A stretch of 37,318 nucleotides of DNA from a virus: positions 1-37,318 of IMG/VR virus record IMGVR_UViG_3300014904_000020; one strand, 5' to 3'. A program made the translations under genes and the position numbers. Positions 1-37,318 of the stretch are shown here, piece by piece. Within the stretch, counting starts at the first letter, position 1; each line of letters starts with the position of its first letter. Under the pieces are notes generated by a model. It had not been told where the DNA came from. It was given only the letters and a program-made list of their open reading frames with translations, and did no database searches.

Positions 1-242
1 AAACAACTGTATCATTGTTAGGATGTAATGTAGATGAATTTAAAAATTATTTTTGTTCATTATTTAAAGATGGCATGAATTGGGATGAATTTATGAATGG
101 TAATATACATATTGATCATATTATACCATGTAGCAATTTTAATTTAATTAAAGATGAAGAGCAAAAAAAATGTTTTCATTATTCAAATTTGCAACCATTG
201 TGGGCTATAGATAATTTAAAAAAGGGTATTAAAATATTATAA
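1..242 (+). CDS. HNH homing endonuclease, C-terminal part (5' end outside window)
   Basis: The reading frame is open to the left edge, so only the C-terminal ~80 residues are visible; the TTG at 15 is not a convincing start. The segment HIDHIIPCSNF, followed about 20 residues later by NLQPLWAIDNLKKG, is the typical HNH core of phage free-standing endonucleases (His-Asp-His of the beta-beta-alpha-metal fold, then the Asn-containing helix). Such enzymes cut DNA at or near their insertion site and spread by homing; they are not virion components. The gene ends 2 nt before the next start and lies just upstream of the terminase genes. Family assignment is confident; the target site cannot be inferred. 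Confidence 0.85.
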   Translation, partial: TTVSLLGCNVDEFKNYFCSLFKDGMNWDEFMNGNIHIDHIIPCSNFNLIKDEEQKKCFHYSNLQPLWAIDNLKKGIKIL

Positions 243-244
243 AA

Positions 245-634
245 ATGTCATTAGAATTAGAACAGAAAATAAAAGATTTAGAAAAATCAAATTTATTTTT
301 AACAAATAAATTAGCTTATTATGAGCAAGATGGAGTTGGTAAATTATACTATAGTTTGCAAAGAAAAGCCAACGAAATGGCTGATTTGTTAAATAAAACA
401 AAACTTACAGATGTTGATATAGATGATCCAAAAAACAAAACTTTTGAAAGGTTGCAAAAAATATGGGTGGATGCCGGCACTATTTCATCTTCTATTAAAT
501 CTCTTGAAACATTAGCCGGTATAGTATTAGAAGATGTTAAAGATTTAAATAAAAAAGAAATTATTTTAAATAAATCATTTTCTCCAGAAAGTGTGGCAGA
601 TGCCGTAGGAGAATTAGCAGGAAAAAGGAATTAA
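245..634 (+). CDS. Coiled-coil protein, candidate small terminase subunit
   Basis: A 129-aa protein starting at an ATG after an A-rich leader, 2 nt downstream of the HNH gene and 1 nt upstream of TerL. The N-terminus (LELEQKIKDLEKSN...) has heptad-like hydrophobic spacing, suggesting a coiled coil, and the rest looks alpha-helical and charged. No helix-turn-helix is obvious by eye. Position directly before TerL and size fit a small terminase subunit, which recognises phage DNA and oligomerises into a ring, but these proteins diverge strongly and no diagnostic motif is seen. The function is inferred from context only; a packaging accessory protein is an alternative. Confidence 0.5.
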   Translation: MSLELEQKIKDLEKSNLFLTNKLAYYEQDGVGKLYYSLQRKANEMADLLNKTKLTDVDIDDPKNKTFERLQKIWVDAGTISSSIKSLETLAGIVLEDVKDLNKKEIILNKSFSPESVADAVGELAGKRN

Positions 635-635
635 T

Positions 636-2684
636 ATGTATCAAAAATTAGAAAATGGAATAGTAATAAATATACAGGGGTTAGACTGTAATTTACCTCC
701 TGAAGGTTATGTTTATAATATTATAACTAAACAGTTAGAGTTCAGGGATGTATATAAAAGATCCGATGATATTAAAAACCAATATTGGGAAAAGATGAAA
801 TTGCCAATATGGTATAAGGATACTATGAAAAGGTGGGATGAGTATGAAAAAAAGAAAAAAGAAGATGAAAATGAATTTTATGATGAAAAACTAGAAGAAT
901 ATAAAAAACAAGAGTGGGATAGGCGATTAAATGGGTTTTGGTATATGAATAATGGCAAACCTACATACTTAACAGGTATGCATTATTTTTATTTACAATG
1001 GTGGAATATTGATATAGGAAGTCCAAAATTTAGAATACCTGATCTTGAAAAGTTTTATTTTATGGAATACTGTATACAAGATCCCTTGTGTATGGGAATG
1101 CTTGAAGTTACAAAAAGGCGTTTTGGTAAATCATTTATTGCTGGTTTATTTGTTACCGAGTATATTACAAGAACAAAAATGGCAAATGGAGGCATACAAT
1201 CTAAGACCGGCTCTGATGCAAAAAAATTCTTTGCTAAGACTGTTGTAAATCCATTTAGGCGACTTCCTAGATTTTTTAGGCCTGAATATGATATGTCTTT
1301 AGGAGTTAATCCTAAAACTGAGATGAGATTCCAAAAAACAAATGTAAGGGGCAAGAAGGCTGATGATAATATTGATAAAGATGAATTAGGATCATTAATA
1401 GACTGGCAAAGTGCTGATACTGTTGCATATGATGGGCAAAAATTAGCTAGAATAGTTAATGATGAGGTAGGTAAAACAACCGAAGTCAATGTTTATGATA
1501 GGCATGAGGTATTAAGATATTGTATGTTAGATGATGAAGGACAAATTATTGGGAAGGCATTATATACGACTACTGTGGAAAAGCTTACTACCGAAAAAGA
1601 TGGTGTTCAAGATGCATTTAAATTATTATGGGAGGAAAGTAATCAGGATAAGAGGCAAGATAATGGTACAACTTCAAGTGGTCTTTATAGATTTTTTATG
1701 TCTGCTAAGAGAACCAGAAACTTTGATGATTTTGGATTCCCAGATGAAAGCAAAACACTAGACATGATTCTGGCAGATAGGGAAACAGTTAAAAATAACC
1801 CTAGAGCCCTATCTGCTCGTGTTAGAAAAGAACCGTTAACAATTGATGAAGCATTTAGTACAGATTCTGATAAGTGTATTTTTAATGTAATGAATATAGG
1901 GGCAAGAGAGCAATATTTAAAAGAAAATCCAGTTTTGAAGCGACATGTTATGTTTTATAGAGATATTGATCAAGTAGTTAGATGGCGTAATATTACTGAC
2001 AAGGAAGAAGACTTTCATTGGGTTATAACTCAATTCCCAAAACAAGGAGAGGAAAACAAACATACATTTGATGTAAAATTAAGAAAACCAGCTAGAACTA
2101 ACGATGGAGCTATTGCAATTGATGGATATAGCAATAGTCAGGGTGGTAAATATGGTTCAAAAGCATCTGCATGGATTGGCAGGAGATATGATTTATTAAA
2201 TCCTGAAACCACCGGTAAGGCTATAGGTCATCTTTATGGAAGGCCTCAAATTAAAGAAACACTACATGAACAAGTTCTATTGGCTGCTGAATTTTATGGT
2301 TATCAAGCCTGGTATGAGCATAATAGTGATGATTATCTATCTTATTTTAGAGATAGAGGTAGGGTTGGATATTTAGGTTCATATCCATTATCTACTATAG
2401 ATCCAGCAAAAAGAGAAACAGCAGATAGATATAAAGGCTTTCCTACAACACCATTTAGCTTGACAAAGCAAACAGATGTAGGTATTATGTACTTTGAATC
2501 ACATATAGATTCTATTGATTTTGAGAATTTATTAGAAGATGCTAAAAAGTTTGATCCAAACAACAGAACTGACTTTGATATTACCGTTTCTTTTTTAATG
2601 TTAATAGTATGTTTAATGGAGCCAGTACAGAAACAAATCAAAAGAGAACCATTGGTTAAAAACTATGTTCCAGTCTTTGGGTAA
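636..2684 (+). CDS. terL: Terminase large subunit (packaging ATPase and nuclease)
   Basis: This 682-aa protein is the motor that pumps DNA into the prohead and cuts the concatemer. A Walker A-like loop KRRFGKS lies at residues 160-166, in the variant form common in terminases. Walker B is LARIVNDE, with Asp276-Glu277. The C-terminal RNase H-like nuclease shows acidic residues in the expected order: Asp496 in GAIAIDGYS, Glu561 in WYEHNSDD, and Asp646/Asp648 in RTDFDITVS. The length is large for TerL but close to that of crAss-like phages. The ATG follows an AAAAAGGA stretch that could act as a ribosome binding site and lies 1 nt after the upstream stop. It acts at the portal vertex; the portal gene follows. 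Confidence 0.9.
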   Translation: MYQKLENGIVINIQGLDCNLPPEGYVYNIITKQLEFRDVYKRSDDIKNQYWEKMKLPIWYKDTMKRWDEYEKKKKEDENEFYDEKLEEYKKQEWDRRLNGFWYMNNGKPTYLTGMHYFYLQWWNIDIGSPKFRIPDLEKFYFMEYCIQDPLCMGMLEVTKRRFGKSFIAGLFVTEYITRTKMANGGIQSKTGSDAKKFFAKTVVNPFRRLPRFFRPEYDMSLGVNPKTEMRFQKTNVRGKKADDNIDKDELGSLIDWQSADTVAYDGQKLARIVNDEVGKTTEVNVYDRHEVLRYCMLDDEGQIIGKALYTTTVEKLTTEKDGVQDAFKLLWEESNQDKRQDNGTTSSGLYRFFMSAKRTRNFDDFGFPDESKTLDMILADRETVKNNPRALSARVRKEPLTIDEAFSTDSDKCIFNVMNIGAREQYLKENPVLKRHVMFYRDIDQVVRWRNITDKEEDFHWVITQFPKQGEENKHTFDVKLRKPARTNDGAIAIDGYSNSQGGKYGSKASAWIGRRYDLLNPETTGKAIGHLYGRPQIKETLHEQVLLAAEFYGYQAWYEHNSDDYLSYFRDRGRVGYLGSYPLSTIDPAKRETADRYKGFPTTPFSLTKQTDVGIMYFESHIDSIDFENLLEDAKKFDPNNRTDFDITVSFLMLIVCLMEPVQKQIKREPLVKNYVPVFG

Positions 2685-2714
2685 TTAAAATTTTATTAAA
2701 TTCTGGATATTTAG

Positions 2715-2722
2715 TATATTTG
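2715..2722 (+). promoter_or_regulatory. Promoter-like TATATTTG before the portal gene
   Basis: TATATTTG matches the Bacteroidota -7 consensus TAnnTTTG and is preceded by TTTAG, a context shared with the site at 36695. It lies 18 nt before the TTG at 2741. No clear upstream -33 TTTG is seen, so this is a candidate promoter only. Confidence 0.4.
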
Positions 2723-2740
2723 ACACAAAATACAATCAAA

Positions 2741-5149
2741 TTGGCAGATAGTCCTTTATACATATCCGCAGCAAATAGTAATGGAGAAGCATTAAAAAAG
2801 TTTCAAATTACGACTGATATATCATCTAAAAAGGATTTTTTATATGGTAAAAATGTTGCTCAAAGTATTTATTCTACAATCTATGGTAACCAAACTTATT
2901 TTTGGTTAAGAAATAATAGATTTAGAAAAAATAGACAAATTGCTAATGGTAAGATTGACATGAGTGTCTTTCTTGACCGATTAGAAATGAATGGTAAAGC
3001 TAATTTTGTTAACATAAATTGGAAATCAATTATTATTGGTAATACAATTGTTGCAAGATTAGTAGGTTCTTGGATGAGCAGATCTGAAAAAATTTCTGTA
3101 GTAGCTATTGATGAAGCTTCATCTATGGCAAAGAAAAATGCAGCAGATGAGGCAGAATTTTTATATCAAAATAAAGAAATTTTATCTCAAATTCAACAAG
3201 AGTCTGGTGTTCCAATTATACCAAAAGATCAATTTATTGCTGAAGATAAAGCCGAATTAGATCAATGGACATTGGAATTTAATAAATTACCTGAAGAAAT
3301 TTTATATAGTATTGGATGTAATAATATATTAGAAGCAAATGGATGGAATGATGTTTTAAAACAAAGATTATTACATGATTCAGCTGAAGTTGGCTTAGTA
3401 TGTACTTATACTTGGATGGATGAAGAAGGAGAAGTTCATGTAGATTGGATTAGACCAGAAAATGCGGTTTATTCATATTCTGATTTCCCAGATTTTAGAG
3501 ATACAACTTATAGAGGTCACATGCTTTCAATGAAAGTAAGTGAAATAAGAGCTAGATATAGTGTTGCAGCTGGTGGTACATTAACAGAAGAAGAAATTTT
3601 CCAATTAGCTCAATCTTCTAAAGAATATCAAATTACTGATAAGTTAAAGTGGATGCAAGATTGGAATGTTGCATGGTTAAGACCTTATGATGAATGGAAT
3701 ATAGATTTATTGAAATTTGAAATTAAGACTTTAGATTCAGATGGATATACTGTTACAAAGACAAAAAAGAATGGTAGTACGATTATCAGGAAGGGTGTTA
3801 CTCAAAACCCAGATGAAAATCAACAAAATATAGAAGAGAAAAAATGGAATATATATGAAGGTGTATATTGTCCAGTTACTCAAAAAATGATTAAGTGGGG
3901 CATTAAAAAGAATATGATTCGCCCACAAGATCCAAAAGAAATCGGCAATGCAGAATTTTCATACAGTTTTTACATGTATGATCCTTATGATATGCGAAAT
4001 GTTGCTGTGCCAGAAAAAATTGAAGAGCCTATTGAGCAAATGATTCTTGCTAGATTGAAGATACAACAAATGGTTTCTAAGATGACACCAGCTGGGGCTT
4101 CAATTGATGTTGATGCATTACAAGAATTAGATTTAGGATTAGGTGATTCAGTAAAGCCATTAGATATTCAAAAGATTTGGGAACAAACTGGTAAACTTTA
4201 TTATCGTGGTAGAGATGCCGAAGGTAACAGAATACCAGTTCCTATTAATGAATTGGCAAATACTGGTTTTGCACCTCAATTGAATGCTTTAATTCAATTA
4301 TACCAATTTCATTATCAAGTACTAAAAGATGAATTAGGAGAAGATCCTAATTTAATGAATCAGGCTGCGCAACCAAGAGTTGCTGCATCAAATATTCAAG
4401 CCTCTCAACAACTTGCTAATAATGCAACAGAATATATGTATGATGCATATGTTTATGTAATGGAAGAAACTGCTAAAAAAGTAGCCTGCTTATTAAATAA
4501 AAGTGTTACTTATGGAGCTAAGAAATATAGAGATTTATTAAAAGAAGAAGATGTTAAAAATAGAAATTTTGTTGCAACAATTAGAATGTTGCCTTCTTCA
4601 ACTGACCTTATGAATTTGCAAGCAATGATGAATAATGCATTAGCTTCAAATCCTCAATTAGTAATGTATTTAGATCCATTTAAAGCAATGAGAATGGCTA
4701 AAGAAAATATTGATTTAGGTGAATTATATTTTAGACAAGCTCAAAAGAAATTCTTAAAAACAGAACAAGAAAACTCACAAGCTAATAGCGAGCAAAATGC
4801 TCAATCTCAACAAGCTAGTATTCAAGCTAAAATGCAAGCAGATACTGTTTTAGATGGCAAAAGGTCTTTAGCAAAAGAGAAGGAGATAATATTACAGGGT
4901 GTATTTGATCTTGCAAAAGCTAACATCCCAGTGCCAGCTGAATTAAAGCAAATTGTTTCAGATATGTTACAAAATGTATCTGTTCCAATTGAAGTTCAAA
5001 ATCAACAACAACAACAGGCTTTAGCTCAACAACAGGCTATGCAACAGCAACAAGCAATGCAGCAGCAGCAACAAGGACAACAGATGCCTCAAGGAGCTGC
5101 TGAAGAGCAACAAGAACCTCAACAACAAGAACAACAAGAACAACAATAA
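2741..5149 (+). CDS. Portal protein
   Basis: The ~802-aa product between TerL and the scaffold/capsid genes has the size and position of crAss-like portal proteins. Portals form the dodecameric channel through which DNA enters and leaves the head. The central part is rich in Trp/Tyr and acidic residues (WMDEEGEVHVDWIRPENAVY), and a long helical stretch (ILARLKIQQMVSKM, then many Gln/Ala) fits stem and barrel. The last ~50 residues are Gln-dominated, with short Met-Gln and Glu-Gln repeats encoded by CAA/CAG. No ATG is available near the N-terminus. In-frame TTG codons occur at 2720 and 2741; the first lies inside the promoter-like TATATTTG, so 2741 is preferred. Function rests on order, length and composition rather than a catalytic motif. 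Confidence 0.8.
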   Translation: MADSPLYISAANSNGEALKKFQITTDISSKKDFLYGKNVAQSIYSTIYGNQTYFWLRNNRFRKNRQIANGKIDMSVFLDRLEMNGKANFVNINWKSIIIGNTIVARLVGSWMSRSEKISVVAIDEASSMAKKNAADEAEFLYQNKEILSQIQQESGVPIIPKDQFIAEDKAELDQWTLEFNKLPEEILYSIGCNNILEANGWNDVLKQRLLHDSAEVGLVCTYTWMDEEGEVHVDWIRPENAVYSYSDFPDFRDTTYRGHMLSMKVSEIRARYSVAAGGTLTEEEIFQLAQSSKEYQITDKLKWMQDWNVAWLRPYDEWNIDLLKFEIKTLDSDGYTVTKTKKNGSTIIRKGVTQNPDENQQNIEEKKWNIYEGVYCPVTQKMIKWGIKKNMIRPQDPKEIGNAEFSYSFYMYDPYDMRNVAVPEKIEEPIEQMILARLKIQQMVSKMTPAGASIDVDALQELDLGLGDSVKPLDIQKIWEQTGKLYYRGRDAEGNRIPVPINELANTGFAPQLNALIQLYQFHYQVLKDELGEDPNLMNQAAQPRVAASNIQASQQLANNATEYMYDAYVYVMEETAKKVACLLNKSVTYGAKKYRDLLKEEDVKNRNFVATIRMLPSSTDLMNLQAMMNNALASNPQLVMYLDPFKAMRMAKENIDLGELYFRQAQKKFLKTEQENSQANSEQNAQSQQASIQAKMQADTVLDGKRSLAKEKEIILQGVFDLAKANIPVPAELKQIVSDMLQNVSVPIEVQNQQQQQALAQQQAMQQQQAMQQQQQGQQMPQGAAEEQQEPQQQEQQEQQ

Positions 5150-5172
5150 TAAAAAATATAAAATAAAATAAA

Positions 5173-5520
5173 ATGGCAACGGTAAGTAAACTTTTAATAA
5201 GACTACAGAAATTTAGTTCAAAAATTAGTACAGTTGTTGATGCAACTGAATCTTTTAACACTAATGCTAGTTATTATCAAGATTTGTCTGGATGGGATTC
5301 AGCAGTAGTTCAATTTGTAGGTACAAGTGGAACAATTAATTTTAGCACTACAAACGATGATGGAGCTATTACAGGTCAATTATCGCCAGCTCCAGAGGTG
5401 CCTATTAACTGGGTAACTGTTTTAGGTGTTAATCTAACTACAAAAACAGATGTTTCTTCAATAGCAGCTGCTGGTATTGTTGAATTTGGAATTATTGGTA
5501 AATATTTAAAATTAGGATAA
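5173..5520 (+). CDS. Small beta-rich virion protein, unknown role
   Basis: A 115-aa protein with an A-rich leader and ATG start. After a short basic N-terminus (MATVSKLLIRLQKF) the sequence is rich in Thr, Ser, Val and Gly with alternating hydrophobic residues, suggesting a small beta-sandwich; no signal peptide or membrane segment is seen. It lies between portal and scaffold-like genes and ends 1 nt before the next ATG. Small head-decoration, head-fibre or completion proteins often occupy this position, so a minor capsid role is plausible. I do not recognise the family. Confidence 0.6.
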   Translation: MATVSKLLIRLQKFSSKISTVVDATESFNTNASYYQDLSGWDSAVVQFVGTSGTINFSTTNDDGAITGQLSPAPEVPINWVTVLGVNLTTKTDVSSIAAAGIVEFGIIGKYLKLG

Positions 5521-5521
5521 A

Positions 5522-5788
5522 ATGGCAAATTCAGTAGCATATGTATTATCTAAAAATACATACCCAACAGCAGGAGAAGCGTATAATATTGGAGTTTTGC
5601 AAGGAACAAAAATAGTTTATACTACAACAAGTACATTAACAACTGCAAATGTATTATATACAGACAGTAGATTAACACAGCCAATTTATGGCGATGGCAC
5701 AAATTGGTATGGTGTTCAATTATTAACAAATACAGGAGTAAAATACGCTATCACCATTGATGGCAGTGGTGCAATAGTTATTGATTAA
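5522..5788 (+). CDS. Small beta-rich virion protein, unknown role
   Basis: An 88-aa protein beginning 1 nt after the preceding stop, so probably co-translated with it. Segments such as GTKIVYTTTSTLTTANVLYTD and NTGVKYAITIDGSGAIVID look like successive beta-strands ending in a compact beta domain, as in short phage adhesin or decoration modules. It has no cysteines, membrane segment or catalytic motif. Its place in the portal-to-capsid interval suggests a virion component, perhaps a head-fibre or capsid-decorating partner of the upstream 115-aa protein. The family is not recognised. Confidence 0.6.
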   Translation: MANSVAYVLSKNTYPTAGEAYNIGVLQGTKIVYTTTSTLTTANVLYTDSRLTQPIYGDGTNWYGVQLLTNTGVKYAITIDGSGAIVID

Positions 5789-5811
5789 TAACAAAAACAA
5801 AATAAGCATTT

Positions 5812-6987
5812 ATGCTAGAAAATCAAGACATGTCAGCCCCAATTAAGCTGGCAGAAGGTTACAATCCTTTCGGGGATGAAGAATTTGTGCCACAAGCGCA
5901 ACCAGCAGTAGAAGTAGCCCCTACTGCAATAAATGAGCCGAATACTGAACAACAACCGGCTCAAACAGCTCAAGAAGAAGCTAAACCACAGGAACAATTA
6001 ACTGCTCCTGCTTTTGATCCAAATCAATTTATTAAAGAAAAATTTGGATTTGAAAGTGTAGAACAAGCTGAACAAGAATTTAAAAAATTAAAAGAAAAAC
6101 CAGCAGAATTTGAATTTAAGGACAATGTAAGTAAAACTTTATTTGATGCTATTAAAGAAGGTAAAGCTGATGATGTCTATGAAGTATTAAATCAACAAAA
6201 AAAATTAGATAAACTTCTTACATCAGAATTAAATACTGATATAGCAGCTGAAATTGTTAAGACTAATATTTCTAATAAGTATAAGAATTTAAGTCCTGAT
6301 GAAGTAAATCTTTTATTTTATGATCAATTTTTTGTACCTTTAAAGCCTGAACAGGGTTATGATGAGTCAGATGATGATTATGCTGGTAAGGTAAAAACAT
6401 GGCAATCACAAGTTGATTATGTTGAAAAGAAATTGATGATTGAAGCAAAGGTTATTAGACCTGAACTTGAAAAATTAAAAAGTGAGATAAAATTACCAGA
6501 TATTTATAATGAGGCCGAGTATCAAGCGCAATCTCAAGCAGAATTTGAGATGATGCAACAGGCAAGGTCAATATATGAAAATACTCTTAATTCTGATTTC
6601 CAATCCTTCAATGGATTTAATGTGTCGGTAAAAGACGAGGATGTTGAAATACCGATTTCATTTAATGTAGCTGAAGAAGAAAGATTGGCAATGAAGAATG
6701 AGTTATCAGATTTTGATAGCGATTCATATTTTGAAAACAGATGGTTTAACAAGGAAGGGAAACCAAATGTTCAACAAATAATGGCAGATAAATATCTGTT
6801 AGAAAATCGTGAGAAAATCTTTTCTAAAATAGCAAATGAAGCAGCATCTCAAAGATTGTTAGCTCATTTGAAAAAGAATGGGAACATAAACATAAATCAA
6901 ACCTCCACTCCTCAAGGAACGACACCTAATATCAATACTAATGCCTCTGTACAGGAGCAATTAGCAAATTGGGCTTTTGGTTCTTAA
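5812..6987 (+). CDS. Acidic helical protein, probable capsid scaffold
   Basis: A 391-aa, strongly acidic and Gln/Glu-rich protein directly upstream of the major capsid gene. The N-terminal ~70 residues are low complexity (repeated Pro, Ala, Gln). The middle is predicted helical with many Lys/Glu (AEQEFKKLKEKPAEFEF), and the C-terminus has a Gln/Asn/Thr-rich tail. High charge, helical content, flexible ends and position before the capsid gene are typical of phage scaffolding proteins, which template procapsid assembly and then leave. There is no protease signature. ATG 5812 gives the longest product; ATG 5830 (MSAPIKLAEG) is a credible alternative. The role is inferred from context and composition. 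Confidence 0.65.
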   Translation: MLENQDMSAPIKLAEGYNPFGDEEFVPQAQPAVEVAPTAINEPNTEQQPAQTAQEEAKPQEQLTAPAFDPNQFIKEKFGFESVEQAEQEFKKLKEKPAEFEFKDNVSKTLFDAIKEGKADDVYEVLNQQKKLDKLLTSELNTDIAAEIVKTNISNKYKNLSPDEVNLLFYDQFFVPLKPEQGYDESDDDYAGKVKTWQSQVDYVEKKLMIEAKVIRPELEKLKSEIKLPDIYNEAEYQAQSQAEFEMMQQARSIYENTLNSDFQSFNGFNVSVKDEDVEIPISFNVAEEERLAMKNELSDFDSDSYFENRWFNKEGKPNVQQIMADKYLLENREKIFSKIANEAASQRLLAHLKKNGNININQTSTPQGTTPNINTNASVQEQLANWAFGS

Positions 6988-6996
6988 CTTGATTAT

Positions 6997-7013
6997 TGCC
7001 TTTGGAGGAGGCA
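6997..7013 (+). promoter_or_regulatory. Small hairpin in the capsid gene leader
   Basis: TGCCT (6997-7001) pairs with AGGCA (7009-7013) around a 7-nt loop, between the scaffold stop and the capsid ATG. A stem of five pairs with no U-tract is too weak for a terminator; it could stabilise a processed capsid mRNA 5' end. Low confidence. Confidence 0.25.
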
Positions 7014-7035
7014 TTAAAAACAAAAAATAAATATC

Positions 7036-8445
7036 ATGGCAGGAATACCTACCTCAAATATTTTGCAGCCGGGTGCTATCTCGTTGCAAACCCAGAATAG
7101 ACAACTTATGGTTGATCTACAATTATTGACTCCACAGTATTATAAGCAATACACTCAAAAGTATGGCAATGAAGATTTTACTTGGTGGTTAGCTGCTCAT
7201 AGCGGCATGGAAGAAGTTAAAAACTTAAACTACTTTTGGTTTGAGAACAGAGGTAAATTAATGCCAGCTGTTACAAATGAAAGTACTGTTTCTGCTGCAA
7301 CTGGTGCAACTGTTACATTAACATTAGGAGCTGAAGCTTACTATAATAGTGGTACTCAAACTCCATTAAGAGTTAATGAAACTTTGCGTGTTGCATCTTC
7401 AAACATTGAAGGGGTTATCGTAGAAATTGACAGTACTGTACCATATGCTTGGACTTTCCAAGTTGCTCCAAAACAAACTTCTCAAGCTTTTGCTTCAGCT
7501 GGTTCTACAGATTTATTAGCTGGTGAGGTTTTATTATTTGGTGGTGATGCAGATGCTGGTGAAGCTTCTACTCAAATCAATCCTTTAATCCAATTGGATC
7601 AAAGATATGATAACTATGTAACAGAAATTCGTGATGGTTGGTCTAACACTGACTTAGCGCAAATGGCTGAAACATATTATGAGTTCCCTGTATCTCCAGA
7701 TATGGCACAAAATGGCGTAACAGCTTTCACATACAAAGGTATGTACAAGACTCTTGTTCGTTTTAAAAACAACGTAGAGGCTAAGTTAATGCGTGGTAAC
7801 TACCAAAATAACACAACAATTAACAACTCAACTGGTTCTGAAGGTATCATCCCTAAAGTAGTTGCTGATGGCGAAACTGTTGGTTATACTCCAGGTACAT
7901 TAGACATCGCTAAATTACACGAGATTACTCGTATCATGGATGTTAATGGTTGCGCTAAGCAATCTGCATGGTTAACTGATATCTTCCAAAGACAAGATTT
8001 CAGCGATGGTATCTTTGCTGCTTACCCAGCTGGTGCTTTCGTTTATGGACAAGGCGAAAAGTCTCAAGAGGCTTCTGTTGCTTATGGTTTCCAAGAAATC
8101 TTTATTGATGGATATTTATTATCTGTTAAGAAGTACTCTCAATTCAACACTGAGGTTACAACTGGTTTAACTCCACAAAATGATTACTTCCGTAATTTCG
8201 GTTTAATCTATCCAATGGGTGAAACTAAGGATGCTAAAACTGCTCAAGTTTACAAGAATATCACTATTATGTATCAACAACCTCCTCAAGGTGGAACAGT
8301 TGGTAACGGTATTCGTGTATGGCAATATGGTGGTGGATCTCCTAATCCAACAGATGGTACAATGACTAATCAAATTGCGATGATCACTTATCGTGGTACT
8401 CGTGTTTGTGCAGCAAACCAATTCATCATCGTTCAAGGTAACTAA
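7036..8445 (+). CDS. Major capsid protein, probably HK97 fold
   Basis: The 469-aa product follows the scaffold-like gene. Early segments (YGNEDFTWWLAAHSGMEEV, FWFENRGKL) and a C-terminus with RGTRVCAANQFIIVQ resemble my recollection of crAss-like major capsid proteins; many copies would build the icosahedral head. Codon use differs visibly from its neighbours: Arg is often CGT, Asn often AAC and Ile often ATC, while surrounding genes use AGA, AAT and ATT/ATA. This fits selection for very high expression. The gene has its own leader with a small hairpin (6997-7013) and is followed by a terminator-like hairpin at 8471-8501. The GGAGGAGG at 7004-7011 lies 24 nt before the ATG, too far for a normal ribosome binding site. 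Confidence 0.82.
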   Translation: MAGIPTSNILQPGAISLQTQNRQLMVDLQLLTPQYYKQYTQKYGNEDFTWWLAAHSGMEEVKNLNYFWFENRGKLMPAVTNESTVSAATGATVTLTLGAEAYYNSGTQTPLRVNETLRVASSNIEGVIVEIDSTVPYAWTFQVAPKQTSQAFASAGSTDLLAGEVLLFGGDADAGEASTQINPLIQLDQRYDNYVTEIRDGWSNTDLAQMAETYYEFPVSPDMAQNGVTAFTYKGMYKTLVRFKNNVEAKLMRGNYQNNTTINNSTGSEGIIPKVVADGETVGYTPGTLDIAKLHEITRIMDVNGCAKQSAWLTDIFQRQDFSDGIFAAYPAGAFVYGQGEKSQEASVAYGFQEIFIDGYLLSVKKYSQFNTEVTTGLTPQNDYFRNFGLIYPMGETKDAKTAQVYKNITIMYQQPPQGGTVGNGIRVWQYGGGSPNPTDGTMTNQIAMITYRGTRVCAANQFIIVQGN

Positions 8446-8470
8446 TTAGTTATTTAGAACTTTTAATTAT

Positions 8471-8506
8471 GGTAGGGGCAACTTTATTGATTGCCTCTAC
8501 CTATTT
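8471..8506 (+). terminator. Terminator-like hairpin after the capsid gene
   Basis: GGTAGGGGCAA (8471-8481) pairs with TTGCCTCTACC (8491-8501) with one G-T wobble and a 9-nt loop, starting 25 nt after the capsid stop. The following CTATTTT is only a short U-tract, so it may be a partial terminator or an mRNA-stabilising 3' end. Confidence 0.6.
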
Positions 8507-8526
8507 TAACATTTAAAAACCATTTT

Positions 8527-9420
8527 ATGGCAAAGTTAAAGGCAATAGGTATAAGTGAATTTAACCAATCACAGCAAGGAGAGTTCATTAATGTAAGACA
8601 ACAGGAAGAAGCAGCAGTCGCAATGAGTGAAGCTCCAGTTTCAAATCAAGGAATTACTTTTAAGATTTTCAAATTATCAGATACTAAGAAAAATGGTAAA
8701 TACCATATGGAAGGTATTGATGATGTTTGGAATGAAAAGAAAGGCAGAATGGAGAGAATAAGACTTTTGAGAGGATATCCTAGTATTTGGGTAGAAGATC
8801 AAAAGGGGCTTGAAAAATCATTTGTAGAGCAAAATAGAAGAAGTTTAATATTTGATAGAAGAGTTTTAAGGGTTGCAGATTATGATATTGAAGCTCTTGA
8901 ATTTTTAAAACTTTGTAATGCTAATTTAGATAATGCTAATAGAAAAGGTACTAGAAAAGTTACATTTTTCCAATGGAATCCACAAAGAACAGCTGAATTA
9001 GAAAGAGCAAAACGAGTTGCTAAAGTTGAAGCTATTAAATATGCTTCATTAGCCAGCGATGAGGAAATGCGTAAACATTGTAATTATCTTGGAATTTCAT
9101 TTGTAGATGAATTAGGTATGCCTAAATCTAATGAAGCTTTAAGAAATGATTATGAACTTTATGCTGAAGCTCAATCTGCTAAATTTATGCAAAGTGCTGG
9201 TTCTAAGGAAGTTGAAATAGCTTTGATTATTAAAAAAGCTTTAATTGACAATAGAATTGATGTAAATAGCAAAAAAGGTTCTGCTTACTGGGCTAATGAT
9301 GGTGGATTCATTTGTAAGATACCGGCTGATAAAAAGCCTGCAAATTACTTAGTTGAATACGCTATGTTCCCTCAAGAAGAATGTAAAGCGTTTTTAGAGC
9401 AATTAAAGAAATTGATGTAA
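8527..9420 (+). CDS. Unrecognised 297-aa protein after the capsid gene
   Basis: The ATG at 8527 (MAKLKAIGISEF) is chosen over an in-frame TTG at 8491, because that codon lies inside the right arm of the 8471-8501 hairpin. The protein is mixed alpha/beta, rich in charged residues, with no membrane segment or signal peptide. Segments such as LLRGYPSIWVEDQKGLEKSF and TFFQWNPQRTAELERAKRVAK suggest a globular N-terminal domain followed by helices. It sits alone between the capsid hairpin and a strong terminator at 9443-9475, so it may be a distinct transcription unit or the tail of a partly read-through one. A head-completion or non-virion assembly role is possible; no family is recognised. Confidence 0.7.
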   Translation: MAKLKAIGISEFNQSQQGEFINVRQQEEAAVAMSEAPVSNQGITFKIFKLSDTKKNGKYHMEGIDDVWNEKKGRMERIRLLRGYPSIWVEDQKGLEKSFVEQNRRSLIFDRRVLRVADYDIEALEFLKLCNANLDNANRKGTRKVTFFQWNPQRTAELERAKRVAKVEAIKYASLASDEEMRKHCNYLGISFVDELGMPKSNEALRNDYELYAEAQSAKFMQSAGSKEVEIALIIKKALIDNRIDVNSKKGSAYWANDGGFICKIPADKKPANYLVEYAMFPQEECKAFLEQLKKLM

Positions 9421-9442
9421 ACTTTCCCCTCTAAATAAAATA

Positions 9443-9475
9443 AGCCCTGTAGCCTAAAAATTACGGGGCTTTTTT
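9443..9475 (+). terminator. Intrinsic transcription terminator
   Basis: AGCCCTGTA (9443-9451) pairs with TACGGGGCT (9462-9470), nine pairs with one G-T wobble and a 10-nt loop, followed by a run of six T residues. It starts 22 nt after the preceding stop and is followed at once by the promoter-like site at 9488, marking an operon boundary. Confidence 0.88.
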
Positions 9476-9487
9476 GTTACTTTTTCG

Positions 9488-9495
9488 TATATTTG
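9488..9495 (+). promoter_or_regulatory. Promoter-like TATATTTG before the tail-ring operon
   Basis: TATATTTG, a match to the Bacteroidota TAnnTTTG element, lies directly after the intrinsic terminator and 17 nt before the ATG at 9513. Terminator followed by promoter is the strongest context for any of the copies of this motif. Confidence 0.6.
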
Positions 9496-9512
9496 TTGTA
9501 TAACTTATTTCA

Positions 9513-10223
9513 ATGAATGTTAATGATATGTATCGTATTTGCCAGTTTGCAATTAACAAGGCGCAAAATGGTTATTTAACTCCATCTGAATTTAATTTGA
9601 TTATAAATCAAGCACAGGTTTCATATCAAGATTATTTATTGGGTGAGTTTCAACAATATCAATACGGAAGACCACAAGCAAGGATTAATTATAGTCAAAA
9701 TGAAGATATAAGACAAAGGCTAACTCCTTTGATTTTACAAACAACATTATCTCCTAATGCAACCACAGGTATAGCAGCTTACCCTGCAAACTTCTTACAA
9801 GTAGATGCTATGTGGGAAACCGATGGATTGCATAGAATTAGATTTGTTCCACAAGACAGTTTATATTCATATTACAATAGCGAAATAGATCCTATTGCTA
9901 GTAATCCAATTTATTTATTACAAAAGGATCAATTCCAATTTTATCCTAAAAATATTACTTCTTTATCTGGTAATCCTATAGTTTCGTATGTAAGATCGGC
10001 TCCAGATATTGTATGGGCTTATACTACAGTTAGCGGCAGGCCAGTATATGCAGCAACTCAAACAGGTTTAGGCGTTACACCTACAACAGGAAGTGTACAA
10101 CCAGTTTGGTATGATGTTGATATTTTAGAGATTATTACTCGTGCGTTAAAATTAATTGGATTGAACTTACAAATAGGGCAGGTAGAACAATATGCTAATC
10201 AAATAACACAAACGGGACAATAA
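9513..10223 (+). CDS. Head-tail connector / ring protein
   Basis: A 236-aa protein that opens the operon downstream of the 9443 terminator. Its start (MNVNDMYRICQFAINKAQNGYLTPSEFN) is helical, as in adaptor proteins that dock under the portal. The middle is beta-rich with PAYPANFLQVDAM-like text, and a C-terminal helix follows (YDVDILEIITRALKLIGLNLQ). The stop codon overlaps the next ATG region, indicating translational coupling. Position just after the head genes and before the muzzle fits a crAss-like ring protein or T7-like tail-tubular/adaptor protein, which would line the short tail channel. Specific family membership is inferred, not shown by a motif. Confidence 0.62.
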   Translation: MNVNDMYRICQFAINKAQNGYLTPSEFNLIINQAQVSYQDYLLGEFQQYQYGRPQARINYSQNEDIRQRLTPLILQTTLSPNATTGIAAYPANFLQVDAMWETDGLHRIRFVPQDSLYSYYNSEIDPIASNPIYLLQKDQFQFYPKNITSLSGNPIVSYVRSAPDIVWAYTTVSGRPVYAATQTGLGVTPTTGSVQPVWYDVDILEIITRALKLIGLNLQIGQVEQYANQITQTGQ

Positions 10224-10849
10224 TGACTAGATATGCTCTTATAGAAAGAATATTAAGACAGATATATAACGGACAACCATCTGATGACTCAAGTGTTACA
10301 TATAACTTGGTTAATCAATGGTTAAATGATGCTATTGGTATAGCTGTTAAAAAGAATTATACAGATGGTATTCAAATGGATGGCATAGCTTATGTTAATA
10401 ATTCATTTTATACAACTTATACTAATTTAGATATAGCTGCTGAAACAGTAGATAATGTTACATATTCTGTTGATTTACCACAGATTCCTATTGCTTTAGG
10501 TAAAAATGAAGGTGTTGCCACTTTACAGTTCGTTGGTGACAAGAAAACTTCTCAAACAGGAATACCATTAAGTATAAATCAGGTTGCTTATATTGATAAT
10601 ATGCGACCAATTCAAAATAAAATTCTTTATTGGATTGAAGGCAAGAATATATTTGTTAAAAGTTCAATACCTTTAACATCATATAAGGCTACATTAAGAA
10701 TGGTTAGTGGTGGTGATTCTAAAGATTTACAATCAACATTGATTATACCAGATGACTATGTACCAATAATTATAGAATATATTAAAGCGCAATTGGCTTT
10801 TGAAAAATCAAGACCAATTGATACAAATAATGATGGAGTAGATCAATAA
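10223..10849 (+). CDS. Tail ring / adaptor protein
   Basis: A 208-aa protein whose ATG shares its first A with the upstream stop, so the two are coupled. It begins with a helix (RYALIERILRQIYNGQP) and a second one (TYNLVNQWLNDAIGIAVKKNY), followed by a beta-rich core and a C-terminal helix (YVPIIIEYIKAQLAFEKSRP). This helical-beta-helical layout matches its neighbours at 9513 and 11138, suggesting a set of stacked tail rings. A Thr/Asp/Asn-rich end (DTNNDGVDQ) closes the protein. Assignment to a ring or tail-tubular protein is from context. Confidence 0.58.
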   Translation: MTRYALIERILRQIYNGQPSDDSSVTYNLVNQWLNDAIGIAVKKNYTDGIQMDGIAYVNNSFYTTYTNLDIAAETVDNVTYSVDLPQIPIALGKNEGVATLQFVGDKKTSQTGIPLSINQVAYIDNMRPIQNKILYWIEGKNIFVKSSIPLTSYKATLRMVSGGDSKDLQSTLIIPDDYVPIIIEYIKAQLAFEKSRPIDTNNDGVDQ

Positions 10850-10862
10850 TTAAAAAATAAAT

Positions 10863-11135
10863 ATGAAACCAATTAGAGATATGGTATTAGTAAAGCCATT
10901 TGCACCAGAGGAACTTACAGAGGGTGGGTTATTGTTGCCAGAAGGTTACAGAGAAAGAAATTGCAAGGCGAAGGTAATTTCAGTTGGTAATGGTACTGCT
11001 AAAGTTAAAATGGAAGCAAAAAAAGACGATATTATTTTTCATATTAAAGGAGCAGGGGAACCAGTTATATTAAATAATGAACTTGTTTTCTTAATCCGTC
11101 AAAATGATATATTAGCTTACGCATCAAATAATTAA
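10863..11135 (+). CDS. GroES-like co-chaperonin (Cpn10)
   Basis: A 90-aa protein, the usual Cpn10 length. The N-terminus IRDMVLVKPFAPEELTEGG corresponds to the first strand and GroEL-binding mobile loop of GroES. The loop's hydrophobic tripeptide is Leu23-Leu24-Leu25, after Gly21-Gly22 and before Pro26. Further along, KAKVISVGNGTAKV and NDILAY near the C-terminus match the roof/barrel strand and the conserved end of the family. It would cap the host GroEL ring, as T4 gp31 does, to help fold phage proteins in the cytoplasm. It lies between two ring-protein genes, with an A-rich leader and close spacing, so it is co-expressed with structural genes. Confidence 0.88.
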   Translation: MKPIRDMVLVKPFAPEELTEGGLLLPEGYRERNCKAKVISVGNGTAKVKMEAKKDDIIFHIKGAGEPVILNNELVFLIRQNDILAYASNN

Positions 11136-11137
11136 AT

Positions 11138-11908
11138 ATGTCACAAGTAAGAAATTATATAACACTAGATTCAGTAATTAACGATTATATTGATGAAAGT
11201 GAACAATCAGTACATAAGTATGCTAAGTTATACAATATAGCAGTACGAGGTATGGAAAAATTGGGACTTGACTTTTTTTATAAAATAAGAACAGTTAAAG
11301 TTGCTATTGATACAACAAATTATACGGCTCAATTGCCAAATGATTATATTAGTTATACTAAAATAGGTGTATTAAATTCAGTAGGTGAAATTATTCCATT
11401 GAAGTTTAATAGTAAAATGACATATTATGGAGATCAACAGCCAAATAGATTGGATTTAACTCAAGATAATACCTTGGCTACATGGTATCAAAAAGATTTG
11501 CCATTGTGGTTTAATTATTGGGATGGGTATGGTTTTAATAATATTTATGGATTGCCTAGTGGATCTCCATTTGTAGGACAATTTAATATAGATGATTCAA
11601 ATGGAGTAGTATTATTAAATGAATATTTTTATTATTCTTATTTAATGATAGAATATCTATCAAGTGGTAATCCAGAAGAAACATTTTCAATTCCAATTCA
11701 ATTTAGAGAAGCAATGATGGCTTGGCTATCTTGGAGAGATATAGCTTCAATGCCAAGTACAAGAAAAGGCAATTTAGGTGATAAAAGAGATAGAAAGCAA
11801 GAATTTTATAATCAAAGAAGAATTGCTAATGCTCAATTTAAACCATTGTATTTGATGCAAGCATATGAGTGGAATTTAGATAATCAAAGAATGACTGTTA
11901 AGGCATAA
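11138..11908 (+). CDS. Tail ring / tail-tubular protein
   Basis: A 256-aa protein 2 nt downstream of the GroES-like gene. It starts with SQVRNYITLDSVINDYIDES and a helix, then alternating strands (VKVAIDTTNYTAQLPNDYISYTKIG) and a Tyr/Trp/Asn-rich region, ending in a helix (IQFREAMMAWLSWRDIASMP) and a basic patch (KGNLGDKRDRKQEFYNQRR). The order fits a tail-tube ring just before the muzzle-like gene; similar helix-plus-beta text occurs in other Bacteroidota phage ring proteins as I recall them. No enzymatic motif is present. Role inferred from position and architecture. Confidence 0.6.
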   Translation: MSQVRNYITLDSVINDYIDESEQSVHKYAKLYNIAVRGMEKLGLDFFYKIRTVKVAIDTTNYTAQLPNDYISYTKIGVLNSVGEIIPLKFNSKMTYYGDQQPNRLDLTQDNTLATWYQKDLPLWFNYWDGYGFNNIYGLPSGSPFVGQFNIDDSNGVVLLNEYFYYSYLMIEYLSSGNPEETFSIPIQFREAMMAWLSWRDIASMPSTRKGNLGDKRDRKQEFYNQRRIANAQFKPLYLMQAYEWNLDNQRMTVKA

Positions 11909-11911
11909 AAA

Positions 11912-14900
11912 ATGATAATAAATACTCCTTTTAGTGGTAAGTTAAATTTAGATGATGCTAACTATAGAATCAGTAACAATGATTATATAGATGCCTTAAA
12001 TATAACAAAAGACGCACAAGGTAATGGGCAAGACAAAGTAGTATCTAATATCTTAGGTAATACATTAATACCATATTCTGCACCTTCTGGTACAAATAAG
12101 GTTATAGGGTTTTATCCAGATAGAGTTAGAAATAGAGCTTATTATTTTTTATGGAATAGTAATGGGTATAATACAATTATTTATTATGATTTAAGTACAA
12201 ATGATGTAGTTACAGTTTTGCAAAGTAAAACACAAAGTAATGGCGTTGATATTTTAAATTTTAATCCATCATATAAAGTATTATCAGTAAATATATTCTA
12301 TAGAGATTTAGAAGGGGATATTTTATTCTTTAATGATGCTTACAATCCTCCAAAAAGCTTAAATGTAACTAATATTTATGGCAATGATTGGAAATTAGAG
12401 TATTTGCTAGTAGCTAAAGCTCCTCCTGTTATGCCTCCAAAAGTTACTTATGAGAATGACACTACAATTACAATTAATAATTTAAGAAATAAATTATTCC
12501 AGTTTTCATATAGATATGTTTATGATAATAATGAAAAATCTGTATGGAGTTCAAAAAGTATAGTTCCTTTACCTCAACAACCTTCACTTACACTTACAGA
12601 TAACACTGCAACAAATAACGCAAGAATAGCTGTATTGTTTTCAACAGGAGGCCCAGATGTAAAAGCTGTAGAAGTTTCTTTTAGAGAAACTACAAATGGA
12701 TTAACAAGTGATTGGTATTTAATAAAATCATTTAATAAAGAAAGTTTATTAAACCCAATAGGGGATAATGAAATTCACGAATTTAAATTTTACAATGATT
12801 CTATATATTCACAAATAGATGTAAAAGAAACAGGTCAATTACAGGATTGGGTACCTCAAAAAGCAAATGCTGGAGAATTGGCAAATGGAAATGTATTATT
12901 ATACGCTGGTATAGTTGAAGGTTATGATAAAACTACAATGGATTTATCTGTGACTCAAACAACAGGAGATAGTGCATATTTTTATGATCAAGCTGGTTTG
13001 TTATTGCTTGCTACGGTAAATGGAACTGATAGTGGAGTTGGCAATCAAATGAGTATATATCTTTATGGTACAGGTACCAATGGTATGGATGGAGAGGTAG
13101 TAACATTAAATAATGCTGCTGGAGGATATTATATAAATTCATTTGCATCTGATGGCACAGATTTAAGTACATCTTATTCTACAACCGATTTAACAAGCTC
13201 ATATCTTGTTAGTGATATATTAGCTGGCATTTCTGCCGCAATGGTTGTAAAAGGATATACTCAAGTGTCATTAGTTGGTAATAAATTGGTTATGAATTAT
13301 TCAGATGGCTTTGTTTTAACATCTGTTGGATTCAAGACTTTCCCTTTATTAGATGATGATAATACAAGATTTGCAAATGTTTGGGACTCTGGTTATCAAT
13401 ATGCAATTCAATATTTTGATGCTCAAGGAAGAACAATTGGCGCACAAACATCTGTTGGAGCTACAATTAATACCCCATCAAGAGTATCAACAGCTGATTT
13501 TCCTGAAATAAGTTTAAATATAAATAATAGACCTCCATTATATGCAACATATTATCAAGTTTTAAGATCAAATAATACAACTTATAATAAAAGATTATGT
13601 TGGGTAAGTGAATCAGCTTATGCTGGTATAACTAATGGTGTAGATAATTCAAGATTTTTTTATATTGGGATTGGTAATATAGCAGCTTATAATGAATCAA
13701 TAAGTTCAACACAAAATGTTGTTTCTTATAATTATACAGAAGGGGATAGAATTAAATTCTATGCTAGATATAATGTTAATAATGAGATAGTATTATTGCC
13801 TCAATATGATTATGAAATAGTTGGTACTGTAGCTACGTTTGAATATAATATAAATTGGCCTACCCCTTTAGCTGTAGATAATAATACCTATACGGCTACA
13901 GGTAATTTCTTGAAAATAAGATATCCAATTGATGATATAACAGCAGATTTTGATTTCCCTGGAACAGCAGATTTTCAGCATTATGAGATATTGCTATATA
14001 ATTATTCAACAAACGCTGATTCAACACAAAGATTCTATTATGAATTTGGAAAACAATATGGTATTGGTAATCCCGGTACTTTAGATGCATATCATTATGG
14101 AATTTCACAATTATCTAATGGTGGTGCAGTTGTACCTGTGACAAATGGAGATTTATTTTATAGACTAAGAACTGTTCCATTTGCTGATAATTTTAATTTC
14201 TCTTCTACTACATTTGATATTGGAACTACAGGCGCATATGTATCAAGAGGTGAAACATTCCCTATAACACTTACTAGAACTGTAGATAATCTAGCGTATA
14301 GAATACAAACACAACCAAATGCTCAAGTTTTTATAACTGGTGGAGGTTATCCAGTATGGTCTGATACAGGGTATTTCTTTTATAATAAATCTTCTGGTGA
14401 ACAAATATTGTCCATTAATGGATCATTTCAAATGGTATCAGATGGAACATCTACTTTCTCAGTATATGCTTTAATTGTTACAAACTTAGTACCATTAGCG
14501 GCAAAATATACTATATCATTATTGCCAATAGAGATTAATAATATAACTCAAAATGTTGATACAATATTTACTATTAATAAAAGATTCAGTGTACCACAAA
14601 CTGGTAAAGTATATATTGTAGCTGTTTCAACTAATGATAGTATTGGAAGTAATAATATTATTATTCAGCCAATGAATTTTGCTTTTGATGTAGTAAAAGA
14701 TAAAACAATCAGCATAATTGAAAAAAGTTTTAATGATACATATAATTTGGTTACAAATAGCAATGGAAGGCCATCTGTAATTGATGCTAATGCTGCACAG
14801 ACTTATTTCCCTACAGTTATAAGATTTGGGCAAGCATATCAATCAAATACAAATCTTAATGCTACAAATAGATTTTATTACGAAGATTTTGATGAATATG

Positions 14901-15532
14901 ATAGAACATTTGGTGATGTATTAAGATTGCATGTAAGAGATAGATATTTAAAAGTATTTCAGAAATTCAAAGTTGGTAACGTGCCAATTTTGACACAAAT
15001 AGTTAAAGATGTAACTGGAAACCCATTACAAGCAAATAGCAACCAATTAATTAATAAAATACAATATTACGCAGGTAATTATGGTATTGGGGATGCTGCA
15101 ACAAGTCTTGCTTGGAATAACTTTGCAGATTACTTTGTAGATGATTTAAGAGGCGTTGTTTGTAGATTAAGTCAAAATGGTATTGAGCCAATAAGTATTC
15201 TATATAATGCAAATGCTTTTTTTGTCGCAAATACACCATCTTATAGAAAAGAATTAAATAATGGCGTTTCTGATGGAATATATACTGGAGATCCATGTAT
15301 TTATGGCGTATTTGATGCAAATACAAATAAGTACATAATTGCTATGGAAGAGATTAATAGATATTCAGCTTTATGTGGGTATAATGGTGGTTCAGCTGTT
15401 AAAATTTCAGAATGTGGATATAATGGAGGAACAGCAATTATGTTTACTGCAGATTGTACATTAACAAGTGGCACAGTTCAAACTATTAATAATTGCACTT
15501 TAACTACCGGAACAGCAATAAGAATACTTTAA
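11912..15532 (+). CDS. Giant tail muzzle / nozzle-like structural protein
   Basis: A 1206-aa, largely beta-stranded protein rich in Asn, Tyr, Thr and Ser. The start (MIINTPFSGKLNLDDANYR, then YIDALNI) resembles the start of muzzle/tail-stabilisation proteins of crAss-like phages, where a 'YxDALN' motif recurs near the N-terminus. Such proteins form the distal short tail through which DNA exits, the counterpart of T7 gp12. No membrane segment is seen. The last 52 residues (1155-1206) are four ~13-residue repeats each starting with Cys, the first two CGYNGG and the last two CTLT. It follows the ring genes with a 3-nt gap. Muzzle is preferred over a generic fibre because of gene order and length. 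Confidence 0.7.
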   Translation: MIINTPFSGKLNLDDANYRISNNDYIDALNITKDAQGNGQDKVVSNILGNTLIPYSAPSGTNKVIGFYPDRVRNRAYYFLWNSNGYNTIIYYDLSTNDVVTVLQSKTQSNGVDILNFNPSYKVLSVNIFYRDLEGDILFFNDAYNPPKSLNVTNIYGNDWKLEYLLVAKAPPVMPPKVTYENDTTITINNLRNKLFQFSYRYVYDNNEKSVWSSKSIVPLPQQPSLTLTDNTATNNARIAVLFSTGGPDVKAVEVSFRETTNGLTSDWYLIKSFNKESLLNPIGDNEIHEFKFYNDSIYSQIDVKETGQLQDWVPQKANAGELANGNVLLYAGIVEGYDKTTMDLSVTQTTGDSAYFYDQAGLLLLATVNGTDSGVGNQMSIYLYGTGTNGMDGEVVTLNNAAGGYYINSFASDGTDLSTSYSTTDLTSSYLVSDILAGISAAMVVKGYTQVSLVGNKLVMNYSDGFVLTSVGFKTFPLLDDDNTRFANVWDSGYQYAIQYFDAQGRTIGAQTSVGATINTPSRVSTADFPEISLNINNRPPLYATYYQVLRSNNTTYNKRLCWVSESAYAGITNGVDNSRFFYIGIGNIAAYNESISSTQNVVSYNYTEGDRIKFYARYNVNNEIVLLPQYDYEIVGTVATFEYNINWPTPLAVDNNTYTATGNFLKIRYPIDDITADFDFPGTADFQHYEILLYNYSTNADSTQRFYYEFGKQYGIGNPGTLDAYHYGISQLSNGGAVVPVTNGDLFYRLRTVPFADNFNFSSTTFDIGTTGAYVSRGETFPITLTRTVDNLAYRIQTQPNAQVFITGGGYPVWSDTGYFFYNKSSGEQILSINGSFQMVSDGTSTFSVYALIVTNLVPLAAKYTISLLPIEINNITQNVDTIFTINKRFSVPQTGKVYIVAVSTNDSIGSNNIIIQPMNFAFDVVKDKTISIIEKSFNDTYNLVTNSNGRPSVIDANAAQTYFPTVIRFGQAYQSNTNLNATNRFYYEDFDEYDRTFGDVLRLHVRDRYLKVFQKFKVGNVPILTQIVKDVTGNPLQANSNQLINKIQYYAGNYGIGDAATSLAWNNFADYFVDDLRGVVCRLSQNGIEPISILYNANAFFVANTPSYRKELNNGVSDGIYTGDPCIYGVFDANTNKYIIAMEEINRYSALCGYNGGSAVKISECGYNGGTAIMFTADCTLTSGTVQTINNCTLTTGTAIRIL

Positions 15533-15549
15533 TAAAAAAATAAAAATAT

Positions 15550-15984
15550 ATGGCATTTTCAGCAATAATAACATTAACAGGAACAGTAGGCACAGATGTG
15601 GGCCCATTTGATTTGTATTCAGATACTGATTCTTATGGCTCTTCTTTTGAAACAGGAGTTAGTAGATCTGATTTGATTTCAGGATATACATCAAATTTAG
15701 TTCCAACAGGCACATCAGTAGTAAGAGTTAAATCAACAGGTACTTGTACAAATTATATAGACATACCTTTAGATAATCCTAATGTTGAAGTATATTCAAG
15801 GTGTTTAGATTCATTTATAGTTTACATTGAAACATCTTCTGGTGTAGATACGGCATTTGCTCAAGATAATATAACTAGATGTTATCAACATATTGATGCT
15901 GGAACATACACAGCAATGGAAGCTGCTTATCCCGGTATGACATATCTTTCATCTTTAGTAACATCAACTTGTAGTTGTGTATAA
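15550..15984 (+). CDS. Small secreted-type beta protein, paralogue of the next gene
   Basis: A 144-aa protein with an A-rich leader. The N-terminal ~75 residues (TLTGTVGTDVGPFDLYSD and VKSTGTCTNYIDIPL) match the whole of the next gene in order: a TLT strand, a G-x-D-x-GP-x-FDL loop and a STG-CTN strand. The C-terminal half is Cys-containing (RCLDSFIVYIETS, ending TCSCV) and Tyr-rich. It has no signal peptide or catalytic motif. Position after the muzzle suggests a tail or appendage component. The family is not recognised; duplication with the next gene is clear from sequence. Confidence 0.6.
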   Translation: MAFSAIITLTGTVGTDVGPFDLYSDTDSYGSSFETGVSRSDLISGYTSNLVPTGTSVVRVKSTGTCTNYIDIPLDNPNVEVYSRCLDSFIVYIETSSGVDTAFAQDNITRCYQHIDAGTYTAMEAAYPGMTYLSSLVTSTCSCV

Positions 15985-16001
15985 AAATAAAATAATAAAA
16001 A

Positions 16002-16217
16002 ATGAATGTAACATTAACATTAAATTCAGGATTAGGTGTAGATTTAGGCCCTAATTTTGATTTAACAGCAAATGTAGGTACAGTTACTCCATCAACGGCA
16101 ACTTTAACTTCATTGTTAGCTGGAACTGTAATTACCGTAGATAATTCAGCTACGCAAGTAACAATAACATCTACTGGTGCTTGCACAAATTCATTAAACT
16201 TACCAATTACTGCATAA
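16002..16217 (+). CDS. Small beta protein, paralogue of the preceding gene
   Basis: A 71-aa protein made of essentially one domain, related to the N-terminal half of the upstream 144-aa protein: TLTLNSGLGVDLGPNFDL at the start and TSTGACTNSLNLPI at the end align with that protein's equivalent motifs. Its single cysteine is in the conserved CTN triplet. The stop overlaps the next ATG as TAATG, so translation is coupled to the following structural gene. Likely a small virion or tail component; function unknown. Confidence 0.6.
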   Translation: MNVTLTLNSGLGVDLGPNFDLTANVGTVTPSTATLTSLLAGTVITVDNSATQVTITSTGACTNSLNLPITA

Positions 16218-16771
16218 TGTCGCATGTACTAACATATCACCAAGATCCATATACAATTTCATTTGATGAAAATGCTAATGCTTTTGAGGCATTTTATTCT
16301 TATTTCCCAGAATTTATGGGAGAACTAGCCGTTACATTATTTACCTTTAAAAATGGTCAAATTTGGAAGCATGGTACTACCCCTTATTGTAATTTTTATG
16401 GGGTTCAATATGGAGCTTCAATTACTAATGTATTTAATACCAATTCTTTAGATAAAAAGACATGGATTTCTGTTATGGAAACTGGTAATGTAGTTTGGGC
16501 TTGCCCAGTAATATATACCCAAATGGACACAGGTGGTACAAGTGGTGCAAAACAAACAAGCGAACTTTTAGAGTCTGATTTTGTGTCTTTAGAATCCGAA
16601 TATCAAGCATCATTTTTAAGGGATTCAACTAGTCCAGGCGGCTTAATTGAAGGTGATAGTTTAAAGGGTAATTATATTGTATTAAAATTTGAGAAAGCAA
16701 GTGCAAATTCTTTCGTATATTTGAACAGCGCAACAATTAAATATATTAATTCACCATTTAATAATAGGTAA
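16217..16771 (+). CDS. Conserved phage structural protein after the muzzle
   Basis: The ATG at 16217 (MSHVLTYHQDPYTISFDEN) is chosen over an upstream start at 16181, because it overlaps the previous stop (TAATG) and avoids overlapping the paralogue gene. The 184-aa protein contains GQIWKHGTTPYCNFYGVQY, an ELLESDFVSLESEY stretch, then ASFLRDSTSPGGLIEGDSLKGN and a closing YINSPFNNR. I recall this kind of text in proteins next to the muzzle of crAss-like phages, where the role is structural but not well defined. Trp/Tyr-rich beta strands dominate. A TATATTTG at 16716-16723 lies inside the coding sequence and is not taken as a promoter. Confidence 0.65.
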   Translation: MSHVLTYHQDPYTISFDENANAFEAFYSYFPEFMGELAVTLFTFKNGQIWKHGTTPYCNFYGVQYGASITNVFNTNSLDKKTWISVMETGNVVWACPVIYTQMDTGGTSGAKQTSELLESDFVSLESEYQASFLRDSTSPGGLIEGDSLKGNYIVLKFEKASANSFVYLNSATIKYINSPFNNR

Positions 16772-17286
16772 TGATTATTAGGGAAAATGATCAAATTGTA
16801 GATAATATAGAAGCTGCTATGATGCAATTCCCTGATGAATTAATAGAAGGGCCATTAGTGCATAAGTTTACGGATGGAATGTACATAAGGGAGATTTTTA
16901 TGCCAGCTGGTTCATTATGGACTAGCAAAATACATAAAACAGAACACCCATATGTTGTTTCTTATGGCAAAGCAGCCGTATCTATTGATGCTCAAGAATG
17001 GTATGAAATAACTGCTCCTTATACTGGTATTACAAAGCCGGGAACGAGGAGAGTTTTATTTATATTGGAAGATTGTATTTGGACAACATTTCACAGAATA
17101 GATGGAATGAAATCTGAATATAATGATTTAAGTGAAGAAGAAATTGAAAAAATAGTTGAACAAATAGAAGATAAAATATTAGAACCACATATTAATCAGA
17201 TTACTGGTTCGGATGTTGGTAAAGAATATAAAGAAATTTTAAAAAATAAAAATCAGGAATTATGGCTTTCGCAATCGCAGGATTAA
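16771..17286 (+). CDS. Cupin-like phage protein
   Basis: A 171-aa protein coupled to the upstream gene (stop and ATG overlap). Residues ~25-112 read as a double-stranded beta-helix: YIREIFMPAGSLWTSKIHK, then TEHPYVVSYGKAAVSI, APYTGITKPGTRRVLFI and CIWTTFHRIDG. The motifs IHKTEHPYV and TTFH place histidines and a glutamate where cupins bind metal. Such cupin proteins are frequent in phage structural regions, where their role is unclear; a metal-binding assembly factor or tail component is possible. The C-terminal ~55 residues form an acidic helix (LSEEEIEKIVEQIEDKILE). The 3' end overlaps the next gene by 25 nt in another frame. Confidence 0.72.
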   Translation: MIIRENDQIVDNIEAAMMQFPDELIEGPLVHKFTDGMYIREIFMPAGSLWTSKIHKTEHPYVVSYGKAAVSIDAQEWYEITAPYTGITKPGTRRVLFILEDCIWTTFHRIDGMKSEYNDLSEEEIEKIVEQIEDKILEPHINQITGSDVGKEYKEILKNKNQELWLSQSQD

Positions 17287-18014
17287 GTACAGCAGCAACT
17301 ATTGGGTTAGTAGCAGCAGGTGCTGGTGCAGCCGCTAGTGGTATATCTGCAATAGGTGCTAATCAAAGAAGGAAATCTCGTGAAGCAGAATTAGATGCTT
17401 ATGCTAAACAAAGTCCTTTATATGAAGGTAGTAAGCCAATTAGCGAATACTACCAACAAGCATTAAATAGATATAATGAAAGCCCATATCAATCTCAACA
17501 ATATCAATTAGGAGCAATGAATGCAAGGCAATCAACAGCCCAGGGCATAAATGCTTTACAGGATAGAAGATCTGCAATAGGTGGTATTAGTAGATTGGAG
17601 GCTGGCCAAAATGCAGCTATGCAAAATTTAGGTGCGCAAGCAGAAGCTCAAAGAAATGCAAGATTTGGACAATTAGGAGGAGCTACTCAAATGAAAAATG
17701 CAGATTTAATGCAACAATTTGACATTAATAAGATGACTCCATATAATCGCCAATTTGGATTAAAGCAAATGAAATCAGCAGCTGCTAATCAAGAATATTC
17801 TCAAGATGTAAGTAATACATATAATGCTTTAGGTAATATGGCATCAATTGGTATGATGGCTAATAAAGGTACACCTCCTATGCCTGGACAACCACAAAAT
17901 CCAATTTCAGGTTTACAATCAATTCAGCCTTATCAAAAAAATTTAGGAGTTGGTGATTATACGAATATGACATTACCAGACACATTACCTGCATGGGCAA
18001 GAAATAGAGGATAA
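17262..18014 (+). CDS. Internal virion / ejection protein, small
   Basis: A 250-aa protein. Its N-terminus is an Ala/Gly-rich hydrophobic segment (residues ~2-30, AATIGLVAAGAGAAASGISA) followed by basic NQRRKSREAELDAYAKQ. The rest is Gln/Asn/Ala-rich and helical (ALNRYNESPYQSQQYQLG). This resembles T7 gp14-type proteins, which are packaged under the portal and insert in the outer membrane during DNA ejection. A Pro/Gly-rich C-terminus ends in LPAWARNRG. The ATG lies inside the end of the cupin gene (25-nt overlap). Function is inferred from composition and from the two larger helical proteins that follow. Confidence 0.65.
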   Translation: MAFAIAGLSTAATIGLVAAGAGAAASGISAIGANQRRKSREAELDAYAKQSPLYEGSKPISEYYQQALNRYNESPYQSQQYQLGAMNARQSTAQGINALQDRRSAIGGISRLEAGQNAAMQNLGAQAEAQRNARFGQLGGATQMKNADLMQQFDINKMTPYNRQFGLKQMKSAAANQEYSQDVSNTYNALGNMASIGMMANKGTPPMPGQPQNPISGLQSIQPYQKNLGVGDYTNMTLPDTLPAWARNRG

Positions 18015-18033
18015 TATAAAATATTAAAATAAA

Positions 18034-19485
18034 ATGGCAGCTACAGGATTATTAGGGGTAAACCCATATTATAAAGGAACAGAACTTGATGTATCTAAAC
18101 CAGTCAATTTAGCTATACAACTTCATCAAAAAGAAGAAGCTAAAAAAGAAGCTTTAGATAAATATTTTATGGATTATGAGAAATCTTTGAATCCAGCAGG
18201 TATGCGACAGCAAGACCAAGATGTTTTCTTAAAAAAGTTAGCTCAAAACAAACAATATTATTTACAAAATAGAGATAAGATTTTAAATCCGGCAAAATAC
18301 GGAGCAGAGGCACAATCTCAATATATGGCTAATTTCAAAGGCATTTTATCAGACATTGATAGGTCTAAGCAATTAGCAGCAAATGGGAAGGTTATATCAA
18401 ATGCTATGATGGATGCACGAAAAAATAATAAAACAATTCCAAGAGAAGTAGCAGATGCTCTTTATAATAATGAATTGTCTATGGGTAATCCGAATCATGT
18501 TGCATTTGATCCAGTTAATTTTGATGCATATGACAAACATGATCCGACTAAATTTAGTCAAGCAGTGTTTTCAAAAATAAAACCAAGCGAATCAAAGCCA
18601 GAAAGAATATATGATAAAGCAAATCACGAAGTTTCTTATAAAACAATAAATGATATTGATAAAAACGCTTTGGGTGAAATACAAAATGTAGTTTCTAGTG
18701 AATTACAAAAAGATAGAGGTTTGGTTGATACGGTAAGAGAAATTGCTAGAGATCAAAATAAATTAAATCAATTAGCTGATATATATAGTAATTTTACTGG
18801 TGGTAAGAAAATGAATCCAAATTCATTACAAGATGTAGCTACGGCTTATACTATTGCCTTAAAACCAGCAGCACAAGAAAAATATACTACTCCAAGAGAA
18901 GATGCTAATTATAGAAGATTACAGAATTTATATGACCAAGAAGCTATGGTTGATTATAGAGAAAATAAAAGATTAGGGGATGTTCATAAATCAAATTATA
19001 ATAATTTAGTAGATTTAGTTGAACAAGCAAAACAAACACCAAAGGCTGTATTTAATAAAGATACCAATAAGAATGAAACATGGTATCAAGTACCTATGAC
19101 TAAGTCTGTTCAATCTCAATTTACTACTCCAGAAAAAATTGATGTTAAAAATAATAAAGGCGAGGTTGTAGGGCAAAAAGTTGTTCAAAAAGAAGTTGAC
19201 AATGTGTTATATAATCCAATAACAAAACAATGGATTGGTTATTATCAAAATTTAGATGAAAATGGTAATCCTACTAAAAACTTTGAACAAAAAATACTTA
19301 ATCCAAGAGATATTGCAAAAACTACTTTAAAGGGAGAGTCAACAGCTAAGGATATGGATGTAGCAATAAATTCTTCATTAAAAGGTTTATATGAACCAGC
19401 TCCAGCAGCTCCAGCAGCTCCACCTAAGCCAAGCCCTAAAACAGAAACTTGGGCAGAAAAACAAGCAAGATTAAGAAAAAAATAG
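18034..19485 (+). CDS. Helical internal virion / cargo protein
   Basis: A 483-aa hydrophilic protein, mostly helical and rich in Lys, Asn, Gln and Ala (HQKEEAKKEALDKYFMDYEK near residue 31). A C-terminal Ala/Pro-rich linker (PAPAAPAAPPKPSPK) precedes a short basic end (WAEKQARLRKK). It has no transmembrane segment or enzyme motif. Lying between a gp14-like protein and the 1921-aa polyvalent protein, it fits a medium-sized ejected internal core or cargo protein. Family not recognised; role inferred from the cluster of three. Confidence 0.6.
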   Translation: MAATGLLGVNPYYKGTELDVSKPVNLAIQLHQKEEAKKEALDKYFMDYEKSLNPAGMRQQDQDVFLKKLAQNKQYYLQNRDKILNPAKYGAEAQSQYMANFKGILSDIDRSKQLAANGKVISNAMMDARKNNKTIPREVADALYNNELSMGNPNHVAFDPVNFDAYDKHDPTKFSQAVFSKIKPSESKPERIYDKANHEVSYKTINDIDKNALGEIQNVVSSELQKDRGLVDTVREIARDQNKLNQLADIYSNFTGGKKMNPNSLQDVATAYTIALKPAAQEKYTTPREDANYRRLQNLYDQEAMVDYRENKRLGDVHKSNYNNLVDLVEQAKQTPKAVFNKDTNKNETWYQVPMTKSVQSQFTTPEKIDVKNNKGEVVGQKVVQKEVDNVLYNPITKQWIGYYQNLDENGNPTKNFEQKILNPRDIAKTTLKGESTAKDMDVAINSSLKGLYEPAPAAPAAPPKPSPKTETWAEKQARLRKK

Positions 19486-19496
19486 AAATATAAATA

Positions 19497-22400
19497 ATGG
19501 AAGATAACCAAGTAATAGCAAATAACGATCCATTAAAAGATTTGTACAATGAGTTTAATCCAAAATTAAACTTAGCTAAATCTTATGATGAATTTAAATC
19601 AACAATGCAAGATTCGTCAAATAGGAAAGCATTTTTTGATGAGTTTAATCCAAAATTAAATTTAGCAAATGATTTTAATCAATTTGAAAACGTACTTGGT
19701 TTAAAAAAAAAAGATGGTACGATTACATCTGGCCTTACAAAATTACCATCAACATCTCAAGGAGGTAATTTACCAGATTTTCAAAAAGGATTAGCTCTTG
19801 CTCAAAAGGGTTACGCAATGCCTAATGAAGGTGGTGGTGAACAAAAGGCAGAAGGAGAATATTCTAATTTTGGAACTAATTTAGCATTGCAAGGGCTAAC
19901 AAAAGCTGCCGATATTGATATTGCTACATTAAAATTTTTAAGAAATTTAAAAGGCAAATTGCCATTTACAGATAAGGCACAAGAGATATATGATGAAAAT
20001 GGTAATCTTACTAAGTATGGTCAAGGTATAGATAATACATCAGATTATTTAGGTAGAGCAATAAGAAGTTTCAGAGAAACTCAAATAAAAGATCAACATT
20101 TATTAGAAAATCAATATAGATTACCAGAAACAATAGGTGGTCAAATAGCTAGCGGAATAGCAGGCATTGCACCAGATTTGGCTTTAGCAGCTATGACAGG
20201 CGGTAAAAATCTATTTTCTGGCACAGGTACATTGGCTGCAATAGGAAATGCTGTTACTAGTTCGTTTGTAAGAGAACAAGCAATTGCAGGTGCTGCCAAA
20301 GGTTATAATGAATCTGATAATAAAAGCGCAGGTGAAACTTTTCTAAATACAATTAAAGAAGGTGGCAAAGGTGCTGGACAAGGTGCTTTATATGAAATAG
20401 CTGGTTTTGGAGGTAATAAATTAGGTGGTGTTATTGGTGGAGCATTAAAAAATACTACAGCAAAAGAAGCCGTTAATCTAGGGGCTAGATTAGCTACATT
20501 TAGCCTTGGCGTGCCTAATGTGGAGAGTTTAATTAAAGAAGGTAGATTGGCTAATCAAGATGAAGTTCTTCAAAATTTGGGTGTTTCTGGGGCAATGGAA
20601 TTATTCCATTTAGCAGGGAAAGCTCCTGAAGCTTTAATGAATAAAAAAGGTGCTGCCGTTACAACTGAATCAAATCCTGATATTGAAGCAAAAGTCGCAA
20701 CTCATATTAATGATGTAAGAGCAGGTTCTGCACTTAATAATTTCATGAAGGCTAGTCCAGATGTTATTGATAATTTAGTAAAAAGTGATCAAACTGCGCA
20801 GCATTTGAATTTATCAGCAATGGATGCTGTTAAGAGAGCTGAATCTATGCCTGATGGTGAAGAAAAAAGTAAAGTATTACAAACAGCAGCAGATTTTACA
20901 CAAGCAGCCGATATTAAACATGTAACAGATTTAATTGCAAATTCACCAGATGGATTAACACATCTAGCACAAGATTTGCCAGAGAATATTAGAGATCAAT
21001 TCATGCAAAAAGCTCAAGATATTCATAAGAACTTAAATCCTACTGAATTACGAAAGCAAGCTCATGTTGATAATATTTCACAAGCAGAAGATGCAATTAA
21101 ACAATTTGAACCTTTGGCAAATCAAAATAATCCAAATGTAAAAGAAAGATTAGATGCTCAAAGAGAAATAGAAAAAGCCAAAGCTACTATAGACCAGGCA
21201 ACTAAAGATTTTAATAAAACATCTGATGAACAAGAGCAACAAAAACAAGCATTGCAAGATGCTAAATTAGCCCAACAACAGGAAGCGTCTATTGAGCCAA
21301 CTGAAGAAGTTAAACCAATTGAAGAAATAAATAAAGCTAATGTAACTGTAGAGGGAACAACAGATGGGTATAAAGTTATAAGCGGTGATAAAGCTAATTC
21401 AATAGGCGATATAAGACAAGAGGCAAATGAAGCTAGGAAAAAAGGTCAAGATACATTTACAAAAGAAACTGTTAAAGATGGTAAAAAAATATTTACATTA
21501 ACAGATGCTACAGTTTCAGATAATTTTGGAAGACCGGGTTTTAAATCTGCTTCTATATCATTTCCAGAAGGAACTAAAGTTACTATGGAGGATGTTATGC
21601 CTAAATTAAAATCTGAATTAGGTATAAAAGAAGAAGTTAAACCAACTGAAGAAGAAATAACAGTATATCATGGAGGAAGTGTAAAGGACTTATCTAAAAC
21701 AGAAGGCGGCTTATTTGTATCAGCAGATAAGACACAGGCAGAAGCTTATGCAAAGGGTAATAGCGGTGATGTTCAAGAATTTAAAATAAATAAAAACGAT
21801 ATTTCTAATGAAAGTGAAGTAAGGAATGTCATTGTAGAATTAGGTTTAAAGTCAAAACAAGAAGGGTGGGATTTATCTAAAGAATTAATGTTACATGAAA
21901 TATTAGATCCTAGATTTGAAACATCTTTAAGTAAAGATGATTTAAATAAATTATATACTGAATTAGAAAAAAGAGGTTATAAGGCTATTGAAATGGGTGC
22001 TACAGATATTACTGGTAAAAAAAATGCAATAAATGATATATTAGTTTTAAATCCAAAAGAAACATTAAAAATAGAAGTTAAACCAACTGAAGAATTAAAG
22101 CCTGTAGAGAAAAAACAAAAGCCATTTGTAAGCTCTCAAGGTCATTCAGTAGAATTAGAAAATGGCAAATTAGTTGTTAAGGATAAAAAAGGAGAAGTAT
22201 TATCAGATAGAGCTAGTAAAAAAGCAATAGAAGAATATGCTGATAATTTTGATTATTCAAAAGGCGAAAAAGCACCTGAAGTTCCAAATGAAATAACAAA
22301 TAGCAGAGATGCAGCAAAATATGTTATTGATGAATCAAATAACCCTGAAGAAGTAGCTCAAGTATATGCTAGTGAGGATTTGATGCCAAAAGAAGGTAAT

Positions 22401-25262
22401 CCTAAATTTCAGGCTATTGCAGAGCATGGATTGGGAAGAATTAAAACATCTAGTTATAAGAATCTTGGTGATCCAAATAAGATTGAGAAATCAATGTATC
22501 TTAAAATATTTAGTGAAGAAAAAGGATTGCCAATTGATGTAGTAGCCAAATCAATATCAGATAAGTATGAAGGATTGAATATTGAGCCTCAAGATATTGT
22601 AGATTATATTGAAAAATATTCAAGAGGTGATAAAGCTGCATTAGAATATGAAGAATCAGATGTGGCAAAACAAGCTAGAGATAAATTTAACAAATTAACT
22701 GGATTAGATTTGAATCCTGAATTAGCCGATAAAATAATAAATAAACAATTAGAAAAAGCAACGAAAGATCAATTAGACATTATAAAAGAAGATTATGAAA
22801 CAGCAAAACAACTTGAAGATGCCTACTGGGCAGAGTACGAAAAAACTGACGGATTTACAAAAGAAAGCCCTGTTAGTAAAGTTAATGAGCCAAAAACCGC
22901 CCCAAAAGAAAAAGTAACGGAAGAAAGCATAGTAGAAGAACCAGAAGGAACTACATCAATTAAAAACAAAACAACAGCTGAAGAAAGAGCTAATAAAGGC
23001 TTAGATGAAATTGAAGTAGCTGCTAAAAGGTCTTTCCCTGAAGTATTTGAAAAAGGAAAGCAATTGGTTGATGAAGGTAAAATTGATCCAAGACAAATGG
23101 CTATAGATTTGGCTAAAAAACCAAGAGCATTAAGCCCAGAAGAAAGTGTTGCTTTATTATACGATAGAATGAAAATTCAAAAAGAGTATAAAAAGTTGTC
23201 AGAAGATATTGAATCAGAACCAGATAGTATAGTAAAAGATTTAATGCGTTCAAATTTAAATCAATTAGAAAAAGCCGCATTGATTAATGATGAAGCTGCT
23301 AAAAAAACTGGTTATGAGCAAGGTTTGGGTTTAGCTGTAAGAAAAATGATTATTAAAGAAGATTATTCTTTATTAAATCAAAAAGCTAGATATAAGGCTG
23401 CTAACAATGGGGAAGAACTATCTCCTGAAATAGAAAGTAAATTAAAGGAAAATGTAACAAAATTAGAAGAAGCTCAAAAGAAGCTTGAAGAATATGAACA
23501 AACAATAAAGAATTCACAAGCAAAAAAGGTAATTTATACAGAAGCCAAAAAAGCTAAAAAAACAAATAAAACTACTGAAGATTTTAAGAAAGAAAGAGAA
23601 GATATATTTAAAAACATAAAAGATAAATGGGATAGTGCGTCTAAAACAAATATTGTTACTGCCGTACCCGTTCCTTATGCAGCTCAATTAGCAGCCATAT
23701 CTCCAGAAGTTTTAAAATTAGTAAGAAGTTATGCCGAACAAGGTATTACTAAATTAGATGATATTGTAAATGATTTGCATGAAAATATTTCTAAGCAAAT
23801 ACCAAATATAACTAAAAGAGATGTTAAAGATATTTTAGCTGGAGAATATACTAAAAAGAAAGAAGCTCCACCAGTAGATAGGGAGAAAATGAAATTACAG
23901 TCTAATGTAAATAGGAATAAAAATCAAAGTGAATTAGATAAGCAAGAAATATTAAGAGATAAAAGAAGTCTTTTAAGAAAAGGTATAGATTATTTTCAGG
24001 AATGGAGAAGATTTGGGTTATTAAGTGGGGCACCTGTAATAGGTAAGATTGGACTTGGAGCTGCAATTAGAACTGGAATTACAAATCCGGGGGAAGCATT
24101 GATAGGTAAGGGATTATCTCAGCTTCCAATAATATCAAGAATTGCAGCAAAAGCAGGAAGAGAAGGTACATTTAATACAAAAGCAGAAGCAAAAGCATTT
24201 GCTCAATTTGTAGATAAGGCATCATATGAAGATGTAAGACAGGTATTTAAGACGGGAAGAGGTGAATTAGAAAATTTACATGATAAAAAACTTTATCCTT
24301 CTAATGGTTGGTTAGATTTCTTCGGCAACCTGCATGCTGCTATCAAAGTTTTACCAAAAAGAGCTGAATATTTTAGAGCATTGGAATATAGAACAGAACA
24401 TGCATTAAAAAATGGTGCAGATATTACAGATCCAATAGTTCAACAAGAATTATCAGCAAAAGCTTATGCAGATGCATTGAGGGCAATTTATATGCAAGAT
24501 AATGCTGTTAATGATTTATATAAAAAAGCTGTTAGGAAATTAGAATTATTAGGTGGTATAGGTAAAGGTGGAGCAGAAGTTATGAAATTTATATTGCCAA
24601 TTATTAAAGTACCTACTAACTATGTTGCAGAGGAATCTTCATATATTTTAGGTGGATTTAAGGCTTTATTTGCTTTAAGAAAAGGTATTTCAAAATTAAC
24701 ACCAGAAGAAGCTGATTATGTAATGAGAGCATTGAAAAAGCAAACTGCTGGAGTTGGTTTTCTAATGCTTGGGTATGCTAGACCTGATCTAGTTGGTGGA
24801 TATTACACTGGCCCTAGGAAAAAGGGGGATTTACAAGCAGGCGATTTAGTTGTTGCTGGCGTTCATATGCCTCATTGGGCAATGCACACACCAATGTTAG
24901 AGGCTTTACAATTCGGTGCTTCAATAAGAAGAGCAAGAGAAGCCGCAGGTAAAAGCTATAAACAAAAAGATTTAAATATGTTTACAGGAATAGTTCCGTC
25001 TTTAGGCGCTGTTGCAAAACAAATACCTTTTGCTGAACAAGCTGAACAAGTAACAAAAGGGCTTAAAAGCACAGATGCATTTTTAAGATATGCCGGAGGT
25101 CAGGCTCAATCAGTACTTGATCCTCAATTGGTTAAAAATATAGCTGAATTTACTGATTATAGTAATGGCCAATGGAATAAAAGAGAAGCTAAAACATTTG
25201 AGGAAAAGCTAAAATCAGGATTCCCTGGAACAAGAGAACAATTAAAAATTAAAAAACAATAA
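19497..25262 (+). CDS. Giant polyvalent (ejected) protein with ADP-ribosyltransferase-like domain
   Basis: A 1921-aa multidomain protein. Residues 19-78 hold two 30-aa repeats starting EFNPKLNLA. Residues ~170-320 are Gly/Ala-rich and partly hydrophobic, possibly membrane-interacting. Residues ~400-600 and ~1200-1400 are charged and probably coiled. Residues ~720-860 resemble the ART-PolyVal type: Y724-H725-G-G, then GLFVSADKTQAEAYAKG, and VLNPKETLKI at the end. The C-terminal ~420 residues (FQEWRRFGLLSGAP, FILPIIKVPTNYVAE, GYYTGPRKKGDLQAGD) resemble the conserved end of large phage internal proteins. Known polyvalent proteins are injected with the genome and protect it or modify host targets. 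The domain call rests on motif reading; catalysis is not shown. Confidence 0.72.
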   Translation: MEDNQVIANNDPLKDLYNEFNPKLNLAKSYDEFKSTMQDSSNRKAFFDEFNPKLNLANDFNQFENVLGLKKKDGTITSGLTKLPSTSQGGNLPDFQKGLALAQKGYAMPNEGGGEQKAEGEYSNFGTNLALQGLTKAADIDIATLKFLRNLKGKLPFTDKAQEIYDENGNLTKYGQGIDNTSDYLGRAIRSFRETQIKDQHLLENQYRLPETIGGQIASGIAGIAPDLALAAMTGGKNLFSGTGTLAAIGNAVTSSFVREQAIAGAAKGYNESDNKSAGETFLNTIKEGGKGAGQGALYEIAGFGGNKLGGVIGGALKNTTAKEAVNLGARLATFSLGVPNVESLIKEGRLANQDEVLQNLGVSGAMELFHLAGKAPEALMNKKGAAVTTESNPDIEAKVATHINDVRAGSALNNFMKASPDVIDNLVKSDQTAQHLNLSAMDAVKRAESMPDGEEKSKVLQTAADFTQAADIKHVTDLIANSPDGLTHLAQDLPENIRDQFMQKAQDIHKNLNPTELRKQAHVDNISQAEDAIKQFEPLANQNNPNVKERLDAQREIEKAKATIDQATKDFNKTSDEQEQQKQALQDAKLAQQQEASIEPTEEVKPIEEINKANVTVEGTTDGYKVISGDKANSIGDIRQEANEARKKGQDTFTKETVKDGKKIFTLTDATVSDNFGRPGFKSASISFPEGTKVTMEDVMPKLKSELGIKEEVKPTEEEITVYHGGSVKDLSKTEGGLFVSADKTQAEAYAKGNSGDVQEFKINKNDISNESEVRNVIVELGLKSKQEGWDLSKELMLHEILDPRFETSLSKDDLNKLYTELEKRGYKAIEMGATDITGKKNAINDILVLNPKETLKIEVKPTEELKPVEKKQKPFVSSQGHSVELENGKLVVKDKKGEVLSDRASKKAIEEYADNFDYSKGEKAPEVPNEITNSRDAAKYVIDESNNPEEVAQVYASEDLMPKEGNPKFQAIAEHGLGRIKTSSYKNLGDPNKIEKSMYLKIFSEEKGLPIDVVAKSISDKYEGLNIEPQDIVDYIEKYSRGDKAALEYEESDVAKQARDKFNKLTGLDLNPELADKIINKQLEKATKDQLDIIKEDYETAKQLEDAYWAEYEKTDGFTKESPVSKVNEPKTAPKEKVTEESIVEEPEGTTSIKNKTTAEERANKGLDEIEVAAKRSFPEVFEKGKQLVDEGKIDPRQMAIDLAKKPRALSPEESVALLYDRMKIQKEYKKLSEDIESEPDSIVKDLMRSNLNQLEKAALINDEAAKKTGYEQGLGLAVRKMIIKEDYSLLNQKARYKAANNGEELSPEIESKLKENVTKLEEAQKKLEEYEQTIKNSQAKKVIYTEAKKAKKTNKTTEDFKKEREDIFKNIKDKWDSASKTNIVTAVPVPYAAQLAAISPEVLKLVRSYAEQGITKLDDIVNDLHENISKQIPNITKRDVKDILAGEYTKKKEAPPVDREKMKLQSNVNRNKNQSELDKQEILRDKRSLLRKGIDYFQEWRRFGLLSGAPVIGKIGLGAAIRTGITNPGEALIGKGLSQLPIISRIAAKAGREGTFNTKAEAKAFAQFVDKASYEDVRQVFKTGRGELENLHDKKLYPSNGWLDFFGNLHAAIKVLPKRAEYFRALEYRTEHALKNGADITDPIVQQELSAKAYADALRAIYMQDNAVNDLYKKAVRKLELLGGIGKGGAEVMKFILPIIKVPTNYVAEESSYILGGFKALFALRKGISKLTPEEADYVMRALKKQTAGVGFLMLGYARPDLVGGYYTGPRKKGDLQAGDLVVAGVHMPHWAMHTPMLEALQFGASIRRAREAAGKSYKQKDLNMFTGIVPSLGAVAKQIPFAEQAEQVTKGLKSTDAFLRYAGGQAQSVLDPQLVKNIAEFTDYSNGQWNKREAKTFEEKLKSGFPGTREQLKIKKQ
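19551..19730 (+). repeat. Two tandem 90-nt repeats at the start of the polyvalent gene
   Basis: The units start at 19551 and 19641 and each opens with GAGTTTAATCCAAAATTAAA. They encode EFNPKLNLA followed by a diverged F/Y-D/N-EF/QF stretch (KSYDEFKSTM and NDFNQFENVL), giving a 30-residue period. Amino-acid identity is highest in the first nine residues. Confidence 0.7.
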
Positions 25263-25263
25263 A

Positions 25264-25422
25264 ATGGCTTATAAATCACAGGCCCAAGAAGCATATTTCA
25301 ATATTCATAGAGCAGAACTTGAAAAAAAAGGAATTAATGTATCAGAATGGAACAAAGCTAGCAAAGGAATGAAGCTACCTAAAAAGGTAAGCAATTTGAA
25401 GTCTATGAAGAAAAGAAAATAA
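25264..25422 (+). CDS. 52-aa basic phage protein
   Basis: A small gene whose ATG follows the 1921-aa gene's stop after one base. The product begins MAYKSQAQEAYFNIHRAELE, continues KKGINVSEWNKASKGMKLP and ends in a Lys-rich tail (SMKKRK). I recall this pattern (start KSxxQxxYF, then V-x-EWxKASKGxKLP) in short conserved proteins of many phages, often next to internal or structural genes. The conserved words and tight coupling support a real gene. The high positive charge would suit DNA or RNA binding or packaging in the virion, but no function is known to me. Confidence 0.75.
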   Translation: MAYKSQAQEAYFNIHRAELEKKGINVSEWNKASKGMKLPKKVSNLKSMKKRK

Positions 25423-25444
25423 GGCAAAATACCTATATTTTTCT

Positions 25445-25452
25445 TATATTTG
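25445..25452 (+). promoter_or_regulatory. Promoter-like TATATTTG before the GIY-YIG gene
   Basis: TATATTTG lies 17 nt before the ATG at 25470, the same spacing as at 9488 and 37094, with T-rich sequence upstream. Candidate promoter for the endonuclease and the genes behind it. Confidence 0.5.
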
Positions 25453-25469
25453 GGTAAAATTTAAAGCAA

Positions 25470-26267
25470 ATGCCTTTAGTACCTAATTTAATCAAAAGCT
25501 GGAACATCTATAAGATGACTAGCCCTACTGATAGGGTATATATTGGCGTAACTTCAAATATTACTAAAAGAAAGGCTGCATATAGTGGGTTAGATTGCAA
25601 AAGTCAGCCTTTATTGTTTAAATCAATAGAAAAATATGGGTTAAGTAATCTTAATTTTGAGATTATAGATGAATTTGATGGAACATTATCAGAAGCTAAA
25701 AGCAAAGAAATGTTTTGGATAAGGACATATATGAGCAATTATTGTAAGTATCCAGAAATGAGAGGGATGAATCTTACTGATGGAGGACAAGGGACATTAG
25801 GATATAAAGTATCAGATACTCAAAAAGAAATAATATCTAAACGAAATAAAGGATATAAACATACTGAAGAGGCTAAAAATAAAATAAGCGAGGCAGGTAA
25901 AGGGAACATGTGGAATATAGGTAAAAAAAGAACACCTGAACATATTGAATCTTTAATAAAAGCTAACATTGGCAATAAGTATAATTTAGGTAGAAAACAA
26001 TCTCAAGAAACAAAAGATAAAAGAGCAACTAAGTTAAAGGGAAAAGATAGAGGTCAAGAATATAAAAATAAATTATCTAATATATTAACAATTAAATTAG
26101 GTAAAAAAATAGAACAATACGATATTAATAATATTTTTGTAAAGGAATACGATTCAATATCTATTGCAGTAAAAGAGCTTGGAGTTTGGAGAAGTATAAT
26201 AAAACATTCTTTAAAAAACGGGACTTTCTCAACTAAATTAAAAAGTTATTTTAAATATAAAATATAA
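25470..26267 (+). CDS. GIY-YIG homing endonuclease with NUMOD DNA-binding repeats
   Basis: A 265-aa enzyme. Residues 12-30 carry the signature NIYKM ... RVYIGVTSN (GIY as Asn12-Ile13-Tyr14, YIG as Tyr24-Ile25-Gly26). Arg34 and Glu80 in EMFWI fit the catalytic Arg and Glu. Residues ~125-200 contain NUMOD3-like repeats (GYKHTEEAKNKISEAGKGN, NIGKKRTPEHIESLIKAN, NLGRKQSQETKDKRA). The end (IEQYDINNIFVKEYDSISIA) is NUMOD1-like. These parts bind DNA and the N-terminal domain nicks or cuts it. The first residues MPLVPNL are unusual for the family and resemble the start of the downstream gene (MPFIPNF), hinting at how the gene was inserted. It has its own promoter-like site. Confidence 0.9.
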   Translation: MPLVPNLIKSWNIYKMTSPTDRVYIGVTSNITKRKAAYSGLDCKSQPLLFKSIEKYGLSNLNFEIIDEFDGTLSEAKSKEMFWIRTYMSNYCKYPEMRGMNLTDGGQGTLGYKVSDTQKEIISKRNKGYKHTEEAKNKISEAGKGNMWNIGKKRTPEHIESLIKANIGNKYNLGRKQSQETKDKRATKLKGKDRGQEYKNKLSNILTIKLGKKIEQYDINNIFVKEYDSISIAVKELGVWRSIIKHSLKNGTFSTKLKSYFKYKI

Positions 26268-26270
26268 AAA

Positions 26271-26789
26271 ATGCCATTTATTCCTAATTTTACCGCATCA
26301 CAATACAGCGGCACACCTTCAATAATTACGCTAAATGACACTAGCGTAGGCTCTGATGTAACTATAGCTTCTCGTAGAGTATATTTATTGCAAGCAAATG
26401 GTACATTTTTAGTACCTGCTGGTACGACTACTGATTACATAGTATGGGATTTAGTTGATACAAGTATTGATTTAGATGTATTATCTCAAGATAGTGCATT
26501 AAGTATTACTGTTCAATGGATGAGTGGTATCAATACTGTGGTTACATCAAAAACAATTTCATTTGCATTTACTGCATACAATGAAACATTCTACTATGGT
26601 CTTACTGAAAGCCAAGTAGCAAATTCAAATTTATCCGCTAGCACGAATTGGTATCAATCAAAATTGGTTCTGAGGGTGGAACTTGATAGCGCAGATCAAA
26701 GTATTACGTTTGCTTCTGATATATATAGTGCGCAAGCAGCCTTGAATAGAGCTACATACATTAGTACAAATCAAGCTTATTTTTTCTAA
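26271..26789 (+). CDS. Beta-rich structural protein between two homing endonucleases
   Basis: A 172-aa protein that starts 3 nt after the GIY-YIG stop and ends overlapping, on the opposite strand, the stop of the HNH gene by 3 nt. The sequence is Thr/Ser-rich with long beta-strand stretches (SRRVYLLQANGTFLVPAG, SALSITVQWMSG, KLVLRVELDSADQSITFAS) and ends in a short helix plus YISTNQAYFF. It has no cysteine, signal peptide or enzyme motif. It probably belongs to the tail or fibre module whose next member is at 27526. The start MPFIPNF resembles the beginning of the upstream endonuclease. Family not recognised. Confidence 0.65.
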   Translation: MPFIPNFTASQYSGTPSIITLNDTSVGSDVTIASRRVYLLQANGTFLVPAGTTTDYIVWDLVDTSIDLDVLSQDSALSITVQWMSGINTVVTSKTISFAFTAYNETFYYGLTESQVANSNLSASTNWYQSKLVLRVELDSADQSITFASDIYSAQAALNRATYISTNQAYFF

Positions 26790-27373
26790 ATATATTTGAA
26801 TTTTAAACCTTTGTGACTAGGGTAAACGCCTCTGCAAATCCTACTAATGCTTGCTTGGTGTGTATTTAATTCTCTTGCAGCTTCACCTGCTGAATGGTAT
26901 ATGGTTCCATTATTTAAGCATAATACTTTTTTTGAGTACTTATTGTCTTTGCCTTTATTTGGATTGCAAACAACTTTTCTATTCAATACTCTATATGCAT
27001 GATAGGCATTTTCTGAACGGGTAACCCATTCAAGATTTTTAATTAAATTATCTTGTTTATTACCATTTATATGATTTACATGGGGCTTATTATTTGGATT
27101 TCCAATAAAAGCTTTTGCAACTAAAATATGGACTAATTTTAATTTTGTTTTTTTATTTTTTCTTAATCCAATCATTAAGTATTCATTAGAGCATTTTTGT
27201 ATTTTTTTAATTATTTCAGGTACAATACAACTTCCAATATGGCGTTGTATATATTTTTCAAGTCTTTTTACTCTTCCAAAATTGCTTATTTCATAAAGCC
27301 CTTCATAGTCTTTTATTTCTTCCCAAATTTCACCCTCTAAACAAGATAAATCGGTATTTTGCCAAATTTCCAT
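26786..27373 (-). CDS. NUMOD4/HNH homing endonuclease, antisense
   Basis: A 195-aa product, the only clear - strand gene. Residues ~9-34 are NUMOD4-like (EIWEEIKDYEGLYEISNFGRV seen as EGLYEISNFGRVKRL). The central HNH_3-type core is VNHINGNKQDN ... NLEWVTRSEN, with the expected His and Asn residues. The C-terminus (KKVLCLNNGTIYHSAGEAAREL ... ISRICRGVYPSHKG, read with a gap) is a NUMOD1-like DNA-binding module. The start at 27373 (MEIWQNTDL) is preferred over 27400 (MRRAFF...), because the longer version would begin inside the structured element and its U-tract. It would cut DNA at its own insertion site. It is opposite in direction to all neighbours. Confidence 0.88.
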   Translation of the reverse strand: MEIWQNTDLSCLEGEIWEEIKDYEGLYEISNFGRVKRLEKYIQRHIGSCIVPEIIKKIQKCSNEYLMIGLRKNKKTKLKLVHILVAKAFIGNPNNKPHVNHINGNKQDNLIKNLEWVTRSENAYHAYRVLNRKVVCNPNKGKDNKYSKKVLCLNNGTIYHSAGEAARELNTHQASISRICRGVYPSHKGLKFKYI

Positions 27374-27388
27374 AAATAAAATAAAAAA

Positions 27389-27469
27389 AGCCCTACGCAA
27401 GAAAGGCGGTGATGGACGCCAGTCCTGTTTCGGGCTAGGAAAAAAAGTTTATGCAACCATCACATTGCA
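27389..27469 (-). ncRNA. Unexplained structured element with two hairpins and complementary loops
   Basis: Two hairpins are seen. One has stem 27405-27408/27417-27420 (GGCG/CGCC) and loop GTGATGGA; the other has stem 27452-27456/27465-27469 (TGCAA/TTGCA) and loop CCATCACA. GTGATGG (27409-27415) and CCATCAC (27457-27463) are perfectly complementary, so the loops could kiss over 7 pairs. AGCCC (27389-27393) can pair with GGGCT (27432-27436). Read on the - strand, GGGCT is followed by a U-tract just before the HNH start, and a promoter-like TAATTTTG lies just upstream. This could be a short independent RNA or an attenuator-like leader. The strand choice is inferred; I know no matching family. 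Confidence 0.45.
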
Positions 27470-27472
27470 ATA

Positions 27473-27480
27473 CAAAATTA
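27473..27480 (-). promoter_or_regulatory. Promoter-like TAATTTTG on the - strand
   Basis: Read on the - strand, positions 27480-27473 are TAATTTTG, fitting TAnnTTTG. A start about 7 nt downstream would fall at the first hairpin of the structured element, so the site could drive that element and the HNH gene. A short AT-rich motif can easily occur by chance. Confidence 0.3.
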
Positions 27481-27503
27481 AAGAAAAATTGTCAAAAATG
27501 GCT

Positions 27504-27511
27504 TATATTTG
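27504..27511 (+). promoter_or_regulatory. Promoter-like TATATTTG before the fibre module
   Basis: TATATTTG lies 14 nt before the ATG at 27526 and supports that start over the longer frame from 27451. It would drive the adaptor and fibre genes, which have no other visible promoter until 36695. Confidence 0.5.
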
Positions 27512-27525
27512 GAAAAAGTTTTAAT

Positions 27526-28053
27526 ATGCTCAATCCTAATACGGTTGTGTCTATAGCAGAGATTTCTCAATTTTTGTGGAATGACGCAATCCCCAAGCAA
27601 AACGCTTTCTTTAATGGAAGTATTGATCCTCGTAAGGCACAACAACTTTACATGGAAAGAAAAGCATTGCAATATGGTATTGACCAAGCTTTAACAGGAT
27701 TACCTGGCACATCTAATTATGTTTATGCATTATGTGGTAGTAAGCTTCAAGTGGCAATAGAGATTTTAGGAACAGGTGGTGGTGGAGGAGGTGTTCTTCC
27801 TGGTGGAGGAGGTAACTTTACAGTATATGAATTTACAGAAAATGCAGTGGAAGGAACATATACAGTATATTTCCCAGAAGCAATTGGTAAAAGATGCGTA
27901 AACGCATTTAGACAGGGTAATAACATAGGTGCAATATTAACATCAGGGATTCCAACTGGCAATCAAGTTGTTTGGAATAAAGAAGCAGGATCATTAACAG
28001 TTGCTGTTGCTTTTTATAACCAAGAATTTTGCAGAGTTGTAGTTCAACAATAA
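27526..28053 (+). CDS. Tail fibre adaptor-like protein with Gly-rich linker
   Basis: The start at ATG 27526 (MLNPNTVVSIAEISQFLWND) gives 175 aa. An upstream ATG at 27451 would translate part of the structured element into an unlikely MQPSHCNTKLKK leader. The N-terminal ~65 residues are helical, containing DPRKAQQLYMERKALQYGID. A linker GTGGGGGGVLPGGGG (residues ~82-96) leads to a beta-rich C-terminal domain (FTVYEFTENAVEGTYTVYF ... AGSLTVAVAFYNQEF). This helix, flexible glycine hinge and beta head fits an appendage or adaptor holding the fibres encoded next. No enzyme motif. Family not recognised; role from context. Confidence 0.65.
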   Translation: MLNPNTVVSIAEISQFLWNDAIPKQNAFFNGSIDPRKAQQLYMERKALQYGIDQALTGLPGTSNYVYALCGSKLQVAIEILGTGGGGGGVLPGGGGNFTVYEFTENAVEGTYTVYFPEAIGKRCVNAFRQGNNIGAILTSGIPTGNQVVWNKEAGSLTVAVAFYNQEFCRVVVQQ

Positions 28054-28064
28054 AAAATTAACTA

Positions 28065-31000
28065 GTGGCAATTCAGAATTTAATTACTGGTGAATTTCAA
28101 TTAAGACATGAAAATGGTATCTTAGTTGCAGTAGATGGTCTTGTTTCTGCAGATACTTCAGGAACTATAGGAACATCTGGGACTTCTGGTACTAGTGGTC
28201 GTGATGGCTCTAATGGAACATCTGGTACTTCTGGAACTACTGGAACAAGCGGAACTTCAGGAACATCTGGTAAAGATGGTATTGTAGGTAGTAATGGTAC
28301 TTCAGGAACTAGTGGAACAAGTGGAATTGGTACTGATGGAACTTCTGGTACTACAGGAACTAGCGGAACGTCTGGTACTTCTGGAACTAATGGTTCTTCA
28401 GGTACTAGTGGCACTTCTGGAACAGCTGGTACAAGTGGCACAACAGGAACAAGCGGAACTTCAGGAACTACTGGAACATCTGGCACTAGCGGTACAACAG
28501 GTACTTCTGGTACTAGTGGATCAAGTGGTTTTTCAGATAGATATAGAACAAGTTCAACAACCGAATTTACTTTAGGTAATGCAGGTACTTTAATTGTTGG
28601 AACTGATTTAGCATATTCAACAGCACAATCTATTGTGGTTGTGCATAATTTAAATAACTTCCAAGAGTGTGAAGTTGTTACTTATGATCCAGTAACAGGA
28701 GAATTAGTATTTACAGCTCCTAATAGAACAGTTGGGGCAGGTACATATTCTAGTTGGACAGTAAACTTAGATGGTGCTAGTGGTGGAGATGGTAGTTCAG
28801 GTACTACAGGAACATCTGGAACGAGTGGTACAACTGGAACATCAGGTACAACTGGAACATCAGGTACTACAGGAACATCTGGTACATCAGGAACTAGTGG
28901 GACTGATGGCACTTCAGGAACAACAGGCACTTCTGGTACTACTGGAACTAGCGGAACTTCAGGCACAACAGGTACGAGTGGTACTACAGGTACTTCTGGA
29001 ACAAGTGGTACTACTGGGACTTCAGGTACTTCAGGAACAAGCGGTACAACGGGTACTTCAGGGACATCTGGAACTACAGGAACTTCTGGTACGACTGGTA
29101 CAAGTGGAACTTCTGGCACAACAGGAACATCTGGCACAACAGGCACTTCTGGATCTTCAGGAACTAGTGGTATTTCTGGTACAAGTGCTTTTAACTCAGA
29201 TAATTTTACAGCAACAGCAGGACAAACAACATTTACAGTTACCTATGGTTATCAAGTAGGAATGTTAATGGTATTTGTTAATGGTGTGCTTTTAGATAAA
29301 TTAACAGATTTTACTGCAACTGATGGTACAACAGTAGTGTTGACTAATCCAGTACAAGCAGGAGATATTATTACAATACAAAACTTTATTAGTGAATTTG
29401 TACCTATTTCTGGTACAAGTGGAACTAGTGGTACAACAGGAACTAGTGGAACTTCTGGTGTAAATGGTACATCGGGTACAACAGGAACAAGCGGACCTAG
29501 CGGTACAAGTGGCACTTCTGGAACTTCAGGTATAACGGGAACATCTGGAACTACAGGAACCAGTGGTTCATCTGGTACAACTGGTACATCGGGAACTTCA
29601 GGTTCATCTGGAACGACTGGTACTTCTGGTACTACAGGTACTTCAGGTACAACTGGTACAAGTGGAACGACTGGTACCTCTGGTACTTCAGGTACTTCCG
29701 GAACAAACGGTAGTGCTGGTACTAGTGGCACATCTGGAACAACAGGAACCTCTGGTACTACAGGTACTAGTGGAACGACCGGTACAAGCGGTACTTCAGG
29801 TATTAATGGTACAAGTGGTACAACAGGAACTTCAGGCACTAGTGGTGTAAATGGAACAAGTGGCACATCGGGTACTACTGGAACTTCAGGTACTACGGGT
29901 ACATCTGGAACTAGTGGTGTTAACGGAACAAGTGGAACCACAGGTACTTCTGGAACCACAGGAACAAGTGGCACAAGTGGAATTAATGGTACATCTGGTA
30001 CTTCAGGAATAAATGGTACTAGTGGCACTAGCGGAACCTCTGGAACTACAGGTACAAGTGGTACTTCTGGAACAGGTGTAAGTGGAGGTACTAGTGGTTA
30101 TGTTGTATTTTATACAGGAGCAACAGCAATATCTGGAGATTCTGCTCATTTTTGGGATAATACTAATAAAAGATTAGGATTAAATATTACAACGCCACAA
30201 AGAAGATTACATGTAGTTGGAAATCCTACTATTGAAGATGGTGTATTTATATCAGGCGGGGTTCCAAATTTACTGATTGGTAATAATAATGCTTATGCAT
30301 CTATAACTACAAATTTTTTAGCTGGATTAGTTACTGCTGATAGTAATTTTTTCCCAACATCTAAAGTTGGAGATTCTGTTATCGCTAGTAAAAATAATAT
30401 ATTATTTGGCACAGGTTTACTTGCAGGTCAAAATTCGGGTACAGAATATATGCGTCTTGTTAGTTCTGGAAGTGCTACTGGAGCATTGCTTATTGGAGGT
30501 ACAGCAAGTGCTGGTTATACAACTGCTTACGCTAAACTTGAAGTTTATGGACCAACTGTTACATCTGCCGATAGTGACGGAGGCGCTATGGGGGTTTTTG
30601 GTACTACAAATGTTACAGGAGGAGGAGGAGCTATTGTATTTGGTGGCTTAAATAGTGCAACACCTACTTACGCAACATGGGGCAGAATTAGAGGGGTTAA
30701 AGATAGTACAACGAGTGGAGATTATTTAGGAGGCGTATCAATTGATGTTAGGGGTGGTTCAGCTTTCTCAGAAGCAATGAATTTTGCTTCTAATAAAACT
30801 GCTACTATCTATGGAACTTTAAGAACTAATCTTGGAATTAATTTTTATTTTGATGGTACTACAAGAGGTGGTCTTTATCCTTATAAATCTATTAACGGAT
30901 CTGGGACAAATCATAATCCTACCATATTGGGAGAAGGTAGGTATGGGTTAAATTTATATGTTGATGGCGGTCTTACTAAAGGACTTACAATTGCTACATC

Positions 31001-31877
31001 TGGAGCAGCATCATTTACTTCATCAATAAACGCAGGAGGTAATATAACAGTAGCAAAAACAACTCCTGGATTAATTTTAAATGGATTAGGTTCTGGAAAT
31101 AGTGGAGCTTATATGCAACTTTTAGGATGGGCTGCCTCCAATTCTAACTGGCAATTTTCAGTAGCAACAGAGGGAGATGGTGGGTTGCATTTTATACCTT
31201 CAACAGCAGCTGGTGGATCTACTTTTACAACACCAGTAATTACTTTTTATAGTGCTGGCTCAATTAGTACATCATCATCAATTACTGTTGGAGGTATTAT
31301 AACAGTTACAGGTACAGCAACAGGTGGTAGAAGAATATTTAATTATGATGGTGGAACTGGTAATCAAAGTGGTATGGGGTTAGATATGGGTGGTAATTCT
31401 TATGAAACAGACATATTTTTTGCTTACGGTACAACAGATCAGGGAAGAACAGCTATAGGTTCATATGATGGAACGACATATAGAACTAAATTAACAGTGT
31501 ATGGTTCTGGTAATATTGGAGCCCCTACTGGATCAAATATTTATAATGCATCAGATATGAGATTAAAGAAAAATATAAATTCTTTAAATTATGGCATAAA
31601 TGATATAATGAAATTAAATCCAGTTAAATTTAATTGGATAGATGGATTTGAGCCATCAGAAGATGGAAAAGATATGTTAGGTTTTATCGCTCAACAAATA
31701 TTAGAAGTAATTCCAGAGGCTGTAGAAGATTTTGTAAAAAATGATATTATAGTTGGAAATTTAGTTGTTCATAAGCCATTAAGGGTAAATGAAAAATTTT
31801 TAATACCAGTATTGGTAAAAGGATTGCAAGATCAACAAGCACAAATAGAAGAATTAAAAAATAAGTTAAATGTCTAA
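28065..31877 (+). CDS. Collagen-like tail fibre with C-terminal S74 chaperone domain
   Basis: A 1270-aa fibre from a GTG start ([18 protein letters not shown]). Three Gly-X-Y blocks at about residues 31-156, 241-373 and 447-675 consist mainly of Gly-Thr-Ser and Gly-Thr-Thr triplets, the collagen pattern, and would form a trimeric rod. They are separated by beta domains, one a common fibre module ([18 protein letters not shown], ~380-440). A C-terminal head with LHFIPST and [11 protein letters not shown] follows. The end is a Peptidase_S74 intramolecular chaperone: Ser1163 and Lys1168 in SDMRLKKNI fit the self-cleavage dyad, then GFIAQQ and a coiled coil. It probably binds the host surface. 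The last bases overlap the next gene by 8 nt. Confidence 0.88.
28155..30095 (+). repeat. Gly-Thr-Ser triplet repeat blocks in fibre 1
   Basis: Blocks of 9-nt Gly-X-Y units, interrupted by two beta domains. Synonymous codons are mixed freely (four Gly, four Thr, both TCN and AGY Ser), so the DNA repeat is much less uniform than the protein repeat. Long Val-Pro-Glu frames on the other strand are by-products of this repeat. Confidence 0.85.
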
Positions 31878-34488
31878 GAATACAATATTAAGTGAATTAC
31901 CTAATGTAAATGGTATTGTAAAGGGAAGCACTAGTGGAACTTCTGGATTTACAGCTGCAATTGCAAATGTAGATTATCAAGTTCCTATTGTTCTTACGAC
32001 AACGGGTAATAGTGGAGCAGCTACATTCAATGGAACAACTCTTAATATACCTCAATATGCAGGAGGAGGTACAAGTGGATCTGGCACAAGTGGCACTTCT
32101 GGTACAAGTGGTATAAGTGGCTCTTCTGGAACTACAGGTACAAGTGGGACTTCTGGAATAAATGGGACATCTGGTACAAGTGGGACTTCTGGAATAAATG
32201 GGACTTCAGGTACAAGTGGGACTTCTGGAATAAATGGGACATCTGGAATAAACGGCACTAGCGGAATTAATGGTACTTCTGGAACATCAGGTATTAGTGG
32301 TACAAGTGGCACTTCTGGGATAACAGGTACATCTGGTACCAGTGGTATTTCAGGAACTTCAGGAACTTCTGGAATTTCAGGGACAAGTGGGACTTCAGGT
32401 ATAAATGGAACCTCTGGAATTAATGGAACTTCTGGTACCAGTGGCATAAATGGAACTTCTGGAACTTCAGGAATTAGTCCTATAATAAGTGGTACTCCTA
32501 ATCAAGTAGTTAAATTTACAGGTACTGGAACAACATTGGGTAATAGTATTATTTATGATAATGGATCTGCTGTAAGTATAAATTCAACATCAGTTCCATA
32601 CTTGTTTAATGTTATTGGAAGTACATCTTCTGATGGATTTGGATATTTTGGTGGAGGAACTGGATCTACAAAAGGAGGAATTAATTTAGGAAATGCAAGT
32701 ACTAAATATGGAACATTATATTTTGATAATGCAGATAATAGTATTAATTTAATTCAACAATATACTTCTGGTAATTTATATATAGGAACTAAATCTGTTC
32801 CAAAAATTACTTTATTAAATAATGGTAATTTTTTAGTAAATGCAACAGTTCAAAATAGTTATTCAGGTACAGGCATAATACCTTCAATGGAAGTTTATGG
32901 TACAAATAGCGTAGCTCAGGATACAGATGGAGGTACAGTTGCTATTTATGGTTTAACAAATGTAGCAGGCCAAGGAGCAGCTATTGCTCTTGGTAGTTTA
33001 TATAATCCAGGAGCATATGCACCATTTGCAAGAATTAGAGCAGTAAAAGATAATTCTACAGTTGGTAATGTAGCTGGAGGAATGGCTTTAGATACAAGAG
33101 CAGCAGGATCTAGTTTTGCTGCCGCAGTGTCTATAACATCTGATAGATGGGTGGGTATAAATACAACAACACCTCTTGTTTATGGACATGGAGGGACAAA
33201 TTATTTATTAGAAATACAAAATCCTAATACAGCATCAAATTCACAATCTCATTTAATTTTAACAACTGGTGCAACTGCCAATTTAGGTGCTATAGGCACA
33301 ATTAGCTTTGTTGTAAAAAATACTTCATATTCAGGTAAAATTGGATCATTAATTGGGTCTGACATTACATCTGATAGTACATCTACATTAACTACTAATT
33401 TAAAATTTCAGACATCAAATGCAGGATCAGCAAGAAATGTAATGTTTCTTACGGAATCTGGAGATTTACAACTTATTAAAGGTAATATATTAGTTTCTAA
33501 AGCAACTCCTAATATAATTTTAGATGGGACTGGATTTGGCAATAGTGGAGCATATATTCAATTTTTAGGTTGGGCTACTTCTAATCCGAACTGGCAAATT
33601 TCATTGGCTACAGAAGGAGATGGTCAATTACATTTTATACCATCAACTACTAATGGTGGTTCTACGTTTACTACGCCTGCAATTAGTTTTGGAAGTGCTG
33701 GGAGCATAAGCACTGCAAGTAATATTACTGTTGGGGGAACTTTGACAATTTCAGGAAGTGATACAGGAGGAAGAAGGTTTTATAACTATAGTGGTGGAAC
33801 TGGTAATCAAAGTGGTACTGGTACTGATATGGATGGTACTGGATATAATTTAAGTTTATTTTTTGCATATGGTATTGGAGATAATGGGAGTACAACAATT
33901 GGATCATTTGATGGAACTACATATAGAACAAAACTTAAAGTTTACGGCAATGGTAATTTATTTATAGCAGGAAATGTTACAAATGGTACATGGCAAGCTT
34001 CAGCTATTACGGATTCATATATTAGTTCAGCAGCTACATGGAATGCAAAACAAAATCAATTAAATGGTACCGGGTTTGTTAAGGCGGCTGGTACAACAAT
34101 AACCTATGATAATAGCACATATTTAACTACAGGTACTGCATCTAGCACTTATGTGCCATATTCAGGAGCTAATGCAAATGTAAATGTCAGTACATATACA
34201 ATAACAGCAGGTGCTTTTTATGAATCATCTGATATAAGATTTAAAGATGTACTAGAAACAAACCCAAGCATTTCGGCATTAGGTATAGATGTAATTAAAT
34301 TTACAAGAAAAGGTAGCAATCAAGTAAGATATGGTTATTCAGCTCAACAAGTTCAATCCATATTGCCAGATGCAGTATTTGGGGATAATGAATTAACAGT
34401 TAACTATTCAGATGTTCACACATTAAAAATAGCATCTTTAGAAAAGCGTGTAGCAGAATTAGAATCAAGACTTAAAAGTACTATATAA
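31870..34488 (+). CDS. Second collagen-like tail fibre with S74 chaperone domain
   Basis: An 872-aa fibre whose ATG overlaps the end of fibre 1 by 8 nt. The N-terminus ([19 protein letters not shown]) is followed by a Gly-X-Y block at ~67-204 with many Gly-Ile-Asn and Gly-Thr-Ser triplets. The head region is clearly paralogous to fibre 1: [44 protein letters not shown]-like text and the GGRRFYNY motif occur in the same order. The C-terminal S74 domain has Ser787 and Lys792 in SDIRFKD, GYSAQQVQSILPDAV, and a closing coiled coil (IASLEKRVAELESRL). Probably a second receptor-binding fibre or a branch on the first. It ends on the ATG of the propeller gene. Confidence 0.86.
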   Translation: MSKNTILSELPNVNGIVKGSTSGTSGFTAAIANVDYQVPIVLTTTGNSGAATFNGTTLNIPQYAGGGTSGSGTSGTSGTSGISGSSGTTGTSGTSGINGTSGTSGTSGINGTSGTSGTSGINGTSGINGTSGINGTSGTSGISGTSGTSGITGTSGTSGISGTSGTSGISGTSGTSGINGTSGINGTSGTSGINGTSGTSGISPIISGTPNQVVKFTGTGTTLGNSIIYDNGSAVSINSTSVPYLFNVIGSTSSDGFGYFGGGTGSTKGGINLGNASTKYGTLYFDNADNSINLIQQYTSGNLYIGTKSVPKITLLNNGNFLVNATVQNSYSGTGIIPSMEVYGTNSVAQDTDGGTVAIYGLTNVAGQGAAIALGSLYNPGAYAPFARIRAVKDNSTVGNVAGGMALDTRAAGSSFAAAVSITSDRWVGINTTTPLVYGHGGTNYLLEIQNPNTASNSQSHLILTTGATANLGAIGTISFVVKNTSYSGKIGSLIGSDITSDSTSTLTTNLKFQTSNAGSARNVMFLTESGDLQLIKGNILVSKATPNIILDGTGFGNSGAYIQFLGWATSNPNWQISLATEGDGQLHFIPSTTNGGSTFTTPAISFGSAGSISTASNITVGGTLTISGSDTGGRRFYNYSGGTGNQSGTGTDMDGTGYNLSLFFAYGIGDNGSTTIGSFDGTTYRTKLKVYGNGNLFIAGNVTNGTWQASAITDSYISSAATWNAKQNQLNGTGFVKAAGTTITYDNSTYLTTGTASSTYVPYSGANANVNVSTYTITAGAFYESSDIRFKDVLETNPSISALGIDVIKFTRKGSNQVRYGYSAQQVQSILPDAVFGDNELTVNYSDVHTLKIASLEKRVAELESRLKSTI
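32137..32244 (+). repeat. Three tandem 36-nt units in fibre 2
   Basis: Units at 32137-32172, 32173-32208 and 32209-32244 begin GGTACAAGTGGGACTTCTGG and differ only near the last four bases (ATCT or TTCA). Each encodes [12 protein letters not shown]. Near-identity at DNA level indicates recent expansion, unlike the scrambled codons of fibre 1. Confidence 0.85.
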
Positions 34489-36689
34489 TGAGTTGGAAAA
34501 GCATAGCTGGGAATCAAACTGTTTCTCGTGCCAATTTACAAAATGCAATAGATACGGGAGTATTTATTCAAAAAAATGGAGTGCCGGGAACTGAAATTAA
34601 TAGGCAAATAACAAAAGCCAATGCTCAAGATTATATACATACATGGGATTTATATCCTTCATTCAGAGCAAAAACATCAAACGAATTGCCTGTAAAAAGT
34701 AATTTAGCTGTTCAGTCTAACCAAATATATGCAGATCCATATCAACAAATTACAATAGGTAATACAAATAGAGATTGGGTATATAGTGTATTTCAAGCTA
34801 CTGGGGATAATTGGGGTTCAATCGCTTCTGCTACTGACTACAGATGCATATTAGCAGGCAAAAGATATGATTCAGGCAGTGGTGGTGGAAGTGCTTATGT
34901 TTCTAATGATTATGGAGAAACATTTACAAGATTAGATTCCATAATAACAACGAATGATGCATGTATGGGTGCAGCAATGAACTCTTATGGAGATTATATG
35001 ATTATAACTAAGCAAGTAGGTTCATTTGGTTCACAAAGAGCATATATATATTGGTCATATAATTCAGGAGTAAATTGGGCTGTAGGGTTTCATGATACTA
35101 CGGATTATAATTTCAATGGCGCAGCTATGTCTAGTGTTGGTGTATATGCTACAGTTTTAGGTTCTGATGGTACAAACTATTATGTATGGACATCAAATAG
35201 TTTTGGTTCTAGTTGGACTAAAACATATCTATGTAAGGGAATAAAGCAAATGCAAGGGGGGTGTGTTGGAATGTCTAAGTCAGGTCAATATCAATTACTA
35301 ACGCCTCCGAAGTCATCTTCTCCAGATATTGGTTATTTTTATGTTTCAAATGATTATGGAGCAACATGGACTACTATTAATTTAACGCCTATACCACTTG
35401 CTCCAAATGATATATTTTATGGATGCTCTGTTTCTGCTGGGGGAGATTATATGACAGTAGCATCTTATTCAAGCACATTAAGTTCAGCTAGAACATATAT
35501 ATCAAATGATTTTGGTATAACTTGGACAATTGTATCTGGTTCAAATGTTGCTCAAGCTGTAGATACTTCAGGTCAATTCCAGTATCAAAGTGGTCGTGCA
35601 TCTATTGATTATGGAAATACTTGGTCAACTGGCATAAGTGCTAATGCCATATCTGTAAATTCAACTACATATACTACTCCTTACATATATGGGATATTAA
35701 ATGGAGGTGGTTATCCAGTTGTTTCAACGGATCAGGGAGCTACGTTTAATGATTTAACTAGTATTGGGTATGGAGTATATAATGACATTGCTTGTTCAGG
35801 AGGCTCAAATAATGGTAAATATGTAGTAGTTGTTTCTAATGGTTCAGGAGGATATAGTTATTTATTTTATTCAAGTGATTATGGAGCAACATTTAGTACA
35901 CTTACATATTATGGAGGTACGAATGAATTTAAAAGAGTATGTATATCAGATGATGGTCAAAAGATGTTAGCAGCATTATATGATTCATCTACAAATAGAA
36001 GTACATTATTATATTCAACGAATGGGGCTACATTTAACACTTGTACAATAAGTGGTAATAGTTATGTAATTGGAGAAATAAAAACACTTTGTTTTGGTAA
36101 AAAAACAGGATTAAATGCTGGATTTACATTATATATTCAATCTAGTAATTCATCGTATATATTTAGATCAACTTATAATAATACAAATCAATATTTTCAA
36201 CAAAGTGTTGGATATGGAGGCAATAGTTTAAAGTATAATGATATGAGTTGTTCTGGAAATGGTAAATATAGAACATTAGTATCTAGAGATAATTCAGATA
36301 ATGCAGGAAGAATATTTCAATCTTCTGATTATGGCATAAACTGGTCTGAGGTATTATATTCAGGAAGTCCTGATGGTAGATATTCTGGATTATATTGTGA
36401 TACATCAGATAATGGTGTATCTATTGCAGGAGGAATTGATTATCAAGGTCTTACAAGTAAAATTTGGTATACTACAAATCAATGGAATAGTTATTCTTCT
36501 TATGTATTACCAGGTATTTTACCATTAGCAGCCCCATTAGTAGGTGGTATAAATGTATCTTCTGATTCTACATATTGGACAGTAGTTGATACAAACCAAG
36601 GAACTAGCTATACTAGTATAAATGCAGGAGGAACATGGACTCAGAATAGTATAGGTTCAACATTAAATTTTAAAAGACTTAGTAAATAA
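34488..36689 (+). CDS. BNR/Asp-box beta-propeller receptor-binding protein
   Basis: A 733-aa protein. The N-terminus (MSWKSIAGNQTVSRANLQN, then ITKANAQDYIHTW) looks like a virion-attachment segment. From about residue 139, Asp-box motifs (S-x-D-x-G-x-T-W/F) recur roughly every 40-60 residues: SNDYGETF, SYNSGVNW, SNSFGSSW, SNDYGATW, SNDFGITW, SIDYGNTW, STDQGATF, SSDYGATF, SSDYGINW and SINAGGTW. Such boxes mark the blades of sialidase- and BNR-type beta-propellers. The arginine triad of sialidases cannot be confirmed by eye, so binding of surface glycans is as likely as hydrolysis. Its ATG overlaps the fibre 2 stop, linking it to the receptor-binding module. Confidence 0.8.
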   Translation: MSWKSIAGNQTVSRANLQNAIDTGVFIQKNGVPGTEINRQITKANAQDYIHTWDLYPSFRAKTSNELPVKSNLAVQSNQIYADPYQQITIGNTNRDWVYSVFQATGDNWGSIASATDYRCILAGKRYDSGSGGGSAYVSNDYGETFTRLDSIITTNDACMGAAMNSYGDYMIITKQVGSFGSQRAYIYWSYNSGVNWAVGFHDTTDYNFNGAAMSSVGVYATVLGSDGTNYYVWTSNSFGSSWTKTYLCKGIKQMQGGCVGMSKSGQYQLLTPPKSSSPDIGYFYVSNDYGATWTTINLTPIPLAPNDIFYGCSVSAGGDYMTVASYSSTLSSARTYISNDFGITWTIVSGSNVAQAVDTSGQFQYQSGRASIDYGNTWSTGISANAISVNSTTYTTPYIYGILNGGGYPVVSTDQGATFNDLTSIGYGVYNDIACSGGSNNGKYVVVVSNGSGGYSYLFYSSDYGATFSTLTYYGGTNEFKRVCISDDGQKMLAALYDSSTNRSTLLYSTNGATFNTCTISGNSYVIGEIKTLCFGKKTGLNAGFTLYIQSSNSSYIFRSTYNNTNQYFQQSVGYGGNSLKYNDMSCSGNGKYRTLVSRDNSDNAGRIFQSSDYGINWSEVLYSGSPDGRYSGLYCDTSDNGVSIAGGIDYQGLTSKIWYTTNQWNSYSSYVLPGILPLAAPLVGGINVSSDSTYWTVVDTNQGTSYTSINAGGTWTQNSIGSTLNFKRLSK

Positions 36690-36694
36690 TTTAG

Positions 36695-36702
36695 TAAATT
36701 TG
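36695..36702 (+). promoter_or_regulatory. Promoter-like TAAATTTG
   Basis: TAAATTTG fits TAnnTTTG, shares the preceding TTTAG with the site at 2715 and lies 13 nt before the ATG at 36716, in a short gap after the propeller gene. Confidence 0.4.
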
Positions 36703-36715
36703 TAAAAATAATAAA

Positions 36716-37066
36716 ATGGCAGCAATTTATAATTGGGTTATATCTCAAATGGAAGAAAAACCAAAAGAAGGAACATTATTAGATGTGGTAACTAAAGTTT
36801 ACTTTATTAGAAGTGCTAATTTAGATTTTGAAGGAAAGACGTATTATTCAAAATATTATGGTTCTTATGACTGCCCTTCTCCTTCTTCAACTGATTATAC
36901 GGCTTATCCTGATTTAACAGAAAATCAAGTTATAGGATGGTTGGAAACTGGTTTAGATGTAAATGTTATTAATGCTCAATTAGATGCTCAAATTGAAGAA
37001 CAGATTAATCCTCCAATTATCGCTTTGCCATTGCCTTGGGCGATAACTACAGCAATTGCTCCATAA
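36716..37066 (+). CDS. Small conserved-type phage protein, unknown function
   Basis: A 116-aa protein with an A-rich leader and its own promoter-like site. The N-terminal half (IYNWVISQMEEKPKEGTLLDVVTKVYFI) followed by YYSKYYGSYDC and a stretch DLTENQVIGWLETGLDV resembles, from memory, a small family next to phage fibre genes (DUF7936-like: strand 'W.I..M...P..G..DVV', then 'LTE..VI.WL'). It ends with INPPIIALPLPWA. It could be a fibre-assembly or tail accessory protein; family identity is tentative and function unknown. Confidence 0.6.
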   Translation: MAAIYNWVISQMEEKPKEGTLLDVVTKVYFIRSANLDFEGKTYYSKYYGSYDCPSPSSTDYTAYPDLTENQVIGWLETGLDVNVINAQLDAQIEEQINPPIIALPLPWAITTAIAP

Positions 37067-37093
37067 ATATTTTTTTAATTAAATTAATTATAT

Positions 37094-37101
37094 TAATTTT
37101 G
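37094..37101 (+). promoter_or_regulatory. Promoter-like TAATTTTG
   Basis: TAATTTTG fits TAnnTTTG and lies 17 nt before the ATG at 37119, in a very AT-rich gap of about 50 nt that follows the 116-aa gene. Confidence 0.4.
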
Positions 37102-37118
37102 ATGAAAATATTAATATT

Positions 37119-37318
37119 ATGAAATCAATTGAATTAAAAGTATTTAAAGAGAACATTAATGGTAGAGAAACATTTCTTACAACATGGGATTTATTAAAAA
37201 GTGCCGTAAATGCACCTAGTCAGTCTGGTCATAATATTGATGAAATGATGAAAAGGCTGCGTTTGTTAGAAAAATTAGATGCTCACAAGGCATTATTTGA
37301 AATTAAACCCGATGATTT
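37119..37318 (+). CDS. Start of an unidentified gene, cut by the window end
   Basis: An ATG at 37119 opens a frame with no stop to the right edge (66 codons). It reads MKSIELKVFKENINGRETFL, then TTWDLLKSAVNAPSQSGHNI and a helical MMKRLRLLEKLDAHKALFEI. A promoter-like TAATTTTG lies 17 nt upstream. The part seen is short and helical with no recognisable motif, and resembles small phage proteins of unknown role. Reality of the gene is supported by the open frame, codon use like its neighbours and the promoter-like site. Confidence 0.6.
   Translation, partial: MKSIELKVFKENINGRETFLTTWDLLKSAVNAPSQSGHNIDEMMKRLRLLEKLDAHKALFEIKPDD

Follow-up and report, generated by a model that had tools for sequence, protein, structure and literature searches.

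Our results indicate that the element at 27389-27469 of the window (the whole 37,318-nucleotide stretch of viral DNA analysed here) is genuine and conserved, that it forms a structured leader to a homing-type HNH cassette, and that it is a variation on a known regulatory theme. To the more specific reading, that it is the 5' leader of this mobile cassette and serves as a leaky terminator or attenuator limiting endonuclease expression, we give roughly even chances. The features concerned are listed in Table 1.

Table 1. Coordinates of the leader, the cassette and neighbouring features in the window.
Feature	Coordinates	Strand	Basis
Inserted cassette, ~736 bp, ends approximate, between two phage structural genes	26790..27525		present/empty-site comparison
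NUMOD4/HNH endonuclease gene, 195 aa, ATG at 27373	26786..27373	-	
Downstream phage gene, function unassigned, beside tail-fibre-like genes	27526..28053	+	
U7 tract, terminator-like, directly 3' of P1 3' arm	27383..27389	-	sequence
Large hairpin	27389..27436	-	MFE and centroid folds
P1, AGCCC/GGGCU	27436-27432 with 27393-27389	-	
4x4 internal loop GAAA/CGUA	between P1 and P2	-	
P2, CAGGA/UCUUG	27427-27423 with 27402-27398	-	
2x2 internal loop	between P2 and P3	-	
P3, GGCG/CGCC, 8-nt loop UCCAUCAC (27416-27409)	27420-27417 with 27408-27405	-	
P3 tip hairpin: GGCG, loop GTGATGGA, CGCC	27405-27408, 27409-27416, 27417-27420	+ (letters)	
U-rich linker joining HP1 and large hairpin	27437..27451	-	
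HP1 (hairpin 1), loop UGUGAUGG (27464-27457), 7 bases complementary to P3 loop	27452..27469	-	
HP1: TGCAA, loop CCATCACA, TTGCA	27452-27456, 27457-27464, 27465-27469	+ (letters)	
TAATTTTG, match to flavobacterial -7 box	27473..27480	-	sequence
TATATTTG box inside insert, directed outward at gene 27526	27504..27511	+	

Re-reading of the sequence placed both hairpins where the initial annotation had put them, and the seven loop bases GTGATGG (27409-27415) and CCATCAC (27457-27463) are perfect reverse complements with Watson-Crick pairing throughout. On folding, the GGCG/CGCC hairpin turned out to form just the apical helix (P3) of a longer hairpin with three helices (27436-27389). On the - strand, GGGC (27393-27390) followed by U7 (27389-27383) closes the element, leaving 9 bases up to the HNH ATG (27373), in agreement with the GGGCT and U-tract ending described earlier. 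The large hairpin has a GC content of 63%, against 32.6% for the 37-kb window, and is the most GC-rich of all its 46-nt segments, as expected from the previous description of a GC-rich hairpin in an AT-rich genome. Its folding z score was lower on the - strand (-3.66) than on the + strand (-2.12), and none of 200 shuffles was equally stable on the - strand. Each 8-nt loop leaves its first U free when the seven loop bases pair, and the isolated loop-loop duplex was computed at -9.1 kcal/mol; the fold program handles nested structures only, and the kissing contact lies outside its scores. The loop-loop contact is attractive as a hypothesis.

The element lies within an insert carried, in a presence/absence comparison among IMG/VR relatives, by the window and two other contigs, L004 and L006. 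About 40 related phage contigs (IMG/VR, relatives of both flanking genes) lack the cassette and have a clean empty site. The ATG of the second gene falls within a few bases of the first gene's stop in nearly all relatives, with empty sites such as those of L003 and L026 reading ...TTCTAAATATGTTAGATCC...; about 736 bases separate the two genes in the three carriers. The insert splits the upstream flank of gene 27526 and contains the HNH gene on the - strand, the leader upstream of it and divergent promoter-like boxes. Most genes of the window are on the + strand, and the HNH gene is antisense to its neighbours. Its product matches Pfam HNH_3 (6e-12) and NUMOD4 (5e-11) above the curated cut-offs and the HNH endonuclease family PHROG 59 (1e-44), and in L004 an in-frame stop stands immediately upstream of the equivalent ATG. 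The terminase of the window is nearest to those of Flavobacterium and Cellulophaga phages, the best matches having 28-30% identity. Judged from its sequence context, the element is part of a free-standing homing-type HNH cassette, for which cleavage of, and copying into, the empty allele are predicted. The initial annotation had proposed a small RNA, a riboswitch-like attenuator or a homing-associated structure; of these, the homing association is borne out, since the element does move together with such a cassette, and the - strand anatomy is what would be expected of an attenuator or terminator leader; no support was found for a ligand-binding riboswitch role.

Two other features of the same region were observed. 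A second homing endonuclease gene, GIY-YIG-like (25470-26267, +; PHROG 314), lies between a conserved phage promoter (25444) and gene 26271. Its protein starts with MPLVPN, copying the start of the displaced gene (MPLVPNF in L004), and it therefore seems to have captured that gene's start site. Beyond the downstream gene, a very long collagen-like GTSGTTGTS repeat protein (28065-31877, +), present in relatives too, is probably a tail fibre.

The P2 G.U pair (an A.C mismatch if read on the + strand), the U7 tract (3' of the hairpin on the - strand only), the spacing of the start box and the better z score favour the - strand as the sense strand of the element. In flavobacterial promoters a TAnnTTTG box occupies -12 to -5 (PMC9723704), and with this published spacing TAATTTTG predicts +1 at the first G of GCAAUGUGAUGG (27468). 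The L004 counterpart, TAATTTTA, is equally distant from the conserved GCAAUG, putting the predicted +1 at the first G of GCAAUG in both copies, and the single HP1 pair lost in L004 falls outside the predicted start. A promoter-like box had indeed been noted on this strand, and the hairpin that it precedes is the TGCAA one. No match to a -33 box was seen for this putative promoter, and both the tract (U5) and the box (TAATTTTA) of L004 are weaker than their counterparts in the window. The predicted product would be an RNA of ~85 nt in which HP1 is 5'-terminal and the large hairpin 3'-terminal. A terminator scan gave a match at 27407-27390 on the minus strand, where a GC-rich stem (P1 ending in GGGC) runs into U7 as in intrinsic terminators, the stem being imperfect with its 4x4 and 2x2 internal loops. 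The HNH start codon lies outside the hairpin, and the bases preceding it are unpaired in the predicted folds. In F. johnsoniae, A at -3 and -6 makes a favourable start context (PMC6847099). The HNH AUG has U at both positions, a poor context by these rules, which agrees with low expression.

On the opposite strand, the TTATATTTG motif of the box in the insert also precedes the first gene of nearly all relatives and is for this reason very probably a phage promoter; the insert appears to supply a new promoter for the gene that it displaced. The outward promoter-like box TTATATTTGG was noted at 27503-27525 (+), with an A at -3 in the start context of the downstream gene; at the empty site, gene 27526 is without an intergenic promoter of its own.

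The seven-base loop match had been described as unlikely by chance. For the match alone this was overstated, since loosely defined pairs (stems of 4 or more, loops of 7-10, within 60 bases, 7 complementary loop bases) averaged 0.84 per dinucleotide-shuffled 37-kb window, but the statement holds once stem strength, GC content and conservation are included. With the observed stem length and GC required, 0.13% of 1500 shuffled windows had such a pair. Given the large hairpin, a shuffled 37-nt leader contained a 7-nt complement to its loop in 0.19% of cases, and 15 of 2016 real 37-nt tiles of the window contained one to the P3 loop. The frequency of loose matches, as well as U7 after a GC-rich stem, would suit an ordinary terminator or insulator hairpin that stops - strand transcription and whose loop match is accidental. 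We consider this unlikely, as there is no upstream - strand gene whose transcript needs ending, the hairpin is positioned between a promoter-like box and the HNH start, and the strict loop match (0.13% per window, 0.2% given the hairpin) is kept in the homologue.

The leader is known from three contigs and two distinct sequences, since L004 and L006 do not differ from each other here; over the region they share 78% identity with the window. In the comparison of the window with L004, identity is 81-83% for the backbone genes (third codon positions 60-64%) and 61-62% for the middle and C-terminal parts of the HNH gene. Identity within the leader is 89% for the large hairpin, 94% for HP1 (17 of 18 bases) and 71% for the linker, its least conserved part (10 of 14 aligned bases), the segment borders used for these values being off by one base. 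P3 changes from GGCG/CGCC to GACA/TGTC in L004, two compensatory G-C to A-U changes that account for four of the five bases differing in the large hairpin; the fifth is in the 2x2 internal loop. At least two compensated pairs would arise from five random substitutions with P about 0.0005. P1, P2 and the loop pairing are without variation between the two distinct sequences, all 16 loop bases are identical and 7 of 7 loop-loop pairs invariant, and the internal loop GAAA/CGUA is also unchanged in L004. This comparison supports P3 as an RNA helix and constraint on the loops. The kissing of the loops has the support of sequence complementarity, and covariation speaks neither for nor against it, because the one other sequence has the same loops. 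HNH codons 1-38 are unusually conserved (third positions 84%), and part of the leader conservation may come from recent recombination of a block including these codons. The HNH gene body (26786-27373, -; L004 3279-3848, -) has ~61% DNA identity against ~89% for the first 38 codons plus leader, a contrast suggesting that the recognition part was exchanged or that recombination took place at the 5' block.

Loops conserved more than stems might also be expected of a free-standing small RNA, in which the ~85-nt RNA is itself the product, has phage or host RNAs as targets of its loops and is only carried along with the HNH gene. The predicted start at HP1 and the terminator-like end give the typical outline of such an RNA, but the mutual complementarity of the loops already explains their conservation and the element adjoins this HNH gene in every instance found, which makes this explanation quite improbable. 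It is very doubtful that the element is a DNA-level site in which the inverted GTGATGG/CCATCAC repeats, 41 bases apart and invariant in L004, bind the HNH protein or another regulator. I-TevI does autorepress through an operator at its late promoter (PMC2988022), but the P3 compensatory changes and the G.U pair indicate RNA folding, and the empty site showed no such repeats. A ligand-sensing riboswitch with the 4x4 internal loop and the loop-loop contact as its pocket is hardly credible: kissing-hairpin riboswitches such as guanidine-II are known (PMC9094411) and GAAA/CGUA is invariant, but Rfam matches are only at chance level and the element is confined to a selfish gene in one phage group, with no metabolic gene.

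A covariance search, as proposed in the initial annotation, recovered the window, L004 and L006 with model R1 and no further homologue among 47 phage records and genomes; a weak second match in L004 and L006 is the same hairpin on the opposite strand. Pattern scans of IMG/VR for separate parts of the element returned only L004, L006 and chance matches inside other sequences, and blastn with the 90-nt element against phage and plasmid records returned chance words only. No such leader was found with HNH relatives elsewhere (L035-L042, L115-L119; other phages and genomes). In the relatives L164 (1498-2019, +), L165 (1108-1623, -) and L168 (2-508, -), NUMOD4/HNH-type genes are inserted one gene further on, co-oriented with their neighbours, a few bases from the previous gene and without a structured leader. 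Rfam 15 gave no match to the window at the gathering cut-off, with sub-threshold matches up to E 10 at chance level, consistent with the earlier view that the element belongs to no known family. Other readings of short segments were rejected. AUCACCGCCUUUCU matches the 16S 3' end in 13 of 14 bases; in L004 the stem compensates but only 11 of the 14 bases still match, and the similarity was attributed to chance. The very short + strand ORF ATGGACGCC...TAG is not a credible coding sequence, 2 of its 8 residues being different in L004. At 27402-27437 (+), a Shine-Dalgarno-like AAAGGCGGTG precedes ATGGACGCCAGTCCTGTTTCGGGCTAG (8 codons), a peptide not conserved in L004.

If the element is the attenuating leader of the HNH gene, RNA polymerase would start at ~27468 on the - strand and make the 5' hairpin, the U-rich linker, the three-helix hairpin and U7 in turn. 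Leaky intrinsic termination at the large hairpin, 9 bases upstream of the HNH start codon, would stop most transcripts as the ~85-nt RNA and let few continue into the endonuclease gene. In the growing RNA, the 5' GUGAUGG would pair first with the emerging CCAUCAC, and closure of the large hairpin would displace this helix or convert it to a loop-loop kiss. The early long-range pairing might set how often the terminator forms, and the kiss might compact the short RNA. Growing-chain MFE folds of both homologues pass from HP1 to the long-range GUGAUGG/CCAUCAC helix with HP1 open (60-68 nt) and, once 72 nt are reached, to HP1 together with the large hairpin, and in this model the 7-base kiss could persist in the final form. 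Both alternative folds keep a 3' arm before the U tract, which makes an effect of the switch on termination less certain. We regard it as a tentative and rather doubtful proposal that the element represents a new class of small structured RNA, an attenuator or small RNA that contains an intramolecular 5'-3' loop kiss, travels with a homing gene and adjusts that gene's expression through strand exchange during transcription.

Several known RNAs were compared with the element. A hammerhead was rejected on sequence reading, as GAAA is present but CUGANGA and the A-U pair after stem III are not, and twister and the fluoride riboswitch were dropped on the same basis. An HDV-like nested pseudoknot was dropped because the P3 changes compensate as in a simple hairpin, although its crossing helices can be drawn. 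HEARO, or omega RNAs of IscB-IsrB, are structured RNAs beside an HNH-containing ORF, much longer and associated with RuvC-HNH proteins, whereas the protein here has only NUMOD4 and HNH_3 and the element has no Rfam match. In the ColE1 RNAI/RNAII type of interaction, hairpin loops complementary over all 7 bases form 7-bp loop-loop pairs between two RNAs, whereas the present element has both loops in a single RNA, with no sense target known. Guanidine-II (mini-ykkC) likewise has two leader hairpins with kissing loops, but its loops carry an ACGR motif with CG kissing pairs (PMC9094411). In the present element the loops are of 8 nt, 7 bases of which are complementary, and the second hairpin consists of three helices; guanidine-II was rejected as UGUGAUGG and UCCAUCAC are without ACGR and Rfam gave no match.

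The closest parallels are in homing genes of T4-like phages, which have terminators or hairpins near their 5' ends and embedded promoters for neighbours, such as hairpins at I-TevI, segB and Aeh1 mobE, 5' terminators at mobE and segF, and seg43 of Aeromonas phage 25 (PMC2988022). As in these genes, structured RNA thought to limit expression lies at the 5' end of the endonuclease gene; as in seg43, a stable upstream hairpin does not cover the ribosome site; and as in T4-type cassettes (PMC2988022), the insert appears to carry a promoter for the downstream host gene. No sequence likeness to them is shown, and the gene here is antisense to its neighbours. A T4-type hairpin sequestering the ribosome-binding site was rejected, as the stem does not reach the start region, although the same end is possible. 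Unlike the T4-type cases, the hairpin spares the start codon, ends in a U tract and is accompanied by a second, complementary-loop hairpin in a separate leader. Homing endonuclease expression must stay low enough to spare the phage, and the worked examples come mostly from T4-like phages. Flavobacteria lack Shine-Dalgarno initiation, so hiding the ribosome site would be less useful there. A separate leader with a terminator-like hairpin and loop-loop pairing is a candidate alternative RNA design for the same need in flavobacterial phages.
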